A stretch of DNA of 64,000 nucleotides from Marinovum sp. (lineage in GTDB: Bacteria; Pseudomonadota; Alphaproteobacteria; Rhodobacterales; Rhodobacteraceae). Numbering within the stretch: position 1 is the first letter of the stretch; each line of letters starts with the position of its first letter. Of the stretch, positions 1 to 64,000 are shown piece after piece. The position numbers and the translations under genes are program-made. Location of the stretch: assembly GCA_022447495.1 (NCBI GenBank), contig JAKVBH010000011.1, positions 70,991 to 134,990 on the forward strand, read 5' to 3'. The notes beneath the pieces were generated by a model, which was not told the origin of the DNA, made no database searches, and was given only the letters and a program-made list of their open reading frames with translations.

Positions 1-72
1 GAGCGTAATGTCTTTGATCCCGCCAATGGCTATCGCGAAAATTACCAGGCGATATGGACAGTCGAGAACTGA
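1..72 (+). CDS. C-terminal tail of an upstream gene (partial)
   Basis: A reading frame is open from the first base and ends with TGA at 70-72. Its last residues read ERNVFDPANGY followed by RENYQAIWTVEN. The stop lies 13 bases before the preferred start of the kinase gene, so the two are probably co-transcribed. I do not recognise the family from 23 residues. Confidence 0.5.
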   Translation, partial: ERNVFDPANGYRENYQAIWTVEN

Positions 73-85
73 TCGGAGCGCAAAC

Positions 86-2029
86 ATGCGTGCTGGCTTT
101 TCAACTTTAAGGTACCGTGTCTTGGCCCTCTCAGGCGCCTTGATCTTAGCAGCATTTTTGCTTGGTCTGATCTATGCGCTCGCCCTTGGTCGTTTCCAAG
201 GCCATGTCAACACGTTCAAAAATGATAACCTACCCCGGTTCGAAGCCTCCCACCGGCTCGAAGATTGGTCGTATTCCATTTTATCAGGCGTTAGCGCCTT
301 TGGCTCGGCCGCATCAGAAGACGAATTGCGCACAGCCTACACACAGATTTTGGACGACATTGTCAGCCTCGAAGCAGCAGCTTCCGACCAATTCAACCTG
401 ACAGGAGATGTCTCAAGCCTTGAGATGAACCGTCTGATTGAGAGCTTGAAGCACTCGCTTAACACGACGCTGGCCCTCAAAAGCGCATCCTTCCAGACCA
501 ATAAAACCGTCGAACCTTCCCCGCTGGCAGCACAGATCGCTGTGAATGAAGCGAGCTTGCTGCAAGAATTGCCGAACTTGCGGGCCCATGCCATCCAAAA
601 TCGTCTGGGCGCACTGGAGGCGAACGGACAGGGCCTCATCGAGCTTCAAAGACGCGCGGAATTGGATGGCCAATGGGTCTTTGGCATTCTCTTTGTTGTG
701 CTCATAACTGCGATTGTGATTGCATCGCTCATCATCTCGCGGGTGCGCACTGGTCTGAATGAACTGAACAAAGTTCTGCGCCATGAGCAGTCGGGCTTTT
801 CGGGCAAATTTCTAAAGACAAAAGACGAATTCAGCGAGATCGCGGACCGGGTGCTCCATTTCATCCACCAAGAGAACGCCCTGCGCGAAGCGCAACGCCA
901 GGCCACCGAAAGCGAAATGCGCGCAGAAGCTTATGAAGGTGCGATTGGCAACCTCACCCATGACCTGCGCACGCCAGCGAGCCAAATCTCTGGCCTTTTG
1001 GAATTGATCGAAGAGCAACAAGACACGGGCAAAGGCCCATCTAACGAGGTGCAAATGGCCCAAGCAGCGGCGCGTCGACTCAACGCGCTGATCCAAGATG
1101 TGCTGGATCTAACCAAGTCGGAAATGGGCAATTCGCAACCAATCATGCGCGCTTTTGATCCGTCCAAGACGTTTGAAGACTTGGTTGCGTCGTTCAGATT
1201 TTCGGCTCAGGCCCGTGGCCTCGACCTCGCCTTTGAAAACCAATTGACGGTTGTGTCAGTGATCCAAGACGATCAGCGCATCAAACGTGTGGTGGCCAAC
1301 CTGATCGACAACGCCATCAAGTACACCAACAGTGGGCGTGTCGGCCTCTCGGTCTCCAATCGTCCAAGCACGGAGGGTCGCGCTGATCTTGTCATCGACG
1401 TGAAAGACACAGGCATCGGCATTCCGAAGGAGCAGCTCGACGGTATCTTTGGCAAGTTCGAACGAGCCCGTAATCACTACGCCATTGATGGCCTTGGTTT
1501 GGGTCTCGCCCTTGTGTCGCGGTTCACCGAGTTGTTGGGCGGGACCGTTACGGTCAAAAGCTCTGTGAATTGCGGCACCACTTTTACTGTGACATTCCCG
1601 TGCGACGTGATTGAGGAGCGCAAATCGCCGCTCCTTGCAAGTCTATCGACGACCGATTGCGCTCAGAAATCCAATGTTCTTTTGGTGGATGACGATCCGT
1701 TCAATCTAGCGCTCGCCTCCTCAATCCTGGCGCCCCGCGCCAACGTCACCTGCGCCGAAAATGGGCGTGAAGCGGTGAACGCTTATGAACGCGGCGCATT
1801 TGATTTGGTGATCATGGATTGGCGGATGCCCGTGCTCGATGGCCTCGCCGCGACCCGTGAAATTCGCGCCTTGGAAAATGCAATTGACGGCCGCCGCACG
1901 CCGATTTGGGGCCTCACTGCCAATGCCTCCGCCGAAGAACGGGTCAAAGCCATAGACGCCGGCATGCAGGAGCTTCTGGCCAAGCCGCTTTCGAAAACCA
2001 AGTTGAACGAAATGCTGGCGTGTTGTTGA
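86..2029 (+). CDS. Hybrid sensor histidine kinase with C-terminal receiver domain
   Basis: A membrane-bound hybrid two-component kinase of 647 residues. A transmembrane helix near residues 13-34 is followed by a periplasmic sensor region of about 160 residues and a second helix near 196-219. The HisKA domain has its phospho-acceptor at His292 in LTHDLRTP. The ATPase domain shows the N box NLIDNAIKY, the G1 box DTGIGIP and the G2 box GLGLGLALV. The receiver domain has the acidic pair in LVDDDP, Asp578 in VIMDWRMP and the conserved lysine in LAKPL. I chose ATG 86 because GGAG lies about eight bases upstream and because an earlier ATG at 8 would overlap the preceding gene. The receiver sits on the kinase itself, so phosphate may move on to an unlinked phosphotransfer protein. 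The signal is not evident. Confidence 0.9.
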   Translation: MRAGFSTLRYRVLALSGALILAAFLLGLIYALALGRFQGHVNTFKNDNLPRFEASHRLEDWSYSILSGVSAFGSAASEDELRTAYTQILDDIVSLEAAASDQFNLTGDVSSLEMNRLIESLKHSLNTTLALKSASFQTNKTVEPSPLAAQIAVNEASLLQELPNLRAHAIQNRLGALEANGQGLIELQRRAELDGQWVFGILFVVLITAIVIASLIISRVRTGLNELNKVLRHEQSGFSGKFLKTKDEFSEIADRVLHFIHQENALREAQRQATESEMRAEAYEGAIGNLTHDLRTPASQISGLLELIEEQQDTGKGPSNEVQMAQAAARRLNALIQDVLDLTKSEMGNSQPIMRAFDPSKTFEDLVASFRFSAQARGLDLAFENQLTVVSVIQDDQRIKRVVANLIDNAIKYTNSGRVGLSVSNRPSTEGRADLVIDVKDTGIGIPKEQLDGIFGKFERARNHYAIDGLGLGLALVSRFTELLGGTVTVKSSVNCGTTFTVTFPCDVIEERKSPLLASLSTTDCAQKSNVLLVDDDPFNLALASSILAPRANVTCAENGREAVNAYERGAFDLVIMDWRMPVLDGLAATREIRALENAIDGRRTPIWGLTANASAEERVKAIDAGMQELLAKPLSKTKLNEMLACC

Positions 2030-2110
2030 GGCATGTTTATGGGCCTGTGTGAACCTGTCGCGCGGGTGGGCCGATTGCGGATTGGGCGAAATCCATCATT
2101 GGGGCCGACC

Positions 2111-3613
2111 CTAGGACTTGGCGACAGTCGCCTCAGGTGTGTCAACATCGTCGGCTTGAGGCGCTTCTGGCGTGTTGGCCGGCGCGACGACGTCTGCGTC
2201 TTCCACCACGACGATATTGCTTTCTGAGGCCACACCATCTGCGCCAACCAGCAGAGGCAAGACATCGGACGAGGCCAATTTTGATTGCTCTGGAGCAGGG
2301 GCCGTGCGCCATGTCAGGGTATCAAATCCACCACAGACCTCGCAGATCGGCGACCAGACAACAGCGGCGGTATTGCAGACATCGCAAATCCACTGCGGCC
2401 CACGGGAGGCCGACAAGGCACGCGTCAGCCAGCCACGCACCAAGGAATCTTCTGCGCCTTCACCGCGCTCAATCGCCGCCATGATCGTGAGGGACCGCAC
2501 CGTAGGATCTTCTTCAACCAGCTTGCCCAGCGCCCGACGCGCCGCCGGAAAGTCCTCTGCGGCGAGATTAAGTTCCGCACGCGTCATCATCACCTCTGGA
2601 TGGTCAGCATGCATGTTCAGCAATGGCTGGAAGCGCTTTAGGCGGGCCGCAGGCGTCTCCTCCGGCTCAATTTCCGCAAAGGCGGCGGCCAAATCGGGAT
2701 GCGGCTCTTTGGTCCAGACCTTCTTGAGCAACCGCGTCGCCACCCGTTTTTGACCCTTTTGAATTTGGCTGCGGGCCGCAGCAGCGGCGGCTGGAACAAA
2801 GTCCGGTGACATCTTGTTGGCTTCGATGAACTTGGTGTGCGCTTGGTCCATGTCGCCTGCCGCCATGGCCTCCTGACCTTCCGCCATGGCGAGCACGGCG
2901 TCACGTCTACGGTGTACATCACGGGGCATTGTGCCGGATTTCAGCTTGGCGTTAAGCGTCTTGCGTGCTCCGGCCCAATCCTCACTCTGAGCTTGCAGTT
3001 TCAGCAAGGTATCTTGGGTTTCCTCATGCTTTGGTTTGATCGCAAACGCGCGTTCGGCAAGTTTGAGCGCGGTATCCGTTTCGCCTGCGGCCAGTTTTTG
3101 TTTGAGTATCCCACGCACGCCGACGAACCGTGTCAGGTCATCTTGCACCAGCTTTTTGTAGGTCTCTTCGGCTTTGGCACGGTCACCAGACATCTCCGCC
3201 GCTTGTGCCGTCAGCAGATTGGTTAACTCTGGCCGTCCAAGATGTTTCTCCGCCTTGGCCGCTTTCGCCATGGCCAGTTTGCCTTCGCCCGAGGCCAGCG
3301 CCAACAAACCTTCGGCAAGCATTTTGTAGCCTTTGCGCTCCCGGTTCCGGTCGAAATAGCGTGACAGCGCCGTCTCGTCGCCATTCACAACCTTCAGGAA
3401 CGCCACGGTGAGAGAGAGCACTTTGAGGGTCACCCAAAGCGCAACCAACAAAACAACGAAGAGCATCACCGATTGAAACGCCGAGAACGTGTATTCCGAC
3501 CCACCCACGACAATCCGCATGCCGTCGGCGCTTTCCAAAAGAAAGCCTGCGCCAATGGCCAGAGCACCAACCACCACCACGAAACCAATAATTTTTGTCA
3601 GAGACCAAAGCAT
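2111..3613 (-). CDS. HemY-like membrane TPR protein with a four-cysteine C-terminal knuckle
   Basis: This 500-residue protein starts with two membrane segments (about residues 4-27 and 45-70), the arrangement of the HemY N-terminal family, and continues with helical TPR-like repeats to about residue 400. The family is named for its place beside heme genes and is not the protoporphyrinogen oxidase of the same name. The C-terminal part has Cys410, Cys413, Cys424 and Cys427 (CDVC, ten residues, CEVC), followed by aromatic and Thr residues, which resembles the rubredoxin-like knuckle at the end of LapB/YciM. It ends in an acidic Ala/Pro-rich tail. It is the last gene of hemD, Mic60-like, hemY-like, 14 bases after the Mic60-like stop. 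Its role is probably envelope or LPS quality control, or heme trafficking; the sequence does not decide. Confidence 0.8.
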   Translation of the reverse strand: MLWSLTKIIGFVVVVGALAIGAGFLLESADGMRIVVGGSEYTFSAFQSVMLFVVLLVALWVTLKVLSLTVAFLKVVNGDETALSRYFDRNRERKGYKMLAEGLLALASGEGKLAMAKAAKAEKHLGRPELTNLLTAQAAEMSGDRAKAEETYKKLVQDDLTRFVGVRGILKQKLAAGETDTALKLAERAFAIKPKHEETQDTLLKLQAQSEDWAGARKTLNAKLKSGTMPRDVHRRRDAVLAMAEGQEAMAAGDMDQAHTKFIEANKMSPDFVPAAAAAARSQIQKGQKRVATRLLKKVWTKEPHPDLAAAFAEIEPEETPAARLKRFQPLLNMHADHPEVMMTRAELNLAAEDFPAARRALGKLVEEDPTVRSLTIMAAIERGEGAEDSLVRGWLTRALSASRGPQWICDVCNTAAVVWSPICEVCGGFDTLTWRTAPAPEQSKLASSDVLPLLVGADGVASESNIVVVEDADVVAPANTPEAPQADDVDTPEATVAKS

Positions 3614-3627
3614 GTCAGTCGCTCCCT

Positions 3628-5055
3628 TTAATTCGTGCCAAGGCGCTGAGACAGCGCATCAGCGGCAGCTTGGGCATCCTGTCGTGCCTGTGCTGCGTCC
3701 TTCCAGGATTTCAACGCCGATGCGGCGGCCTCCGGGAGCGTTTCTATTTCGGCCAGGGCCGTGGCCATGTCTCCGCCCCGCGCCGCTGCTTCTGCACGGC
3801 TGAGCACCGCGTCTGGATCATTACCTTCGCGTGGTTGCACCGACCGCACGTTCAATTGGCGTGCCAGGAACGTGCCAAGCCCACCTGCACCATCGCTGGA
3901 ATCTGGCGAGCGCGCGGCGGCGAGGGCCAACCGCGCGGCGTCTGCAAAGCCCCCTTGGAGCTCTGCCAGTGTCACAGCACCATCAGCGGCCAGCGCAGAC
4001 AACTCTGCGGGTGCGGCTTCTCCGATGGCGGCTTCGAGTTCTGCAAGCGGTTCGGCGAATGACGATCCGCTGTCGATGGCGCTTACGATTTGCGAGAGCG
4101 CGCCGCGGGCAACAGCGGCCTGGGCCTGAGCGACAGCCTCTGCTTCGCGTGCGGCGGCATCTTCTGCCATTGCCTCGATCTCGGCGCGTTGTTCAGCGAC
4201 GCTGGCTTGCAGAGCGTCCAACTCGCGTTCGTAGGCGGCAATGGCCTCGCCTGACGCACCCTGGGATATTGGACGCTTCTCAAGCGCGGAAAGGCGCTCG
4301 TCGAAGGCGGTGACCCGTGTTTCGATGACGGCCAAGGCATCGGACACCTCGTCCATTCCATCACCGGGAGTGCCGATTGCTGCGACGCTTTCTTCCAAGT
4401 AAGCAAGTTGGCCTGACAGGCTTGCGAAGTCTTGGGCACTCACGGCGCCCGCTTCCAAAGCATCAAGCCTGCCGCTTTGCGACCCTAGCGCGGCACGGGC
4501 CTCCGCCACGAAAGGGTCTGGCTCAGACGGGCGATCAGACATGCCGATCAAATCGTTTTCTGCCACGACGAACCCGAGACCTGCGGCGACGGCACCGCCC
4601 AAAATCATGGGCAAGAAACCGCCTTTGCGTTCAACAACGGTCTCTTTGACCACGGTTGGTTGGGGCTCTGGGGTGGGTTCCATGGCTTCAGGCGTGTCCG
4701 CGGCAGCAGCGTCTTCGCGGTCATCTTCGACCGTTTCATTACCTGCATCAGCCGCAACATCTTCGGATGCCTGTGCGTTTGTTTTTCTGTCATCCGCCAG
4801 CGTGTCACCATCGGTTGCGTCAACCGTGATACCGTCTTCAGCATCATCAACATCAGCGTTTTCTGATGCTGTAAGTTGGTCAGAGTCTTCTGGGGTTTCC
4901 GCAGTTGTTTCCGTATCGGCTTTGTCCGTCTCAGGCGCATCACCCCCTGCGCTCTGGTTTGCATCGGTATGGTTTTCCGGTGTCTCTTCAGTGGCGATGT
5001 CCTCAACCACATTTTGGTTTTTGGACAAGTCTTCTTCTTTAGGTTTCTTCGCCAC
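3628..5055 (-). CDS. Mic60/mitofilin-like inner-membrane protein
   Basis: A protein of about 475 residues with a long acidic, low-complexity N-terminal part rich in Asp, Glu, Thr and Ala, one membrane helix (around residues 145-167, core ILGGAVAAGLGFVVAE), a coiled-coil-rich middle with many Glu, Ala and Gln residues, and a helical C-terminus. This matches the alphaproteobacterial relatives of mitochondrial Mic60, which shape inner-membrane curvature and are commonly found beside hemD and hemY-like genes. I chose the GTG start at 5055 (protein begins AKKPKEEDL) because AAGGAAGAG lies just upstream. A longer form from 5127 would overlap hemD and adds a basic, unrelated-looking stretch. The family assignment rests on architecture and neighbourhood; sequence conservation in this family is low. 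Confidence 0.72.
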   Translation of the reverse strand: MAKKPKEEDLSKNQNVVEDIATEETPENHTDANQSAGGDAPETDKADTETTAETPEDSDQLTASENADVDDAEDGITVDATDGDTLADDRKTNAQASEDVAADAGNETVEDDREDAAAADTPEAMEPTPEPQPTVVKETVVERKGGFLPMILGGAVAAGLGFVVAENDLIGMSDRPSEPDPFVAEARAALGSQSGRLDALEAGAVSAQDFASLSGQLAYLEESVAAIGTPGDGMDEVSDALAVIETRVTAFDERLSALEKRPISQGASGEAIAAYERELDALQASVAEQRAEIEAMAEDAAAREAEAVAQAQAAVARGALSQIVSAIDSGSSFAEPLAELEAAIGEAAPAELSALAADGAVTLAELQGGFADAARLALAAARSPDSSDGAGGLGTFLARQLNVRSVQPREGNDPDAVLSRAEAAARGGDMATALAEIETLPEAAASALKSWKDAAQARQDAQAAADALSQRLGTN

Positions 5056-5101
5056 CAAACTCTTCCTTCGAATCTCTTCATCGCTGCGCGACCTAGAAAG
5101 G

Positions 5102-5818
5102 TTACGCCACAGGCCCTCCTCCCTCAAGCAATCGAGCTCTTTCGGTCAGGTCAACAAGCGCAATGCCCATCGCTTTGGCATTGGGGTGCTCTGCGATTCT
5201 GAGCTCTTGGAACATGGCGGTCTGCGCTGCGTCGGCGACGGCTGCGCTGATGGCCACGGCCCAGATGGGCGCCTGAGGAGGGCGGGGTTCCAACTGTTCT
5301 ACCAAGATAGTTGCGCTGCGTGGCGAAAACAGGGGCAAGATGACCGGCTCTTCCCCCTCTAACGCTGCCCAAGCTTCTTTTGAGAGCGGTTGAGCCTTTT
5401 GGTCATAGACGGTCCAGGCGTCCACGCGGACCCCATGCTGTGCCAGACCGGCGGCCAGGTCCCCGGCAACGTACCGCCCGCGAATATGAACCACGTCCTT
5501 GGGCGCGTCGGCGGGCCAGGCGTCACAAAGCGCGGCGGCATCGGGCGCCGTCAGACGCACATCAAAGCCTTTGGTGCGTGCACTTTCAGCTGTGCGCGCG
5601 CCAACAACATAGGCGGGCATATGGGTAGGCCCATCGTAATGGTCTAATGCAGACACCGAGGTCAGAATGACCGCGGACCAAGGCTCAGGCGGTCTTATTC
5701 CAACATGGGCCACGATCTTTAGAACTGGCGAGATTACGCAGCGTATCCCACTCTGATCATGGTCGTGCCAGAAGCGTTCCGATGCAGCTTGTGGCCGCGT
5801 GAGCAGCATGATCGCCAT
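5102..5818 (-). CDS. hemD: Uroporphyrinogen-III synthase
   Basis: This cytoplasmic enzyme of 238 residues cyclises hydroxymethylbilane with inversion of ring D, giving uroporphyrinogen III for heme, siroheme and cobalamin. The N-terminal LLTRPQAASERF and the bilobed Rossmann-like arrangement are typical, with VVGARTAESARTKGF in the middle and an ILPLFSPRSA strand in the second lobe. The length is normal, and as in most HemD proteins no strict catalytic motif can be pointed out. It heads a minus-strand operon with the Mic60-like and HemY-like genes and is divergent from tsaD across 32 bases, so the two promoters must overlap. The hydroxymethylbilane synthase gene is not in this window. Confidence 0.88.
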   Translation of the reverse strand: MAIMLLTRPQAASERFWHDHDQSGIRCVISPVLKIVAHVGIRPPEPWSAVILTSVSALDHYDGPTHMPAYVVGARTAESARTKGFDVRLTAPDAAALCDAWPADAPKDVVHIRGRYVAGDLAAGLAQHGVRVDAWTVYDQKAQPLSKEAWAALEGEEPVILPLFSPRSATILVEQLEPRPPQAPIWAVAISAAVADAAQTAMFQELRIAEHPNAKAMGIALVDLTERARLLEGGGPVA

Positions 5819-5850
5819 GGGTGAGCCGGGATTGTTTGCACTAGGGGGAA

Positions 5851-6975
5851 ATGCTACCTGCTACGCTCTTAGGCTGCAACGTGGGGGCGTCCTTGCGCAT
5901 ACTTGGGATAGAAAGCTCGTGTGACGACACCGGTGCAGCGGTGATCGAAGGCGACGTAGGCGCAGCCAAGATCCTGTCAAATATCGTATTCGGTCAAACC
6001 GAGTTGCACGCCGATTTCGGGGGTGTTGTCCCAGAGATTGCGGCCCGTGCCCATGCTGAACGACTGGACCATGTCGTGCGGTCCGCCTTGAGCGAATCTG
6101 GCACGACTTTGGCTGATGTGGATGCGATCGCGGTGACCTCTGGACCGGGTTTGATCGGGGGTGTTGTCGCTGGGGTGATGTGCGCCAAAGGTCTCGCCGC
6201 TGGCAGTGGCAAGCCCTTGCTCGGCGTCAATCACCTGGCCGGCCATGCACTGACGCCGCGGCTCACCGATGGGGTCGCTTATCCCTTTGTCATGCTTTTG
6301 GTCTCGGGTGGCCATTGTCAGTTTCTGATCGTGCGCGGACCCGAGGAGTTCAACCGACTGGGCGGGACAATCGACGATGCCCCCGGCGAGGCCTTTGACA
6401 AAACCGCAAAGCTGTTGGGATTGGAGCAACCAGGGGGCCCTGCAGTTGAGCGAGTGGCCCGTGATGGCAATCCGAAACGGTTCACCTTTCCTCGCCCGCT
6501 GCTGGCGCAGCCAGGCTGTGATATGTCTTTCTCCGGGCTCAAGACCGCGCTCTTGCGCGCGCGCGATGCGGTGATTGAAGAGAAGAGCGGCGTGACACCC
6601 CAGGATCGGGCGGATTTGTGCGCGGGCTTCCAAGCGGCGGTAGTGGATGTGCTGCGCGCAAAGACGAAACAGGCTTTGAACATCTATGCGGAAGAGAACG
6701 CTTCAGCGCCACTCTTGGCCGTTGCAGGCGGCGTGGCCGCGAACGGGCCAATTCGCGAGGCGCTCCAAACTCTTTGTCGCGATCAAAACGTCGCTTTCAC
6801 GGCCCCACCTCTCGCATTGTGCACGGACAACGCAGCAATGATCGGCTATGCCGGATTAGAGCGGTTTGCACTCGGACGGCGCGACGACATGACGCTTTCG
6901 GCGCGCCCACGCTGGCCGCTGGATCCCAATGCCGCACCGATGTTGGGGTCCGGTAAAAAAGGCGCTAAGGCTTAG
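5851..6975 (+). CDS. tsaD: tRNA N6-adenosine threonylcarbamoyltransferase TsaD
   Basis: TsaD transfers the threonylcarbamoyl group to A37 of tRNAs reading ANN codons, together with TsaB and TsaE. The ASKHA fold begins with [14 protein letters not shown], the metal-binding pair is His128/His132 in NHLAGH, and the phosphate loops LVSGGHCQF and [12 protein letters not shown] are intact. At 374 residues the length is usual. ATG 5851 has GGGGGA close upstream; GTG 5881 is an alternative that would remove ten poorly conserved residues. In many relatives gpsA follows tsaD. Here the next gene is a YciI protein after 36 bases, so gpsA is absent from its customary slot. Confidence 0.95.
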
Positions 6976-7011
6976 GGCGCAAATACCGCTGACCCTCCGA
7001 AAGGACCTTAC

Positions 7012-7284
7012 ATGCTCATCGCTCTTCTCGCCCATGACAAACCCGGCGCGCTCTCCGTGCGACAGGGCACGCGTGCCGATCATTTGGCCTACATCGAGGC
7101 CACGGGCGTGGTGCAACAAGCAGGGCCCATCCTCGACGACGGTGGCGACATGGTCGGGTCGTTGATCATCCTGGACGTTGCAGACATGGACGCGGCGCGC
7201 GATTGGGCGGCCAATGATCCCTATGCAAAAGCCGATCTCTTTGCTGAGGTAAAACTTCTGCCTTGGAAGCGGGTGATTGGCTGA
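7012..7284 (+). CDS. YciI family protein
   Basis: A 90-residue single-domain protein of the YciI family (dimeric ferredoxin-like fold). It begins MLIALLAHDKPGAL and keeps the HLAYIEATG segment that carries the conserved His of the family, followed by a Gly/Asp turn and the DPYAKADLF helix. The biochemical role of most YciI proteins is unknown; some act in ring-cleavage or dechlorination chemistry. It lies directly after tsaD and its TGA overlaps the ATG of the EVE gene, so the three are probably co-transcribed. Confidence 0.85.
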   Translation: MLIALLAHDKPGALSVRQGTRADHLAYIEATGVVQQAGPILDDGGDMVGSLIILDVADMDAARDWAANDPYAKADLFAEVKLLPWKRVIG

Positions 7285-7727
7285 TGGCGTTTTGGTTGTT
7301 TAAGTCTGAGCCCGATGCCTGGTCCTGGGATCAGCAAGTGGCCAAGGGTGACGCTGGCGAAGAATGGGACGGCGTGCGGAACTACCAAGCGCGTAATTTT
7401 ATGCGTGAGATGGCCGTGGGCGATCTTGGGTTTTTCTACCATTCGCAAAAAGACAAGGCTGTGGTGGGCATTGTTGTCGTGTGCGCCGAGGCGCACCACG
7501 ACAGCACAACCGATGATGAGCGGTGGGAATGCGTGGACATCAAGGCCGTCCGGCCCGTACCCGCGCCTGTGACCTTGGAAACGATCAAGGCCGACCCCGC
7601 CCTCAGCGAAATGGTTTTGGTCAAAAACTCCCGGTTGTCCGTCCAGCCTGTGCGGGATGACGAGTTCACGCGTGTCTGCATCTTGTCGGGCATGTCTCAC
7701 GAAGACGTCTTGTCCCTCACAGCGTGA
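7284..7727 (+). CDS. EVE domain protein
   Basis: A single EVE domain of 147 residues, a PUA-like fold that binds modified bases in DNA or RNA. The start AFWLFKSEP, the following WSWDQQ and the GVRNYQARNFMREM segment are hallmarks of the family, as are the FFYHS strand and the later VKNSRLSVQPV segment. I chose ATG 7284 because it overlaps the stop of the preceding gene (TGATG) and because the protein family starts at this point; an upstream ATG at 7263 lies inside the YciI frame. Together with TsaD this makes a small tRNA or nucleic-acid modification neighbourhood, but the ligand is unknown. Confidence 0.9.
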   Translation: MAFWLFKSEPDAWSWDQQVAKGDAGEEWDGVRNYQARNFMREMAVGDLGFFYHSQKDKAVVGIVVVCAEAHHDSTTDDERWECVDIKAVRPVPAPVTLETIKADPALSEMVLVKNSRLSVQPVRDDEFTRVCILSGMSHEDVLSLTA

Positions 7728-8256
7728 GCGCGCGCACACCGGTCAAAACACGACAGGCGAGCTTGATGGAACTCTTAGACGTCATTGTCGTGAGATCGAT
7801 GGCTTTGCCTTTGGGGCCGTAGGGTATTCGGTCTTTGCCGAACCGTAGAATGCGGCTTCGAGCGGTGCGTTGGATCACATCGCTCGGATCATGTCCTGCA
7901 TTTTGTGTCAGGAGGATGCATCACGGGAGTGTGCTGAGCGATATCCAAACCGCCGTCCAAGGCATACGGTCCGGCTTTGGCATCAGACTTTTTGGCCACG
8001 CATGGTTGGCAGCGAACACATGATATACAGCGCATCCGAAACGCTTTTGAGTTACAAACGAAGCAGGGGGCTCTGGCGGAATCGCCAGAACCCCCTGTCA
8101 CCCCACATGCTCCCTACACTCACCGCATGTGACCTCGAAGAAAGGTTCCGGCCATCCTGGCCAGATGCGTACGGTATACCCCAGAATCCGAATTGTCGCA
8201 AATCCGAAGCACTTAGAATGCGACCTGATATTGTAACGGATCGTTAGACACTCTGT
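7728..8256. other. Gene-poor gap with a strong hairpin
   Basis: No convincing gene is present in these 529 bases. On the minus strand an open frame ending at 7717 with a possible GTG start at 7878 would encode a basic peptide of 53 residues (containing RILRFGKDRIPYGPKGKA). An adjacent minus-strand frame above it (7889-8101) is Cys-rich but not family-like. Either could be a remnant. A long hairpin sits at 8064-8097. Confidence 0.4.
8064..8097. other. Strong imperfect palindrome/hairpin
   Basis: The outer arms CAGGGGG and CCCCCTG and the inner arms TCTGGCG and CGCCAGA enclose the loop GAAT, with a single C/A mismatch between the two parts, for a stem of 14 paired bases. No T-tract follows on either strand, so it is not a standard terminator. 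It lies between the EVE gene and tdh, which converge on it. Confidence 0.6.
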
Positions 8257-9303
8257 TTACGCGGCATGCCGCCAATCCAAGACAACTTTGCCTGACTGAC
8301 CGGATCCCATGGCGTCAAAACCGGCCTCAAATGCCTCTGCGTTGAAACGATGGGTGATCACCGAGGACACGTCCAATCCGTTCTGCAGCATGGCGATCAT
8401 CTTGTACCAGGTTTCAAAGATTTCTCGGCCATAGACGCCTTTGAGTGTAATCGCCTTAAAGACGATGCGGCTCCAATCCACGGGGCTGCGCCCAGGCGGA
8501 ATGCCAAGCATCGCAATGCGTCCGCCCATGACCAGGGCCTCTACCATTTGATCCAGCGCGGCTTGTGCACCCGACATCTCAAGCCCAACGTCGAACCCTT
8601 CGCGCATACCAAGACCGTACATAACGTCCTGAAGATCGGTCTGGGTCACGTTTACGGGCACAACGTCGGCCACGCGGCCCGCCAAATCCAGCCGATACGG
8701 GTTTACATCTGTGATGACGATATGGCGTGCCCCCACATGTCGCGCCACGGCGGCGGCCATAATGCCAATAGGCCCAGCGCCGGTGATCAAGACATCCTCG
8801 CCGATCAAATCAAAACTCAACGCGGTGTGCACGGCATTGCCGAGGGGGTCCATGATCGCCCCAATCTCATCGGGGATGTCATCCGGCAGCGGCACAACAT
8901 TGAAGGCAGGAAGCTTCAAATACTCGGCAAAGGCGCCGGGTTCATTGACACCAATTCCACGCGTTTCGGGATCAAGATGGAACTTGCCCGCACGAGATTG
9001 CCGCGAGCTATGACCGATCAAATGACCTTCTCCACTGCAGCGTTGACCCACGCGAAAGTCGCGCACGTGAGATCCGATGTCGGCAATTTCACCCGCGAAC
9101 TCATGGCCAGTGATCAATGGAACCGGAACCGTTCGCTGCGCCCAATCATCCCAGGCCCAGATATGAATATCGGTGCCGCAGATTCCGGTTTTGTTGATCC
9201 GGATGAGCACATCCTCCGGCCCGATCTCAGGAATAGGTTGGGTCTTGCGCCAAAGCCCCTGACGCGGTTCGGCTTTTACCAAAGCTTGCATGGTGTGTGT
9301 CAT
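8257..9303 (-). CDS. tdh: L-threonine 3-dehydrogenase
   Basis: This enzyme oxidises L-threonine to 2-amino-3-ketobutyrate with NAD+, the first step of threonine breakdown to glycine and acetyl-CoA. It is a 348-residue zinc-type medium-chain dehydrogenase with the catalytic metal site Cys42 (GICGTDIH), His67 and Glu68 (ITGHEFAGE), and the NAD-binding [13 protein letters not shown]. The close match to known threonine dehydrogenases includes the [15 protein letters not shown] segment. Oddly, the lobe that in the E. coli enzyme carries four structural-zinc cysteines reads [15 protein letters not shown] here and has none of them. The ATG overlaps the kbl stop (ATGA), so the two subunits of the pathway are translationally coupled. 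Confidence 0.95.
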
Positions 9304-10487
9304 TTGATCACTCCCAAACTCCGCCCAACTTTGGCGAAGGCCGCCAGCGATTGATCGAGATCATCACGGGTGAGTGCGGCATTCATTTGGGTGCGAATGC
9401 GTGCTTGGCCTTTGGGCACCACGGGGTAGAAAAAACCGCTGACATAAACGCCTTCTTCGAAAAGCCGTGCTGCCATGTCTTGGGCCAACCGCGCCTCACC
9501 AAGTATGACGGGCACAATGGGATGCTCACCGGGGAGCAAGTCGAACCCAAGATCTGTAAGACCTGCCCGCCAATACGTCGCGTTCTCGAAGAGGGTTCCG
9601 CGAAGGTCTGCACCCTCGCGCACGATGCGCAGCGCCTCGATGCCCGCCGCGACGATGGACGGCGGAAGAGCATTTGAAAAGAGGTACGGTCGCGCGCGTT
9701 GCCGCAGCAGGTCGATGACGGGCTGGGGCCCGGCGATATAACCGCCAAGCGCACCGCCAAGTGCCTTTCCAAGAGTGCCCGTAAGAATATCTACATCGAC
9801 ATTCGTATGCTCGGGTGTTCCTTTACCATTGGCACCCATAAACCCTGTGGCATGGCAATCATCAACCATAACCAATGCATTGTATTCATTTGCCAATTTA
9901 GTGATTGAAGCGAGATCTGCCAATGTGCCATCCATGCTGAATACGCCATCGGTTGCGATCATGATATGACGTGCGCCGTCCTCGCGTGCAGCGCGCAATT
10001 TCGCGTCGAGATCCACCATATCGCAGTTCGTGTAACGATACCGTTTGGCTTTGCTGAGACGAATGCCGTCGATGATCGATGCGTGGTTCAGTGCGTCAGA
10101 AATGATGGCATCCTCAGGTCCCAGAAGCGGCTCAAAAAGGGCGCCATTGGCGTCAAAGCACGCCGCGAAGAGGATGCTGTCATCCTTGCCCAAGAAAGCC
10201 GCGAGTTCTTGTTCCAACTGACGATGCAGGTCCTGCGTCCCGCAAATAAAGCGCACCGACGCCATGCCAAACCCATGGCTGTCCATTGCGGCATTGGCGG
10301 CGGCAATAAGGCGAGGATCGTCGGCAAGGCCAAGATAGTTGTTGGCGCATAAGTTGATGGCCTGCTGCCCTGCGGCGGACATTCGGGCGCGCTGCGGTGT
10401 GGTGATAGGACGCTCTACTTTGAAGAGACCATCGGCCCGAAGCTGCTCAAGCGTGGATGAAATTTGACTTAGGAATGCGTGCGACAT
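9300..10487 (-). CDS. kbl: Glycine C-acetyltransferase (2-amino-3-ketobutyrate CoA ligase)
   Basis: A PLP-dependent alpha-oxoamine synthase of 395 residues that cleaves 2-amino-3-ketobutyrate with CoA to glycine and acetyl-CoA. The PLP lysine is Lys241 in GTLGKALGG. The [13 protein letters not shown] segment and [12 protein letters not shown] (Asp and His that bind the cofactor) are present. AAAGGAG lies upstream of the ATG. The gene precedes tdh with a four-base overlap, and the intergenic space before it carries repeated sequence likely to be the operator of the upstream XRE-cupin regulator. The product directly uses the TDH product. Confidence 0.96.
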
Positions 10488-10511
10488 GACCGATCTCCTT
10501 TCGGATTACGG

Positions 10512-10560
10512 TATCATAACGGATAGTATTCCGAAATAGCGGATTTATATCATTACGGAT
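10512..10560 (-). promoter_or_regulatory. Direct-repeat operator candidate upstream of kbl
   Basis: Two near-identical 13-mers, TATCATAACGGAT (10512-10524) and TATCATTACGGAT (10548-10560), differ at one base and start 36 bases apart, so they lie on nearly the same helix face at about 3.4 turns. Partial CGGAT copies lie at 10502 and 10540. They fill the short gap between the regulator stop and the kbl start. I infer that the XRE-cupin regulator binds here. Confidence 0.55.
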
Positions 10561-10568
10561 TTTTTCCA

Positions 10569-11135
10569 CTATCCTCCGCTATCTCGCACAATGAGTAGCG
10601 CGCGAGCGGAAGTTTGAGCATGGATCGCATGCGGGACATCAGCAGCGTAACGCGCTGCATCACCCTCAGCGACGGCGGCCGAGGCGTCCGCGCTGACGAC
10701 CTCCAAAGTTCCGTCGATCACAGTCAAATGTTCGCGCGTGCCTGGGGCGTGCGCTTTGCTTTCCAAAGATCCGCCGGGGTCGAAGCGGAGCTCATAAACC
10801 TCATGGCGGCCAACTTCCTCGGGCGGTGAGAGAATGCGAATGGCACAACCTGCGCCTCGTGCCGCGATGGTCGGCGCATCCGCACCACGCAGAACGTTAA
10901 TCTTGGGCGCTGGCGCTTGGTCGAGCAGGCCAGCGAAATCGACTTGAAGCGCGCGGGTAAGGTTCCACAAAGTCGCGATAGTGGGCGAGGACTCGCCGCG
11001 TTCGATCTGACTAACCATGGAGCGCGATACGCCTGAAAGCTTGGCGACCGCATCCAACGATAGCCCCTGATCTCGCCGAGCGGTCTTTAAACGCTCGGGC
11101 AAGAGCGCCAGGATGTTTGTATCATTCTCCGTCAT
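10569..11135 (-). CDS. XRE-family transcriptional regulator with cupin domain
   Basis: A 188-residue regulator with an N-terminal helix-turn-helix (residues about 14-66, containing LSLDAVAKLSGVSRSMVSQI and ERGESSPTIATLW) and a C-terminal cupin (about 100-185, including the GTREHLTVIDG strand). Such proteins sense a small metabolite through the cupin. The gene lies directly before kbl-tdh on the same strand, so control of threonine breakdown is likely. I chose ATG 11135: an upstream start at 11204 would lie inside the terminator hairpin of the neighbouring sugar transferase gene and add unrelated residues. No strong ribosome binding site is visible before this ATG. Confidence 0.87.
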   Translation of the reverse strand: MTENDTNILALLPERLKTARRDQGLSLDAVAKLSGVSRSMVSQIERGESSPTIATLWNLTRALQVDFAGLLDQAPAPKINVLRGADAPTIAARGAGCAIRILSPPEEVGRHEVYELRFDPGGSLESKAHAPGTREHLTVIDGTLEVVSADASAAVAEGDAARYAADVPHAIHAQTSARALLIVRDSGG

Positions 11136-11173
11136 ACTGGATTCATAGAGCCCGCTGGCGGACATCGCCATAG

Positions 11174-11201
11174 AAAAAGCCGCCCCCATTGAGGGCGGCT
11201 T
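11174..11201 (-). terminator. Rho-independent terminator of the sugar transferase gene
   Basis: Read on the minus strand, AAGCCGCCC and GGGCGGCTT form a nine-base-pair stem around a seven-base loop, followed by TTTTT. It lies 25 bases after the stop of the sugar transferase gene. Confidence 0.85.
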
Positions 11202-11225
11202 CAAAATAGTGTGGTTTGGATCGGT

Positions 11226-11924
11226 CTACTTGCCTGTGCGGCTCAAAACCGATTGCGCCGTTTTGAGGATAATGCGCGCATCCTCCAAGAAGGACGACGT
11301 GTAGAGATAGTCTACGTCCATTTGCACGCGTTCATCGTAGCTGACATCGTTGCGACCAGACACCTGCCAACGACCGGTTATGCCAGGTTTCATCGCCAAA
11401 TAAGCGGTCCGGTGGCTGGCATACCTTTGCAGCTCGGCGCGCACGACAGGGCGCGGGCCAACAAAGCTCATATCGCCTTTAAGGACGTTCCAGATCTGTG
11501 GAAGCTCATCAAGGCTTGTCCTACGCAGGAATTTACCAAAGCGCGTGATGCGCGGATCCTTGGTGAGTTTGTGATCGCGTGCCCATTCTTCAGCCGCCTC
11601 AGGGTTGGCAGCGAGATACGCCTCAAGCTTAGCCTCGGCATTTGGCACCATCGTACGAATTTTCCAACACCGAAAGGACTTTCCATTGAAACCTACGCGT
11701 TTATGGGAAAAGAAACCTTTGCCGCCATCAAGACGCGTAACCACATACAGAATGCCGATGCACGGCGCGACAACAGGAATGATCAAGAGTGCAAAGAGAA
11801 TATCGAAACTACGTTTACAATACCGGATATAAAGTCCGCCTGCGGCCCCGCGGAACGCGTCGCGCTGCGAATTCATGCTCGACTTTTCCGACCGATCCGT
11901 CGATACAAAATCAATAATGCTCAT
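11226..11924 (-). CDS. Polyprenyl-phosphate sugar-1-phosphate transferase (exopolysaccharide initiation)
   Basis: A monotopic membrane enzyme of the bacterial sugar transferase family (232 residues). It loads the first sugar phosphate onto undecaprenyl phosphate to start a polysaccharide repeat. A single hydrophobic segment (about residues 41-63) follows the basic YCKRSFD. The catalytic core shows [38 protein letters not shown] and [14 protein letters not shown]. It lacks the large multi-membrane N-terminal domain of WbaP or PssY types, so it is the short form. A paralogue lies at 26274-26960. The gene stands alone with its own terminator and a 600-base upstream region, and is next to the Kdo and export genes. 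Confidence 0.92.
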
Positions 11925-12525
11925 AACTTACCCCCAAGCAAGTTAGAATCAATAGGACCCATCACCGTACACACGTACAGAGAGAACTAAAAAAATGTTT
12001 AGGTCTGTTAAACCCGACTAATACTAAATCAACTGTATAAGGTTTTACGAAAAGTCGGTCTAGTTGCCGTGGATGCAGGAGGACTGATTTTGTCGGTTTT
12101 TTTGCAATTTTGCCAAATTTGTCGATTTGGCCTCGGGATCGCGCTCGGGACGTCAGTCGGCATTTTACATTTCATGCTTCGTGTAAAATGCGTGCTAAAC
12201 AAGGTGATTGTCGTGTGCCAAGCGACGTGTTCCAACGCATGGCAATCGGCGTCTCTCGCGTGAAAATGGTTAATTTCCCCTTATATCGCCGGTTTTGCGC
12301 CACAATTTGACCACTATGAGCCAAATTCACTGAGAGCGACCCACACTCCGTTTTTAGCGTTTTTGCGACAAAATTTCCGCTTAGACTGGTCTCGCCCAAC
12401 TGCGCACATCTCAGAGCTGATCTGCCGATGGTTCACTGATTTGCAATTCGTTTGTCATGAAATGTGTTTGATTCGGTGTACAAATTTCCCGCTAAAGTAG
12501 AATACACTCGCGGAAAGACAGTCCC
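11925..12525. other. Long non-coding region upstream of the sugar transferase
   Basis: About 600 AT-richer bases with no plausible gene lie between the kdsA stop and the sugar transferase start, both on the minus strand. They should hold the transferase promoter and possibly a long leader. A ten-base inverted repeat stands at 12160-12191. Confidence 0.5.
12160..12191. repeat. Inverted repeat GCATTTTACA / TGTAAAATGC
   Basis: Ten-base perfect arms (12160-12169 and 12182-12191) are separated by 12 bases. The symmetry and AT-rich arms suit a dimeric repressor or activator site; no T-tract follows. The site is about 240 bases upstream of the sugar transferase start. Confidence 0.55.
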
Positions 12526-13350
12526 TCAGACCTTGTTTTTGACTACGCCGTCGATGGTTTTCAGCTGGGTCAGAACACCGGCGAGCGCATCGAGATGGAC
12601 CATGTTGGGACCATCGCAGGGCGCTTGGTCGGGGTCCTGGTGAACTTCCATGAACACGGCGGCGCAACCCGTCGCCAATGCAGCTCTCGCCAAAACGGGA
12701 ACAAATTCGCGTTGCCCCCCAGACGAGGTACCTTGGCCACCGGGTAATTGCACCGAATGGGTCGCGTCAAACACCACAGGATACCCAGTCTCTGCCATAA
12801 TGGGCAACGCGCGCATATCGCTCACCAGCATGTTGTAGCCAAAGGACGCGCCCCGTTCGCACAGCAAGATATTGTCGTTGCCGGTGCTGGCGATTTTGGC
12901 CGCCACATGTTGCATGTCCCAAGGTGCGAGAAACTGACCCTTTTTCACATTGATGGGTTTTCCCGTCTCGCCCACCGCGATTAATAGGTCGGTTTGACGG
13001 CTTAAGAACGCAGGCACTTGAAGCACATCGACGGCGTCGGCCACTGTGTTCACTTGATCGACGCTATGCACGTCAGTGATCACAGGGCACCCGAACTCCG
13101 CACGAATGTCCGCCAAAATCTGAAGGCCTTCGTCCATACCAATACCACGTGCCGCGTCGACGGACGAGCGGTTGGCCTTGTCGTAGCTCGACTTGTAGAT
13201 CACCGGAATGCCCAGCGGTTCGGTGATCGCTAAAATCTCCTGCGCCATCATGCGAGCGTGGTCGCGGTTCTCGATCTGGCATGGGCCAGCGATCAACATG
13301 AATGGAAGGTCATTGCCCGTCGCAATTGGGCCAATGGAGACATGTTTCAT
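12526..13350 (-). CDS. kdsA: 3-deoxy-8-phosphooctulonate synthase (Kdo-8-P synthase)
   Basis: This enzyme condenses phosphoenolpyruvate with D-arabinose 5-phosphate to give Kdo 8-phosphate, the second step of Kdo synthesis. The 274-residue TIM barrel shows [47 protein letters not shown] and the C-terminal [17 protein letters not shown]. An Asn (NVKKGQ) is seen where metal-dependent forms carry a Cys, which suggests the metal-independent class. Its ATG overlaps the kdsB stop (ATGA), closing the tightly overlapping kdsD-kdsB-kdsA operon. Kdo is needed for both lipid A and Kdo-linked capsules. Confidence 0.96.
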
Positions 13351-14144
13351 GCGGCGCCTTCTCGGTTCAAAACGGCTTCGATACGGGCCACATCTTCAGG
13401 GTTGTTGAGTTCCCAAAAGACCCGCCCGCGTGCGTCGACTTCGACACACTGCATATGCGCGCCATTTTCAAGGAAACGCAATTGTTCAAGACCTTCGAGA
13501 CGTTCCAGTGTCCCTTCTGGCCAATCACGGTATTTCAGCAAGGCCTTCGGACGATAGGCATAAACGCCCACGTGGTGGAACACCGGCACATGACCCGCTT
13601 CAAAAACGCTAGCTCCGACGTAAGGGATGACTTCTTTGGAGAAATAGAGCCCCCGCATCGCCGCATCAAAAACCGCAGTGGTGCCCCCTACTCGCCCGGC
13701 TTTGCGATCCTCAAGGAACATAGCGAGCGTCTGCGGATCACACCGGAGCACGGGCGTGGCGGCATCGCAATCTGGCTGGGCCTGCATTGCAGCGATCAAT
13801 TCGGAGAGGAACCAAGGTGGGGTCAGCGGCGCGTCGCCCTGAAGGTTCACAATCAGATCGGCCTCAAGTCCTGCGCGCATCATGGCATCGGCGCAACGTT
13901 CGGTGCCATTGCTACATTCTTCGGAGGTCATAATGACCTCCGCGCCGAAGGCTTTCGACGCCTCGGCAATGCGGTCGTCGTCTGTGGCGACAAAAACCGC
14001 GTCGGCTTCTGGAACCTGTTTGGCGGCTTCCCAGCTACGCTGGATCAAGGTTTTAGGCTTGCCGTCGGGACCCGTTAAGGCCACCAAGGGTTTACCGGGG
14101 TAACGGGTCGAGGCGTAGCGAGCAGGGATAATGATCGCGATCAT
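13347..14144 (-). CDS. kdsB: 3-deoxy-manno-octulosonate cytidylyltransferase
   Basis: KdsB activates Kdo as CMP-Kdo. The 265-residue nucleotidyltransferase begins [20 protein letters not shown], the CTP-binding motif, and contains VNLQGDAPL with the metal-binding Asp and the [17 protein letters not shown]-terminal segment. I chose ATG 14144 because it overlaps the kdsD stop (ATGA) and begins exactly at the family start; the longer form adds seven residues within kdsD. The order kdsD-kdsB-kdsA with four-base overlaps places three of the four Kdo steps in one transcript; kdsC is not in the window. Confidence 0.96.
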
Positions 14145-15088
14145 GCGACACCTGCGCGTAGGCAATCATGGATGTGCAAGACGCCGAGCGGTTTGCCATC
14201 AGGGTTAACCACGAACAAAGCGCTGATCTTGGTTTCGTTCATCGCCGCAAGCGCCTCAGAAGCCAGAGCCTCAGGTTGAATCATCTTGGGGCTGCGCGTC
14301 GCGACGGTACCGGCGGTTTGGATCATCAAATCGGCCATGTTGCGACGCAAGTCACCATCGGTGACCACGCCTGACAAAACACCATCCGCGATCACACCGG
14401 TCAAGCCAAACCCCTTGGACGTCATCTCTAGAAGCGCGTCGCTCATGGGAGCATCTTCGTCGACCAGGGGCACGGCGTCGCCCGTATGCATCAAATCAGA
14501 AGCGTGTTTGAGCTGGGCGCCGAGTTTGCCACCGGGGTGAAGAACGTGAAAATCCTCACGCTTAAACCCGCGACGATGCATGAGCGCTACGGCGAGCGCG
14601 TCTCCAAGCGCCAAAGTCGCCGTGGTCGACGTCGTCGGCGCCACGCCAATCGCACAGGCTTCGCGCGCATTAGGCAAGCGCAGAACGATATCGGCCTGGC
14701 GGGCCAGAGTGCTCTTTGGATCGCGGGTTATCGCGATGAGCGGAATGCTAAATCGGCGGGTATACGTTACGATATCCACCAACTCCGACGTTTCGCCCGA
14801 GTTCGAAATCGCCAAACAGAGGTCCTGTTTGGTGATCATGCCCATGTCACCATGGCTAGCTTCGGTGGGGTGCACGAAATGGGCGGGCGCACCGGTGGAC
14901 GCGAAAGTCGCAGCGATCTTATGGCCGATATGCCCGGATTTTCCGACACCAGTAACGATGATACGGCCGGTCACATCTGCCAAAAGGGCAATAGCCGCTT
15001 CGTGATCTGTCCCAAGCTCTTGGGCCATTTGATGCAGAGCTTCCGCTTCGAGGCGTAGGACCTCGGACATCTGAGCCTTCACGCTCAT
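14141..15088 (-). CDS. kdsD: D-arabinose 5-phosphate isomerase, KpsF/GutQ family
   Basis: The enzyme interconverts ribulose 5-phosphate and arabinose 5-phosphate, the entry to Kdo synthesis. Residues about 35-170 form the SIS sugar-isomerase domain (VTGVGKSGHIGHKIAATFAS, then the AISNSGETSELVDIV loop). Two CBS domains follow (about 205-315). The full domain set distinguishes it from short GutQ variants. ATG 15088 has AAAGG at good spacing; a TTG two codons upstream is less likely. It lies 53 bases after the export gene and overlaps kdsB. When placed in capsule loci, such isomerases are called KpsF. Confidence 0.95.
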   Translation of the reverse strand: MSVKAQMSEVLRLEAEALHQMAQELGTDHEAAIALLADVTGRIIVTGVGKSGHIGHKIAATFASTGAPAHFVHPTEASHGDMGMITKQDLCLAISNSGETSELVDIVTYTRRFSIPLIAITRDPKSTLARQADIVLRLPNAREACAIGVAPTTSTTATLALGDALAVALMHRRGFKREDFHVLHPGGKLGAQLKHASDLMHTGDAVPLVDEDAPMSDALLEMTSKGFGLTGVIADGVLSGVVTDGDLRRNMADLMIQTAGTVATRSPKMIQPEALASEALAAMNETKISALFVVNPDGKPLGVLHIHDCLRAGVA

Positions 15089-15141
15089 GGGCAACCTTTA
15101 CTCATTGACGTGCACATGTTGCGGCACAGGACGACGACACC

Positions 15142-16509
15142 TTAGTTGGCCGCCGTCGCCACATTCGCTGCCGTGTTGATCAAAGTCGGTGTGATTTGCG
15201 TTACAACGCGGCTCCAACGGGTAACTGGCTGTTCTGCAATGAAAACAATGTCATTGGGGCGAAGCTCAAACCGCGATGCGAGCACGAAGTTGGTCGCGTC
15301 GCGTCCGTCAAGTTGCCACGCAGTGACAGCACCAAACTCACGTGGATCAGCAGACCCGCGCAAAACGTAGATTTGGCTTACGTCTGCAGTGCGGATGGGA
15401 AGGCCGCCGTTGTCAAAGAGGGCATCTGCCAGCGTGGCTGTCTGACCGAAAGGCAGAGCAAAACGCGCTTGGTTCTTCACCTCTCCGGTCAAGTAAACGT
15501 AGTCGCGGTCCACATCACCCAGTTCCAGACGAGCCTGGAAGTTCTGACGCGCGTCTTGTTGCGCAGAACGACGGATGTTCACCGCCGCCTGCAGCTCATT
15601 GAGAGCATTGATACGGGCGCGTTGGCGGAACTCGGCAGCGCGGATTTCTTGCTGGAAATACGCTTGTGCCTGGTCAAGTTGGAATTGCGTGTCCACAAAG
15701 ATGGAGTCGCCATCTGCCAGCCGCGTGCGTTGCAGCCCGCTGGTAGAGTACAATTCACTCAGCGGAATTTGGTAGAGCGTGCCGTCACGATAGATGCGGA
15801 CAGAAGCGAACTCAGCATTTTCCGCCGTCACACCGCCAGCCGCAGCGAGCGCTTCATCAAGGGTCACAGCGCTCAAACCAATTGGCACAACGGTGGGACG
15901 CGCAACGGCACCGCCTATGGACACTTTTTGAGAATTAAATTCGGCCACTTCGAGGCTGAAAGTCGGGTCGATCTGGTTTTCAACCAACCGCTGGAAGAGC
16001 ACGCTTTCGGCATCTTCGAGGGTGAGGTTTGCAACTTGCACGCGGCCCACATTGGGGATCGCAATCGCGCCGTCGTCTTGGACTGTATAGCCCTGTCGTG
16101 CATTCGATGCGGCAAGAAGACCCGTCAGCTGTTCAACAGTTGAGCCCACTTGTGGTGTCGCCAGAAGCAGGACGTCTCCAATCCCGACACGGTACGGGGC
16201 ATTTTGCACGGCCGGTGGCACGGAGAGTTGCAGGGCACGCGTTTGATTGCTTGGATCTTCGATCGGACGAGGGATCGCACCGCCCCCAACACCAGAGGTA
16301 TTGGCACCCGCTGTCGCGTAGAACGCGCTGGGTAGGCTTTTGGGCGTGTAAGACGAACGGTTCGCAGCAAGCACGCTTTCCGGTGTGATAGGCTGAACCC
16401 GTATTTTTGTATCACCATCGCGGAAAGAATTCACTTTGGGCGATTGATAGATGGCGCCACACCCGCCGACTCCGAACACCAAAACCAATGCTGCAATCCA
16501 GCGCGTCAT
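15142..16509 (-). CDS. Outer-membrane polysaccharide export lipoprotein, Wza/KpsD/GfcE type
   Basis: A predicted outer-membrane export channel of 455 residues. The start TRWIAALVLVFGVGGC is a lipoprotein signal with lipobox Cys17. The polysaccharide export domain (YRVGIGDVLLLATPQVGS) is near residues 95-180, followed by two SLBB-like segments: VSIGGAVARPTVVPIG and YVYLTGEVKNQARFALPFGQ. Between them a glutamine- and arginine-rich helical insert (AYFQQEIRAAEFRQRARINA) is unusual for Wza and closer to KpsD-like proteins. ATG 16509 has GGAG seven to eight bases upstream; a longer form would hide the signal peptide. The gene heads the Kdo operon, which points to a Kdo-containing surface polysaccharide. 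Confidence 0.9.
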   Translation of the reverse strand: MTRWIAALVLVFGVGGCGAIYQSPKVNSFRDGDTKIRVQPITPESVLAANRSSYTPKSLPSAFYATAGANTSGVGGGAIPRPIEDPSNQTRALQLSVPPAVQNAPYRVGIGDVLLLATPQVGSTVEQLTGLLAASNARQGYTVQDDGAIAIPNVGRVQVANLTLEDAESVLFQRLVENQIDPTFSLEVAEFNSQKVSIGGAVARPTVVPIGLSAVTLDEALAAAGGVTAENAEFASVRIYRDGTLYQIPLSELYSTSGLQRTRLADGDSIFVDTQFQLDQAQAYFQQEIRAAEFRQRARINALNELQAAVNIRRSAQQDARQNFQARLELGDVDRDYVYLTGEVKNQARFALPFGQTATLADALFDNGGLPIRTADVSQIYVLRGSADPREFGAVTAWQLDGRDATNFVLASRFELRPNDIVFIAEQPVTRWSRVVTQITPTLINTAANVATAAN

Positions 16510-16663
16510 TGCGGTTTCTCCTGCCTCATCTTTCCCCAAGGTCTTACAAAGGGGGGCGGCTATGTCCAATCGTTAAGCAAGTACCGCTGCGTAAAATTCA
16601 AGTGTCGTGACAAACAGGGCGCAGCACAGCCCCTTGTTTATGCACATTGCGATCCGCCAAAAA

Positions 16664-16690
16664 TGAAAATCAGGCCCCCAATAGGGAGCC
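16664..16690 (-). terminator. Terminator-like hairpin after the YjbE-like gene
   Basis: On the minus strand GGCTCCC and GGGGGCC form a seven-pair stem (one G-T pair) around TATT, then TGATTTTCATTTTT follows. It lies 38 bases after the stop of the small gene and separates it from the exporter gene. Confidence 0.65.
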
Positions 16691-16727
16691 CGAAAGACCA
16701 TCACTCTGAATAGAGCTTGAGCGAACC

Positions 16728-16931
16728 TTAGTCGGTGCCGCTGCTTTCGTTTGCGGCCTGCGTGACGATGATGGTCGCGACGCTTACACCGCCAACAACC
16801 AAAAGTGGCGTCAGCTCGATGCCGAGTTGGCTGGACACGATGCCCTCTGCAGGCGCGATTTTTTCTTGAGCGATTGCGGGAGCGGCAGCTGCGCCTACAA
16901 GGGCGAGTGCAAGTGATGTTGTACGAAGCAT
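16728..16931 (-). CDS. Small secreted YjbE/GfcA-like protein
   Basis: A 67-residue protein with a signal peptide (LRTTSLALALVGAAAAPAIAQ, processing probably after AIA) and a second hydrophobic stretch near residues 42-58 (LLVVGGVSVATIIVTQAA). ATG 16931 has AGGAG upstream; an in-frame upstream start would break the signal peptide. Size, secretion signal and place between YjbF- and Wza-type genes match YjbE/GfcA, which are poorly conserved. I therefore assign it by position rather than sequence. It probably has its own promoter (16961-16989) and terminator, and could be made in larger amounts than its neighbours. Confidence 0.68.
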   Translation of the reverse strand: MLRTTSLALALVGAAAAPAIAQEKIAPAEGIVSSQLGIELTPLLVVGGVSVATIIVTQAANESSGTD

Positions 16932-16960
16932 AATGAGTTCTCCTAACAAAGTCTGGCATT

Positions 16961-16989
16961 CATATAGTCGGATGACGCCTCTGCCGCAA
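16961..16989 (-). promoter_or_regulatory. Sigma70-type promoter candidate for the YjbE-like gene
   Basis: On the minus strand TTGCGG is followed after exactly 17 bases by TATATG, 30 bases before the ATG at 16931. The -35 matches four of six consensus bases and the -10 four of six. Confidence 0.45.
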
Positions 16990-17033
16990 CGCTGAATTGC
17001 GTTTTGGTGAACGACGAGCGGATGAATGCTGCA

Positions 17034-17705
17034 TTATTGCTCCTTTAGGAGCTGAATTTCCGCGTAACCAGCCTGCGGGCTCACCCATTGGGTGGACGTG
17101 CGCACCGTGCCCCGCGAATCGAGGAAATACGTGTTTTGGAACGTGCCACCGCCTCCAGCGCTACAGGTTTCTACGACCCGAGTTGCGGTGAAACGGCCCG
17201 CCAAATTCTCCCCGGCGACGCCGGAGGTGCGGCCATAATCACACACAAACGCACGCAAGATGATCTGATTTTCCCCGTTATAATAACGGTGTACACGCGT
17301 CGCGCGCGATCTTTGACCCCGAACCGCCGCGCGTACCTCTGCGAGGCCCGCGCTCACCAAATCGGTTGCCAAACCTTTGGTCGCTGTGATGATGCCACGA
17401 TCGAGCGACACTTGGGTGCCATCCGCTGTTCCCCAAGTGTGCACCGACTTGTTACGCCCGATGGGGGTCAGGAACGAGTCCGCGTTGAAGGAGGGCAAAT
17501 CAAGGTAAATAAGACCAGTTTGAGTAGCTGCCAGGGCTTCTGGCGTGACTTGAGCGCGTAGATTCGGGCGAGGCGGTGCTTTTGCGAATAAACCACTGAT
17601 CGCAGCACGTGCCTGATTCAGGCCAGCGTTCTGTCCGCTTGTGTTTCCACACGCAGCAACTGACAGCACCAGAACGGCGCAGGCGAGGATACGTGTAAGG
17701 CTCAT
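17034..17705 (-). CDS. YjbF/GfcB family lipoprotein
   Basis: A 223-residue lipoprotein: SLTRILACAVLVLSVAAC gives lipobox Cys19. The mature part is predicted to be mostly beta (ITATKGLATDLVSAGL, VHRYYNGENQIILRAFVCDY, and the WVSPQAGYAEIQLLK end), as in the group-4-capsule protein GfcB and E. coli YjbF. These are needed for secretion of exopolysaccharide through the outer membrane in a manner not fully known. ATG 17705 overlaps the YjbH stop (ATGA), so the two are coupled. YjbG/GfcC, which normally lies between the F and H genes, is absent. Confidence 0.85.
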   Translation of the reverse strand: MSLTRILACAVLVLSVAACGNTSGQNAGLNQARAAISGLFAKAPPRPNLRAQVTPEALAATQTGLIYLDLPSFNADSFLTPIGRNKSVHTWGTADGTQVSLDRGIITATKGLATDLVSAGLAEVRAAVRGQRSRATRVHRYYNGENQIILRAFVCDYGRTSGVAGENLAGRFTATRVVETCSAGGGGTFQNTYFLDSRGTVRTSTQWVSPQAGYAEIQLLKEQ

Positions 17706-19855
17706 CGCAGGAACTGCCCCCATTGCTCTTGCATCGCGGGACGATGGAGATCTCTGACTTGTTCATAGAGACGACCGTCGACGTTCAAACGCGCACCACC
17801 GTCACGCAAGACAGGACGGATCGTCCGCGAAATTGCACCCTCAGACCGCGTATTGGTGAAAGTCGAGAAAGGAATATGGATGCGGATGCCCTTGTCAAAG
17901 GAGCCTTCGCCGAAGTCTTCGAATGGGATGTCGGTCAAAGTGGCAAAGGCGCCGATGCGGATACCATTGTCGAACTCGCGATCCACCGTCAGCGTGCCAC
18001 CCCAATCTTCGTTCAGATAGCGACCGAGATCGAGTTGGTAGTGAAAGTCGTTTTTGGCTTTGTAGTAGAACGATAGGTGACCCGTGGCGACTTCGTAGTC
18101 TTGGAAGTTGAAATCCACACCGAAGTCACGCTGTTTAACGTAATTGACTTCTGCGCCAACGGCCAAACGACTATCGACAGGTTTCCACAAAAGTTCTGTG
18201 GAGACACCGCCGTACATTTGTTCGAGATACCCCGCCGATACGCGACCATAGAGGTCTTTGCCGGGGCGGAAGTAATAATCCGCTGTCAAACGGCTCAGTT
18301 GTGTATCACTGGTGCCAATGTAGATGTTGGCATCCGAACGGACGCGGCGAATGGTCGAGTCAGACTCTCTGAGATCACCCCGGTTGCCAGCGAAGCGCTG
18401 GGTGAGGATGCCGGTAAAGACCATACCGTTCACAGGCTCCCAGCGCGCGCGGCCTTCGAGACCAAAGTCGAGACGCACCGGGCTTGCGGGGTCAAAGTAG
18501 GACGACGACACGTAAGGGCCGACGCCCCAATCGAAGTTCGGTGAGAAGCCACTGAGCGCGTCATACGTCACGCCAAGGGAACCCGAGTAAGGATCACGGA
18601 ACCGGCTTCTGGCAAAAGCCTGCCATGTGCCGTCAGGCGCAAACTCAAGTTCTTCGAGGTCGCTACGCGCAATAGTAATATCAGAACTCGGCACGCCGTT
18701 GGGCGACACCATCGTGATAACAAAAGTTTCCACCGACGCGGGCATCACCGCAGTCAGGATACGCGCAACACGACCCGCAGCGCGTGCTGGCGGCAAGCTA
18801 TCTTCAGGACGCACGCGCACATAGACCTGCGTGGCTTCGACGCTCACACCATCAAGTGACATCCCTTCAAGTGGCAGCACCTTTTGTAACGTTTGGTGGA
18901 TCGAGGCGCGGCGCGTGTTGTCTTCGGTCCAACCCAAATCGTGGGCCGATCGGGACGCACGCACTGACACCGGGATAGGCCCCGGATCAACGGGACCAGA
19001 GATGGCGCGAGGTTGCTTGAAATTAAACGGATAACTCAGGCTCACAGCGGCTGTGGTTCCGTAAAGATAGGCACCACTGACGACGATGCCGTTGCGGAGC
19101 TTGTAGGACGCGCCGATGTTGATAGGAGAGACCTGTTCAAAGATCCCACGATCTTTTTCGGCGGTGTAATTGTCGGACGAGTATTCCAAAGCCAGGCGGA
19201 AGCGGTCGTTAACAGCATATTCCAAGCCACCAAAGAACGCGGCATCTCCGCGGAACCAATCGTCGGTGTCTGGCTGACCTGTGGTCTCGATGCCCGTCGC
19301 CGATGGGCCCCGCGTTTTAAATCGGTCAGAGAGGGCACCCAGCGGGTTCTCAAATCCGCCCCGCGAGCCAAGGCGGCCCCAACCGATCCCACCGGTGGCG
19401 CGGACGCGACCGAACGTCTTGGTGGCGACGAGGTACTCGGAGGCATAAACGCCTGTCCCGCCGAAGTCGGTCAGGCCAACCGTCACTGCCGGAAGCACAT
19501 CCGTCTCGTCGACAAGCTGATACCGCAGATCAAAACTGCGGTCGTAGTAACTGCCGTTACCGAAGTAGTCGAAGATCTGCGAGTAGCGGAACACACCGCT
19601 CAGCCGTTCGGTTATTTGAAAATCAAAGGTAAGGCGTTGGACGCCATCGAACGCTGACAGCGTCGTGGTCAAATCGGCATCTTTGCGTTGGTGCGCCGTT
19701 GGCATCTCAATCAGGCCAGGCGATCCAAACGTGTTGCTGCTAGGGCGCTCCCAGATATCTGGCGCCGGCACACCGCTTTGGGGTGTAGCTGCTGTTGCAA
19801 ATGCACTTAATCCAATCGCCCCTGCAAGGCTTGCAAATCTATAGCGGTGCCCCAC
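17702..19855 (-). CDS. YjbH/GfcD family outer-membrane protein
   Basis: A 717-residue secreted protein predicted to form outer-membrane beta structure, related to YjbH/GfcD. A signal peptide (core AIGLSAFATAATPQ) is followed by SSNTFGSPGLIEMPTAHQR, a family hallmark, then many amphipathic strands with Tyr/Arg patterns typical of barrels (for example GVFRYSQIFDYFGNG and FHYQLDLGRYLNEDWGG). The GTG start is preceded by AAGGG at seven bases. The protein is thought to take part in polysaccharide passage through the outer membrane. It leads the yjbH-yjbF-yjbE-like set and is divergent from a phosphatase gene across 154 bases. Confidence 0.88.
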   Translation of the reverse strand: MGHRYRFASLAGAIGLSAFATAATPQSGVPAPDIWERPSSNTFGSPGLIEMPTAHQRKDADLTTTLSAFDGVQRLTFDFQITERLSGVFRYSQIFDYFGNGSYYDRSFDLRYQLVDETDVLPAVTVGLTDFGGTGVYASEYLVATKTFGRVRATGGIGWGRLGSRGGFENPLGALSDRFKTRGPSATGIETTGQPDTDDWFRGDAAFFGGLEYAVNDRFRLALEYSSDNYTAEKDRGIFEQVSPINIGASYKLRNGIVVSGAYLYGTTAAVSLSYPFNFKQPRAISGPVDPGPIPVSVRASRSAHDLGWTEDNTRRASIHQTLQKVLPLEGMSLDGVSVEATQVYVRVRPEDSLPPARAAGRVARILTAVMPASVETFVITMVSPNGVPSSDITIARSDLEELEFAPDGTWQAFARSRFRDPYSGSLGVTYDALSGFSPNFDWGVGPYVSSSYFDPASPVRLDFGLEGRARWEPVNGMVFTGILTQRFAGNRGDLRESDSTIRRVRSDANIYIGTSDTQLSRLTADYYFRPGKDLYGRVSAGYLEQMYGGVSTELLWKPVDSRLAVGAEVNYVKQRDFGVDFNFQDYEVATGHLSFYYKAKNDFHYQLDLGRYLNEDWGGTLTVDREFDNGIRIGAFATLTDIPFEDFGEGSFDKGIRIHIPFSTFTNTRSEGAISRTIRPVLRDGGARLNVDGRLYEQVRDLHRPAMQEQWGQFLR

Positions 19856-20009
19856 TGCTATGCCCTTTCAATTGCGCATCGCGAATTTTGCCCGTTACTT
19901 TGCGTTTTGACCCATCCAAACCTTAAGAACAAGGTTTGTTCTCTTTTTAGACAATTTTGCAGCAGATTGGTCACTTGGCGTCTCTTGGAATTCTGCCTAT
20001 GTCTCAGGC

Positions 20010-20783
20010 ATGCGCCTCTTCCCTTGGCAACGCGATCGCGAGCCTGAATTCGACGCCCCTTTGCACCCTGAGACCACCGCCATGGTTGTGGGGGACATAC
20101 ACGGGCGTGCCGATCTCATGCTTCAGATGTTCACCAAGTTGGACACACTCAACCACAATGATGCGCATCTGATCTTTGTTGGTGACTACCTGGATCGTGG
20201 TGAAGACAGCGCCCGTGTGCTGTCCACTTTGTATCAGTTTCACACAGGTGCCCAGCCAGGTTTAATGACCTGTCTGAAGGGCAATCATGAGCAAATGCTC
20301 TTGGATTTTCTGGACGCTCCCGCGGAACATGGACCGCGTTGGCTCCGCCATGGTGGCCTTCAGACCTTGGCAAGTTTCAAGCTCGCAGTGACTGCGTCAC
20401 CAAACGCAGAGCGCGATTGGATTGGGTTGCGAGACGCCTTCCGCGATGCACTTGATCCCCAAATTGAAGCGTGGCTACGCAGCCTGCCCCTCACCTGGCA
20501 AAGTGGAAACCTGTTCGTGTGTCACGCTGGCACAAACCCCGACAAACCGATTTCGGAGCAGAGCGACGCCGGCCTGCTATGGGGGCACCCGACGCATTAC
20601 GAGCGTCCGCGCAAAGACGGGATTTGGGTGGCGCATGGCCACATCATCGTGGATAAGGCGCGACCCACGATGGGCCGCATCCCAGTTGATACCGGCGCTT
20701 ATGCGACCGGACGCCTGACCTGTGCGATCATCGAACCCGGCGCCGTGGAATTCCTCACAGCTGTCGATCGCACCCAGACCTGA
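20010..20783 (+). CDS. PPP-family metallophosphoesterase (serine/threonine phosphatase type)
   Basis: A 257-residue cytoplasmic phosphatase of the PPP family with the three signature motifs: VVGDIHGRADL (residues about 26-36), VGDYLDRGEDS and KGNHEQML, plus the later metal His in VCHAGTN and the VAHGHIIVD His. This is the two-metal site used by PrpA/PrpB-like bacterial phosphatases and by diadenosine tetraphosphatases; the general layout favours a protein or small phosphoester phosphatase. The gene is divergent from yjbH and shares its upstream region, so it could take part in controlling capsule export, but nothing direct shows this. Confidence 0.88.
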   Translation: MRLFPWQRDREPEFDAPLHPETTAMVVGDIHGRADLMLQMFTKLDTLNHNDAHLIFVGDYLDRGEDSARVLSTLYQFHTGAQPGLMTCLKGNHEQMLLDFLDAPAEHGPRWLRHGGLQTLASFKLAVTASPNAERDWIGLRDAFRDALDPQIEAWLRSLPLTWQSGNLFVCHAGTNPDKPISEQSDAGLLWGHPTHYERPRKDGIWVAHGHIIVDKARPTMGRIPVDTGAYATGRLTCAIIEPGAVEFLTAVDRTQT

Positions 20784-20786
20784 CCG

Positions 20787-21779
20787 TTAGAGCGAAATCC
20801 CAGACGCGGCGAACACGTCTTTTAGGTCTGTTTCAGCGCGTGGTCCAACGTAGCGGATCACTTCACCTGCAACAGCGCAACCCATCTCGCCACAATCTTT
20901 CATGCTGCGCCCCGTGGCGAGACCATAGAGAAAGCCCGCGGCAAAGCCGTCGCCTGCGCCTGTGGCATCCACCGGAACAATCTTGGTCACGCCCACATCG
21001 GTGCGCTCACCACCCGCTACAATAGAGACACCATCGCCAGAGCGTGTGCAGGCCACCAAAGGACAAATTGCCGAAGTTTTCGCCAGGCCCTCGTCAAGGT
21101 CATCGGTTTCAAAGAGCGACTTGATCTCGTCTTCGTTGCCAATGACAAAGTCGAGTTCGTTCTCAATGAGCGCAAGAAAATCTGCACGATGGCGTTCCAC
21201 ACAGAACGGATCAGAGATGGCGATGCCCGCCTTGCCGCCAGCCGCGCGGCAAGCCCGCGCCACCAGTTTAAACGCGTCTTTGCCCTTGGGTTTGTCAAAG
21301 AGATAGCCCTCAAGGAAAACCACCCGCGCCGCGGCTGCAACGCCTTCGTCCACGTCATCGGTGCCAAGTTCGGCGGAGACCCCAAGATAAGTGTTCATGC
21401 TACGCTCGCCATCGGGCGAGACAAAGATCATGGAGCGAGACGTGGGCAAACCACTTTGCACAGGACCATTTGGAAACGCGGTGCCGTCTGCGGCCAAAGC
21501 ATCGGCATAAAACCGGCCCAGCGCATCATCAGTGACACGCCCCACAAACGCCGTTGACAGACCCAAGTTACCAATGCCCGCAATCGAGTTGGCCACAGAT
21601 CCACCCGCGGCCTGGGTGCGATCGCTCATTGCACCATAGAGCAGTTCTGCACGGTCTTTTTCGATGAGCTGCATGATGCCTTTGGTGATGCCCATATGGT
21701 CCAAAAAACTGTCATCGGCATGGGAAATCACATCGACAACCGCGTTGCCGATGCCCACCACATCATAGGTTTTGCTCAT
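20787..21779 (-). CDS. PfkB family kinase, adenosine kinase-like
   Basis: A 330-residue ribokinase-fold kinase. The N-terminal YDVVGIGNAVVDVISH and AAGGSVANSIAGIGNLG bind the sugar, and the C-terminal DATGAGDGFAAGFLYGLATG carries the catalytic Asp and the anion hole. Length and the GNAVVD start resemble adenosine kinases of Rhodobacterales, but sugar kinases of the family cannot be excluded. ATG 21779 overlaps the stop of the RidA-like gene (ATGA); a longer form is not supported. It closes the minus-strand run nth, RidA, PfkB. Confidence 0.88.
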   Translation of the reverse strand: MSKTYDVVGIGNAVVDVISHADDSFLDHMGITKGIMQLIEKDRAELLYGAMSDRTQAAGGSVANSIAGIGNLGLSTAFVGRVTDDALGRFYADALAADGTAFPNGPVQSGLPTSRSMIFVSPDGERSMNTYLGVSAELGTDDVDEGVAAAARVVFLEGYLFDKPKGKDAFKLVARACRAAGGKAGIAISDPFCVERHRADFLALIENELDFVIGNEDEIKSLFETDDLDEGLAKTSAICPLVACTRSGDGVSIVAGGERTDVGVTKIVPVDATGAGDGFAAGFLYGLATGRSMKDCGEMGCAVAGEVIRYVGPRAETDLKDVFAASGISL

Positions 21780-22114
21780 TTGGTGTCCTCCGAGACAATG
21801 GCGCCGAGTTCCGTCTCGACCAGCCATTCGGGATTGAAAAAGCCTGTTACCTTTACAAAAGTACACGCGGCTTTGATGGCGCCGAAAACTTGGCCATGCG
21901 CAAAAGCTACGTCTTTCCAGCGGGTGATATGGGTGAGCATGACCCGACTGCGGATCACGTTTTTTCGGGTGGAGCCCAAATCGACAAGCGTTGCAAGATC
22001 GATCTCAGGGCACCTACGGTTAAGCCCAAAATCATGCCAGCAATGGCGCACGGCACGGTTAAAGCCAATGTGCGGCGCACGCGAGGAACCCGACGAAAAC
22101 AACGTACGGCTCAT
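21776..22114 (-). CDS. RidA family protein with an internal lesion
   Basis: RidA proteins hydrolyse reactive enamine/imine intermediates such as 2-aminoacrylate. This frame has a normal N-terminus (SRTLFSSGSSRAPHIGFNRA) and, from about residue 48, a normal C-terminal half with the conserved arginine in NVIRSRVMLTHITRWKD and the ACTFVKVTGFFNPEWLVE end. The part between, usually about 25 residues with the GNHIAVSGTAP-type strand, is replaced by HCWHDFGLNRRCPEID, so the protein is only 112 residues. Part of the lost strand seems to be readable in a shifted frame. The frame stays open and both ends overlap neighbours by ATGA, so it may still be translated, but a functional trimer is doubtful. Confidence 0.72.
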   Translation of the reverse strand: MSRTLFSSGSSRAPHIGFNRAVRHCWHDFGLNRRCPEIDLATLVDLGSTRKNVIRSRVMLTHITRWKDVAFAHGQVFGAIKAACTFVKVTGFFNPEWLVETELGAIVSEDTK

Positions 22115-22755
22115 GCGGTTTTCTCCTCAAACACGCAAAGGTCTTCGATGATGCAGGTTGGGCACATCGGCTTGCGCGCTTTGCAGTGATAGCGGCCATG
22201 TAGAATGAGCCAATGATGGGCGTGGAGTTGGAAATCCACCGGCACATGGTCTTCGATGGCGCGTTCCACAGCATCGACGTCTTTGCCCGGCGCAATCCCA
22301 GTGCGGTTGCCCACCCGAAAGATATGTGTATCCACGGCCTGCGCCGGGTGACCCCACCACATGGAGAGAACCACATTGGCGGTCTTACGCCCGACGCCAG
22401 GCAGGCTTTGCAGCGCGGCCCGGGAATTTGGCACCTCTCCGCCATAATCATCGACCAAGATGCGGCTGAGCTTCATCACATTCTTGGCCTTGTTGCGGTA
22501 GAGGCCGATGGTTTTGATGTGCTCGATCAGCTTTTCTTCGCCTAGATCGAGCATCTTTTGCGGTGTGTCGGCGATCTTGAAGAGCTCTCGCGTTGCTTTG
22601 TTCACGCCAACATCGGTCGCCTGGGCTGATAGCGCGACTGCAACGACCAACGTATAGGCGTTCACATGGTCCAATTCACCTTTGGGTTCTGCTTCGTGTC
22701 CATGAAAGCGGGAGAAAATCTCACGAAGGGTATGATAGTCGAGCTGCTTTGCCAT
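22111..22755 (-). CDS. nth: Endonuclease III (base-excision repair DNA glycosylase/AP lyase)
   Basis: This 214-residue enzyme removes oxidised pyrimidines and cuts the abasic site. The helix-hairpin-helix is LQSLPGVGRKTANVV with catalytic Lys124, and the essential Asp142 follows in AVDTHIFRVGNR. The C-terminal iron-sulfur loop has the cysteine pattern C-x6-C-x2-C-x5-C (CKARKPMCPTCIIEDLC). Length is as in E. coli. Its stop overlaps the start of the RidA-like gene. The upstream desaturase gene on the same strand ends 17 bases away. Confidence 0.97.
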   Translation of the reverse strand: MAKQLDYHTLREIFSRFHGHEAEPKGELDHVNAYTLVVAVALSAQATDVGVNKATRELFKIADTPQKMLDLGEEKLIEHIKTIGLYRNKAKNVMKLSRILVDDYGGEVPNSRAALQSLPGVGRKTANVVLSMWWGHPAQAVDTHIFRVGNRTGIAPGKDVDAVERAIEDHVPVDFQLHAHHWLILHGRYHCKARKPMCPTCIIEDLCVFEEKTA

Positions 22756-22772
22756 GACGCGCTTATCCGAGC

Positions 22773-23672
22773 TTAGGTCTTTGAAGACAAGTCACGGAGC
22801 GTCTCAGAAGTGAAGTCTGTGTAGCTGGCGCTTTTGTGGGTCACGTGCTTTTCGATCATCGCATGAAACTCAGGCAACGCGTGAAACGGCACGTTCGGGT
22901 GGACGTGATGTGCGGTGTGGTAGGGCATGTTCCAGGCGATATAGCGCAAAAGCGCGTGGGTGTAGGTCGTGCGCGTGTTGTCGAACATATTGGCGGCAAA
23001 GGCACACCGTCCGTGTTCGGCCATAAGGTAGAGGCGCAGCACCGGTTGGCCGATGATGAGAGGCGCAATCCAGAGCCAAAACAACAGTGGGCTCCACAAC
23101 AAGCTAAGCAATGCCAAGGCGTAGAGCGCCAGATGCCAGCGCGCCTCGTGTATCACCCGCGGACGCACAGATTGAGGAAGATACACGGCCTCCGCCCGCC
23201 CCGACGCGGCGGCGAAGACATGTTGGAGAAGCGATTTCCACACTGGAATGCCGCTCACGTGCAACAGGAATGGGCCCCAGTGTGTATATTTCTGGGAATC
23301 ACCCTGCAGCTCGGGATCTTTGCCCGGAATATTTGTATGCCGATGGTGAGCGAGGTGAAAATACCGAAACCAGGTGAAAGGTATGAGCAAGATCACCCCG
23401 CAGCTGCGCCCCACCAGATCATTCAAACGCTCGCTCTCGAAGGGTGTTTTGTGGGTGCATTCATGTTCAAGCGTGAAAAGAAAAATCATAAAGAGCGCCT
23501 GCACACCGAGCGCGACACCCCAAAACGGCCCACCCAAAGCAACCCAAAGCGCGCAGGCCGTGATCACGCCCAGCTGCAACGCAAGACGCACCAGCGCCGG
23601 TCTGTCCCGGCGCGCGGTGAGAGCTGCGGCGGTGTCGCCATCCAAGGATGCGAGAAAGGCTTTGTGCTCCAT
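22773..23672 (-). CDS. Membrane fatty acid desaturase family protein
   Basis: A 299-residue diiron membrane enzyme of the desaturase/hydroxylase family. Three histidine clusters are visible: HECTH near residue 75, HLAHHRH near 110, and HTAHHVH near 255. Hydrophobic segments flank them (about residues 30-70, 90-105, and 180-215). The FRYFHLAHHRHTNIPGKDPE spacing is like that of beta-carotene ketolase/hydroxylase-related and alkane or fatty-acyl desaturases; the substrate is uncertain. ATG 23672 is chosen because the family starts here; upstream residues are unlike a membrane protein. It is divergent from the AraC-methyltransferase gene across 113 bases. Confidence 0.85.
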   Translation of the reverse strand: MEHKAFLASLDGDTAAALTARRDRPALVRLALQLGVITACALWVALGGPFWGVALGVQALFMIFLFTLEHECTHKTPFESERLNDLVGRSCGVILLIPFTWFRYFHLAHHRHTNIPGKDPELQGDSQKYTHWGPFLLHVSGIPVWKSLLQHVFAAASGRAEAVYLPQSVRPRVIHEARWHLALYALALLSLLWSPLLFWLWIAPLIIGQPVLRLYLMAEHGRCAFAANMFDNTRTTYTHALLRYIAWNMPYHTAHHVHPNVPFHALPEFHAMIEKHVTHKSASYTDFTSETLRDLSSKT

Positions 23673-23785
23673 GATGGTAGTAATGACTGACCCTCGCGCG
23701 GTTGCAATGCGCAAAAATCGGATCGTTTTAATATAAGCCCCTTGTTACATCCGGGGCCAGAGAACGCGAGATTCGAGGGCGTGAG

Positions 23786-24625
23786 ATGCGCGATTTGGAA
23801 CAGAGCTATCACTACGGCGTGGTGCGCCGCGCAATTGCGTTGATTGACGAACGCGGCCCGCAATTGTCGCTGGATGGTTTAGCTGATGAGATGGGCATGA
23901 GTTCCGCGCACTTTCAACGATTGTTTTCGCAATGGGTCGGCGTGTCACCCAAGCGGTATCAGCAGTATTTGACGCTTGGGCACGCCAAAACCTTGCTCCA
24001 AGACCGGTTCACCACCATGGCCGCCGCCCATGGCGCAGGTTTGTCTGGGGGATCGCGGCTCCATGATCTTTTTGTGCGGTGGGAGGCGATGAGTCCGGGC
24101 GAGTTTGCCCAAGGCGGCGCAGGCCTCACCATTTACTGGGGCTGGTTTGAGAGCCCTTTTGGTCTTTCGCTCGTCATGGGCACGGACAAAGGCATATGTG
24201 GTATTGGCTTTGCAGCCGAGACCGGCGCCGAGCCCACGATGGCCGACCTGCGCAGCCGTTGGCCGAAGGCCGACTATGTCGAGGAAGTCGCGCGGCTTGC
24301 CCCTTGGGTTAAAGCAGCCTTTGGCAAAGTCAACGATGAGGCAGCCCCCCTTTATCTCATTGGTGCGCCGATGCAGATCAAAGTTTGGGAGGCGTTGCTG
24401 CGCATCCCCTCGGGTCACGTGACAACCTATTCCGAAATCGCGGACCATATCGGCAAGCCCAAGGCGGTGCGTGCCGTGGGCACAGCGGTGGGGCGCAATC
24501 CAATCTCTTGGTTGATCCCGTGTCACCGTGCATTGCGCAAATCCGGCGGCTTGGGCGGATACCATTGGGGGCTACCGGTGAAGCGCGCAATGCTCGCCTA
24601 CGAGGCGGCGCAAACCGGAATGTGA
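23786..24625 (+). CDS. AraC-type regulator fused to O6-methylguanine-DNA methyltransferase (Ada-like)
   Basis: A 279-residue protein combining an AraC helix-turn-helix domain (residues about 10-108) with a methylguanine methyltransferase domain (about 118-275). The acceptor is Cys246 in IPCHRALRKSGGLGGY, preceded by the helix-turn-helix RIPSGHVTTYSEIAD and RAVGTAVGRNP. It lacks the N-terminal zinc domain (Ada Cys38 methylphosphotriester site) of E. coli Ada, so it can repair O6-methylguanine but cannot be switched on by phosphotriester repair in the classical way. AlkB lies elsewhere in this window. It probably regulates its own gene or an alkylation response. Confidence 0.93.
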   Translation: MRDLEQSYHYGVVRRAIALIDERGPQLSLDGLADEMGMSSAHFQRLFSQWVGVSPKRYQQYLTLGHAKTLLQDRFTTMAAAHGAGLSGGSRLHDLFVRWEAMSPGEFAQGGAGLTIYWGWFESPFGLSLVMGTDKGICGIGFAAETGAEPTMADLRSRWPKADYVEEVARLAPWVKAAFGKVNDEAAPLYLIGAPMQIKVWEALLRIPSGHVTTYSEIADHIGKPKAVRAVGTAVGRNPISWLIPCHRALRKSGGLGGYHWGLPVKRAMLAYEAAQTGM

Positions 24626-24669
24626 TCTGATGGTCACCATCTGGGACAAGGCTTTGCAGCCTCGGCGCC

Positions 24670-24754
24670 GGCGGCGGGCGGGCTTTAGGGGGCTACCAAC
24701 CCCTTTTGGCTGCGCCAATTCACCCCCGCGGGTATTTAGAGCAAGAGGAAAGCC
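24670..24754. repeat. GC-rich intergenic repeat, copy 1
   Basis: A GGGG/CCCC hairpin region followed by CCCGCGGGTATTTAGAGCAAG and AGGAAAG. The end matches copies at 47326-47440 and 61082-61172 (consensus CCGGGGTATTT, then AGCAAGAGGAAA). It follows the stop of the AraC-methyltransferase gene. Confidence 0.6.
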
Positions 24755-24902
24755 CGTGCGGCGGCCTCACACAAACGTGGTGGCGGTGTTTCGCCGATTC
24801 CCCTTAACGGCGGTAGGCCGATTCTATACACTCAATATATCGAAGCAGTCGCACTTGAGCCCAAAAGAAGGCCGCGACACAGCACAGTAAGAGGCGAAGA
24901 CC

Positions 24903-25580
24903 ATGATCACCCGTTTTTCCACACTGACCCTTGGCGTGGCCGTTTTGGCCATCTCAGCCTGCACGCACACCGGCCCTATCGATACAAGCCAAGGCCCCAA
25001 CGAGAATCGTAAGGCCAAGTCGGGCGCGTTGATTGGTGCCGCAGCTGGCGCTTTGGCCGGTTTGATAACATCCGGTGATGACCGCGGTGACAAAGTGCGT
25101 GCCACAGTGACGGGTGCCGCAATCGGAGCCGCGGGCGGCGCGATTGTTGGTAATATTCTCGACCGCCAGGAAGAGGACCTCCGTCAGGATCTGGCGGGGA
25201 CCGATGCGACAATCGTCAACACAGGCGATCGTTTGATCGTCACTCTACCGCAAGATATTCTTTTTGCCACTGACAGCACCAGCGTGCGGTCTGACCTTCA
25301 GCGGGACATTCGCGCCGTGGCAGGCAATCTGCAGGCCTATCCGAACTCGACCGTGCAGGTGATTGGCCATACCGACAGTGATGGCGACGCGGGTTATAAC
25401 CTCGATCTATCTGAGCGCCGCGCTTCTGCCGTTGCTTCGGTCTTGATCGAATCCGGTGTGGCCCCTGCCCGCGTACAAACCATTGGTCGCGGCGAAGATC
25501 AGCCCATTGCCTCGAACTTGACCCCCGAAGGCAAAGCACAAAACCGGCGCGTTGAGATTGTGATCCTTCCCGACGCCTAA
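24903..25580 (+). CDS. OmpA-family lipoprotein with glycine-zipper segment
   Basis: A 225-residue outer-membrane lipoprotein. The signal TRFSTLTLGVAVLAISAC ends at lipobox Cys20. Residues about 35-85 are Gly/Ala-rich with a glycine-zipper pattern (GALIGAAAGALAGLI, then GAAIGAAGGAIVGNI), which may insert in a membrane. The OmpA C-terminal domain follows (about 105-225) with IGHTDSDGDAGYNLDLSERR, whose Asp and Arg bind the diaminopimelate of peptidoglycan, and NRRVEIVI at the end. It thus anchors the outer membrane to the wall. It stands alone; AAGAGGCGAAGACC upstream supplies the ribosome binding site. Confidence 0.92.
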   Translation: MITRFSTLTLGVAVLAISACTHTGPIDTSQGPNENRKAKSGALIGAAAGALAGLITSGDDRGDKVRATVTGAAIGAAGGAIVGNILDRQEEDLRQDLAGTDATIVNTGDRLIVTLPQDILFATDSTSVRSDLQRDIRAVAGNLQAYPNSTVQVIGHTDSDGDAGYNLDLSERRASAVASVLIESGVAPARVQTIGRGEDQPIASNLTPEGKAQNRRVEIVILPDA

Positions 25581-25645
25581 TCGCTTGCACTTGTCTTTTC
25601 GGGCGATAGCTTCTGCCGCAGATCACTAGCGGCAGGAGCACATCG

Positions 25646-26197
25646 ATGGGTCAGTATTCTCTTCTTGGAATTTCGGGATCGTTGCGTAAGGCCGCGACCA
25701 ACACGACTTTGGTGCGTGAAGCTGCGCGTGTTTTTGAACCGGACTCATTCACGCTCGCCGATATTCGCATGGCGCTTTACGATGGCGATGTGGAAGCGGC
25801 TGAGGGCATACCTGAGGAAGCGCAGACTCTGGCGGGTCAAATCGCAGCTGCGGATGCCGTCGTGATCTCGTCGCCTGAATACAACAAAGGCATTCCCGGG
25901 TCTTTGAAGAACGCGCTCGATTGGGTGTCACGGACTGCGGGACGCCCATGGTCGGGAAAACCTGTGGCAATTCTGTCCGCCGCTGCGGGGCGTGCGGGCG
26001 GAGAGAGGACGCAGGTTATGCTACGCCATTGTATGGTGGCGTTTCAGCCGCGCTTGCTTCAGGGGCCGGAAGTGATGATCGCAAGCTCAAGCAAGGCGTT
26101 TGACGAAAACGGACATCTTATTGATGAGCGGTCGCAAGGCGTGCTCAAAGAGCTGATGGACAAACTTCGCGCAGAAGTAGCGCTGCTCAAGGCATAA
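25646..26197 (+). CDS. NADPH-dependent FMN reductase (ChrR-like)
   Basis: A 183-residue flavodoxin-fold reductase. GISGSLRKAATNTTLVREA binds the FMN phosphate and SSPEYNKGIPGSLKNALDWV forms the second flavin loop typical of ChrR/ArsH-like quinone or chromate reductases. It likely reduces quinones or FMN with NAD(P)H as protection against redox stress. GGCAGGAGCACATCG before the ATG gives a good ribosome binding site. It stands alone, converging with the second sugar transferase. Confidence 0.92.
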   Translation: MGQYSLLGISGSLRKAATNTTLVREAARVFEPDSFTLADIRMALYDGDVEAAEGIPEEAQTLAGQIAAADAVVISSPEYNKGIPGSLKNALDWVSRTAGRPWSGKPVAILSAAAGRAGGERTQVMLRHCMVAFQPRLLQGPEVMIASSSKAFDENGHLIDERSQGVLKELMDKLRAEVALLKA

Positions 26198-26273
26198 CCC
26201 AAAATCAACGCGTACAAGAGCAAAGGGCGCCCCACAAAGGAGCGCATTTGCAATGTGGTGTTCGAGGCCGGCT

Positions 26274-26960
26274 TTAGTAGCCCGTGCCTCGCATCACCAC
26301 GTCCACTGTCCGCCACAATATCCGCAGATCCGTCCCAAACGACATTTCGCGGAAGTATGCCGTGTCAAAAAGCGCGCGTTCGGAGAAGCTCGTATCGTTG
26401 CGAGCAGAGGTTTGCCAGTAGCCCGTAATTCCAGGGCGCATCGCGTAATATGCGGTACCGGGATAGAGCGCACGTTGATTGACCATCATCGGACGAGGCC
26501 CGACAAGCGACATTTCCCCACGCAACACATTCCAAAGCTGTGGCAGTTCATCCAACGATGTTTTTCGGATAATTTTACCGATCGCAGTGATACGAGGATC
26601 ATTGCGTAGCTTTTGTGTCCGCTCCCATTCTTCCCGTGCGGCGGGGTTAGCCGCGAGATAAGCGTCAAAACGCGCATCGGCGTCGACAACCATGGAACGC
26701 AGTTTCCACATGCGGAAACGGCGTCCATTCTGACCCAGTCGATCTTGGCTGTAGAACGGGCGCCCTCCGTCTATCATCACAAGGATGGCAAGGACCGCGA
26801 CAACCAGCATGACTGGGACAAAAAGAAGGCAAACGCACAGCAAATCCAGCGCGCGTTTGGCAAATCGGCGATACACGCCCTTGGGTGACACGACCGGCGC
26901 CGCAGACACTCCAAACTCAAACTCACCACCTATCGCAGGCTGGCGAAAATACAGTGTCAT
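26274..26960 (-). CDS. Polyprenyl-phosphate sugar-1-phosphate transferase, second copy
   Basis: A 228-residue paralogue of the transferase at 11226-11924, with the same short architecture: hydrophobic segment at about residues 36-60, then [46 protein letters not shown] and RPGITGYWQTSARND. The two share a YLAANPAAREEWERTQKLRNDPRIT-type spacer ([17 protein letters not shown]). Differences in the C-terminal half suggest that they start different glycans or act at different times. It has no co-directional neighbour; about 780 bases without a gene lie upstream, as for its paralogue. Confidence 0.92.
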   Translation of the reverse strand: MTLYFRQPAIGGEFEFGVSAAPVVSPKGVYRRFAKRALDLLCVCLLFVPVMLVVAVLAILVMIDGGRPFYSQDRLGQNGRRFRMWKLRSMVVDADARFDAYLAANPAAREEWERTQKLRNDPRITAIGKIIRKTSLDELPQLWNVLRGEMSLVGPRPMMVNQRALYPGTAYYAMRPGITGYWQTSARNDTSFSERALFDTAYFREMSFGTDLRILWRTVDVVMRGTGY

Positions 26961-27742
26961 TCCTTGGCCCCTCCAGAGGCATAGGCAATGAAGTTCGAGC
27001 GCAGGAAAGACGTCACGATCTGGCTAAGACCGTGCCGTTTGATTCTATGGAGTTTTTTAGAACTCCGCAAACCTTCCCAGTACTCTTCACCTCACAGTGA
27101 AAGCACCAGCCCCCAAGTGCCGATGGCAGTGTGGCGCAAGTATCCCCACTTGGGCCACATCCCGGTACTGCCCATTAAGCTGCGGCACGTCAAGAAATTA
27201 GAAACTTCGTTTTCCCCCTACACACGGCGGCGATTAAGCCATGTGCGAAGAATCGATCCCCGAAGTCCAAGTGAGCAGTGAAAAAGACGGGCAAAGCATA
27301 CCTGTTTCAGCTGCGGATCAATTTCCGTGCCGATGCACGTTATTGTTGAAAATGACGGGACAAACTAAATCCAAACGGATTGACTTCGCACATTCCGCAA
27401 AATTTAGTTTCAATTATTTGCTTCTTTTCGGAATAAAAATACCGAGCTTCGCAGGTCGGTTTTCCCCGAAATTCCTTGACACAGCTTCCTAAGGCTTGGT
27501 GAAACGTAGGGCTTCATGAAAATACAGCAAGCAAAGATGCCGAAATGCGAACAGTGTGTTGCTCACAAATGTCGCAGCGCCGCGACGAAATTCGCGAGAT
27601 CGGCGATGCGAGTGGGCCACAATCTGCGCCACATTCCGCGTATTGATTCGGCCAAAGGTCGACCAAAGTGCGACAAAGTCTAGGCAACGCCTTGCCACAT
27701 GAGCGCACGAGCGGTAGGTCGCCGAAAACACGGAGCATTATA
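26961..27742. other. Long non-coding region between divergent sugar transferase and RNase D genes
   Basis: These 782 bases contain no family-like reading frame. They should carry both divergent promoters. Visible features are an eight-base inverted repeat CCCAAGTG / CACTTGGG (27112-27119 and 27147-27154) and a small hairpin GGAGTT / AACTCC near 27049. The stretch 27340-27480 is markedly AT-rich. Confidence 0.5.
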
Positions 27743-28351
27743 ATGCATCACGTCTATCAAACCGATTTGCCCGATGGGCTCGACCTTGGTCCATTGGTCG
27801 CGATTGATTGCGAAACCATGGGTCTTCTGCCCCAACGTGATCGTTTGTGTGTGGTGCAGCTGTCATCCGGGGACGGCATCGCGCATCTGGTGCAAATCGC
27901 AAAGGGCCAAACCTCAGCGCCAAACCTTGAGCGGCTTTTGACCGATCCCAATGTGCTCAAACTGTTTCATTTTGGTCGCTTTGACATTGCCGCGATGCGT
28001 AACGCGTTTGGCGTGACCACTGCGCCGGTCTTTTGCACCAAGATCGCAAGCAAGCTCGTTCGGACATACACCGACCGCCACGGGCTCAAGAACCTCCTCC
28101 AAGAGATGTTGGAGGTCGACATCTCAAAGCAACAACAATCCAGCGATTGGGGAAGCGAAACGCTCACTGATGCACAGGTCCAATATGCAGCGTCGGATGT
28201 CCTGTACCTTCACCAATTGCGCGATGTCCTGGTGGCACGACTGGAACGCGAAGGGCGGATGGAATTGGCGCAATCCTGTTTCGATTTTCTGCCGACGCGC
28301 GCCGAGTTGGATTTGGCGGGATGGCCTGAGGTCGATATCTTCTCGCATTGA
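27743..28351 (+). CDS. rnd: Ribonuclease D-like 3'-5' exonuclease
   Basis: A 202-residue protein that is only the DEDDy exonuclease domain of RNase D: Exo I IDCETMGL, Exo II HFGRFDIAAM, and Exo III YAASDVLYLHQLRD with the Tyr of the y subtype. It lacks the HRDC domains of E. coli RNase D, as is usual in alphaproteobacteria. It trims 3' ends of tRNA and other stable RNA. ATG 27743 has GGAG eight bases upstream; a longer start at 27668 adds 25 unlike residues. It precedes lptC by 74 bases. Confidence 0.92.
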   Translation: MHHVYQTDLPDGLDLGPLVAIDCETMGLLPQRDRLCVVQLSSGDGIAHLVQIAKGQTSAPNLERLLTDPNVLKLFHFGRFDIAAMRNAFGVTTAPVFCTKIASKLVRTYTDRHGLKNLLQEMLEVDISKQQQSSDWGSETLTDAQVQYAASDVLYLHQLRDVLVARLEREGRMELAQSCFDFLPTRAELDLAGWPEVDIFSH

Positions 28352-28425
28352 TCTGGCGGATTGCGGCTTTGAGGTCGTGGCAATCGCGCTTATCTTAACG
28401 AGAACTTCGGCCTGGGACGCCCATT

Positions 28426-29028
28426 TTGTCGTATTCTGCACTGATCACATCGCTCAAAGTTCTGCTGCCATTGGTGGCACTTGGGTTGTTGTCGACCGTG
28501 TTCCTCCTCGCCCGCACCGTGCCGGAGGAGACGCAGCTCCCCTATCTCGACGAAGTCCGCGCGCGCCTTGGCGACAGCAATGGCATGCGCAATTCGTTTT
28601 ATTCTGGGCGCACGGACGCGGGGGACGCTGTCACCGTTCTCGCCGCGAAGATAGAGTCAGACCCGACCGATCCCGACCGCACGCTGGCCGAAGACCTCCA
28701 GGCTCATTTTGGCTACGTTGATGGCTCCAAGCTTGATGTGTCCGCACAAAATGCGCAATTCAGCGAGATCCAAGACACCCTGCGCCTGACCGGTGATGTC
28801 ACGCTCACCAGTTCAACCGGCTATAGGATAAAGACCAAGGAGTTGCTGGCGCATGTGACATCATCTGAGGCGGAATCGCTCAAACCCGTGCACGCCGAAG
28901 GCCCATTCGGCACGCTTAAAGCCGGAAAAATGACGATTTCACGCACATCGGACACCCAGAGCGGGTTGCTATTGGATTTTACAGACGGCGTGAGCTTGAT
29001 ATACCAGCGTCAACCGAAGTCTGAGTGA
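28426..29028 (+). CDS. lptC: LPS export protein LptC
   Basis: A 200-residue bitopic protein of the lipopolysaccharide transport bridge. The single N-terminal membrane helix (about residues 9-28, LKVLLPLVALGLLSTVFLLA) anchors a periplasmic beta-jellyroll that passes LPS from LptFG-B to LptA. The start is TTG (SYSALITSLK follows) with a weak GGGA upstream. The C-terminal region continues with jellyroll-like strands (TSSTGYRIKTKELLAHV, KAGKMTISR). It is followed after four bases by lptA and then lptB, the usual order. Confidence 0.88.
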   Translation: MSYSALITSLKVLLPLVALGLLSTVFLLARTVPEETQLPYLDEVRARLGDSNGMRNSFYSGRTDAGDAVTVLAAKIESDPTDPDRTLAEDLQAHFGYVDGSKLDVSAQNAQFSEIQDTLRLTGDVTLTSSTGYRIKTKELLAHVTSSEAESLKPVHAEGPFGTLKAGKMTISRTSDTQSGLLLDFTDGVSLIYQRQPKSE

Positions 29029-29032
29029 AATC

Positions 29033-29539
29033 ATGCGAACCCTTCTTTTGTCCCTTTTGCTAACCTGCGGCCTTGCAGCAGGATCGATTGCTCAAGAAAC
29101 CCAAGTTGGCTTTGGCACGGTCAACGCCAACCCCGATGACCCCGTCGAAGTCACAGCCCAACGTTTGAACGTGTCCGAAGCCGACGGCGCCGCTATTTTC
29201 TCGGGTGATGTCATCATCGTTCAGGGTCAGATGCGCCTCACCGCACCGCGAGTGAAGGTCAAATACGACGATGCAACGGGCGATGTCTCTTCGATGGAGG
29301 CGACCGGTGGCGTGACTTTGGTGTCTGGCGACGAGGCCGCGGAAGCCTCTCGCGCGGATTATGATGTCGCCGACGGTATGATCGTGATGACGGGCAATGT
29401 ACTTTTAACCCAAGGGCGCAGCGCGCTGACGTCGGACCGCATGGACGTTGACCTCAATGACAACACCGCCGTGATGCGTGGCAGTGTCAAAACCGTGCTT
29501 CATCGTAATCAATCCGGTGGTGAGGGCAGCTCGAACTGA
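29033..29539 (+). CDS. lptA: LPS periplasmic bridge protein LptA
   Basis: A 168-residue periplasmic protein of the OstA/LptA family. The signal peptide (RTLLLSLLLTCGLAAGSIAQ) is followed by beta-jellyroll repeats with the family pattern VTAQRLNVSEADGAAIFSGD, VIIVQGQMRLTAPRVKV and VLLTQGRSALTSDRMDVDL. LptA oligomerises to carry LPS across the periplasm between LptC and LptD. Its stop overlaps the lptB ATG (TGATG), so LptA and LptB are coupled. Confidence 0.93.
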   Translation: MRTLLLSLLLTCGLAAGSIAQETQVGFGTVNANPDDPVEVTAQRLNVSEADGAAIFSGDVIIVQGQMRLTAPRVKVKYDDATGDVSSMEATGGVTLVSGDEAAEASRADYDVADGMIVMTGNVLLTQGRSALTSDRMDVDLNDNTAVMRGSVKTVLHRNQSGGEGSSN

Positions 29540-30297
29540 TGTCCTCCAAACCCTTCACCGTCACCGAAGGCCAATCCGGCCTACGGATAGAGAACCTCCG
29601 CAAAAGCTATCGCAGGCGGTTGGTCATCCGAGATGTGTCAATGACGCTGCAACGCGGCGAAGTAGTGGCGCTTCTAGGGCCCAACGGCTCGGGCAAAACG
29701 ACAACGTTCTACTCCATTGCGGGTCTCGTTTCTTCCGAAGGCGGTCGGGTCACGATCGACGGCGTCAACGTTTCCAAAATGCCGATGTATCGCCGTGCGA
29801 AGCTTGGCATCGGCTATTTGCCGCAAGAAGTCTCGATCTTTCGCGGGCTGAACGTTGAAGAAAACATCTCGGCAATCCTCGATATCTCTGAACGCAACCG
29901 ACACCGCCGTCGCGAACGGCTGGAACAACTCTTGGCGGAATTCAGCATCGAACATTTGCGGCAAGCGCCCGCGCTCGCGCTCTCTGGTGGAGAGCGGCGC
30001 CGCGTGGAAATTGCGCGCTCGCTGGCAGCGAATCCGTCCTATTTGCTTCTGGACGAACCCTTTGCCGGGGTAGACCCCATTTCGGTAAGCGATATCCGCA
30101 ACTTGGTGTCCGACCTCAAAACGCGTGGCATCGGGGTTTTGATCACCGACCATAACGTGCGTGAAACACTAGAGATCGTGGATCGCGCTTATATTTTGCA
30201 CGATGGCAAGGTTCTTATGTCCGGATCACCGCAGGACGTCGTGCAAAACGAAAATGTCCGTCGCGTCTACCTTGGGGATAGTTTTCGCATCTCTTGA
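29539..30297 (+). CDS. lptB: LPS export ABC transporter ATPase LptB
   Basis: A 252-residue ATPase that drives LPS extraction with LptF and LptG (not in this window). Walker A is GPNGSGKTTTFY, the signature LSGGERRRVEIARSL, Walker B YLLLDEPFAGVDP, and the switch His lies in LITDHNVRET. The PQEVSIFRGLNVEENI Q-loop region is characteristic of LptB. It ends a tight lptC-lptA-lptB set. A perfect palindrome follows four bases after the stop. Confidence 0.96.
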   Translation: MSSKPFTVTEGQSGLRIENLRKSYRRRLVIRDVSMTLQRGEVVALLGPNGSGKTTTFYSIAGLVSSEGGRVTIDGVNVSKMPMYRRAKLGIGYLPQEVSIFRGLNVEENISAILDISERNRHRRRERLEQLLAEFSIEHLRQAPALALSGGERRRVEIARSLAANPSYLLLDEPFAGVDPISVSDIRNLVSDLKTRGIGVLITDHNVRETLEIVDRAYILHDGKVLMSGSPQDVVQNENVRRVYLGDSFRIS

Positions 30298-30300
30298 GCG

Positions 30301-30316
30301 TTTGAGACGTCTCAAA
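30301..30316. promoter_or_regulatory. Perfect 16-base palindrome upstream of hpf
   Basis: TTTGAGACGTCTCAAA is a perfect palindrome without spacer, so it is a better candidate for a dimer-binding operator than for a hairpin. It ends two bases before the TTGACA element at 30319. Confidence 0.5.
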
Positions 30317-30318
30317 GA

Positions 30319-30347
30319 TTGACAGAATCTCTGCTTTAAACTGTGAT
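30319..30347 (+). promoter_or_regulatory. Sigma70-type promoter candidate for hpf-ptsN
   Basis: TTGACA (30319-30324, perfect -35) is followed after 17 bases by TGTGAT (30342-30347, four of six -10 bases). It lies 170 bases before the hpf ATG. Confidence 0.5.
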
Positions 30348-30516
30348 GGTGATATGGCTGTTTGCTTTGCCACAATCCGAGAATGGTTTGCGTCGATGAC
30401 GGCGCCGGTCCTCGGAGGTTATGCAATCCAGTTTATGTTCACCAAAGCATGACATGGCGCCCAGGCCCCTCGCGGGTCCGTTATCGTTGTGTCTTTGGTC
30501 TGATGAAGGAGACATT

Positions 30517-31083
30517 ATGCGCTATCAGATTACCGGAAAACAGATCGACATCGGCGAAGCCCTCCAGGCCCACGTCGAAGGGGAGCTCGGCGCGATTGTG
30601 GAAAAATACGCCGAACGCCCCACCGACGCGAACATCGTTTTTTCGCGCAGCGCCCATGAATATGTGTGCGAAGCCACCGTTCACTTGTCGACCGGTTTGA
30701 CCGCATCTGCAAAAGCCCATGCCACCGAAGTTTATGCCGCCTTCGATTCGTGCGGCGAGAAAATGGAGAAGCAACTCAGGCGATATAAGCGAAGACTCAA
30801 AAACCATCACCGTGAACGGACGGAACCCGTTGAACTTTCGGGGGCGTCCTCCTATGTCCTCGCCAGCACATCGAACGAAGCCGAGCCGGAGCCAGAAGCG
30901 CTCACACCTGTGATCGTCGCAGAGATGGAGACGAAAATTCCAGCGCTCACCGTAGGAGAAGCGGTGATGCAAATGGAACTTGCGGGTGCACCGGTACTTG
31001 TCTTTCGGAATGAGAAGAGTCATGTGAACGTCGTCTATCGCCGCGACGATGGGAATGTGGGTTGGATCGAACCACAGCAATAG
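30517..31083 (+). CDS. hpf: Ribosome hibernation promoting factor, long form
   Basis: A 188-residue HPF. The N-terminal domain (RYQITGKQIDIGEALQAHVE, with the basic helix EKMEKQLRRYKRRLKNHH) binds the 30S decoding centre. A linker leads to a C-terminal dimerisation domain (about residues 125-188, TVGEAVMQMELAGAPVLVFR and VNVVYRRDDGNVGWIEP), so this is the long form that makes 100S dimers. ATG 30517 has AAGGAG at good spacing. It lies between lptB and ptsN, as in many alphaproteobacteria. Confidence 0.95.
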   Translation: MRYQITGKQIDIGEALQAHVEGELGAIVEKYAERPTDANIVFSRSAHEYVCEATVHLSTGLTASAKAHATEVYAAFDSCGEKMEKQLRRYKRRLKNHHRERTEPVELSGASSYVLASTSNEAEPEPEALTPVIVAEMETKIPALTVGEAVMQMELAGAPVLVFRNEKSHVNVVYRRDDGNVGWIEPQQ

Positions 31084-31120
31084 TCAGCGGTTGGGGAACC
31101 GCACCTAGGGGTTGTAAAGA

Positions 31121-31585
31121 ATGGAACTTGCAAACTTGCTGGCTGCGCGAGGTGTAAAAGTACTGTCTACACCATCAAGCAAAAAGCGTTTGATACATGA
31201 CATCGCGGACCTTGCCGGTGCAGCCTATGAGCTGGATGCGAACCGCGTATTTGATGCACTTTTAGAGCGTGAGAACCTGGGACCAACGGGAGTGGGCAAC
31301 GGTGTTGCCCTCCCCCACGCACGTTTGCCGGGCCTAGAGACCTGTGTCGGCGTATTTGTGCTATTGGAAAAACCCATTGATTTCGACGCTGTGGATCGAC
31401 AGCCGGTGGATATCCTCTTTGGGCTCTTTGCTCCTGAGGATGCAGGGGTGGAACACCTCAAAGCACTTGCTTTGGTGTCGCGCACGTTGCGGGAAGAAAA
31501 CTTCTGCCAAAAGCTGCGCGCCAACACTGATGCGGCGACCCTGCATACAATCCTTACAGCCAGCGCCGGAGAGCAGGCAGCTTAG
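31121..31585 (+). CDS. ptsN: Nitrogen-regulatory PTS enzyme IIA
   Basis: A 154-residue EIIA-Ntr protein. The phosphorylated residue is His66 in GNGVALPHARLPG, and the fold strands VFVLLEKPIDFDAVDRQPVD and IFLGLFAPED-type segment are present. It receives phosphate from EI-Ntr and NPr and regulates potassium and nitrogen-linked processes. It follows hpf by 37 bases, as is usual. Convergent with the sulfotransferase gene, whose stop lies six bases away. Confidence 0.95.
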   Translation: MELANLLAARGVKVLSTPSSKKRLIHDIADLAGAAYELDANRVFDALLERENLGPTGVGNGVALPHARLPGLETCVGVFVLLEKPIDFDAVDRQPVDILFGLFAPEDAGVEHLKALALVSRTLREENFCQKLRANTDAATLHTILTASAGEQAA

Positions 31586-31590
31586 CTGAC

Positions 31591-33024
31591 TTAGGTCGGT
31601 TTCCAGTCGGAAAATCCTAGATGGATGTAATCACGTTGATACGCTTGGCGGGTCAACGTCTCTATTTCGGCGTCGTAGATGTCCCAAAGCGTGTAAGGCG
31701 CGTCTTTCGGTGCATCGGCCACATCTGGAACGGCGCTCTGCGTGGTCTCCTGCGCGATTGCTGGTAAGTATGCGGCCATCGCCTCTTCACGCACCACAAC
31801 GTCAGGCATCGCAAATTCGGCCAGCCCTTGAAGTGCGACCGTCTGGGAACACCAATGTGCATCCACGCGGATGTTGGTTTGCAGATCAAGGTTTTGCTTC
31901 AAAAAGCGCAAGAAGTCTTTGAAAGCGCCGCGATGGGCCTCGAGATCATAACCGCTATCGGAACTATCGTCGGGCAAGACAAACCCGTGGCGGTTCACAA
32001 GTTTGCGCCGGATTTGTTTGAAGGCACCGGGCTCGCTCGACAGTATCTTTTGACAAAAGACGTGGTGCGCGCGCGCCACCGGATGGCGCAGCACCGTGAA
32101 GCGGCGATGTCCGGGATTGCTGCGCAGCCATTGACGCAATGTCTTTTGTGAAAAGCCACTTTGCAGAGCATCCGCTTCCACCCCGTCCAGCGCCGCCAAC
32201 CACGTCAAGACGCTGCTTTCCGGTCCACCCCGGATCGGGAGGTACAACAACGGCGTTTGAGCCGCCGCCACATACCCCGGCACCACAGGTCCACGCCGCG
32301 GTTCGAAATTCGGTGTACGCGAGAGATTGAAGCGGTCAAATTGGCTCAACGCCCGTTCCATCTCCTCAAAATTCTCAACCTTGGCTGAGAGCGGTTCCGG
32401 GTTTTGTCGCTTCATCTTGCCGTCGAGCGCCTCGATCTGGTGCGCCACACCGAGCCATCGTGCGAGACCGTTCATCGCAGTAACATCGCCGAGGTCATCA
32501 TAGCCTAGATAGAAGGCCGTTTGGCCGCGATGCTGGAGCGCGTTGAGCAGTTTTATCTGGAACGCCTGCAAGTCAGCCACATGGCTATCAAACTCGACCT
32601 CTTGGAAGCGAGCGCGGCTGGCTTTGCGTTTCTCAACATTGGTGAGTTTCCACTGATCCGTGGCTTGGGCGATTTTCCAACTGACATAGGAGTCCACCGG
32701 ATTGCGCGTGAGTACGATTTTGGCGCAACGTGGATCGTCCAGCAAATCCTCCAAAATGCGCGGATCGTGATCGTGGAAATAGCGAAACCCACCTAAAGTA
32801 CCCGGCTCGTTTTTGATCCGCGTCACCAGCTTTGCCGGAGCTGCATCACGCTCCGCATGGCTCATACCCAAAAGCTCGGTGCGATTTGGATAGGCGATGA
32901 AATGCGGATTAAAGGCCTCTCCGTGGCAGGTGATGCCGTCAAAGAGGTTTAGGTTCGCCTCCAGGAAATTCGACCCCGTCCGCATCTCTGCAAAGACGAC
33001 GAAATAGTCAAAAGTCTGGGTCAT
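31591..33024 (-). CDS. Double sulfotransferase (Stf0-like plus sulfotransferase-2-like)
   Basis: A 477-residue protein that reads as two sulfotransferase units in a row. The first (about residues 1-230) has the PAPS 5'-phosphosulfate loop AEMRTGSNFLE and the 3'-phosphate motif IVLTRNPVDSYVSWK. The second (about 255-470) shows LLYLPIRGGPESSVLTWL, FTVLRHPVARAHHVFCQKIL and the C-terminal IYDAEIETLTRQAYQRDYIH typical of carbohydrate sulfotransferases. The first loop of the second unit lacks the Lys usually seen there, so it may be weak or inactive. It is last in a run of glycosyltransferases and probably sulfates their product. CysQ nearby can clear the PAP released. Confidence 0.82.
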   Translation of the reverse strand: MTQTFDYFVVFAEMRTGSNFLEANLNLFDGITCHGEAFNPHFIAYPNRTELLGMSHAERDAAPAKLVTRIKNEPGTLGGFRYFHDHDPRILEDLLDDPRCAKIVLTRNPVDSYVSWKIAQATDQWKLTNVEKRKASRARFQEVEFDSHVADLQAFQIKLLNALQHRGQTAFYLGYDDLGDVTAMNGLARWLGVAHQIEALDGKMKRQNPEPLSAKVENFEEMERALSQFDRFNLSRTPNFEPRRGPVVPGYVAAAQTPLLYLPIRGGPESSVLTWLAALDGVEADALQSGFSQKTLRQWLRSNPGHRRFTVLRHPVARAHHVFCQKILSSEPGAFKQIRRKLVNRHGFVLPDDSSDSGYDLEAHRGAFKDFLRFLKQNLDLQTNIRVDAHWCSQTVALQGLAEFAMPDVVVREEAMAAYLPAIAQETTQSAVPDVADAPKDAPYTLWDIYDAEIETLTRQAYQRDYIHLGFSDWKPT

Positions 33025-33033
33025 GGGAGCGCC

Positions 33034-34734
33034 TTACTGGACGAGGTATGGTTTGCGCGGCGGTTTACGGGAATCCGCACTGGTCTCTGCATCCACTGGG
33101 AAATCGCCCATAAGGTAGGGATGCATGCCTTGGTTTTTGAGGTTCTGCAAAAACTGACCAAAGCCTTTGATATCCACAAGACGCGGCACCTCAGAGATGC
33201 CGCGATTGGGGCGCGTGGAAATCTCATCAATCACGCTCTGCAAGGGTTCCATGGGTGCTTCGACGAACTCTGCCATGGTCCAGATGCGCACGCGTGCCTT
33301 GGCCTTGGCCGAGCGGTAGGCATAAAGGGCTTTAGCTTCGATCTTTTGAAGGTCTGCAGCGTCTTGGCGCAGATCGGCAAAATCACGGTTCGATCGGAAG
33401 AGGGGCACAGCCCAAGCGCCCGAGATCACGTTGATGGTCGCGTTGGGATCCTTGATCAGATCCCACACGATATTTTGGTTGTCACTTGGCCCGTATTGAA
33501 AGCACTGCCGCTCTCCGCGTGTGTTCCACACCAAATTGGTGAGAAAGGCCCGCGGATTGGCATCGCGAAGCTGTGCATTGTCGGACAAAGCACCGTTGAT
33601 GATCGTTTGTTGATCCGCAAAATGCGCACGGTCTGGTGCGTAGAGGTGTCCATGGACCCGCGCGTCTGTGGCACGGGCAAGCCAAGGTTCGAAGTCTTCG
33701 AAGAGTTGCGTGAATCCCTGGAAGACGGAGTACGGCCCAGCCGTGACACCGTTTTCCCAATCGCGGTTGGGAAAGCGCGAATGCATATAGAGGCCTGGGC
33801 GTCCGCGCGTCCGCCTTTCCACCGCTTTTGCAAAGATGCGGTCAATTTTTCCCGGGTTGGGTTCGGTCCGGCTGAGCGCGCCGGCCGTGTCGGTCAAAAA
33901 CGCTCTGTAGAGCCCATCGGCATGAGGCCAGATTTTCCGGGCCACAAAGCAATCCGACCGCCGCAGCAATTGTAAATGGTCATCGTAGAAAATGTGCGGT
34001 TTGCCCTGGAAGTCGAATTTTGACAGGGTCAGCGACCGGCTCTCGATCTGTGTGCCATAGAGCCGCGCGAGAGTTTGATAATAGCTCTCGTCTGGGATCC
34101 AAACGCGTTTGAAATAGGCATCATAGGTCGCGCGATCCGGGTCTTGGAGGATCGCGCTTAGCGTTTGCCGGGTCAGGCACCACCACTGGCTACCCATATG
34201 CGGCACAAGCCCGTTTGGAATTTTGCGTTTCAGTCCAATGGTCCGTTGCAGCGCAACGAAACGGTCAAAGAAGTACCTCTGTTTGCGCCAGGAAAACGGG
34301 AAGCGCATCGTGAAGCGCTCTTCATCGAGACCACCCACTGTCCATGGTACCTCAGACGTGGTCGCGCTTTCGATGAAATCGACCCGTGGCCGTTCCGCAA
34401 GGTAGTCGATCAGTTCTTGCACCGGGCGCAGAGGCAAGCACGCACCGGAGGCGAGATAGACATGGCGGACATCAGCGAAGGCGTTGAGCAATTGCGTACT
34501 GGCCGCTTGGCTGGCCGCGACGATGCCCCAGGTGCCCCACTCGCACCGATAGCGGCGCGAGAATTGGACATTCGGCACATCGGAAAGGGATTTCACAAAG
34601 GTGCGGTACGCGGCGTTTGGGACGGTGCGATCCACATGAATCACAACCGGGCATCCCGCTTGGGCCCAATGGCGGGCGACCTGTTCGGCGCGGCCAAGTG
34701 CCGTGTGACACAACATGACCACCCCAAGCGTCAT
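33034..34734 (-). CDS. GT14-like (core-2/I-branching) glycosyltransferase with extra C-terminal half
   Basis: A 566-residue protein. Residues about 1-280 resemble the branching beta-1,6-N-acetylglucosaminyltransferase family: GVVMLCHTALGRAEQ, HVYLASGACLPLRPVQELID, and GSQWWCLTRQTLSAIL with the downstream IPDESYYQTL acid. Residues about 300-566 (starting PGLYMHSRFPNRDWENGV) form a second region I cannot assign; proteins of this architecture occur in Rhodobacterales. ATG 34734 overlaps the stop of the preceding glycosyltransferase gene (ATGA), which decides against the TTG at 34740. Ten bases separate it from the sulfotransferase. It probably branches a surface glycan. Confidence 0.8.
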   Translation of the reverse strand: MTLGVVMLCHTALGRAEQVARHWAQAGCPVVIHVDRTVPNAAYRTFVKSLSDVPNVQFSRRYRCEWGTWGIVAASQAASTQLLNAFADVRHVYLASGACLPLRPVQELIDYLAERPRVDFIESATTSEVPWTVGGLDEERFTMRFPFSWRKQRYFFDRFVALQRTIGLKRKIPNGLVPHMGSQWWCLTRQTLSAILQDPDRATYDAYFKRVWIPDESYYQTLARLYGTQIESRSLTLSKFDFQGKPHIFYDDHLQLLRRSDCFVARKIWPHADGLYRAFLTDTAGALSRTEPNPGKIDRIFAKAVERRTRGRPGLYMHSRFPNRDWENGVTAGPYSVFQGFTQLFEDFEPWLARATDARVHGHLYAPDRAHFADQQTIINGALSDNAQLRDANPRAFLTNLVWNTRGERQCFQYGPSDNQNIVWDLIKDPNATINVISGAWAVPLFRSNRDFADLRQDAADLQKIEAKALYAYRSAKAKARVRIWTMAEFVEAPMEPLQSVIDEISTRPNRGISEVPRLVDIKGFGQFLQNLKNQGMHPYLMGDFPVDAETSADSRKPPRKPYLVQ

Positions 34735-35741
34735 GCCCAATTCCCCTTTGACATGAGACCCAGAATCTCAAGCTGGCGCCAGTTGATGTATTTCTCCGAC
34801 CACTTGCACCACAGATCTGGGTTCTCTTGCCCCACTTCGGCGTAGGCTTTGTATTCCACGCTGGCTGCGTAATGCTGATTGCGCAAAAGCTCTTCCTGCG
34901 CCTTGGAGGAAAATGTGTCGAGGAACTTGGTGTGCAGGAGCACACCCGAGGCTTTCTCCCCACCCCACTCGTCATAAACGAGGTTGAGACCACGCGGCAG
35001 AAGCATGTGGGTTGAACTCACATAGGTGTAGCGCCGGTTCCATTTTACCAGTGGGATCTTGTTCAGCGCGGGCGCCTTTTTGGGCCTATCGCCAAAGAAA
35101 ACGCGCGCCCTTGGCCCACCTTGAATCCACAGATTGCCATAGCGGCGGTTGCGCTGGATTGTGTAGTTCCCCGGATCAAACCAATTGGCGATCTCAAGCG
35201 GGTCCTGGCCCGGGAGGTAAGCTTGGGCGTTGATCGGACCCTTAGGGTACATGTCTAAGAGCATGGCCGAGAAGCTCTTGATCGATGAGGCATCAAGCCA
35301 ATCGGTCAAGGCGCGCAACGGCCGCGTGTCACAGAATGGGTAGAGGAAAAACTCGTCAGGATCCACGGTTAGGACCCAATGTCCATGCGCATGTTTGAGG
35401 CAAAGAAAATTCAGCCAATCTACCCCAAAACGAGAGCGTTTGTAGCTCCCCTTCGTGTGCCAAACCGAGACATCAGGTTGTTCGGCCAAGTAGTCGAGGG
35501 AACCATCATCACTGTCGTTGTCGACAAAGAAGAAGTGGTTCACTCCAAGATCGCGATAGTATTTCAAGAAATACGGCAGACGCACCATTTCGTTGCGCTG
35601 GGTCGTCATGACAAATAGGTCACCGGGACGGATTTGATCCGTGCGATCCACAACCGGGCGCAGCTGTGTTGACTTACGCCGGGCGCGGATGCGCCAGCGC
35701 TTGCGTTGAAGCCGGAGGCGATATGATTGCCAGAGGCCCAA
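34731..35741 (-). CDS. Glycosyltransferase family 2-like protein
   Basis: A 336-residue glycosyltransferase of the family 2 or 92 type. A basic N-terminus is followed by LFVMTTQRNEMVRLPYFLKY, the start of the GT-A fold, then FFFVDNDSDDGSLDYL and the metal-binding VLTVDPDEFFLYP with the DxD-like DPD. The later part (about residues 190-300) contains ARVFFGDRPKKAPALNKIPL and STHMLLPRGLNL, typical of this group in marine alphaproteobacteria. It overlaps the GT14 gene by four bases and lies 42 bases after the GT4-like gene. The donor sugar is unknown. Confidence 0.85.
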   Translation of the reverse strand: MGLWQSYRLRLQRKRWRIRARRKSTQLRPVVDRTDQIRPGDLFVMTTQRNEMVRLPYFLKYYRDLGVNHFFFVDNDSDDGSLDYLAEQPDVSVWHTKGSYKRSRFGVDWLNFLCLKHAHGHWVLTVDPDEFFLYPFCDTRPLRALTDWLDASSIKSFSAMLLDMYPKGPINAQAYLPGQDPLEIANWFDPGNYTIQRNRRYGNLWIQGGPRARVFFGDRPKKAPALNKIPLVKWNRRYTYVSSTHMLLPRGLNLVYDEWGGEKASGVLLHTKFLDTFSSKAQEELLRNQHYAASVEYKAYAEVGQENPDLWCKWSEKYINWRQLEILGLMSKGNWA

Positions 35742-35783
35742 GTGTTCTTCTCTCCCGTGGCGCCTGGAACCTATGATGTGCTA

Positions 35784-36959
35784 TCAAATCAACCTTAATA
35801 CTGTGTTGAGATGCTCCGCCCAGGACGGAGGCACAAAGATGGTCGGGGTCTGCCGCTGCTCTGCAAGATGTTCTATATGTTGTCGCCAGACTAGTTCATC
35901 GGACCCGCACGCGTAAATGGGAATATCGCCAAGCAATTCCCTTAGCACTGGAAGCGGCTGACAAATCACAGGACAACCCAGCGTTGCGGCCTCCAAAGGG
36001 GGCAAACCAAAGCCCTCCAGGTGACTTGGAAAAAGCAAGCCGTGTGATCCACGCAGGAGCGTTGTGATCTCACCATCTGAAAGGCCGGGCATTTCGCGGA
36101 CCTGGGCGATGCCATTGTCCAAACGGGCAAACACCTCTTCGTTTTTCCACCCCCGCGTACCCGCCAAAATCAATTGCGGAGCATGTGGCCCCCAAGCCTG
36201 CCAAAGATCAAGGAGGAAAGCGTGGTTCTTGCGCGGCTCAATTGTGCCGAGCACGACGAAGTAAGGGGCTTTGGGCCGCAGATGCGCGGCTATGGGGGCT
36301 CCTGGTGCCAGTTCCACGCCAAGATGAGCGACCACATCCGGGATCGTCTGTGGCAGGTGATGCTGCGCCCGGCTACGGGTGTCTTCGGAATTGTAGATAA
36401 TCAGATGCGCGGCTGCGCTTACACGGTCAATAAAGCCCGCAAATTTCGAAGCGCTTTCCGGGCGTTGCCAATGCGGCGCTTCAAGCGGGATGACATCGTG
36501 GATCAGAACTGCGATATGCGCCCCCTGCTCCCGCAGAGCCGTGATCATCCTTGGCGTGAAGTTGGCATGCCCGGCGTTGATGTAGTGCAAACGCTCAGGG
36601 AGGTGCTTGCGCATCATCCGCCCAAGCCTTTGCGGGATGGCCCGCGCGATGCTTAGCCGTCGCAATGTGGCTTCCGCCTGACGCACAGCAATATCTGCGC
36701 GCGGCGACAGATGGCCAATTAGGTCCAAGGGTCCCAACGCATTGTCTGAGATGTGTTGCGCGAATTTCGCGGCGCCCTCTTTGTCGAGAAGTGCGTAGCC
36801 CAAACGGGTGCGTGCGATAGCGAAGAACGGTTCAGGTCGTGCGCTCAACGCGCGCAGATAGGCAAACTCGACACGGTCGATACCGGTCAACGGTGTACCT
36901 GCGCGGCGCAGCAGGCGGGAAATGTCTAAAAGGCGCGTCACTGTCGCGCCTTTTGCCAA
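35784..36959 (-). CDS. Glycosyltransferase family 4-like protein
   Basis: A 391-residue GT-B enzyme. The N-terminal half begins RLLDISRLLRRAGTPLTGID and has the IAVLIHDVIPLEAPHW loop; the C-terminal half shows VLGTIEPRKNHAFLLDLW, LILAGTRGWKNEEVF and the donor-binding HGLLFPSHLEGFGLPPLEA with the E-x7-E pattern of retaining family 4 enzymes. Mannosyl- or glucosyltransferases are common relatives; the exact activity cannot be read. It appears to be the first gene of the run leading to the sulfotransferase, 50 bases after galU on the same strand. Confidence 0.9.
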   Translation of the reverse strand: MAKGATVTRLLDISRLLRRAGTPLTGIDRVEFAYLRALSARPEPFFAIARTRLGYALLDKEGAAKFAQHISDNALGPLDLIGHLSPRADIAVRQAEATLRRLSIARAIPQRLGRMMRKHLPERLHYINAGHANFTPRMITALREQGAHIAVLIHDVIPLEAPHWQRPESASKFAGFIDRVSAAAHLIIYNSEDTRSRAQHHLPQTIPDVVAHLGVELAPGAPIAAHLRPKAPYFVVLGTIEPRKNHAFLLDLWQAWGPHAPQLILAGTRGWKNEEVFARLDNGIAQVREMPGLSDGEITTLLRGSHGLLFPSHLEGFGLPPLEAATLGCPVICQPLPVLRELLGDIPIYACGSDELVWRQHIEHLAEQRQTPTIFVPPSWAEHLNTVLRLI

Positions 36960-37009
36960 GAGATCACTAAGTCAGACAAGCTTTCGATGCGACAAAGGTT
37001 AGAGGGAGG

Positions 37010-37903
37010 TTACTGAGCCGCCTTGTTTGTCGTCATCAACTCGGTCAGATAGTCCTGCAGTTCGTCGCGCAGATCGTCACGCGCAAGGCCAAAAGCCACC
37101 GTCGCTTGCAAGAACCCAGCCTTGGAGCCGCAATCGAAACGTTGGCCCTGGAACCGCAGACCGCGCACGCCGCGACCTTCTTCGACTTCTTGGGCAATCG
37201 CATCGGTGAGTTGGATTTCACCACCCGCGCCTTGCTTCATCTTGTTGAGACTGCGCAGCACATCAGGTGTGATGATATAACGACCAATTACGGCCAAGTT
37301 CGATGGCGCTTCGCCCATTGGCGGCTTCTCAACCATGCCTTTGACGTCAACAATCGTACCGTGGTCTTCTGCGACGTCCAAGACGCCATAGGAGCTGGCT
37401 TTTTCCATCGGCACTTCCATCGCAGCAACCATGGAGCCGCCCACTTCTTCGTAGGCTTCGACCATCTGTTGCAAGCAGGGTTTTTCGGCGGCAATCACAT
37501 CGTCGGGCAGGATCACGGCAAAGGGTTCATTGGCAATCAGACGGCGTGCGCACCAAACGGCGTGTCCGAGGCCAAGGGCCTTGTGCTGACGGATGTACGC
37601 GATCGCGCCGCTGTCCATGTTTGTGGATTTTAGCGCCTCCAAGAGGTCGTCTTTACCCCTCTTGCGCAGCTCTGACTCAAGTTGGGGTGAGTGATCGAAG
37701 TAATCTTCAAGTGCACCTTTGCCGCGAGACGTGACAAAGATGAATTCTTTTATGCCTGCGGCACGTGCTTCGTCGATGGCGTATTGGATCAGGGGACGAT
37801 CCACGAGGGTCATAATCTCTTTCGGAACAGATTTGGTCGCCGGCAAAAAACGCGTTCCCATGCCTGCTACTGGAAAAATGGCCTTGGTTACTTTGCTGCG
37901 CAT
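37010..37903 (-). CDS. galU: UTP-glucose-1-phosphate uridylyltransferase
   Basis: GalU makes UDP-glucose, the donor for many capsule and LPS sugars. The 297-residue protein has KAIFPVAGMGTRFLPATKSV with the catalytic Lys region, VDRPLIQYAIDEARAAGI, FAVILPDDVI for UTP binding, and GVLDVAEDHG followed by VEKPPMGEAPSNLAVIGRYI. All are typical of bacterial GalU. Its place upstream of the glycosyltransferase-sulfotransferase genes suggests a glucose-derived donor for that glycan. TTTTGTTTT/AAAACAAA arms lie in the upstream gap. Confidence 0.96.
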   Translation of the reverse strand: MRSKVTKAIFPVAGMGTRFLPATKSVPKEIMTLVDRPLIQYAIDEARAAGIKEFIFVTSRGKGALEDYFDHSPQLESELRKRGKDDLLEALKSTNMDSGAIAYIRQHKALGLGHAVWCARRLIANEPFAVILPDDVIAAEKPCLQQMVEAYEEVGGSMVAAMEVPMEKASSYGVLDVAEDHGTIVDVKGMVEKPPMGEAPSNLAVIGRYIITPDVLRSLNKMKQGAGGEIQLTDAIAQEVEEGRGVRGLRFQGQRFDCGSKAGFLQATVAFGLARDDLRDELQDYLTELMTTNKAAQ

Positions 37904-38001
37904 ACACGTTGTCCTCAGTTCTTTGTTTTGTTCCGTGGGTATCCCCTACACCCTCTTTCGTAAAACAAAATGACCGTCAAAAGGGGAAAACCTGACCTTT
38001 T

Positions 38002-39219
38002 CTAACTCTTACAGGTGCTATGCAGCAGTAATTGGCCACGAACATCAGCGAGTCGCGCCAACTCTCGATTGATTCGCGCCTGGAACGACTCAAGCTGGAC
38101 AGGTGAGTCGCCCCGATTTGATCTACCAAATTGACCCCCTTGGTGAGTCCAGATTCCAGGCCGCTCAAATTTTACGTTCCAATATCGCGCCCCCCGCGTG
38201 AGGCAAAAAAGGCTTGGGCGCAAACCGTCTTGGAGATACTGATGTGCTTCTCTTACAAGGCTGTCTTTGTCTCGCACTCGGCCAGTGATCAAAACCTTGT
38301 CGCCGGGCGGCTTGGTCAAAAACGCCACAAATGTCGGCGGCGTATCTGTGCCTAGACCGTGGTTGATCTCACGATGCTGCGCCATTGAAACACCTTTGTC
38401 GAAACTGGCGTTGATGCGCCGTACGTCCCGTGGCTCTATCCGGCCTGCCACCATATGCCGTAACAACCGCGCATGTTGTTCCGCGCGCATTTCATCCAAA
38501 CGTTTGGTGCGTTCGTCTGGGGCATGTTTGGTTAAAAAATGCGCCGCGCTGGTTCCAATCTCAATGAGTGTCGTGGGCACACGATCCTGCCGCCGCCGAA
38601 CGCTCGCTGCAAACCCATGGTGCACAACGGCACCGGGCACCACCACGGTACGACCAGCCAGCCGGCGGTTCACGTCAGTTTCATCAAGGAAAAAGTGCAG
38701 CGCTTCGTCAAAACCACCGATTTCTACAAGGCTTTGACGGCGAAAGGCCATGCATGTCCCTTCGGTGCGCCAGCGGTGCCCAGGAGGCAAAGGAGCGTCA
38801 ACCTCCCTTGGATAAGAGCGCCCAGCCGCATCACAGCTTGACCCGCGCCACTGGTACGAAATACCATTCCGTCCCAAGACAAAACCGCCCGAGGCGCTGA
38901 CCTCCGGATCATCAAATGGCGCAATCAGACGATCAAGCCATGTGGGCTCTGGCACAGCATCATCGTCCACGAATGCCACGACCTCGCCCGCCGATGTGGC
39001 AATACCAATGTTGCGCGCCGCCGAGATGTTGGGCGTGTCAAACTGGCGAAGCTTAATGCGGTCCGCATCAGGCCTCGCCATGACAGCCTTGGCGCCACCA
39101 TGATCGGCGACCACGACGAGCTCGAAGCCATACGCATCAAGCTGAGCAACACCATCAATCGCCCGCAAGAGCGCGTCCGGGCGCCCGTGCGAAACGATGA
39201 TGACACTGGCCGTCACCAT
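38002..39219 (-). CDS. Glycosyltransferase family 2 protein with C-terminal extension
   Basis: A 405-residue GT-A glycosyltransferase. VTASVIIVSHGRPDALLRAI begins the nucleotide-binding fold, with AARNIGIATSAGEVVAFVDD and the metal-binding DDDAVPEP, then the acceptor region GGFDEALHFFLDETDVNRRL with the catalytic EDxD-like acid (DETD). After about residue 240 the rest is not part of the standard domain and contains VLITGRVRDKDSLVREAHQY; I do not recognise it. The start lies six bases after the cysQ stop, so it is co-transcribed with cysQ. Confidence 0.88.
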   Translation of the reverse strand: MVTASVIIVSHGRPDALLRAIDGVAQLDAYGFELVVVADHGGAKAVMARPDADRIKLRQFDTPNISAARNIGIATSAGEVVAFVDDDAVPEPTWLDRLIAPFDDPEVSASGGFVLGRNGISYQWRGSSCDAAGRSYPREVDAPLPPGHRWRTEGTCMAFRRQSLVEIGGFDEALHFFLDETDVNRRLAGRTVVVPGAVVHHGFAASVRRRQDRVPTTLIEIGTSAAHFLTKHAPDERTKRLDEMRAEQHARLLRHMVAGRIEPRDVRRINASFDKGVSMAQHREINHGLGTDTPPTFVAFLTKPPGDKVLITGRVRDKDSLVREAHQYLQDGLRPSLFCLTRGARYWNVKFERPGIWTHQGGQFGRSNRGDSPVQLESFQARINRELARLADVRGQLLLHSTCKS

Positions 39220-39225
39220 GGGCGG

Positions 39226-40023
39226 TTAGCCAGCTTCCAGTGTAATACCAGGGGCATAGGCGATGAAAAACGGATTGGCGTAATCGTCTTTGCCATAGGC
39301 CAACGGCGTATGATCATCGAAGCGTACGACATGGCCGCCCGCACCACTCAGCACCGCATGACCGGCGGCCGTGTCCCATTCCATCGTGCGGCCCAAACGC
39401 GGGTAGAGGTCTGCCTCACCCGTCGCCACCAAGCAAAACTTAAGCGACGAGCCCGCTGATTTCATGTCCGCGACGCTGTATTTGTTGATGTAATCGTCCG
39501 TCGCTTGATCGCGGTGCGACTTGGACGCCACCACCAACAGCGCATCTGTGTTGGGCGTGCTCACTGCGATGGGGGCCGTCGAGCCGGGTGTCTCTTTGTC
39601 GAAATCGCCGGTCTCTTCGACGGATTGGCCATTCGCATCGGTGTAGAACAGACGGTTCTTGGCCGGGGCATAGACCACACCGCGCACGGGAACACCCGCC
39701 TCGACATATGCAATGTTCACCGTGAAATCGCCACGGCGGTTGATGAACTCTTTGGTGCCATCCAACGGATCGACGATGAGGAACGTCTCGGCTTTGTCGG
39801 AATGCGTCGCTGCCTGTTCCTCGGTGATCAACGTCACATCGGGGAACGCGGCGCGCAGCCCAGCCGAAATCAACGCATCCGCGGCCTCATCGGCGGCGGT
39901 CACCGGGCTATCGTCTGACTTCACTTTCACATCGAAATCGTCGGCGTTGTAGATGTCCATAATCACATCACCGGCCTCAAGCGCGAGGGTGCGCATCACA
40001 CGGGTCAGGTCTTGGTAATTCAT
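39226..40023 (-). CDS. cysQ: 3'(2'),5'-bisphosphate nucleotidase (PAP phosphatase)
   Basis: CysQ hydrolyses 3'-phosphoadenosine 5'-phosphate, the by-product of PAPS use in sulfotransfer and sulfate reduction, to AMP and phosphate. The 265-residue inositol monophosphatase fold has the metal-binding LITEEQAATH, VDPLDGTKEFINRRGDFTVN and MEWDTAAGHAVLSGAGGHV. PVTAADEAADALI matches the usual N-terminal site. The gene precedes a glycosyltransferase on the same strand and lies in the same 10-kb block as a double sulfotransferase, a link that makes functional sense. Confidence 0.94.
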   Translation of the reverse strand: MNYQDLTRVMRTLALEAGDVIMDIYNADDFDVKVKSDDSPVTAADEAADALISAGLRAAFPDVTLITEEQAATHSDKAETFLIVDPLDGTKEFINRRGDFTVNIAYVEAGVPVRGVVYAPAKNRLFYTDANGQSVEETGDFDKETPGSTAPIAVSTPNTDALLVVASKSHRDQATDDYINKYSVADMKSAGSSLKFCLVATGEADLYPRLGRTMEWDTAAGHAVLSGAGGHVVRFDDHTPLAYGKDDYANPFFIAYAPGITLEAG

Positions 40024-40152
40024 TTGTGAGGTCCTCAGATAAGGTCAGAGATCGAAATCTTTTGAATTTGAGCGTTGGCGCCGTTATGCTCGCACCGTAA
40101 CGGAACAGCAAGAATTCCGTGCGATCCCTTCATGAGCCGGAGCAGGTAGGCC

Positions 40153-40974
40153 ATGTTTCAACAACGCCAGACGCGGACCAAACTTGGATCCGCGCTCGTC
40201 ACAGCTGAATTAATATACCACGGAGCGGTGCGGCACGTGCGCAAGATGCACGGCAACCCCTTGGTGTCGATCTTCATGAACATGCTTCAATCGATCATGT
40301 TTGTGGCGGTCTTTTACGTGATGTTCTCGGTCATGGGCATGCGCGGCATGGCCGTCCGAGGGGACTTCATGCTTTATATCATGACGGGGATTTTCCTCTT
40401 CATGACGCATATCAAGGCCATGGGCGCAGTCGTCGGTTCCGAAGGTCCAGCCTCACCCATGATGCAACACGCGCCGATGAACACGATCATTGCGCTGTGC
40501 GGCGCACTTCTCAGCGTGCTTTACATCCAGATATTGTCAGCGGCGGTCATTCTCTACATCTATCACGTCGCTTTCACGCCGATCGAGTTCTACGACCCGG
40601 TCGGATGCATGGCGATGCTCCTTCTGGCCTGGTTCACGGGGGCGGCTGTGGGCATGTTGTTTTTGGCACTTAAACCTTGGGCACCAACGCCGATTTCAGT
40701 GATTTCTCAAATCTATCAACGGGCAAATATGATCGCGTCGGGCAAGATGTTCCTGGCCAACTCGCTGCCGGGCTACATGCTTGTGATGTTCGATTGGAAC
40801 CCGCTCTTTCACGCCATCGATCAATCGCGGGGCTTTGCTTTCGTGAATTACTTCCCGCGCAACTCCTCGATTGAGTACCCTTTGACTGTCGCCATTGTCC
40901 TTTTGTGCGTTGGGTTGATGGGAGAGTTCTTCACCCGCAAACACGCATCCGCCAGCTGGAGCGCCCGACAGTAA
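40153..40974 (+). CDS. Polysaccharide ABC transporter permease, KpsM-type
   Basis: A 273-residue inner-membrane permease of the ABC-2 family with about six membrane segments (for example MLQSIMFVAVFYVMFSVMG, FMLYIMTGIFLFMTHIKAMG, and LTVAIVLLCVGLMGEF). Proteins of this type, with a KpsT ATPase, export capsular polysaccharide or O-antigen. The ATPase and KpsE-like partner are not in the window. It is divergent from cysQ across 129 bases. The high Met content (27 residues) is noticeable. Together with the Kdo and Wza-type genes it suggests an ABC-dependent capsule. Confidence 0.88.
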   Translation: MFQQRQTRTKLGSALVTAELIYHGAVRHVRKMHGNPLVSIFMNMLQSIMFVAVFYVMFSVMGMRGMAVRGDFMLYIMTGIFLFMTHIKAMGAVVGSEGPASPMMQHAPMNTIIALCGALLSVLYIQILSAAVILYIYHVAFTPIEFYDPVGCMAMLLLAWFTGAAVGMLFLALKPWAPTPISVISQIYQRANMIASGKMFLANSLPGYMLVMFDWNPLFHAIDQSRGFAFVNYFPRNSSIEYPLTVAIVLLCVGLMGEFFTRKHASASWSARQ

Positions 40975-41051
40975 GCGGCTATGCGCCGCTCGCTGCAACT
41001 GAACCGCGTCCCAATAGCTATAGTTTTCATCGCATTTTAGAGAAGCATATC

Positions 41052-42416
41052 ATGCGAACAGTTCTTGCCTCGTTGTGCATCCTTTTGACGGCATCCACCT
41101 TTGCTGCTCAAGCTGCTGCGCCAGACGCATCCTTGCGCCCCAGTGTCAGACCCACACACGCCCTTCTGGACGTCAGCCGGGCGTCGACTGCACCCGATTT
41201 GGTCAGGTTCCTGCCCGGTACATCCCTGCGCCCCAAAATCAGGCCCGCCACCGCGACACTGCACCGGCGCGGCGAGCCGCAGGTCACCCAAGTCTCCCAA
41301 GATGGGCTGCGCCAGTGGGTGACAGCATTCCGTCCCCGCGCCCTGGCCCAAGGCATATCCGGTGTCACCTTTGATCGCGCCATGGCGGGCGTCCAATACG
41401 ATGCTGACGTGATCCGCCGTGACCGCAACCAATCGGAATTCACCAAAACAATCTGGGATTATCTAGACACCGCTGCATCTCCCGCACGGGTCAGCAACGG
41501 CAAAGCCGCGCTCGCGAAACACCGCCAAACACTTGAACGTATCGAACGCGCATACGGCGTGGAAAAAGAAGTCGTCACCGCGATCTGGGGTCTCGAAAGT
41601 GCGTACGGCACCTTCCGCGGGTCTAACGACATCATCAGCTCTCTTGCGACGCTGGCTCATGACGGGCGGCGGGGAGATTTCTTTGAAGCTCAATTGATCG
41701 ACGCACTGAAAGTCTTGCAGGCCGGGGACACGACCCCGCGCAATATGAAAGGCTCTTGGGCCGGGGCCATGGGCCACACCCAATTTATGCCGTCGTCTTA
41801 CCTAGAACACGCTGTCGACTTCACCGGTGACGGTCGACGGGACATTTGGAGCGACGATCCAACCGACGCGCTGGCTTCCACGGCGGCCTATCTCGAGCAT
41901 TTCGGTTGGAAAAAAGGCGTCCCTTGGGGTGTCGAAGTCAAACTGCCCCAAGGGTTTGATTATGCCTCTGCCCGACGCGAGAACACCAAAATGCCGTCGG
42001 CTTGGGCGCGCTTGGGTGTCGTGAGCATCAATGGTCGCGCAGTGCGCGACTATGGTAAAGCCTCGGTGCTCTTGCCCGCAGGCGCGCAAGGAGCGGCGTT
42101 CCTCGTATTCGACAATTTCGAAGTGATAGAGCGTTACAACACCGCCGACGCCTATGTCATTGGCGTGGGTCACCTGGCCGATCGCATCCGGGGCGCTGGC
42201 CCGATTCGGGCAAGTTGGCCACGCGAGGACCGTGCTTTAACTTTGGACGAGCGGTTGGAGTTGCAGGAGCGTTTGACGGCGCGTGGCTTTGACACCAAGG
42301 GCATCGACGGCAAAATCGGCCCACTCACCATTCAAGCCGTCCGCGATTTCCAGCGCAGCATCGGCGTCATTCCCGATGGCTACGCCTCGCTCGCGGTGCT
42401 CAAACGGCTGCGTTAA
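41052..42416 (+). CDS. Lytic murein transglycosylase, MltB family
   Basis: A 454-residue periplasmic enzyme that cuts glycan strands with anhydro-ring formation. The signal peptide (RTVLASLCILLTASTFAAQA) is followed by a Pro/Arg-rich linker with repeated SLRP motifs, the catalytic domain (about residues 95-380, EVVTAIWGLESAYGTFRG carrying the catalytic Glu, and GSWAGAMGHTQFMPSSYLE), and a C-terminal peptidoglycan-binding domain (DGKIGPLTIQAVRDFQR). ATG 41052 is chosen because it begins the signal peptide. The gene converges with radC, overlapping it by four bases. Confidence 0.93.
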   Translation: MRTVLASLCILLTASTFAAQAAAPDASLRPSVRPTHALLDVSRASTAPDLVRFLPGTSLRPKIRPATATLHRRGEPQVTQVSQDGLRQWVTAFRPRALAQGISGVTFDRAMAGVQYDADVIRRDRNQSEFTKTIWDYLDTAASPARVSNGKAALAKHRQTLERIERAYGVEKEVVTAIWGLESAYGTFRGSNDIISSLATLAHDGRRGDFFEAQLIDALKVLQAGDTTPRNMKGSWAGAMGHTQFMPSSYLEHAVDFTGDGRRDIWSDDPTDALASTAAYLEHFGWKKGVPWGVEVKLPQGFDYASARRENTKMPSAWARLGVVSINGRAVRDYGKASVLLPAGAQGAAFLVFDNFEVIERYNTADAYVIGVGHLADRIRGAGPIRASWPREDRALTLDERLELQERLTARGFDTKGIDGKIGPLTIQAVRDFQRSIGVIPDGYASLAVLKRLR

Positions 42417-43159
42417 AGCAGTCCTTCCGAACGAAAGCTCAATTCACGCGATTTGCCGACAATAATGTGGTCGTGGAGGGTCAGGCTCAATGCATGGGCC
42501 GCCGCTTCGACCTGTTGCGTCATGGTGATGTCTTCCGGACTTGGCGTAGGATCACCAGAGGGATGATTGTGCACCAAGATGAGCGCCGATGCATTCAACT
42601 CCAAAGCGCGTTTCACCACCTCGCGCGGATAGACCGGCACGTGGTCCACCGTGCCCTGACCCTGCGCTTCATCGGCGATAAGAATGTTCTTGCGGTCAAG
42701 GTAAAGCACACGGAATTGTTCGGTTTCGCGGTGTGCCATGGACGTGTGGCAGTAATCTATAAGCTGCGCCCAGCTCGAGACCACATGACGCTGCATGACC
42801 CGCGCGCGTGCGAGCCGTTGCGCCGCGGCTTCTACGATTTTGAGCTCTTGGATGACGGCTTCGCCCACTCCATGCTGCTCTCTCAGGCGCATGGCAGGTG
42901 CCGAGATGACCCCGTTGAAATCGCCAAACTTGTCGAGCAAGCGGCGCGCCAAGGGTTTCACGTCCTGACGTGGGATTGCCCGAAAGAGAACAAGCTCCAG
43001 CATTTCATAATCAGGAAGCGCATCAGCACCGCCCTTCATGAATCGCTCTCTCAACCGTTTGCGGTGATCGGTGATGTAAGACGGCATACGCCCGCGCAAC
43101 GCCTTAAGCGGCGACGCGGGCGCTTCGTCTGCATCAAAGAGTGATCGGGCCTCGCGCAT
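42413..43159 (-). CDS. radC: RadC family JAB-domain protein
   Basis: A 248-residue protein of the RadC family. An N-terminal helix-hairpin-helix region (about residues 30-125, with DYEMLELVLFRAIPRQDVKP) precedes the JAB/MPN metalloprotease-like domain whose zinc motif LVHNHPSGDPTPSPEDI is intact, with the upstream Glu in ETEQFRVLYLD. Despite its name its role in repair is unproven; such domains are thought to act as metal-dependent isopeptidases or nucleases. It overlaps the convergent transglycosylase gene by four bases. Confidence 0.94.
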   Translation of the reverse strand: MREARSLFDADEAPASPLKALRGRMPSYITDHRKRLRERFMKGGADALPDYEMLELVLFRAIPRQDVKPLARRLLDKFGDFNGVISAPAMRLREQHGVGEAVIQELKIVEAAAQRLARARVMQRHVVSSWAQLIDYCHTSMAHRETEQFRVLYLDRKNILIADEAQGQGTVDHVPVYPREVVKRALELNASALILVHNHPSGDPTPSPEDITMTQQVEAAAHALSLTLHDHIIVGKSRELSFRSEGLL

Positions 43160-43211
43160 GACTTAACCATGCGCGATTCTTGGTGAACGAAGGGTTAACC
43201 GATCCGCTGAA

Positions 43212-44360
43212 TTAAGACTTCATCGAGTCCCAGAAGCTTTTCACTGAGCTAAAGAAGCTCTTGGTCTCTGGGTTGTTGTCCTCGGAGAGTTCCGCAAACT
43301 CACGCAGAAGTTCTTTTTGGCGACTGGTGAGGTTGACCGGCGTCTCGACCGCCATTTCGATGAACATATCCCCTTGGCCACCACCGCGAAGAGCAGGCAT
43401 ACCCTTGCCACGCAACCGCATCTGTCGACCCGACTGGCTGCCTTCTGGGATCTTGACCCGGCTCCTGCCCCCGTCGATGGTAGGCACTTCGATGTCACCA
43501 CCAAGGGACGCGGCCATCATTGAGACCGGTACCCGACAAAATAGGTTAGTGGCATCGCGTTCAAAGAGGTCGTGTTGATCAACTTCGATGAAGATATAGA
43601 GATCGCCGGGTGGTCCGCCGCGCATGCCCGCTTCTCCTTCGCCAGAGAGTCGGATGCGCGTACCGGTTTCGACACCTGCCGGGATATTCACGCTGAGAGC
43701 GCGGTCTTTTTCAACCCGACCCGCGCCGCCGCAGGCCTTACAGGGATTTTTGATGATCTGGCCAAGCCCTCCGCAGGTGGGACAGGTGCGTTCGACCGTA
43801 AAGAAGCCTTGTTGCGCGCGGACCTTTCCCATGCCCGAGCAAGTCGGACACGTGGTTGGTTCCACGCCGCCTTCGGCGCCCGAACCGTTACACGATCCAC
43901 AAGAAACCGATGTGGGCACATTGATTGTCTTTTGCAGGCCGCTGTAAGCTTCTTCGAGCGTCACCGAAAGATTGTAGCGTAGATCGGAGCCCCGGGTGGC
44001 ACGTTGGCGCCCGCCACCGCCTTGGCGGCCTCCCATGAAGTCTCCGAACAAATCGTCGAACACATCGGAAAACGCGCTGGCAAAGTCACCTTGGCCGGCC
44101 CCGCCACCGGGTCGCCCGCCTCCGCCCATGCCGCCTTCGAAAGCTGCGTGGCCGTAGCGGTCGTAGGCCGCCTTTTTGTCGGGGTCTTTGAGGACGTCGT
44201 AGGCTTCGTTTACTTCTTTGAATTGTGCTTCGGCGTTGGGGTTGTCGGCGTTGCGGTCAGGGTGCAACTCTTTGGCTTTGCGGCGATAGGCTTTTTTGAG
44301 CTCATCCGCAGGCGTCCCTTTGGCCACGCCCAGCACATCGTAGAAATCGCGTTTTGACAT
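43212..44360 (-). CDS. dnaJ: Chaperone DnaJ
   Basis: The 382-residue type I co-chaperone stimulates DnaK ATPase and delivers clients. The J domain (about residues 4-70) contains the HPD motif in [11 protein letters not shown], then a Gly/Phe-rich linker ([16 protein letters not shown]), four CxxCxGxG zinc repeats ([32 protein letters not shown]) and the C-terminal substrate-binding domains. ATG 44360 starts at [11 protein letters not shown] with a GGAG upstream; a longer start adds unrelated residues. It follows dnaK by 112 bases containing a strong hairpin. Confidence 0.97.
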
Positions 44361-44402
44361 TAGCGTGCTCCTTTCCGGGAGGACGCGCACAAGAAATGGG
44401 TT

Positions 44403-44429
44403 GGGCCGGCCCGTCGCCCGGACCGGCCC
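44403..44429 (-). other. Strong hairpin between dnaK and dnaJ
   Basis: On the minus strand GGGCCGGTCC and GGGCCGGCCC can form a ten-pair stem (one G-T pair) around a seven-base loop. No T-tract follows, so it looks like an attenuating or 3'-end-protecting structure rather than a full terminator; it could set the DnaK:DnaJ ratio. Confidence 0.5.
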
Positions 44430-44472
44430 CCCCAATGCTTAACGCGTTCTGTCCCGAACACGGCGCTCAAGG

Positions 44473-46386
44473 TTAAGAGCGCTTATTATCGTCAAGATCC
44501 TCGAAGTCGGCATCCAAGATGTCGTCATCGGCATCCGCAGGACCATCGGCGTCGGCGGGTGCATCTTCGCCCGCGTCTTCCTGGCTCGCTTTGTAGATGG
44601 CTTCGCCGAGTTTCATCGACGCTTCCATCACATTTTGAATGCCGGATTTGATCTTGTCCGCGTTGTCGGTTTCGATCTCGTCCTTGAGGGCCGCCACAGC
44701 CAATTCGATCGCTTCAACCGTGGTTGGGTCGACCTTATCGCCATGATCTTCAAGAGATTTTTCAGTCGAATGCACCAGGCTCTCAGCTTGGTTCTTGGCT
44801 TCGACGAGTTCTTTGCGCGCCTTATCGGACTCTGCGTTGTCCTCAGCGTCTTTGACCATTTGTTCGATGTCCTCGTCGGACAAGCCGCCGGAGGCTTGAA
44901 TCGTAATCGCTTGCTCTTTGCCGGTGCCTTTGTCTTTGGCCCCCACTTTCACGATGCCGTTAGCGTCGATGTCAAAGGTCACTTCGATCTGAGGCATGCC
45001 GCGTGGTGCAGGCGGGATTTCCTCAAGATTGAATTGACCAAGCATCTTGTTGTCCGCAGCCATCTCACGTTCACCTTGGAAGACGCGCAGGGTCACTGCG
45101 TTTTGATTGTCTTCGGCAGTGGAGAAGATCTGCGACTTCTTCGTTGGGATGGTCGTGTTGCGGTCGATGAGACGGGTAAAGACACCGCCCAAGGTCTCGA
45201 TCCCAAGCGACAGAGGCGTCACATCGAGCAGAACCACATCCTTGACGTCGCCTTGCAGAACGCCTGCTTGGATCGCAGCGCCCATGGCCACAACCTCATC
45301 GGGGTTCACACCCTTGTGGGGCTCTTTGCCAAAGAACTTGGTCACTTCTTCGATGACGCGCGGCATGCGGGTCATACCGCCCACAAGCACAACTTCGTCG
45401 ATGTCGGATGTGGTGAAGCCTGCGTCTTTGAGAGCAGCTTTGCACGGATCCATCGAGCGTTTGATCAGATCGCCGACCAGGCTTTCCAGCTTGGCACGTG
45501 TGAGCTTCATGACCATGTGCAACGGCTGACCGTTGGACCCCATGGAGATGAACGGCTGGTTGATCTCAGTCTGAGACGCAGAGGACAGTTCGATTTTGGC
45601 TTTTTCTGCTGCCTCTTTGAGACGTTGCAGAGCCATCTTGTCCTGGGTCAGGTCGACGCCGTTTTCCTTTTTGAATTGATCCGCAAGGTAGGTGACGATG
45701 CGCATGTCAAAGTCTTCCCCGCCCAGGAACGTGTCCCCGTTAGTGGATTTGACTTCGAAGAGGCCGTCGTCGATCTCAAGGATGGTCACGTCGAATGTAC
45801 CGCCGCCAAGGTCATAGACCGCGATGGTTTGGCTTTCAGCTTTGTCGAGGCCATAGGCCAAAGCCGCAGCTGTCGGCTCGTTGATGATGCGGAGCACTTC
45901 GAGGCCCGCGATCTTTCCCGCGTCTTTGGTCGCCTGACGCTGGGCATCGTTGAAATACGCAGGGACGGTGATGACCGCTTGGGTCACGTCTTCGCCTAGG
46001 TAGCTCTCGGCGGTTTCTTTCATCTTGCCCAAGATGAAGGCGGAGATTTGAGAAGGCGAAAACTTATCGCCGCGGCTCTCAACCCATGCATCTCCATTTC
46101 CGCCGTCGATCACGGCGAAGGGCAGGTTTGCTTTATCTTTGGACAGATGCTCATCATCCGCGCGACGGCCGATCAGGCGTTTTACGCCAAAAATCGTGTT
46201 GTCGGGGTTAGTGACGGCTTGGCGCTTCGCAGGTTGGCCCACGAGGCGTTCGTCTTCTGTGAAGGCGACAATAGAAGGCGTTGTGCGCGCACCCTCGGCG
46301 TTTTCGATTACGCGAGGTTGCGAGCCGTCCATGATGGCCACACAGGAGTTGGTGGTCCCAAGGTCAATGCCAATAACTTTTGCCAT
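44473..46386 (-). CDS. dnaK: Chaperone DnaK (Hsp70)
   Basis: The 637-residue Hsp70 has all standard segments: [17 protein letters not shown], the ATPase loop [28 protein letters not shown], the substrate domain with [17 protein letters not shown], and a helical lid ending in an acidic Asp-rich tail ([16 protein letters not shown]). GGGA lies before the ATG. A consensus alphaproteobacterial heat-shock promoter (46496-46526) lies 110 bases upstream. Operon order dnaK-dnaJ is standard. Confidence 0.99.
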
Positions 46387-46721
46387 GTTTCGATCCCTTT
46401 TCTTCTAGGCGATTGATGTGGCGCGAGCCCACGTGTTGAGGCGCCCGGCCCATGGGTGATGAAGCTTTGGCGGAGTGCCATCGCTTGTCTGGGCACGATA
46501 TAGGTGGGGCAATCCAGGGCTGCAAGCGCGTGAGACACTCAACTGGGGAGAAAATTTCGAAGATTTGCCCGGTTTTGTTGCCCGCGCAACAATCTGGGGT
46601 CTGAGTCGTGTTCACATAGACCACTTGACGCGATTAAGTGTGGCCAAACGGTGCGGTATTGACGTTATTCCGCGACAAAAATTGCGCGATATCGCGTGGT
46701 GGGGCAAAACGGGAGGGCCGC
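46387..46721. other. Divergent promoter region between dnaK and alkB
   Basis: A gene-free region of 335 bases. It carries the heat-shock promoter of dnaK; no clear alkB promoter is obvious. The shift to AT-rich sequence around 46540-46690 probably marks the alkB side. Confidence 0.6.
46496..46526 (-). promoter_or_regulatory. Sigma32 heat-shock promoter of dnaK
   Basis: On the minus strand CTTG (46526-46523) is followed after 18 bases by CCTATATCG (46504-46496). This matches the alphaproteobacterial RpoH consensus (CTTG, spacer 17-18, CYTATNT). Confidence 0.82.
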
Positions 46722-47321
46722 ATGGAAATCGATTTGCGGGGCGTTCGGATCGTCAAAGGCGCGCTTGATCCTGTTGCTCAGGTGGACATGGTCGACACAA
46801 TCCGCGCGATCGCGCAAGCTGCGCCCTTTTATCAGCCTGTCACGCCCGGCGGACGGCAAATGTCCGTACGGATGACGGCGGCGGGTCAGTTTGGTTGGGT
46901 CACTGATGCCAAGGGTTACCGTTATCAAGCGTGTCACCCTGACGGTATGGCATGGCCTGCGATCCCCGATCCGATCCTTGCGTTGTGGGAGAAGTATTGC
47001 CCCAATGCGCGGAGCCCGGAATGTTGTTTGATCAATTACTATGGCGAGGGCGCACGGATGGGTTTGCACCAGGACCGCGACGAGGCCGATTTCATTCAGC
47101 CGGTTTTGTCCCTGTCTCTTGGGGATGAGGGCATGTTCCGTGTGGGCAATGTGGTGCGTGGCGGCAAAACGGAGAGTCATTGGTTGCAATCAGGTGATGT
47201 CGCGGTATTGGGTGGCGATGCGCGGTTGGTACATCACGGTGTGGATCGCATCCGATTTGGCAGTTCGTCGCTGTTGCCCAAAAGCGGGCGGATTAACCTC
47301 ACCTTGCGCGTTGTGACCTGA
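46722..47321 (+). CDS. alkB: AlkB-like Fe(II)/2-oxoglutarate-dependent DNA repair dioxygenase
   Basis: A 199-residue enzyme that oxidatively demethylates 1-methyladenine and 3-methylcytosine in single-stranded DNA. The iron site is His116 and Asp118 in ARMGLHQDRDEAD plus the distal His in ARLVHHGVDRI; the 2-oxoglutarate-binding Arg pair is in RINLTLR. The substrate lid shows GYRYQACHPDGMAWPAIP. ATG 46722 has GGGAGG at suitable spacing; a longer start is not supported. It complements the methyltransferase at 23786-24625 in alkylation repair. After its stop comes a GC-rich repeat rather than rodA. Confidence 0.95.
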   Translation: MEIDLRGVRIVKGALDPVAQVDMVDTIRAIAQAAPFYQPVTPGGRQMSVRMTAAGQFGWVTDAKGYRYQACHPDGMAWPAIPDPILALWEKYCPNARSPECCLINYYGEGARMGLHQDRDEADFIQPVLSLSLGDEGMFRVGNVVRGGKTESHWLQSGDVAVLGGDARLVHHGVDRIRFGSSSLLPKSGRINLTLRVVT

Positions 47322-47325
47322 TGGA

Positions 47326-47440
47326 GCGTGCCTGCGGCCCGCGCTATATAAGCACGCGCTTGCGCATGCAGAATCAGGGGCTCCGCCCAGTCGCCCAAGG
47401 GCGACCCCCCCCCCGGGGTATTTTGAGCAAGAGGAAAGGG
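47326..47440. repeat. GC-rich intergenic repeat, copy 2
   Basis: GTGCCTGCGGCCCGCGCTATA, then GCACGCGCTTGCGCATGC, a GGGGCTCCGCCC element, a GTCGCCC/GGGCGAC hairpin, a run of ten C, and GGGGTATTTTGAGCAAGAGG ending in AAAG. The same order of parts occurs at 61082-61172. It fills the space between the convergent alkB and mrdA stops. Confidence 0.7.
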
Positions 47441-47446
47441 CCCCTG

Positions 47447-49390
47447 TTAAGCCTGATCGAGGGCGGTGCCGCCGCGCAGGGGACGTTCTTCGCGGAGGCG
47501 TTTTTGGAGCGCGTTGATGCGGTCGCGGTCCTTGGTGGGATAAGCGTCTAGGGGCGGGTCCTCACCGTAGAGCGCTTGCAACGTTACATCACGCGCGATG
47601 GGTGCTGCGGCTTGGGAGCCCCCGCCACCGTGTTCGACCACCACCGACACCGCGATTTGCGGTTGGTCGACTGGCGCGAAGTTCACAAAGAGTGCGTGGT
47701 CCCGGCGTTCCCAGGGGAGATCTTCGTTGCGGATCACGCCGCGCGCGCGCTCAGCGGCGGTGATGTTGCGCACCTGAGATGTGCCGGTTTTGCCCGCCAT
47801 ACGCATTTCATCGGCGATGATGCGGCTGCCATAGGCGGTGCCACGGCGATCGTTGGACACCGAATACATAGCGCGACGTACCATGCGCAGATGGTTTTCA
47901 TTGATGCCAAGACTTTCCCCGGCGCCAGATGGGGTTTCGATGCCATCGACGGTTTTCAAAAGACGTGGCGACACAGCCCGACCAGTTGCCAAGCGCGCGG
48001 TCATGACGGCCAATTGCAAAGGTGACGACAGGACGAAACCTTGGCCGATGGAGGCGTTCACTGTATCACCAATCACCCAGTCCTGGCCGCGCGTGCGCAG
48101 CTTCCAATCCTTGTCCGGCATGAGCCCGTCAGACACCGCCGACATGGGAACGGCGTGACGTTCCGCGAGGCCCAGGCGACGGCCCATCTCGGCGATCTTC
48201 TCGATGCCGACTTTCAGGGCCAGTTCATAATAGTAGACGTCGCAGCTTTCACGCAGGGATTTTTCCAGGTTCATGTACCCATGACCTGAGCGTTTCCAGC
48301 AGTGGAATTTACGGTCTGACACCTCAAGGTGGCCGCTGCAATAGATCGTGTCTTCCGGTCCGATAATCCCAGCGTCCAGCGCGGCCAGCGCGGTGACCAT
48401 TTTGAAGGTCGAGCCAGGTGGATAGGCATCTTGCACAGCCTTGGAGGCCAGTGGGCGGCGCGTATTGTCGCGGTATTGGCCATAGTCCCGGGCCGATATG
48501 CCCCGCACGAATTTATTGGGATCGTACGAGGGTGAAGATGCAATCGCGAGAAGGTCGCCGTTGTTCACATCCATAATCACGCAGCTTGCGCTTTCGTCGC
48601 CGAGGCGGGCTTGAACATAGTTTTGCAGCTCGGTGTCGACGGTAAGTTGGAGCGTGTTGCCTGCGCGCCCCTCTCGGCGGTCAAGCTCGCGCATGACACG
48701 TCCGGCGGCGTTCACTTCGACCCGTTTGGCACCCGCGTCACCGCGCAGGCGGTCCTCTAAGCGGCTTTCGACGCCCACTTTGCCCACTTGGAACCGCGGA
48801 ATGCGCAGGAGCGCGGGCGGATCTTCGTAGCGTCGCAGATCGCGGTCAGATACGGGGCCAACATAGCCCACGACATGGGCAAAATCGCGCCCCAATGGAT
48901 AGCGACGCGACAGGCCCACTTCGGGGGTCACGCCGGGTAGCGCGGGACCGTTTACGGCGACGCGGCTCAACTCTTCCCAGTTGATGCGGTCTGCAACGGT
49001 TACAGGCAGGAACGGTTTGGAGCGGTCCAGTTCTCGCTTGATACGTTCGATATGCTCTTCTTCAAGCGAGACGAGGTCCTGAAGTCGGGTCAGGACAGCG
49101 TCAACGTCCCCGGCTTGCTCGCGCACAATGGTGATCCGGTAAGACGGCTCATTCTCGGCAATGACACGGCCTTCGCGATCAAAGATCTCACCGCGGGACG
49201 GTGGGATGACGTGGATGTTGATGCGGTTCTCTTCGGCCAAGAGGCGGAATTGGTCGGCTTCTTCGATCTGAAGTTGGCGCATACGCCAGACAAGCAGACC
49301 CGCAAATCCAAGTTGGAGCCCACCTAGGACCAGCCCCCGGCGCGTGATGCGGCGCGCACTTTCTTCAAGCTCTTTGGGCGGACGTCTCAT
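47447..49390 (-). CDS. mrdA: Penicillin-binding protein 2 (rod-shape transpeptidase)
   Basis: PBP2 cross-links side-wall peptidoglycan in the elongasome. The 647-residue protein has an N-terminal membrane anchor (about residues 18-36), the dimerisation domain from IPPSRGEIFDREGRVIAENE, and the transpeptidase domain with active-site Ser327 in PPGSTFKMV, the SCD motif of RESCDVYYYEL, and KTG in MAGKTGTSQV. Its ATG overlaps the mreD stop. In related genomes rodA follows mrdA; here a repeat and the convergent alkB gene lie downstream, so rodA is elsewhere or absent. Confidence 0.96.
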   Translation of the reverse strand: MRRPPKELEESARRITRRGLVLGGLQLGFAGLLVWRMRQLQIEEADQFRLLAEENRINIHVIPPSRGEIFDREGRVIAENEPSYRITIVREQAGDVDAVLTRLQDLVSLEEEHIERIKRELDRSKPFLPVTVADRINWEELSRVAVNGPALPGVTPEVGLSRRYPLGRDFAHVVGYVGPVSDRDLRRYEDPPALLRIPRFQVGKVGVESRLEDRLRGDAGAKRVEVNAAGRVMRELDRREGRAGNTLQLTVDTELQNYVQARLGDESASCVIMDVNNGDLLAIASSPSYDPNKFVRGISARDYGQYRDNTRRPLASKAVQDAYPPGSTFKMVTALAALDAGIIGPEDTIYCSGHLEVSDRKFHCWKRSGHGYMNLEKSLRESCDVYYYELALKVGIEKIAEMGRRLGLAERHAVPMSAVSDGLMPDKDWKLRTRGQDWVIGDTVNASIGQGFVLSSPLQLAVMTARLATGRAVSPRLLKTVDGIETPSGAGESLGINENHLRMVRRAMYSVSNDRRGTAYGSRIIADEMRMAGKTGTSQVRNITAAERARGVIRNEDLPWERRDHALFVNFAPVDQPQIAVSVVVEHGGGGSQAAAPIARDVTLQALYGEDPPLDAYPTKDRDRINALQKRLREERPLRGGTALDQA

Positions 49391-49926
49391 GTCAAACTCC
49401 TGCCGACCACATCTTGGCCCGGCGCTTGGGCGCGGACCCCAAGGACGAGGTGTGAAAGAAAGACGACAATCGGATACGCCGCCAAAGTCATGACGCCCAT
49501 GAACAAGGTCAGACCAAGCGGCGGCGTCGGCACGAATAGAACCGTGAGGATGACGCGCGATCCAACGATGACCAATGCAATGGATACGGCCACCAAGAGA
49601 AGCTCGGTTGCGAAGCCCTCATCACGGACGCGGAACACCCGACGCTGTAGTGACGCGCAGACAAGCACGGTGAGCGCGGCCATCAAGCCCGGCGGTCGGT
49701 CGAGCATCATATCCGCAAAGAGCATGGCCAAGGCGATCGAAAAGAGAGGCACGTAGTCCGGGCGTCTGAGCGACCAGGCAAAGGTCAATGCCAATAGAAA
49801 ATCTGGCGCCGCCCAATTGCGCGGCACTGTCTCGATCGGGACCAGTTGGCAAAAGACGATAAAGACGGCCAGGCCCAGATAGGCCAGCCGCATGCCCCAA
49901 AGTCGTGATGCGATGCCGTCAGCCAT
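49387..49926 (-). CDS. mreD: Rod-shape-determining protein MreD
   Basis: A 179-residue inner-membrane protein with about five hydrophobic segments (LAYLGLAVFIVFCQLVPI, APDFLLALTFAWSLRR and VALTLAAYPIVVFLSHLV-type stretches). MreD links MreC and MreB in the elongation complex; the family is small and poorly conserved, so the call also rests on its position in mreB-mreC-mreD-mrdA. It overlaps the mreC end by eight bases and mrdA by four. Confidence 0.9.
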   Translation of the reverse strand: MADGIASRLWGMRLAYLGLAVFIVFCQLVPIETVPRNWAAPDFLLALTFAWSLRRPDYVPLFSIALAMLFADMMLDRPPGLMAALTVLVCASLQRRVFRVRDEGFATELLLVAVSIALVIVGSRVILTVLFVPTPPLGLTLFMGVMTLAAYPIVVFLSHLVLGVRAQAPGQDVVGRSLT

Positions 49927-50818
49927 CGATGGCCTCCGCCGTATCTTGATCCTCTGACAGAACCGGGGCCACCAGTTGACCTGCCGTGGCAGGCTTCAAC
50001 GTCTCGGACGCGCGCAGAACGCGGAGGAACTCCAAGCGTTCCACATCCGCAGCCATTCGCACGCGGAGCCGACCACCGGCGTCTTGGACCACTTCGCCAA
50101 TCACAAGTCCCGCGGGAAGGACCCCGCCATCACCGCTTGTCACAACCCGGTCTCCAGGGCGGATCAATTGGGGGTTTTCGACGAAATCGATGGGAGGCAA
50201 TGCAGTGTTGTCGCCAATCACAAGGGCGGTTTGCCCGGAGCGTGGAATGACTGCAGGCACGCGGCTTGAGGCATCGGTGAGCATGACCACTCGGCTGGTG
50301 CGTTCGCCGACACCTGAGATGCGGCCCACAAGGCCCAACCCGTCCATGGCCGCCCAGCCATCGCGGATTCCATCCCGTCCGCCGATGTTGAGCAAGACCG
50401 ATTGCCGAAAGGGCGACCCGCTGTCGGCGAGCACAACGCCGGTGACATATGTCAAAGCAGGGTCGAGACGCACGTTATTGAGATCCAAAAGCCGCGCGTT
50501 TTCCTGTTCCAGTTGAAGCGCGGCTTCTTTCCAGGATTTCATCTGTTGTAGCTCGCGGCGCAGCTCTTGGTTTTGCTCATAGAGCTGAGCGTAGCTTTGG
50601 AAATCGCGCACGAGATTGGCCGTTGCGGTCACCGGGACCATTGCCCAGGAGAAGCTTGGCATCACTTGGTCAATGACGGCGGTGCGAAGGCGTTCAACGC
50701 GGGGGCTGTCGATGCGCCAAACCAGGAACAGCGCAGTCAGAGAAAGCACCAGCAGCGTCAGAACCAGACGCTTGATAGGACCCGAGTAATCCTCTGCATT
50801 GCCACGATCGCGCGCCAC
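49919..50818 (-). CDS. mreC: Rod-shape-determining protein MreC
   Basis: A 299-residue bitopic periplasmic protein. A membrane helix (about residues 15-35, KRLVLTLLVLSLTALFLVWR) precedes a coiled coil rich in Glu, Leu and Gln (YEQNQELRRELQQMKSWKEA), then the paired beta domains with GGRDGIRDGWAAMDGLGLVG and VVTSGDGGVLPAGLVIGEV. GTG is the start with GGAGG six bases upstream. MreC scaffolds PBP2 and RodA. Gene order is standard; 84 bases separate it from mreB. Confidence 0.95.
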   Translation of the reverse strand: MARDRGNAEDYSGPIKRLVLTLLVLSLTALFLVWRIDSPRVERLRTAVIDQVMPSFSWAMVPVTATANLVRDFQSYAQLYEQNQELRRELQQMKSWKEAALQLEQENARLLDLNNVRLDPALTYVTGVVLADSGSPFRQSVLLNIGGRDGIRDGWAAMDGLGLVGRISGVGERTSRVVMLTDASSRVPAVIPRSGQTALVIGDNTALPPIDFVENPQLIRPGDRVVTSGDGGVLPAGLVIGEVVQDAGGRLRVRMAADVERLEFLRVLRASETLKPATAGQLVAPVLSEDQDTAEAIDG

Positions 50819-50902
50819 GCGTGCCTCCGCTGAATGGCCAAACTTTCCTTAGCACAGCTGACAGATATGCCCAAACGGCCAAGTGCGTTAAAGGTGACCG
50901 CG

Positions 50903-52171
<1,269 letters not shown>

Positions 52172-52279
52172 TCAACTCCCAGGGATTTTTACGACCAGAA
52201 GAAACCAATGGGCCGTTAAAATTCTTGCCGTGGGTTCTTTGGCACGCTCATATAGTTGGAGCCGCTTGGAGGATATGCT

Positions 52280-53254
52280 TTGGCCCATGGCGAATGGAAC
52301 CATACGCCGGATGTGCTGCCTTTAGAGGTGAATCCGCTCTTTTCCTGGCCACCCCGGCCGAGAGCCATAGTGGGGTGGTATTGGGCGTCTTGGTTCCCGA
52401 TCTCAATCAACCTTGGAATTGTCGCGTTGGCCTTTGGTGCGCTTGCATTTGCAGCGCCGAGTTTAAATCAGGCGGCGGTCATTGGGCCTTGGGTTGGACT
52501 AATTTTACTGCGGAACTTTTTGCTCATCGCGTTTTTGGCAGGTGGGTTGCATTGGGTCTTTCATCGCGAGGCCTTGCAAGGACGCGATCACAAGTATGAT
52601 CCCCGGCCCTTTCCGAGACGTGGGCGAAGTTTCACCTTTGAAGATCAAGTACTCGACAATGCATTTTGGACCTTGGCCTCAGGCGTGCCGATTTGGACCG
52701 CGTTTGAAATGTTGATTTGGTGGTCCATGGCGAACGGGATTGCACCGGTATGGACGTGGTCAGATGGCGCGGTGTGGTTTGTCGCGGTGTTCTTTCTCAT
52801 CCCAATTTGGGAGAGTTTCTATTTCTATTGGATTCACCGCGCGCTCCATTCGCGGCTGCTCTATCGGTTCCACGCGCTGCATCACCGCAACACCGATGTC
52901 GGGCCGTGGTCGGGGCTGTCGATGCATCCGTTTGAGCATCTGATGTACTTTGGCACGGCGCTAATTCACTTTGTGGTGCCGACCCATCCCGTGCACCTGA
53001 TCTGTCACCTGATGTTCTATGCGCTGTATGCGGTCACGACCCATACCGGGTTCGAAGGGGTTTGGTCCAATGGGCGCAAGCGGCTGCACTTGGGGAATTT
53101 TCATCACCAGATGCACCACCGCTATTTCGAGGTGAATTACGGGACACTAGAGGTGCCCTGGGACAAGTTTTTTGGCACGTTCCACGACGGGACGGCCCAA
53201 GGCAAAGCCGCGATGCGCGCGCGGTTGAAAGTCCGGGCGAGACTGCGCCAATGA
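52280..53254 (+). CDS. Sterol desaturase/fatty acid hydroxylase family protein
   Basis: A 324-residue membrane diiron enzyme of the fatty-acid hydroxylase superfamily. Histidine clusters are HRALHSR, HALHHRN and HHQMHHRYFE, with hydrophobic segments at about residues 35-60, 75-95 and 150-195. Bacterial members hydroxylate or desaturate lipids or carotenoids; the substrate cannot be told. I propose the TTG start at 52280 because GGAGGA lies six bases upstream; a TTG at 52256 has no such site. It converges with the lipase-like gene, with their stops directly adjacent. Confidence 0.82.
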   Translation: MAHGEWNHTPDVLPLEVNPLFSWPPRPRAIVGWYWASWFPISINLGIVALAFGALAFAAPSLNQAAVIGPWVGLILLRNFLLIAFLAGGLHWVFHREALQGRDHKYDPRPFPRRGRSFTFEDQVLDNAFWTLASGVPIWTAFEMLIWWSMANGIAPVWTWSDGAVWFVAVFFLIPIWESFYFYWIHRALHSRLLYRFHALHHRNTDVGPWSGLSMHPFEHLMYFGTALIHFVVPTHPVHLICHLMFYALYAVTTHTGFEGVWSNGRKRLHLGNFHHQMHHRYFEVNYGTLEVPWDKFFGTFHDGTAQGKAAMRARLKVRARLRQ

Positions 53255-53908
53255 TCAGGTGCGTTTGGGTGGCCAATGCATGGGCACGCGGTCGGCGACT
53301 TTCTTGGTTTTCAGTATGTCACGGTAGTTGCTGATGTGGTGGTCTTCGCCAACGTTGACCTCTTCGGGGGCCAGCCAGTAGCGGCTCCCAACGGTGCGGA
53401 ACCCCAAAAGTTTAGGCGGCACGTGGCACACGGTGTCATCGACACGGCATAAGTTCACGACCCATCCCTCGTCCGGCAGGCGGTTCGTGGTTTTGCCCTT
53501 GAGCGTTTGGGGTGAGGCGAAGGCGATCGTGGGCGTTGCCATGGAAACTCCGACGATCTGGGCGGAGGCTGCGCCGAGGCTGTGACCCACAACGAACTTG
53601 GGCTTCAACGCTTTGGCAAACGCGTACACGATCTGCGCATGTTCTAGGAAACCTGCATGCCATTTCGTACCGCTGTCGCCGGCGACCACTTCAAAACCAT
53701 GACCTTCAGTCGGCTCGCCTGACATATTGAGGTTGAAGTCGAACCAGTCGCTGAACTCATTGGTGCCTGGAATCACCAGCACGCCAGATTTGAGATAGCG
53801 GGCCTGAACACCGCGAATGTCGATTTGGTGCGATACGCTGGATTTGTCTTTATCTTCAACAGCGGCCTCAATCATGTCGCAGGCGTCGAGCGCGGAAATC
53901 TGGTCCAT
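53255..53908 (-). CDS. Lipase-like alpha/beta hydrolase
   Basis: A 217-residue protein with the class-3 lipase pattern: the nucleophile elbow VVGHSLGAASAQIVG with Ser110, preceded by VLVIPGTNEFSDWFDFNLN and GTKWHAGFLEHAQIVYAFA, then the acid in VNLCRVDDTVCHVPP and the late His in GEDHHISNY. No signal peptide is visible, so it is probably cytoplasmic. Relatives are often annotated as lipase family; the natural ester is unknown. It stands alone between the hydroxylase and acyl-CoA synthetase genes. Confidence 0.8.
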   Translation of the reverse strand: MDQISALDACDMIEAAVEDKDKSSVSHQIDIRGVQARYLKSGVLVIPGTNEFSDWFDFNLNMSGEPTEGHGFEVVAGDSGTKWHAGFLEHAQIVYAFAKALKPKFVVGHSLGAASAQIVGVSMATPTIAFASPQTLKGKTTNRLPDEGWVVNLCRVDDTVCHVPPKLLGFRTVGSRYWLAPEEVNVGEDHHISNYRDILKTKKVADRVPMHWPPKRT

Positions 53909-53985
53909 CTTAATCCCTTTCTAGAAATAGGTTCCTGCACGTTAGCCTTTTGGCGCAAGGGAGGTCTACTGTGCAGAATGCGGGA

Positions 53986-55596
53986 TCACAGCGGGAGCGC
54001 CCGCAGATCACGGCGGATGATCTTGCCCGTTGTGGTGAGCGGCATGGCGTCGAGAAAGCGCACGATGCGCGGGGCTTCATAGGCCGCTAGGCGCGCGCGG
54101 ACGTGGTCGCTAAGCTCTTTGGCAAGGGGATCAGAGGGCGCAAACCCGCCCTGGAGTGTGACAAAAGCGGCGACGACCTCTCCGCGCACGTCATCAGGCA
54201 CGCCAACAACGCCCGCCATGGCCACCGCGGGATGCGTCAAAAGGCAATCTTCGATCTCAGCCGGGCCAATCCGATAGCCTGCGGAAGAGATGACATCGTC
54301 GTCGCGCCCCTTGAAGGCGATGCGCCCGGTCTGTGTGCGCCACCCCCGATCACCGGTGATGAGCCAACGGGTGCCATCTGGTGCCGTTCGAAACTTTTCG
54401 CCTGTGGCGTCGGGTCGGTTCCAATAGCGTAGGAACATCACCGGATCCGGCGCGGCGACCGCGATATCACCTTCTTCTTTGGCAAGTTCAGTGCCTATCT
54501 CGTCCAAGATAGCGAGCCTGTGACCAGGCACGGGCCACCCCATGATACCCGGTTCAGCAGGGCCAAACGCGCCACAGGACGAGACGATCATGTTGCATTC
54601 GGTCTGGCCATAGAACTCGTTGATCGTCACACCAAAAGCCGCACGCCCCCAGTCGAGCAACTCTGCCCCGAGCGTTTCGCCACCAGACGCGACGGATCGC
54701 ATGGCCACGTGTCGCCCCTCTGCCTGGCGCATCATCTTGAGCGCAGTGGGTGGCAAAAACGCGTTTTGAATGCCGTGGCGGTCGATGAAGTCGAACGCAG
54801 TCTCACCGTCAAACTTGGCAAAGCGGTGCGCGACCACGGTCACCCCATGATAAAGTCCCGGCAGGAGCACATCCAAAAGACCCCCGATCCAAGCCCAATC
54901 CGCAGGCGTCCAAAGCTTGTCACCGGGTTGAGGAAGGAAATCGTGGCTCATCTCTACACCCGGCAAATGCCCCAACAATACACGATGCGCGTGGAGTGCG
55001 CCTTTGGGGGCACCCGTTGTACCAGACGTATAAATGAGAAGCGCCGGATCCTCGGCATCGGTATCCAATGGTGTAAACTGCGGCGCGGCATCGATCATGC
55101 GGGCCAAGTCACGTTCTGGCTCCGTCTCTCCCCAGACCAGAATGTGTTTCAGGTCTGGCAACTCCCCATGCAACGCTTCCAGACGCGCCGCACCCTCAGG
55201 GTCGGTGAGGACAATCTCGGCCCCGCTATCGCGCAAACGGTGCATCAACGCTTTTGGCCCGAATTGCACAAACAACGGAAGAGCGATGCCACCCATCTTA
55301 TAAGTCGCAATGTGGCCCAGCGCTGTTTCAATCCGTTGCGGCAAAAGCACCGCGATCCGTGCGCCGGGTTTCACAAACCCCGCCAAAACAGCGGCCAAAC
55401 GATCCGATTGCGCACTCAGAGAGGTAAATGTGACTGCTTTAACGTGGCCATCGGCATCGATCTCTTCGATAGCAACCTGATCAGCGCGTGTTGCAGATAG
55501 GCGATCTGAGACGGCCACACCCATGTTGAACCGGGGCGGAACATCCCATTTAAATGACTGATAAGTCTCATTATATGTGGCGCGACGATGCAGCAT
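53986..55596 (-). CDS. AMP-dependent acyl-CoA synthetase
   Basis: A 536-residue adenylate-forming enzyme that makes acyl-CoA from a carboxylic acid, ATP and CoA. The phosphate loop is LLIYTSGTTGAPKGALHAHR, the A5 motif NEFYGQTECNMI, the A7 motif WLITGDRGWRT, the hinge FKGRDDDVISSAGYRIGP and the catalytic Lys in TTGKIIRRDLRALP. It resembles acetyl- or medium-chain acyl-CoA synthetases; the chain length is not clear. Starts of this gene and the J-domain gene are divergent. Confidence 0.92.
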   Translation of the reverse strand: MLHRRATYNETYQSFKWDVPPRFNMGVAVSDRLSATRADQVAIEEIDADGHVKAVTFTSLSAQSDRLAAVLAGFVKPGARIAVLLPQRIETALGHIATYKMGGIALPLFVQFGPKALMHRLRDSGAEIVLTDPEGAARLEALHGELPDLKHILVWGETEPERDLARMIDAAPQFTPLDTDAEDPALLIYTSGTTGAPKGALHAHRVLLGHLPGVEMSHDFLPQPGDKLWTPADWAWIGGLLDVLLPGLYHGVTVVAHRFAKFDGETAFDFIDRHGIQNAFLPPTALKMMRQAEGRHVAMRSVASGGETLGAELLDWGRAAFGVTINEFYGQTECNMIVSSCGAFGPAEPGIMGWPVPGHRLAILDEIGTELAKEEGDIAVAAPDPVMFLRYWNRPDATGEKFRTAPDGTRWLITGDRGWRTQTGRIAFKGRDDDVISSAGYRIGPAEIEDCLLTHPAVAMAGVVGVPDDVRGEVVAAFVTLQGGFAPSDPLAKELSDHVRARLAAYEAPRIVRFLDAMPLTTTGKIIRRDLRALPL

Positions 55597-55759
55597 TGGA
55601 ACAAAGGCTCGCCCATGCGCCGCCGATGGTCAAGAAGAGGCCGCACTGTCATTAACCTTCTGGCAAGGAAAAAGTGGCGCGCGAACTGGGGCAAACTTAT
55701 GGTGGATAAATAGACGACGCGCATATGACCCGCGCAATTTAGAGAGAGCAAAACCAGGC

Positions 55760-56305
55760 ATGGAGCCAACACGCGCATATGACATCTTAGGGGTCACCCC
55801 TATGGCGGATCTCGAAACGATCCGAGACGTCTGGCGCGCGCTGGCCCGAGCGCATCACCCCGATGTCGTGGGGGGATGCCCAGACGCAGCCTCCCGGAGG
55901 TTCTCCGAGATCAACGAAGCTTACGATATTCTGCGGTCCCACCTCACACGCACATCCGTCGAGCGGGATGACCTGGACATGTCCCTGCGCGCCAAATACG
56001 CGGCGCGTCGGGATGTGGCCCGGCGTCGGGCCATGGCGGAACAAAAACGCCGGATGGACGCAGCCCGTCGCACCGAAGCAGAGTTCCAAGCCGAAGCATC
56101 AGCGCATGAGCGGACCAATGCCACCCAAGAGAACGGCTCACACAAGGCCAAACCCAAGTCGAACCCGCGTGCCACCACCCAGCCTGAGACAACAGTTATG
56201 AAACGTCCGACCATGTCGGCGGAAGGCATCGCAGCTTTGCGCGGGTACCTTGAGGCACGTAAAACGCGCGATCTGCCACGGTCGTATGTCGACCTGGCGA
56301 CCTAA
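55760..56305 (+). CDS. J-domain protein
   Basis: A 181-residue protein with an N-terminal J domain (residues about 5-70): RAYDILGVTPMADLETIRDV, with the HPD motif in ARAHHPDVVGG and SEINEAYDILRSHL. The rest is a basic, charged, helical stretch rich in Arg, Ala and Glu, ending KTRDLPRSYVDLAT. It lacks Gly/Phe and zinc domains, so it is a type III co-chaperone that would direct DnaK to a particular task. A GAGAGAGCAAAACCAGGC leader gives the ribosome binding site; the ATG at 55760 is at the domain boundary. Confidence 0.88.
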   Translation: MEPTRAYDILGVTPMADLETIRDVWRALARAHHPDVVGGCPDAASRRFSEINEAYDILRSHLTRTSVERDDLDMSLRAKYAARRDVARRRAMAEQKRRMDAARRTEAEFQAEASAHERTNATQENGSHKAKPKSNPRATTQPETTVMKRPTMSAEGIAALRGYLEARKTRDLPRSYVDLAT

Positions 56306-56563
56306 ACCAAGACCCACCCAAAATCACAATCCAAACCCACAGCCCTTTCGCACAGGTCGTCTAAAGAAATGACTTGAGCGTTTCGGTGCCATTCGCCTCT
56401 TTTGCCTCAACCAGGCACCAATCCCGGCCGATTTTTATCCTTTGTTTACCAAATTGGACATTGCCTCAATTGCCCCGAGCCTTTGCCGCAATTTCGGCAC
56501 GGTTTTTATGTAATCTTGTATCAACTCGAGGTTGGGAAGCCCAAGTTTGTTAAGGGTAAGCGC

Positions 56564-57388
56564 ATGTCATTTCGCACCTATTCTTTGTTGGCCATTGGCC
56601 TAAGTGGGATGCTCTATTTCACCCAAGGCATCGAGCCACGGCTCGGCGACAATGAAACAACTGCATATGTGAAAGAGGAGGTCGCCTCGCTGCGCGATCG
56701 GCTCAACAGCGACTTCACGACCCTCCAAGATCTGCAATCAGGTTCGGCATCTAACAATCCGCTGTCGCCTTGGCATGCCTATCTGCCACACCCTCAGGAT
56801 GGCTGGGTCAACTTGAGCGACACGCGAGACGTGGCATCCATTTTGCGAGGCGGCGCGATCTCCCGCGAGGTGCTTGTGGATGCGCGCGCATCGGCAAAGC
56901 TCCGTGGTGATCAAACCACTGGCGTGTATCTCAAAGATGGCGCGCTGGTAAAAATTGAAATCGCGCCGATGCGCATGTCCAGCCACAACACAAGCGCGCA
57001 TTTGGTTGTGCTGCGCAAAGCGTTCTCAAGCGCACCTGACAAGCAAGAGATCTTTGCCCGCATCCGTGGCGTGACCTTTCACGTCACCGCCCGGGACGCG
57101 GATCAATACGTGGTCGAAACCGAATTGGGCGACCACGTGCGCATCACCCTAACCGGGCGTGGCGATGCCGAAGCCGCGCGTCAACTTTTGTCCGGTGTGA
57201 ATTTCAAAGGCTTGTTCCGTCACATCGAAGAAGACACGGGCCAAAAGATGGACAAGTTCCTGCCCAAGCTGCCACAGACCGGCGGCAAGTCGCGGTCTAG
57301 CAAAAGTTCAGGCCCCCAGATGGTCAAAGTCGTGCCGCGCTCCTCCTCTAGTGGTGTGATCATCAACCGAGGCTTGGCTAACAAGTAG
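56564..57388 (+). CDS. Membrane-anchored protein of unknown function
   Basis: A 274-residue protein I do not recognise. It starts SFRTYSLLAIGLSGMLYFTQ, a membrane anchor or uncleaved signal, followed by a charged helical region with NETTAYVKEEVASLRDRLNS, then a globular mixed part (GVYLKDGALVKIEIAPM, VVLRKAFSSAPDKQEIFARI, FHVTARDADQYVVETELGD) and a basic Ser/Lys-rich tail (about residues 235-265). AAGGG lies before ATG 56564; the upstream frame to 56402 has no membrane start. It lies alone between the J-domain gene and the GcvT oxidoreductase. Periplasmic localisation is likely. Confidence 0.6.
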   Translation: MSFRTYSLLAIGLSGMLYFTQGIEPRLGDNETTAYVKEEVASLRDRLNSDFTTLQDLQSGSASNNPLSPWHAYLPHPQDGWVNLSDTRDVASILRGGAISREVLVDARASAKLRGDQTTGVYLKDGALVKIEIAPMRMSSHNTSAHLVVLRKAFSSAPDKQEIFARIRGVTFHVTARDADQYVVETELGDHVRITLTGRGDAEAARQLLSGVNFKGLFRHIEEDTGQKMDKFLPKLPQTGGKSRSSKSSGPQMVKVVPRSSSSGVIINRGLANK

Positions 57389-57534
57389 CCGCCCCGGCGA
57401 CCATCATTAGACCCCGCATCGTCACGCCAATCCCCCCCGTGTCGCTTTCGCCCGGGATTTGGTCGGGCACATTTGGCGCATCCGCTCCGCCCGGGCGTAA
57501 GACCGGAACATCCTAAGACGAGGGGAGTCGCGCA

Positions 57535-60051
57535 ATGGACGGCCAAATCAAATCCCATCTGAAAGCTCTTGTGGTGGGCGGCGGTGCCGTGGGCACGTCG
57601 ATTGCCTATCATTTGGCCCGCGCCGGATGGCAGGATGTGATGCTGCTGGAACGCGATGAGCTCACCTCGGGCTCGACCTGGCATGCCGCCGGCCTCTTAC
57701 CGTATTTCAACATGTCCTACGCCACGACCCACATCCACGACTACTCCATCAAGTTCTATAAGACGCTTGAGGAAGAGACCGGGTTGAATGCGGGTTTCTC
57801 GATCGTGGGCAACCTGCGCATGGCGCAGACCAAAGCGCGCATGGACGAGTACATGCTCTATGCCTCCACCGCCGAGACATGTGGCGTGCCCTTTGAGTGG
57901 ATGACACCCGCGCAAATCAAGGAACGGTGGCCACTGGTGCGCACCGAAGACCTCGAAGGCGCCATCTATCACCCGACCGACGGCTACATTAACCCCGCCG
58001 ATGTGACCATGGCGATGGCCAAGGGTGCGCGGCAACGCGGCGTGATCATCGAGCGCAAATGGCAGGTCGATGGCTATGAGTGGACCGGGTCGGACTGGCG
58101 CGTGACACTGACCAAGATGCTCGACAAAGGTGGCAACTTGGTCTCCACCGATGAGCAGGTTGTGGTCACCGCCGAGCATGTCGTGACCGCCACAGGCAAC
58201 CACGCCCAGCGCACCGCCAAGCTTCTTGGCATCAAGAGCGCCGCGATCCCGGTGGAACATCAATTCATCGTCACAGAACCCGATCCCGCGCTGGTCGAGT
58301 ACCGCAAGACCAATGGCGAACACCCCGTCCTGCGCGACGCCGATGCCAAATGGTACGTGCGCGAAGAACGCGGCGGCTGGATCCTTGGACCATACGAACG
58401 CAACGCGCCCGCGCGCTTTGAATATGGCGTGCCGGATAGCTTCCGCGCCGATCTCTTCCCTCTGGATCTGGAGCGGATCGAAGAGGAATACATGTCCATG
58501 ATCCACCGGATTCCATCGTCGGAGACGGTCGGTCTCAAGGACGATTACAACGGTCCAATCTGTTACACGCCCGACGGCAACCCTCTCATCGGTCCAGCAC
58601 CGGGGCTGCGCAATATGTGGCTGGCGGAGGGCTTCTCCTTTGGCATCACCGCTGCCGGGGGCGCGGGCTATTACCTGGCACAGATGATGGTCGAAGGTGA
58701 GGCGGAGATCGACATGGCCTCGCTCGATCCCAAGCGCTACGGCGATTGGATGACGACGGAGTTCGCGGCGCGCAAGAACGAAGAATGCTACGAGCACGTC
58801 TACATCCTCCACCACGCCGATGAAGAGCGTGAAGCCTGTCGCCCGCTGCGCACAGCGCCCGCCTATGACCGGCAAAAGGCCGAAGGCGCCCAGTTTGGTT
58901 GGGTGAACGGATGGGAACGGCCAAACTACTATGGCCCCAAGGATGCGCCAGCGACCTTTGACCATGACGCGCGCTCCTTCCGCCGCGGCGGATGGTGGCA
59001 ATACGCCCATGACGAGGCCAAAGCCGTCCGTGAAGGCGTGGGGCTCATTGATGCCACCGCTTTCACCAAACACCGCGTCTACGGTCCCGGCGCGACGGCG
59101 TTCCTCGATGGGTTCACCTGCAACAAAATGCCCAAGGTGGGGCGTATCAACCTCACCTATGCGCTGACCGAGGCCGGCACGACGCGCACCGAATACACAA
59201 TCGTCCGCGAGGGTGAGAGCGATTACTATCTGGTTTCCGCCGGGGCTTGGACGGCCTATGATGCGGATTACCTCACCAAAGCAGCTGAGGATTTCATGGC
59301 CGCCACGGGCCAGATGGTCATCATCCAAGACGTGACCACCCAATGGGGTGTCTTTGCGATCGCCGGGCCCAAATCCCGCGATGTGCTCAAAGAGCTGATC
59401 TGTGACGCGGAACAAGAAACAGCCCTGTCAAACAAGCGTTTCCCTTGGCTCTCCAAGCGCGACATCGAGCTTAAGATGTGCCCCGTGAAAGCGATCCGCG
59501 TGGCCTACACCGGCGAGCTTGGCTGGGAATTGCACCACCCGATGGAAATGCAGAATTACCTCTGGGATCAACTCATGGAAGCAGGTGCCAAACACGGCAT
59601 GAAACTTGTGGGTGCGCGTGCGCAAAACTGGCTCCGCCAAGAGAAAAGCTACCGCGCCTTTGGCACCGAATTGGGCCGCGACGCGACCCCGCTTGAGGCC
59701 GATCTTCCACGCTTTGTCGACCTTTCCAAAGAGTTCACAGGCAAAGCGAAGATGGAAGAAACCGGTGTACGCGTGAAGTGCTGTACTCTGCTCATTGATG
59801 GCCCGGAGGACGCCGATCCCTGGGGCCGCGAAGCGCTCTATTCCGCAGAGGGCACCCGCGTGGGTCGCTTGACCTCGGGCGGCTATTCGGTGGCCTTCGG
59901 CAAATCCATCGGCATGGGCTATGTCACGCCTGAGTTGGCCGTGCCGGGCACGAAGCTTCAGGTCAAAATGCAAAACAAGCTCTGGGATGCCGAAGTCACC
60001 GTCGACAGCCCCTATGATCCGAAAAACGAGACCATCCGCAAAGACGGCTGA
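57535..60051 (+). CDS. Dimethylglycine/sarcosine dehydrogenase-like protein (FAD oxidase fused to GcvT)
   Basis: An 838-residue two-part enzyme. Residues about 8-400 are an FAD-dependent amine oxidoreductase: VVGGGAVGTSIAYHLARAGW binds ADP, and SGSTWHAAGLLPYFN has the His that carries covalent flavin in dimethylglycine and sarcosine dehydrogenases. A middle domain and the C-terminal aminomethyltransferase (GcvT) domain (about 460-825, AVREGVGLIDATAFTKHRV, then IAGPKSRDVLKELICDAEQE and the GYVTPELAVPGTKLQVKM barrel) pass the one-carbon unit to tetrahydrofolate. It likely oxidises a methylated amine such as dimethylglycine or sarcosine from glycine betaine breakdown. It is followed by a hairpin and by a flavodoxin. 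Confidence 0.92.
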   Translation: MDGQIKSHLKALVVGGGAVGTSIAYHLARAGWQDVMLLERDELTSGSTWHAAGLLPYFNMSYATTHIHDYSIKFYKTLEEETGLNAGFSIVGNLRMAQTKARMDEYMLYASTAETCGVPFEWMTPAQIKERWPLVRTEDLEGAIYHPTDGYINPADVTMAMAKGARQRGVIIERKWQVDGYEWTGSDWRVTLTKMLDKGGNLVSTDEQVVVTAEHVVTATGNHAQRTAKLLGIKSAAIPVEHQFIVTEPDPALVEYRKTNGEHPVLRDADAKWYVREERGGWILGPYERNAPARFEYGVPDSFRADLFPLDLERIEEEYMSMIHRIPSSETVGLKDDYNGPICYTPDGNPLIGPAPGLRNMWLAEGFSFGITAAGGAGYYLAQMMVEGEAEIDMASLDPKRYGDWMTTEFAARKNEECYEHVYILHHADEEREACRPLRTAPAYDRQKAEGAQFGWVNGWERPNYYGPKDAPATFDHDARSFRRGGWWQYAHDEAKAVREGVGLIDATAFTKHRVYGPGATAFLDGFTCNKMPKVGRINLTYALTEAGTTRTEYTIVREGESDYYLVSAGAWTAYDADYLTKAAEDFMAATGQMVIIQDVTTQWGVFAIAGPKSRDVLKELICDAEQETALSNKRFPWLSKRDIELKMCPVKAIRVAYTGELGWELHHPMEMQNYLWDQLMEAGAKHGMKLVGARAQNWLRQEKSYRAFGTELGRDATPLEADLPRFVDLSKEFTGKAKMEETGVRVKCCTLLIDGPEDADPWGREALYSAEGTRVGRLTSGGYSVAFGKSIGMGYVTPELAVPGTKLQVKMQNKLWDAEVTVDSPYDPKNETIRKDG

Positions 60052-60077
60052 TCAGCCGCGTGATGTGATCCAGCGGG

Positions 60078-60094
60078 GCGGGCCTACGGCCCGC
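60078..60094 (+). terminator. Hairpin after the GcvT-fused oxidoreductase
   Basis: GCGGGCC and GGCCCGC form a perfect seven-pair stem around TAC, 26 bases after the stop. No T-tract follows, so it is a weak terminator or part of a repeat. Confidence 0.4.
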
Positions 60095-60241
60095 TCTCGA
60101 TCAGCGCGCGCAGAGCACGCACAAGATGGAATGCTCTGTCCCTCGTTGTCCTTTATCCTCATTTTAGTGGTGCAAAACTGACTGAACACTGGGCTATCGC
60201 GGGCAAGAGAACACCTTGGGCGGATCGATGATGTCTAGGCG

Positions 60242-60290
60242 CATGCGATCAAAGGTCTTAAGTGCAATTGAGCGTTGCACTTAGCGCATG
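60242..60290. other. Nested inverted repeats upstream of flavodoxin
   Basis: Inner arms TAAGTGCAA (60259-60267) and TTGCACTTA (60275-60283) flank TTGAGCG; outer arms CATGCG (60242-60247) and CGCATG (60285-60290) enclose them asymmetrically. The site lies 95 bases before the flavodoxin ATG and could be an operator or a folded leader. Confidence 0.5.
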
Positions 60291-60384
60291 AGGCTTTATT
60301 TCTTAGGTGTCCTCGCCATGCGCTTTCTGGATCCAGCCACCGGAAACCCACAGCCAAGACTCTTGGTTTTTGACGCGAGGCTCC

Positions 60385-60831
60385 ATGCACATTCAATTTC
60401 TCTTTGGAACGGAAACCGGCACAGCGGAAATCGTCTGCGAAGATTTGCAAGCGGCGCTCGGCACTGATCACACAAGCGCCATTGCAAGCCTTGAAGATGT
60501 AACACCCGATAATTTGGATAAAAGTCACCTTCATGTGGTCGTCTGTTCGACCTTTGGTTCAGGTGATCTTCCAACAACGGCCGAGGTGTTCTTTGATCAA
60601 ATCAAAGGCGGTGCCAAAGATTTAACCGGGGTGCAATTTGCAATATTTGGCTTGGGGGACCGCACCTTTGGTGACACGTTCAATCAAGGGTCCGAACGCC
60701 TTGCCGAGGCATTGGTTGAATGCAAAGCCACACAAGTGGGCGCACGGGGTATCGCGGATGCGTCCGCAGGCGACTTGCCGGAGGACATCGCAATTCCATG
60801 GCTCAAGGGTATTCTCAACGCGCAAGACTAA
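60385..60831 (+). CDS. Flavodoxin domain protein (MioC/CysJ-like)
   Basis: A 148-residue flavodoxin fold. The FMN phosphate loop is FGTETGTAEIV; the second loop is VVCSTFGSGDLPTTAE, and the third AIFGLGDRTFGDTFNQGSER. The spacing is like MioC and the flavodoxin domain of sulfite reductase CysJ. ATG 60385 has GAGG upstream and starts at HIQFLFGTET. It has no reductase attached. It lies between a flavoenzyme and the remnant of a second copy of it, and may serve as its electron acceptor, though nothing shows this directly. Confidence 0.88.
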   Translation: MHIQFLFGTETGTAEIVCEDLQAALGTDHTSAIASLEDVTPDNLDKSHLHVVVCSTFGSGDLPTTAEVFFDQIKGGAKDLTGVQFAIFGLGDRTFGDTFNQGSERLAEALVECKATQVGARGIADASAGDLPEDIAIPWLKGILNAQD

Positions 60832-60837
60832 AATCGA

Positions 60838-61080
60838 AGCGTGACTGGCCGCGATGCCGGCCCACTTGAGGCCGACCTCCCCCGCTCATCAACCAGCCCG
60901 AAGGTAATCGCATCGCTCAATTGACCTCGGGTAGTTATTCGGTGGCCTTCGGCAAAGCGATTAGCCGGGGCTACGTCACGACAAAATTGGCCGTCTCGGG
61001 CGACAAGCTCAGGTCAAAATGCAAAATAGACACGGGAATGGCAAAGCGACCGTCCAAAAAGACGGCAGTGATCCAGCAGT
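60838..61080 (+). pseudogene. 3' remnant of a second GcvT-family oxidoreductase gene
   Basis: The segment matches the 3' end of the gene at 57535-60051. Its first part reads GRDAGPLEADLPR (gene: GRDATPLEADLPR at about 59677). After a deletion of roughly 190 bases it reads LTSGSYSVAFGKAISRGYVT (gene: LTSGGYSVAFGKSIGMGYVT). A one-base loss (AAGCTCAGG for AAGCTTCAGG near 61009) then shifts the frame before VKMQN. The following GTGATCCAGC and GC-rich hairpin also match the downstream region of the intact gene. It cannot code for a working protein. Confidence 0.85.
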
Positions 61081-61081
61081 A

Positions 61082-61172
61082 CGGGCCTGCGGCCTGCTCT
61101 CTATGCGCACGCGCAAGCGCGTGCGGGATGAGGGGCTCTGCCCCTCATCCCGGGGTATTTCAAGCAAGCGGA
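61082..61172. repeat. GC-rich intergenic repeat, copy 3
   Basis: GGGCCTGCGGCCTGC, then a perfect GCACGCGC/GCGCGTGC hairpin (61107-61124), a perfect 12-pair hairpin GGGATGAGGGGC/GCCCCTCATCCC (61125-61151), and GGGGTATTTCAAGCAAGCGG ending in AAA. It mirrors the copy at 47326-47440 and ends just before the stop of the Hint-domain gene, for which the hairpins can act as terminator. Confidence 0.75.
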
Positions 61173-61174
61173 AA

Positions 61175-62227
61175 TCAGGCAGTCATTGTGGCCCAGATGG
61201 CCTTGGCCCGGCGATCCTCGATGATCGGGCGCGCGGCTTGTTTTGCCGCTTGGTATTGTTTCATCTCAGGGAATAACGCGAGGATTTCGGCTCGTGTCTT
61301 TGCCTCGTGGTCTGCGGAACCGCCGAGAAAGAATGACTCAGACAGCAAGCCGTCGGCCTCGATGACTTCGTGTGCGTCAAATAAAACGTGGACGTAGTGC
61401 ACCTGTGTGGCGTGGCAATCAACGAGGACTGAGTGGTCGTTGACAAGCTTAATCGCGGGCACCAGCACCTCATCTTCACCAAACAACAATTCAGCACGCC
61501 ATCCCGAGATCGCAATACGGTGCTGGGGAGAGACCCGTGTATCGCGGACGGGCCTGCCCGGCCCCAAAGCGCTCGCTTTGATCAAGACTGGACGCACGTT
61601 TGGGTGGCAAGCCATGTCAGGCGCATACAAGACCGTCGCGCCAACCCAGCGCACAGGTTTGGCCGTGCCATCTGCCGTACAAACCAAATCGCCAGGACGA
61701 AGCCCCTCAACAGGAACAGATCCGTCAACCGTTTTAACCAATGAGCCTGCAGTGAAGCACAGCGGTGTGGCGAGGCTTTCATTGGTGTAGCTTGGCCCTT
61801 CGCCCGTGCGCACCACACGCAAAGCTTCTCCGATGGGTGGAAATCCACCTTGCGGACCAACAAAAGCAAGACCTTCAACCGTGCGAAAGGATGCGACACC
61901 CGGTTCGTTGATATTAAAGGCCAGCAACGTGTAGCGCACGCCATTGCTGTCCTCGACTTCAATGTCGAATTCGGCTTCGACACGCAGGTTGTCAGCGTAG
62001 GACACGCCGTCATAGGCTTGGGCCCCTTCGAGACGTTGAGATCCGTCATTATCAGAGAAATTTGCGTCGTCATCCTCGATCAGGACTTCGCGCCAGGCGT
62101 TGGAATTGAGCGTGATGAAGAGCCCGTCGAGGTGGCTGCCATCCCCTTGGGAAATGCCGGACAGCTGCTCACCGCCTGAGACGGTAACCTGAGATTCTTC
62201 AAGGGTGTAGATCGTTGTTACCGGCAT
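61175..62227 (-). CDS. Hint-domain (hedgehog/intein-type) protein
   Basis: A 350-residue protein. Residues 1-150 form a Ca-binding-repeat-like or beta-rich region with many Asp and Glu (EDDDANFSDNDGSQRLEG). A Hint domain follows (about 155-300), starting with Cys157 in PLCFTAGSLVKTVDGSVPVE, with GLRPGDLVCTADG, then RVSPQHRIAISGWRAELLFG, the block with the second catalytic His. Such secreted Hint proteins of Rhodobacterales are common and may self-process; they often lack a signal peptide, as here. ATG 62227 is chosen because upstream codons do not resemble the family. It ends at a GC-rich repeat. Confidence 0.87.
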   Translation of the reverse strand: MPVTTIYTLEESQVTVSGGEQLSGISQGDGSHLDGLFITLNSNAWREVLIEDDDANFSDNDGSQRLEGAQAYDGVSYADNLRVEAEFDIEVEDSNGVRYTLLAFNINEPGVASFRTVEGLAFVGPQGGFPPIGEALRVVRTGEGPSYTNESLATPLCFTAGSLVKTVDGSVPVEGLRPGDLVCTADGTAKPVRWVGATVLYAPDMACHPNVRPVLIKASALGPGRPVRDTRVSPQHRIAISGWRAELLFGEDEVLVPAIKLVNDHSVLVDCHATQVHYVHVLFDAHEVIEADGLLSESFFLGGSADHEAKTRAEILALFPEMKQYQAAKQAARPIIEDRRAKAIWATMTA

Positions 62228-62331
62228 GGCATTCGTCTGCCATGCCAATGCGGTTGGATTGTGGCAGCATCGTGAACAAACGCGACGATATAGGTGCTTT
62301 TGTTCTAGGGCGCCGCCACCCAATTCACACG

Positions 62332-62766
62332 CTAAGCGGCGATCTCTGCGCGGGATTGCATGAGTTGAAGCGCGGCATTAGCCGCCTCTCGCCCCTTCTC
62401 TACAAAATGCGCGCGATAGATAGCGTTGTGGTGGTCGGTCTCTTGGTATTGGTGCGGCGTGAGCGACACCGAAAGGACGGGAACGCCCGTCTCTAGCCCC
62501 GCTTGCATCAAGCCGTTGACCACCGCTTGGGCTACGAAATCGTGCCGGTAGATGCCGCCGTCGACCACGAAGGCTGCAGCCACCACGGCATTGTATTGGC
62601 CGCTCTTGGCAAGATCGCGGGCAAGAAGCGGCATCTCGAACGCGCCAGGCACATCAAAAACGTCCACCTGATCTTGAGGAACTTTTTCGAGAAAACCGTC
62701 CAATGCGCGATCAACGATATCTGCGTGCCAGCCTGCCTTGATGAAGGCGTATCGGGTGTGTGTCAT
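62332..62766 (-). CDS. ribH: 6,7-dimethyl-8-ribityllumazine synthase (RibH2 type)
   Basis: This enzyme joins dihydroxybutanone phosphate and aminoribitylamino-pyrimidinedione to lumazine, the step before riboflavin. The 144-residue protein has DVFDVPGAFEMPLLARDLAK, AFVVDGGIYRHDFVAQAVV with the catalytic His, VPVLSVSLTPHQYQE and a decamer-like C-terminus, which fits the RibH2 class with low affinity for substrate and a possible regulatory or photoreceptor-linked role. I prefer ATG 62766 because GGAG is six bases upstream; the ATG at 62772 abuts the site. An FMN riboswitch lies upstream, with a 27-codon frame between. Confidence 0.92.
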   Translation of the reverse strand: MTHTRYAFIKAGWHADIVDRALDGFLEKVPQDQVDVFDVPGAFEMPLLARDLAKSGQYNAVVAAAFVVDGGIYRHDFVAQAVVNGLMQAGLETGVPVLSVSLTPHQYQETDHHNAIYRAHFVEKGREAANAALQLMQSRAEIAA

Positions 62767-62775
62767 TGTCATCTC

Positions 62776-62859
62776 CTACTCTTGAAGCACTTGCCGGGAA
62801 ACCTGACTCACAAAAACACTGCCAACCTTGGGTTTCTCATGCTTTTTGTAAGGCTTCAT
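62776..62859 (-). CDS. Possible 27-residue leader peptide upstream of ribH
   Basis: A short open frame starting ATG 62859, sequence KPYKKHEKPKVGSVFVSQVS, then RQVLQE and TAG, of which the TAG overlaps the ribH ribosome binding site (TAGGAG). A GGGAACC stretch lies before the ATG; an in-frame ATG eight codons upstream is also possible. It lies between the FMN riboswitch and ribH on the same strand. Translation could couple to ribH. I recognise no family, so it may be chance. Confidence 0.35.
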   Translation of the reverse strand: MKPYKKHEKPKVGSVFVSQVSRQVLQE

Positions 62860-62944
62860 TTTAAGGTTCCCGCCCAAGTGCATTTGACACGTCACCCAAG
62901 GCGATCACATGCAACACATCCGACCGGCGGCCGGGTGTTTGCAC

Positions 62945-63086
62945 GTTCTCTCTCATCCGGACTGTGACCGTCGGCTCAGGAGTTTCACCTGATCTGCTTG
63001 ACCCTCATCCGGGGATGAGGCGCTCGCGGGCTTGCCATGAAGGCTTACCGCCGGTGGGGAATTCCACCCCGCCCTGAGAACACCGC
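62945..63086 (-). promoter_or_regulatory. FMN riboswitch (RFN element)
   Basis: On the minus strand the canonical blocks appear in order: CAGGGCGGGGTG, AATTCCCCACCGGCGGTAAG, AGCCCGCGAGCG, a variable arm, ATCAGGTG, AACTCCTGAGCCGACGGT, and AGTCCGGATGAGAGAGA. They match the conserved core that binds FMN. The element ends about 85 bases before the leader ORF and 180 bases before ribH, which it controls by feedback. No clear terminator T-tract was found between, so control may be at translation. Confidence 0.95.
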
Positions 63087-63159
63087 CCTTCTATTGAAGG
63101 TCGTGAGTTGGGGCAATGCGGCGTGTTGCACAGTGACCGTGCGGTGGTTGGGAGGTTTT

Positions 63160-63206
63160 CGGAGCTATCTGCACGATTGAGGGGTCGAAATGTGCAGATA
63201 GCTCCG
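63160..63206. repeat. Perfect 15-base inverted repeat after rnr
   Basis: CGGAGCTATCTGCAC (63160-63174) and GTGCAGATAGCTCCG (63192-63206) are perfectly complementary and flank a 17-base loop. It begins two bases after the rnr stop. No T-tract follows on either strand, so it is more than a simple terminator. Confidence 0.7.
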
Positions 63207-63208
63207 GT

Positions 63209-64000
63209 TCAACGCGTGTTGCGGCGGGTTCGTTTGACCTTTGTGGCGCGCGCTTTTTCGCTCTTCTTGGCGCGGGCCAGTTTGCGTTTTGACGGTTTGC
63301 CGCGGCTGCCGCGGCCCTGTCTTGGGGCTTTGCCGTCGATCTCTAGGAGTTCGAATGCCATGCCACCTGTGACAGGAGCGGCCTCAGACAGTCGTACAGT
63401 GACCTGTTGCGCCAGAGCGATGATTTGACCCGTATCCGCGCCCATGAGTGTGCCTGCATCGCGGTCAAAGTGGAAATACTCATTGCCCAAGTTGCGCATG
63501 GGAATGAGGCCTTCGGCGCCAGTGCCATCGAGTTTCACGAAGACGCCAAACTTGGCTATGCCGCTGATTTTACCCGTAAACTCATCGCCAACGCGTTCCG
63601 CCAAGAATGCCGCGAGGTATCGATCCGTCGTGTCGCGCTCCGCCACCATGGAGCGACGTTCCGTGTCGGAGATGTGTGTGCCAATTTTCTCAAGCCTTTC
63701 AATGTCTTGCCCATTCAAACCGTCGTTGCCCCAGCCATGGGCCGCGATCAACGCGCGGTGCACGATAAGGTCAGCATATCGGCGAATGGGCGATGTGAAA
63801 TGGGCATAGTTTTGGAGCGCGAGGCCAAAATGTCCAAAGTTCTTAGGGCTATAGTACGCCTGCGTCATGGATCGCAGGGTTGCGAGATTGATGAGTTCCG
63901 CCTCTTCGGACCCCGCCGCGTCATGCAACAGTTTGTTCAGATGCGCCGTTTTGAGCACTTGGCCTTTGGCCAGTGTCAGCCCCGCCGCATCCGCCGTGTC
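63209..64000 (-). CDS. rnr: Ribonuclease R (partial, C-terminal part)
   Basis: The frame is open to the window end; 263 residues are visible. They comprise the end of the RNB catalytic domain (LTLAKGQVLKTAHLNKLLHD, then AYYSPKNFGHFGLALQNYAH and FTSPIRRYADLIVHRALIAA, with the SPIRRYAD signature), an S1 RNA-binding domain (GDEFTGKISGIAKFGVFVKL), and a basic Lys/Arg-rich tail. RNase R is the 3'-5' exonuclease that degrades structured RNA. It ends just before a perfect inverted repeat and the FMN riboswitch of ribH. Confidence 0.95.
   Translation of the reverse strand, partial: DTADAAGLTLAKGQVLKTAHLNKLLHDAAGSEEAELINLATLRSMTQAYYSPKNFGHFGLALQNYAHFTSPIRRYADLIVHRALIAAHGWGNDGLNGQDIERLEKIGTHISDTERRSMVAERDTTDRYLAAFLAERVGDEFTGKISGIAKFGVFVKLDGTGAEGLIPMRNLGNEYFHFDRDAGTLMGADTGQIIALAQQVTVRLSEAAPVTGGMAFELLEIDGKAPRQGRGSRGKPSKRKLARAKKSEKARATKVKRTRRNTR

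Follow-up and report, generated by a model that had tools for sequence, protein, structure and literature searches.

The gene at positions 2111 to 3613 of the window (the whole 64,000-nucleotide stretch of Marinovum sp. DNA analysed) encodes a HemY-like protein, which is probably an inner-membrane TPR adaptor of the HemY family and a distant paralogue of LapA and LapB in one chain, encoded in a hemD-Mic60-hemY operon and carrying a C-terminal ribbon as a structural metal cap. Its domain order, predicted fold, operon context and class-wide distribution were established directly and are described below; its physical function is what we infer from them.

Gene cluster and domain organization

The gene, its domains and its neighbours are as follows.
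2111 to 3613, minus strand: HemY-like membrane TPR protein with a C-terminal four-Cys ribbon, 500 aa
3383 to 3613, minus strand: membrane hairpin of two helices separated by a short beta hairpin (HemY_N, LapA-like), residues 1-77, from HemY_N, the AlphaFold2 model and the LapA profile match
2411 to 3370, minus strand: TPR superhelix, residues 82-401, from TPR families, the model and the LapB fold
2303 to 2398, minus strand: rubredoxin/zinc-ribbon-type end, residues 406-437, predicted ligands Cys 410, 413, 424 and 427
2114 to 2287, minus strand: disordered tail, residues 443-500, pLDDT below 50 in the model
3628 to 5127, minus strand: Mic60/mitofilin-like gene directly upstream of hemY, from aligned neighbours and the model score
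5102 to 5818, minus strand: hemD, uroporphyrinogen-III synthase (HEM4, 1.9e-24)
5851 to 6975, plus strand: tsaD, divergent neighbour bounding the cluster (TIGR03723, over cut-off)

The HemY-like protein matches the Pfam family HemY_N (PF07219) over the stretch 33-143 with 93.1 bits against a cut-off of 31, and TPR families follow in the same ORF. With TIGR00540, the model of E. coli-type HemY, it scores 101.4 bits and thus falls below the cut-off of 142. The intervening Mic60-like protein has no Pfam match of its own. Mitofilin (PF09731) was matched at E 0.1 or better by 35 of 39 aligned upstream neighbours (the window's own and 38 out of the 115 found), and the window protein scored 2.0e-81 against a profile model whose building set included that protein. 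HEM4 is matched as well by 11 of the 39 upstream proteins, probably reflecting HemD-mitofilin fusions in some relatives.

The original prediction called the window rich in LPS and Kdo genes. This needs correcting: a DAHP-synthase/KdsA-family gene, glycosyltransferases and an exopolysaccharide gene are present in it (10 further ORFs were checked), and the LpxC gene of this genome lies on another contig. A YjbH-family exopolysaccharide gene (PF06082) is located at 17702-19855 of the window.

The location of the gene downstream of hemD, with one gene between, could suggest a heme-pathway scaffold, which would keep HemD and its neighbouring enzymes membrane-bound and use the ribbon as a sensor of redox or metal state. 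The order hemD-Mic60-hemY here and hemC-hemD-hemX-hemY in the E. coli counterpart agrees with such a role, and operon position is the one line of evidence for it. What may count against it is that the HemY-like gene is present in 277 and absent from 60 of the 337 alphaproteobacterial genomes of our class sample, and that the cysteines are dispensable in many lineages. We consider the scaffold unlikely.

Predicted fold and similarity to LapB and LapA

An AlphaFold2 model built from 57 sequences (pLDDT 86, pTM 0.71) begins with helices at residues 2-27 and 45-77, with strands at 32-36 and 39-43 between them. Residues 401-440 are modelled at pLDDT 90-96, with ribbon strands at 406-410 and 433-437. 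In a Foldseek search with this model, ranks 1-4 were LapB chains. Similarly, LapB chains took the top five places in VIA-align 2, with Z between 16.3 and 20.0: 7t6d (Z 20.0, rmsd 12.4 over 365 residues), 9up5 (Z 19.5, 4.2 over 318), 4zlh (Z 18.9, 4.4 over 319), 8v24 (Z 18.8, 4.0 over 311) and 7wzb (Z 16.3, 4.0 over 240). All five superpositions stop at model residue 440-441. The best non-LapB TPR protein reached Z 15.9 with an rmsd of 9.6. Alignment of HemY-like proteins to LapB with hhalign covered 331 columns with a probability of 99.1 and stayed collinear into and across the ribbon, and the parts taken separately gave 97.5 (TPR alone) and 94.4 (ribbon alone). A PDB search with the single sequence returned nothing useful, and the protein remains far under the cut-offs of the LapB models NF008757 (42.6 against 363 bits) and NF008755 (27.0 against 430).

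Judged from the predicted model, no solved structure is closer than LapB to the TPR and ribbon parts taken as a whole. The original prediction had proposed a HemY-type membrane and TPR part joined to a LapB-type knuckle, and had suggested an overlay of the predicted Cys region on LapB. That region is a confidently modelled ribbon that superposes on LapB up to its end, and the likeness is real and was underestimated, since it takes in the whole TPR-plus-ribbon part (Z 19-20).

The membrane hairpin was compared with LapA (Pfam LapA domain) using a profile built from residues 1-100 of 204 HemY-like proteins. This HemY_N profile matched the LapA profile with a probability of 95.0 and a score of 44.2 over 90 columns. 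The controls scored 14.0 (reversed LapA against the HemY profile), at most 16.1 (39 full column shuffles), at most 28.6 with a median of 13.3 (100 shuffles inside four structural blocks) and 14.5 (the LapB N-terminus). Twenty-two single LapA proteins scored 14.9-43.4 against the HemY profile, five of them under the maximum of 21.4 obtained with 34 unrelated two-helix windows. Conversely, single HemY N-termini (60 of the 204) had a median of 23.5 against LapA, with a maximum of 19.3 for unrelated windows. No LapA family was found among the Pfam matches of the HemY-like protein up to E 10. At the level of sequence, the relation between HemY_N and LapA appears profile to profile only. With a LapA-like hairpin and a LapB-like TPR and ribbon part, the HemY-like protein resembles a LapA joined to a LapB within a single polypeptide. 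In the literature covered, mainly the openings of abstracts and including few subscription journals, no description of a ribbon in HemY-like proteins or of a HemY-LapA relation was recognised.

Conservation of the ribbon

Cys 410, 413, 424 and 427 are the only cysteines among the 500 residues, and the C-x2-C-x10-C-x2-C pattern described in the original prediction is real: it is kept in 80 of 80 related loci returned, all of them close and mostly from Rhodobacteraceae. In a wider set of 208 genomes, comprising 186 of the 277 gene-bearing genomes of the class sample and 22 same-family relatives in which LpxC presence was assumed, 175 have all four cysteines, the spacer being 10, 13 or 16 residues long, and in 169 it is 10. 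Among the remaining 33, 20 have lost the cysteines and kept the tail motif and 12 have lost the tail, a split made by eye, and in one (G053) the contig ends within the gene. The CxxC pairs, whose survey the original prediction had proposed, are widely kept; a FastTree phylogeny of the TPR part requires 13 or more changes of cysteine state. Equivalents of W420 and W435 are mostly retained in the cysteine-lost rows, so that the tail seems to fold without metal in these lineages. From the model and this distribution, we infer that the ribbon is a fold-stabilising cap that has been lost many times. In family f31 (L137, L139, L142 and L143), the loop between the CxxC pairs has 16 residues, not 10.

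LpxC, LapB and the distribution of the HemY-like gene

In E. coli, LapB has nine TPRs and a rubredoxin domain that adjoins the substrate site of LpxC; besides handing LpxC over to FtsH, LapB is an inhibitor of the enzyme (PMC13333357, PMC9356133; excerpts). The HemY-like protein might be the LapB of LpxC-bearing alphaproteobacteria, binding LpxC through its TPR groove and ribbon and inhibiting it or handing it to a protease. The shared cytoplasmic fold and the LapA-like hairpin argue for this role, as does the position and inhibitory action of the E. coli rubredoxin domain and LapB (PMC13333357, excerpts), and LpxC is present in the window's genome, with the C-terminus RRDEVPALV (translated by eye).

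The scarcity of LapB itself argues in the same direction. The original prediction saw no separate LapB gene in the window, and none was found in the whole genome (77.9% complete) with the LapB models and PF18073; the best LapB-model match there is the HemY-like protein itself, with 27.6 bits. A LapB profile run over the 337 genomes found no LapB in 335 and LapB in two, one full and one partial. The full gene (G177, E 1.1e-78) has ihfB and a small two-helix ORF upstream. This locus (L337:1483-3954) has the order sppA-ihfB-lapA-lapB, in which lapA is the small two-helix LapA-like ORF, and hints at a possible ancestral LapAB in the class, with LapB later lost from most members. The partial gene (G128, E 3.3e-41) is located at a contig end of a genome with a contamination value of 5; it directly follows a kdsD/kpsF gene (L338:408-2106) and may be contamination. 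All other matches are 4.1e-17 or weaker; among the strongest of them, those in G250 and G061 proved to be to the HemY-like protein. Both LapB-bearing genomes, however, also contain the HemY-like gene (E 5.1e-71 in G177 and 1.9e-134 in G128), which counts against this role.

The distribution of lipid A genes weighs further against an LpxC role. LpxC (PF03331) is absent from 41 of the 337 genomes; LpxB is present in eight of these, and both are absent in 33. The HemY-like gene was detected at E 1e-10 or better in 25 of the 33, and of the 24 that were read, 18 keep the four cysteines and six have lost them. The lists behind these cross-counts were typed from tables, and genomes not listed were deduced by comparing the HemY-like and LpxC tables. 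Conversely, LpxC is kept in 50 of the 60 genomes without the HemY-like gene, compared with 246 of the 277 with it (p 0.27, a value that ignores relatedness), and the metal-ligand cysteines are lost in members of eight LpxC-bearing families. Alphaproteobacterial LpxC is also reported to be without a C-terminal FtsH degron; in E. coli cells expressing it, Lon is reported to be the degrading protease, and NtrYX and ChvGI are reported to act on transcription (PMC12444477, excerpts). In four families (f31, f33, f57 and f114), all four genomes sampled from each are without LpxC and LpxB, an apparent clade-wide loss of lipid A.

A tie between cysteine loss and lipid A loss was also considered. Among LpxC-bearing genomes outside the window's family, the four cysteines are found in 131 of 155, one of which is incomplete; the difference between 18 of 24 and 131 of 154 is not significant (Fisher p 0.24), and six independent tree pairs show no trend. 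In family f67, two LpxC-less genomes have lost the cysteines and two LpxC-bearing ones have kept them, so that such a tie is possible there and unsupported overall.

On the presence and absence of the genes, together with ribbon retention, we reject LpxC as the conserved partner in general. LapB-like control of LpxC, as the original prediction had it, is thus unlikely as a conserved role, and we regard it as quite improbable that the HemY-like protein is the LapB of these bacteria, although a lineage-specific LpxC role may exist. Retention of the ribbon in 18 of 24 genomes without LpxC and LpxB is a warning against transferring the LpxC role of LapB by domain shape. The HemY-like protein survives in relatives without lipid A and goes with Mic60, not LpxC, so that the shared architecture probably serves another function here.

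Ribbon spacing and RadA

A 456-aa ORF of the same genome, which we take to be RadA, also contains a C-x2-C-x10-C-x2-C ribbon (FICSNCAHITTKWAGQCESCGAW). The spacing that the original prediction tied to LapB is indeed that of LapB, but since RadA shares it, spacing alone is no pointer to LapB. PF18073 was tried as a LapB marker; it matches in 14 of 14 control genomes (over cut-off in 10), finds RadA here as the only ribbon over its cut-off in the genome, and does not match the HemY-like protein at E 10. Acquisition of the ribbon from RadA or another ribbon protein, with convergence on LapB, would suit the spacing and the Trp four residues before Cys3 in both RadA and the HemY-like protein (two before in LapB), but is very unlikely, as LapB is matched jointly by the complete superhelix and by where the ribbon sits with respect to the final TPR.

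Association with Mic60 and proposed function

A Mic60-like gene (E 1e-10) was found in 216 of the 277 genomes with the HemY-like gene and in 10 of the 60 without it (p 5e-19, again ignoring the relatedness of the genomes); the other 61 gene-bearing genomes have none. Among 21 genomes of at least 2 Mb without the HemY-like gene, read from the table, LpxC is present in 16 and a Mic60-like gene in three. Within f5 and f54, hemY and Mic60 are either both present or both absent in a given set of members, and LpxC stays. The Mic60 model was built from genes picked for lying next to hemY, and because the two genes adjoin, both can go in a single deletion; small genomes, moreover, lose many genes. As proof of joint function, co-occurrence is weakened by this adjacency, by shared descent and by genome reduction. 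In two Mic60 papers (PMC12136173, PMC12631773), no mention of heme, operon or TPR was found.

The most probable role is that of a TPR adaptor at the membrane, belonging to the hemD-Mic60-hemY operon and fitted with a ribbon that would bind a structural metal. The LapA-like hairpin, joined in one chain to the LapB-like TPR-plus-ribbon part, would anchor the protein in the membrane, and the cytoplasmic TPR superhelix would hold partner proteins. The ribbon, modelled without metal, may bind a structural metal and cap the last TPR, and in some lineages the metal site would have given way to a form of this tail that needs no metal. Conserved partners would be found within the operon, in membrane organisation and tetrapyrrole supply, and not in LpxC.

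A bolder proposal, tentative and on balance doubtful, is that HemY is a single-chain LapA-LapB from an ancient superfamily of membrane TPR adaptors, with a two-gene LpxC branch and a ribbon-less HemY in gammaproteobacteria and, in most alphaproteobacteria, only the ribbon-bearing one-chain form. There, it might act as a protease or assembly adaptor in inner-membrane domains organised by Mic60, from which the crista system of mitochondria would derive, and the ribbon might gate substrates.

To our knowledge, no mechanism stands behind the heme label of HemY. A LapA-LapB-like view supplies solved templates and something concrete to work with, namely a TPR adaptor in the membrane that carries a metal ribbon, and the link with Mic60 ties HemY to the origin of the mitochondrial crista machinery.

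Comparison with known systems

LapB/YciM (4zlh, 7t6d, 8v24, 9up5) shares with the HemY-like protein a TPR superhelix and, C-terminal to it, a Cys4 ribbon, in the same order and overall fold. It differs at the N-terminus, where E. coli LapB has a single membrane helix (PMC9356133, PMC13333357; excerpts) and the HemY-like model two long ones, and in its operon, as the HemY-like gene is preceded by Mic60-like and hemD genes, with no separate lapA. LapA of E. coli (102 aa) shares the two hydrophobic helices, the short loop between them and the basic helix that follows; it is a separate small protein, whereas in the HemY-like protein the hairpin is fused to the TPR part. The RadA ribbon (PF18073-type) has the same Cys spacing and is N-terminal, while that of the HemY-like protein is C-terminal. 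E. coli HemY shares HemY_N, the last-gene place in the hem operon and a profile match over 361 columns, but its C-terminus, unlike that of the HemY-like protein, is without cysteines or ribbon.

Follow-up and report, generated by a model that had tools for sequence, protein, structure and literature searches.

The window, that is, the whole stretch of 64,000 nucleotides of Marinovum sp. DNA that was analysed, carries an intact dimethylglycine-dehydrogenase-like gene (57535–60051, forward strand, 838 aa), followed on the same strand by a GC-rich element (60065–60144), a gene for a short-chain flavodoxin (60385–60831), a 220-base relic corresponding to the 3′ end of the dehydrogenase-like gene (60847–61066) and another copy of the element (61067–61160). 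By its sequence the product of the intact gene is dimethylglycine dehydrogenase (DMGDH)-like, and dimethylglycine is its predicted substrate. DAO (FAD), FAO_M, GCV_T and GCV_T_C domains lie in one chain, each above its Pfam cut-off, and the best solved relatives are dimethylglycine dehydrogenases, the match to 4pab extending over query residues 6–837 (E = 1.2e–158). The four-domain architecture and the full-length match to a solved enzyme are those of the DMGDH family, represented by the rat and human enzymes (PDB 4pab, 5l46) and by SPO3400 of the Roseobacter clade; Ruegeria pomeroyi is reported to have a DMG dehydrogenase with a folate-binding domain in its glycine-betaine pathway (PMC4744692). 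Roseobacters have many DMGDH-like paralogs at 33–40% identity, and the source genome holds six further full-length DMGDH-like genes with 33–38% amino acid identity to the intact gene. One DMGDH-like paralog (L004, G000:C13:56753–59107) gives a match interrupted by a single in-frame TAA and may be a further copy in decay; next to it lies a relative of the Hint-like protein that the window encodes at 61175–62323.

Within the roseobacter family the gene is widespread and single. With a C-terminal query (E ≤ 1e–42) it was found in 358 of 397 genera, with one match per genome in all but one of the matches listed; the exception, G183, has two matches to the C-terminal part and just one full-length copy. 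The mreB gene lies upstream of it in 25 of 80 relatives and also in the window (50903–52144, the only full-length mreB match in the genome), which places the intact copy at the ancestral site, while the downstream neighbourhood varies between genera. In many relatives mreB and the DMGDH gene are neighbours; in the window about 5.4 kb (52145–57534) lie between them, containing a desaturase-like, a hydrolase-like, an acyl-CoA synthetase, a DnaJ-domain and an unknown gene, as named from reading of the open reading frames.

The flavodoxin gene

The 148-residue product of 60385–60831 (forward strand) contains a Flavodoxin_1 domain (PF00258, 69.2 bits against a cut-off of 25), and the best relatives of known structure are cindoxin and MioC, short-chain flavodoxins of the MioC/cindoxin type (PDB 2hna, 4oxx). 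It differs from these proteins in falling below the NCBIfam MioC cut-off (88.5 versus 158 bits) and in having no neighbouring reductase or P450 partner in the window. The gene has a GC content of 52% and a GC3 of 51%, as compared with a GC3 of 60–74% in ten further window genes. Such base composition looks foreign, and the gene was probably acquired horizontally. Standalone relatives are patchy, occurring in about 20 of the 397 genera at no more than 53% identity, and the phages and plasmids searched gave distant relatives only, all of them below 60% identity. Among the standalone flavodoxins of other genera (L084–L102) two kinds of neighbourhood were noticed, one with a BoxB-like benzoyl-CoA oxygenase gene (BoxB by sequence reading) and a regulator, the other with a ferredoxin-reductase-like gene.

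Structure and parentage of the relic

Between the flavodoxin stop codon and the relic lie 15 bases. Repeat finding and alignment resolve it into four blocks, all on the forward strand and collinear with the intact gene. The first (60847–60886), which reads GRDAGPLEADLPR, matches 59674–59713 at 80%; the second (about 60894–61008), which reads QPEGNRIAQLTSGSYSVAFGKAISRGYVTTKLAVSGDK, matches about 59842–59956 and is preceded by a deletion of about 121 bases. One further base is missing before the third block (61009–61054, matching 59958–60003), which shifts the frame, and the fourth (61055–61066, matching 60037–60048), with the C-terminal KDG codons, follows a loss of 33 bases between the imperfect 6-base repeats ACCGTC/ACCATC. 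At the 3′ end about 15 bases are gone, including the stop codon. Truncation, three deletions, the frameshift and the missing stop codon together destroy the reading frame. The first-pass annotation had described this fragment behind the flavodoxin as carrying one internal deletion and a one-base frameshift; the fragment itself and the frameshift are borne out, the single deletion is replaced by three (about 121, 33 and about 15 bases). Over 213 aligned bases the relic is 75.1% identical to the intact gene, and the blast score of this match (105 bits) excludes chance, since the best of 500 dinucleotide-preserving shuffles reached just 28.3 bits. An assembly artefact, in which the 3′ ends of two strains were chimerically joined, would have to be considered for a draft of 90 contigs that is 77.9% complete and may be metagenome-derived. 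We regard it as very improbable: the locus is embedded in a contig of 213 kb, downstream of mreB, and decay by several separate events, as in the relic, would not be seen in the working gene of a second strain.

The relic could in principle come from another GcvT-domain gene, six further full-length DMGDH-like genes being present in the genome, and the alignment that would tell was proposed along with the original claim. The answer is clear. None of the six paralogs has a significant DNA match to the relic (best 24.7 bits, against 105 for the intact copy), and the protein of block 2 is 67% identical to the intact copy and 36% to the best-scoring paralog. In a tree of 71 sequences and 213 columns the relic and the intact copy are sisters (support 100/99), and likewise (100/98) in a tree of 147 sequences built on the central 161 columns, the comparison involving 145 orthologs. 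An origin from another gene of this kind is thus ruled out for practical purposes, with a chance that we put close to nil, and the annotated identity of the relic as a copy of the DMGDH-like gene stands. Searched against the 397 genomes of the family, the relic again has its best match in the intact copy, the next one (80.6 bits) being an ortholog in another genus. The sister placement assigns the second copy to this lineage, or else to one more closely related to it than are any of the genera sampled. We therefore take the relic to be a real, decayed second copy of the DMGDH-type gene, judged as such from its sequence.

The two copies have fared very differently. The branch of the intact copy has a length of about zero, while that of the relic is 0.44–0.47; against the majority of the orthologs, 41 sites are changed in the relic only and 4 in the intact copy only. 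Of the 33 near-invariant residues in the 70 codons compared, the intact gene retains all and the relic 26. The second copy has changed much faster than the first.

The GC-rich element

Both copies are followed by similar GC-rich DNA (60065–60144 versus 61068–61146, 75% over 80 bases). The element behind the intact gene (60065–60144) includes the hairpin CGGGCCTACGGCCCG and is one of several copies in the genome; that behind the relic (61067–61160) forms the strong 12-pair hairpin GGGATGAGGGGCTCTGCCCCTCATCCC (fold z = –2.8) and is a possible terminator for the flavodoxin transcript. Behind a gene ending at 47321 there is a third copy (47323–47437); with 79% identity over 62 bases it resembles the relic's element about as closely as does the one behind the intact gene. 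Weaker copies are found on other contigs (L214, L218). The element is intergenic and lies behind genes, with the motifs CGGGCC..GGCCCG, GGGGCTCTGCCCC and CCCGGGGTATTT; GGGGCTCTGCCCC was counted 9 times genome-wide, the reversed control 0 times. A related motif follows the gene in just 4 of 166 ortholog loci. It had been argued that the relic carries the same downstream element as the intact copy, as a further sign of duplication. The similarity is real, but because the element is dispersed in the genome it was rejected as an independent marker of duplication.

History of the second copy

The relic resembles the decayed tandem paralogs, or gene-duplicate pseudogenes, of bacteria: it is adjacent to the intact copy, on the same strand and sister to it, and is truncated, frameshifted and shortened by deletions, one of which falls between short repeats. 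It differs from them in that the place of its 5′ part is taken by an unrelated flavodoxin. A second copy of a normally single-copy gene has decayed here, in what is probably an ordinary case of duplication and loss, with integration as the main rival.

According to the history that we consider probable, the second copy arose beside the first after the genus had split from the sampled genera, probably through a tandem duplication that placed it behind the ancestral copy linked to mreB. It would then have diverged partly under purifying selection before losing its function. Its 5′ 85% would have been lost, and the place is now held by the probably acquired flavodoxin gene, whose insertion may have caused the truncation or accompanied it; in the same scheme the 3′ end decayed through small deletions and the frameshift. 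The decay of a second copy, as already claimed from the first reading, agrees with its 100/99 sister placement, while the tandem duplication of a complete gene is less secure. Neither a 5′ remnant of the second copy nor a copy of the upstream region is present between 60052 and 60400, so that the second copy may or may not once have been complete.

The absence of any 5′ trace, as well as the start of the relic so soon (15 bases) after the flavodoxin stop codon, would also be expected if the 3′ end alone had been duplicated, by template switching or illegitimate recombination, and had never been part of a second working gene. The pattern of changes argues against this. Differences at third positions (26 of 53) exceed what random decay would give (P = 0.005), a test that assumes all changes to have fallen on the relic and gives weaker evidence for a functional period if half of them are assigned to the intact copy. 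In addition, the relic retains 47 of 70 residues, where 38 would be expected under random decay. The third-position excess and the surplus of retained residues suggest that the second copy was under constraint for a period before it decayed, and duplication of the 3′ end alone appears improbable to us. With half of the changes placed on the intact copy, dN/dS between relic and intact gene is 0.29 (95% interval 0.16–0.56); the value expected for decay from birth is about 0.57, a figure that we derived from an ortholog ratio of 0.15.

It is more difficult to reconcile the history of duplication and loss with the amount of synonymous change. The dS between relic and intact copy is 0.72 (95% interval 0.40–1.20), comparable to that towards some other genera (lowest 0.47). 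This value, together with the zero-length branch of the intact copy, agrees poorly with a simple duplication so old, and a foreign source may be involved. Such a source is offered by single-crossover integration, in which a circle or segment from a close relative, carrying the 3′ end of the gene and the flavodoxin, entered the 3′ end of the native gene by homologous recombination. The outcome would be a full gene with native 5′ and donor 3′ parts and, behind it, the flavodoxin and the native 3′ end that had been pushed aside and later decayed into the relic. The observed order of full gene, element, foreign-looking flavodoxin, 3′ fragment and element is exactly the product expected; integration also accounts for a duplication limited to the 3′ part and for the inside position of the flavodoxin, and the dS of 0.72 agrees with a period of separate evolution in a related species. 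However, the similarity of the intact gene to its relatives does not shift at the 3′ end (best identity 0.82–0.83 in the last two intervals compared, 0.79–0.89 elsewhere), and a chimeric intact gene was rejected on this ground. Moreover, there is no integrase or other mobility gene between the copies, and the donor would have to be nearer than any sampled genus. Integration is an unlikely, if serious, competitor to duplication and loss.

For duplication followed by loss, the place of the flavodoxin needs comment. It had been supposed that this gene first lay between two working copies, and that relatives with two full copies around it might be found. Neither a second full copy nor a flavodoxin beside the DMGDH-type gene occurs among the sampled relatives (397 genera, and 80 loci with flanks of up to 10 kb), and the supposition has lost its ground. 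That the flavodoxin was inserted where the 5′ part of the second copy has been lost would be the simplest reading and seems the more likely one, since no relative has the arrangement, the base composition looks foreign and the gene ends 15 bases before the relic.

As a caution for similar cases, a GC-rich intergenic element common to two roseobacter loci is by itself no evidence of duplication. The relic is a small evolutionary scar, from which no wider consequence is expected. Since nearly all genera of the family that were sampled have the gene only once, the gain and subsequent loss of a second copy in a single lineage of these marine bacteria suggests that a higher dosage was not retained.
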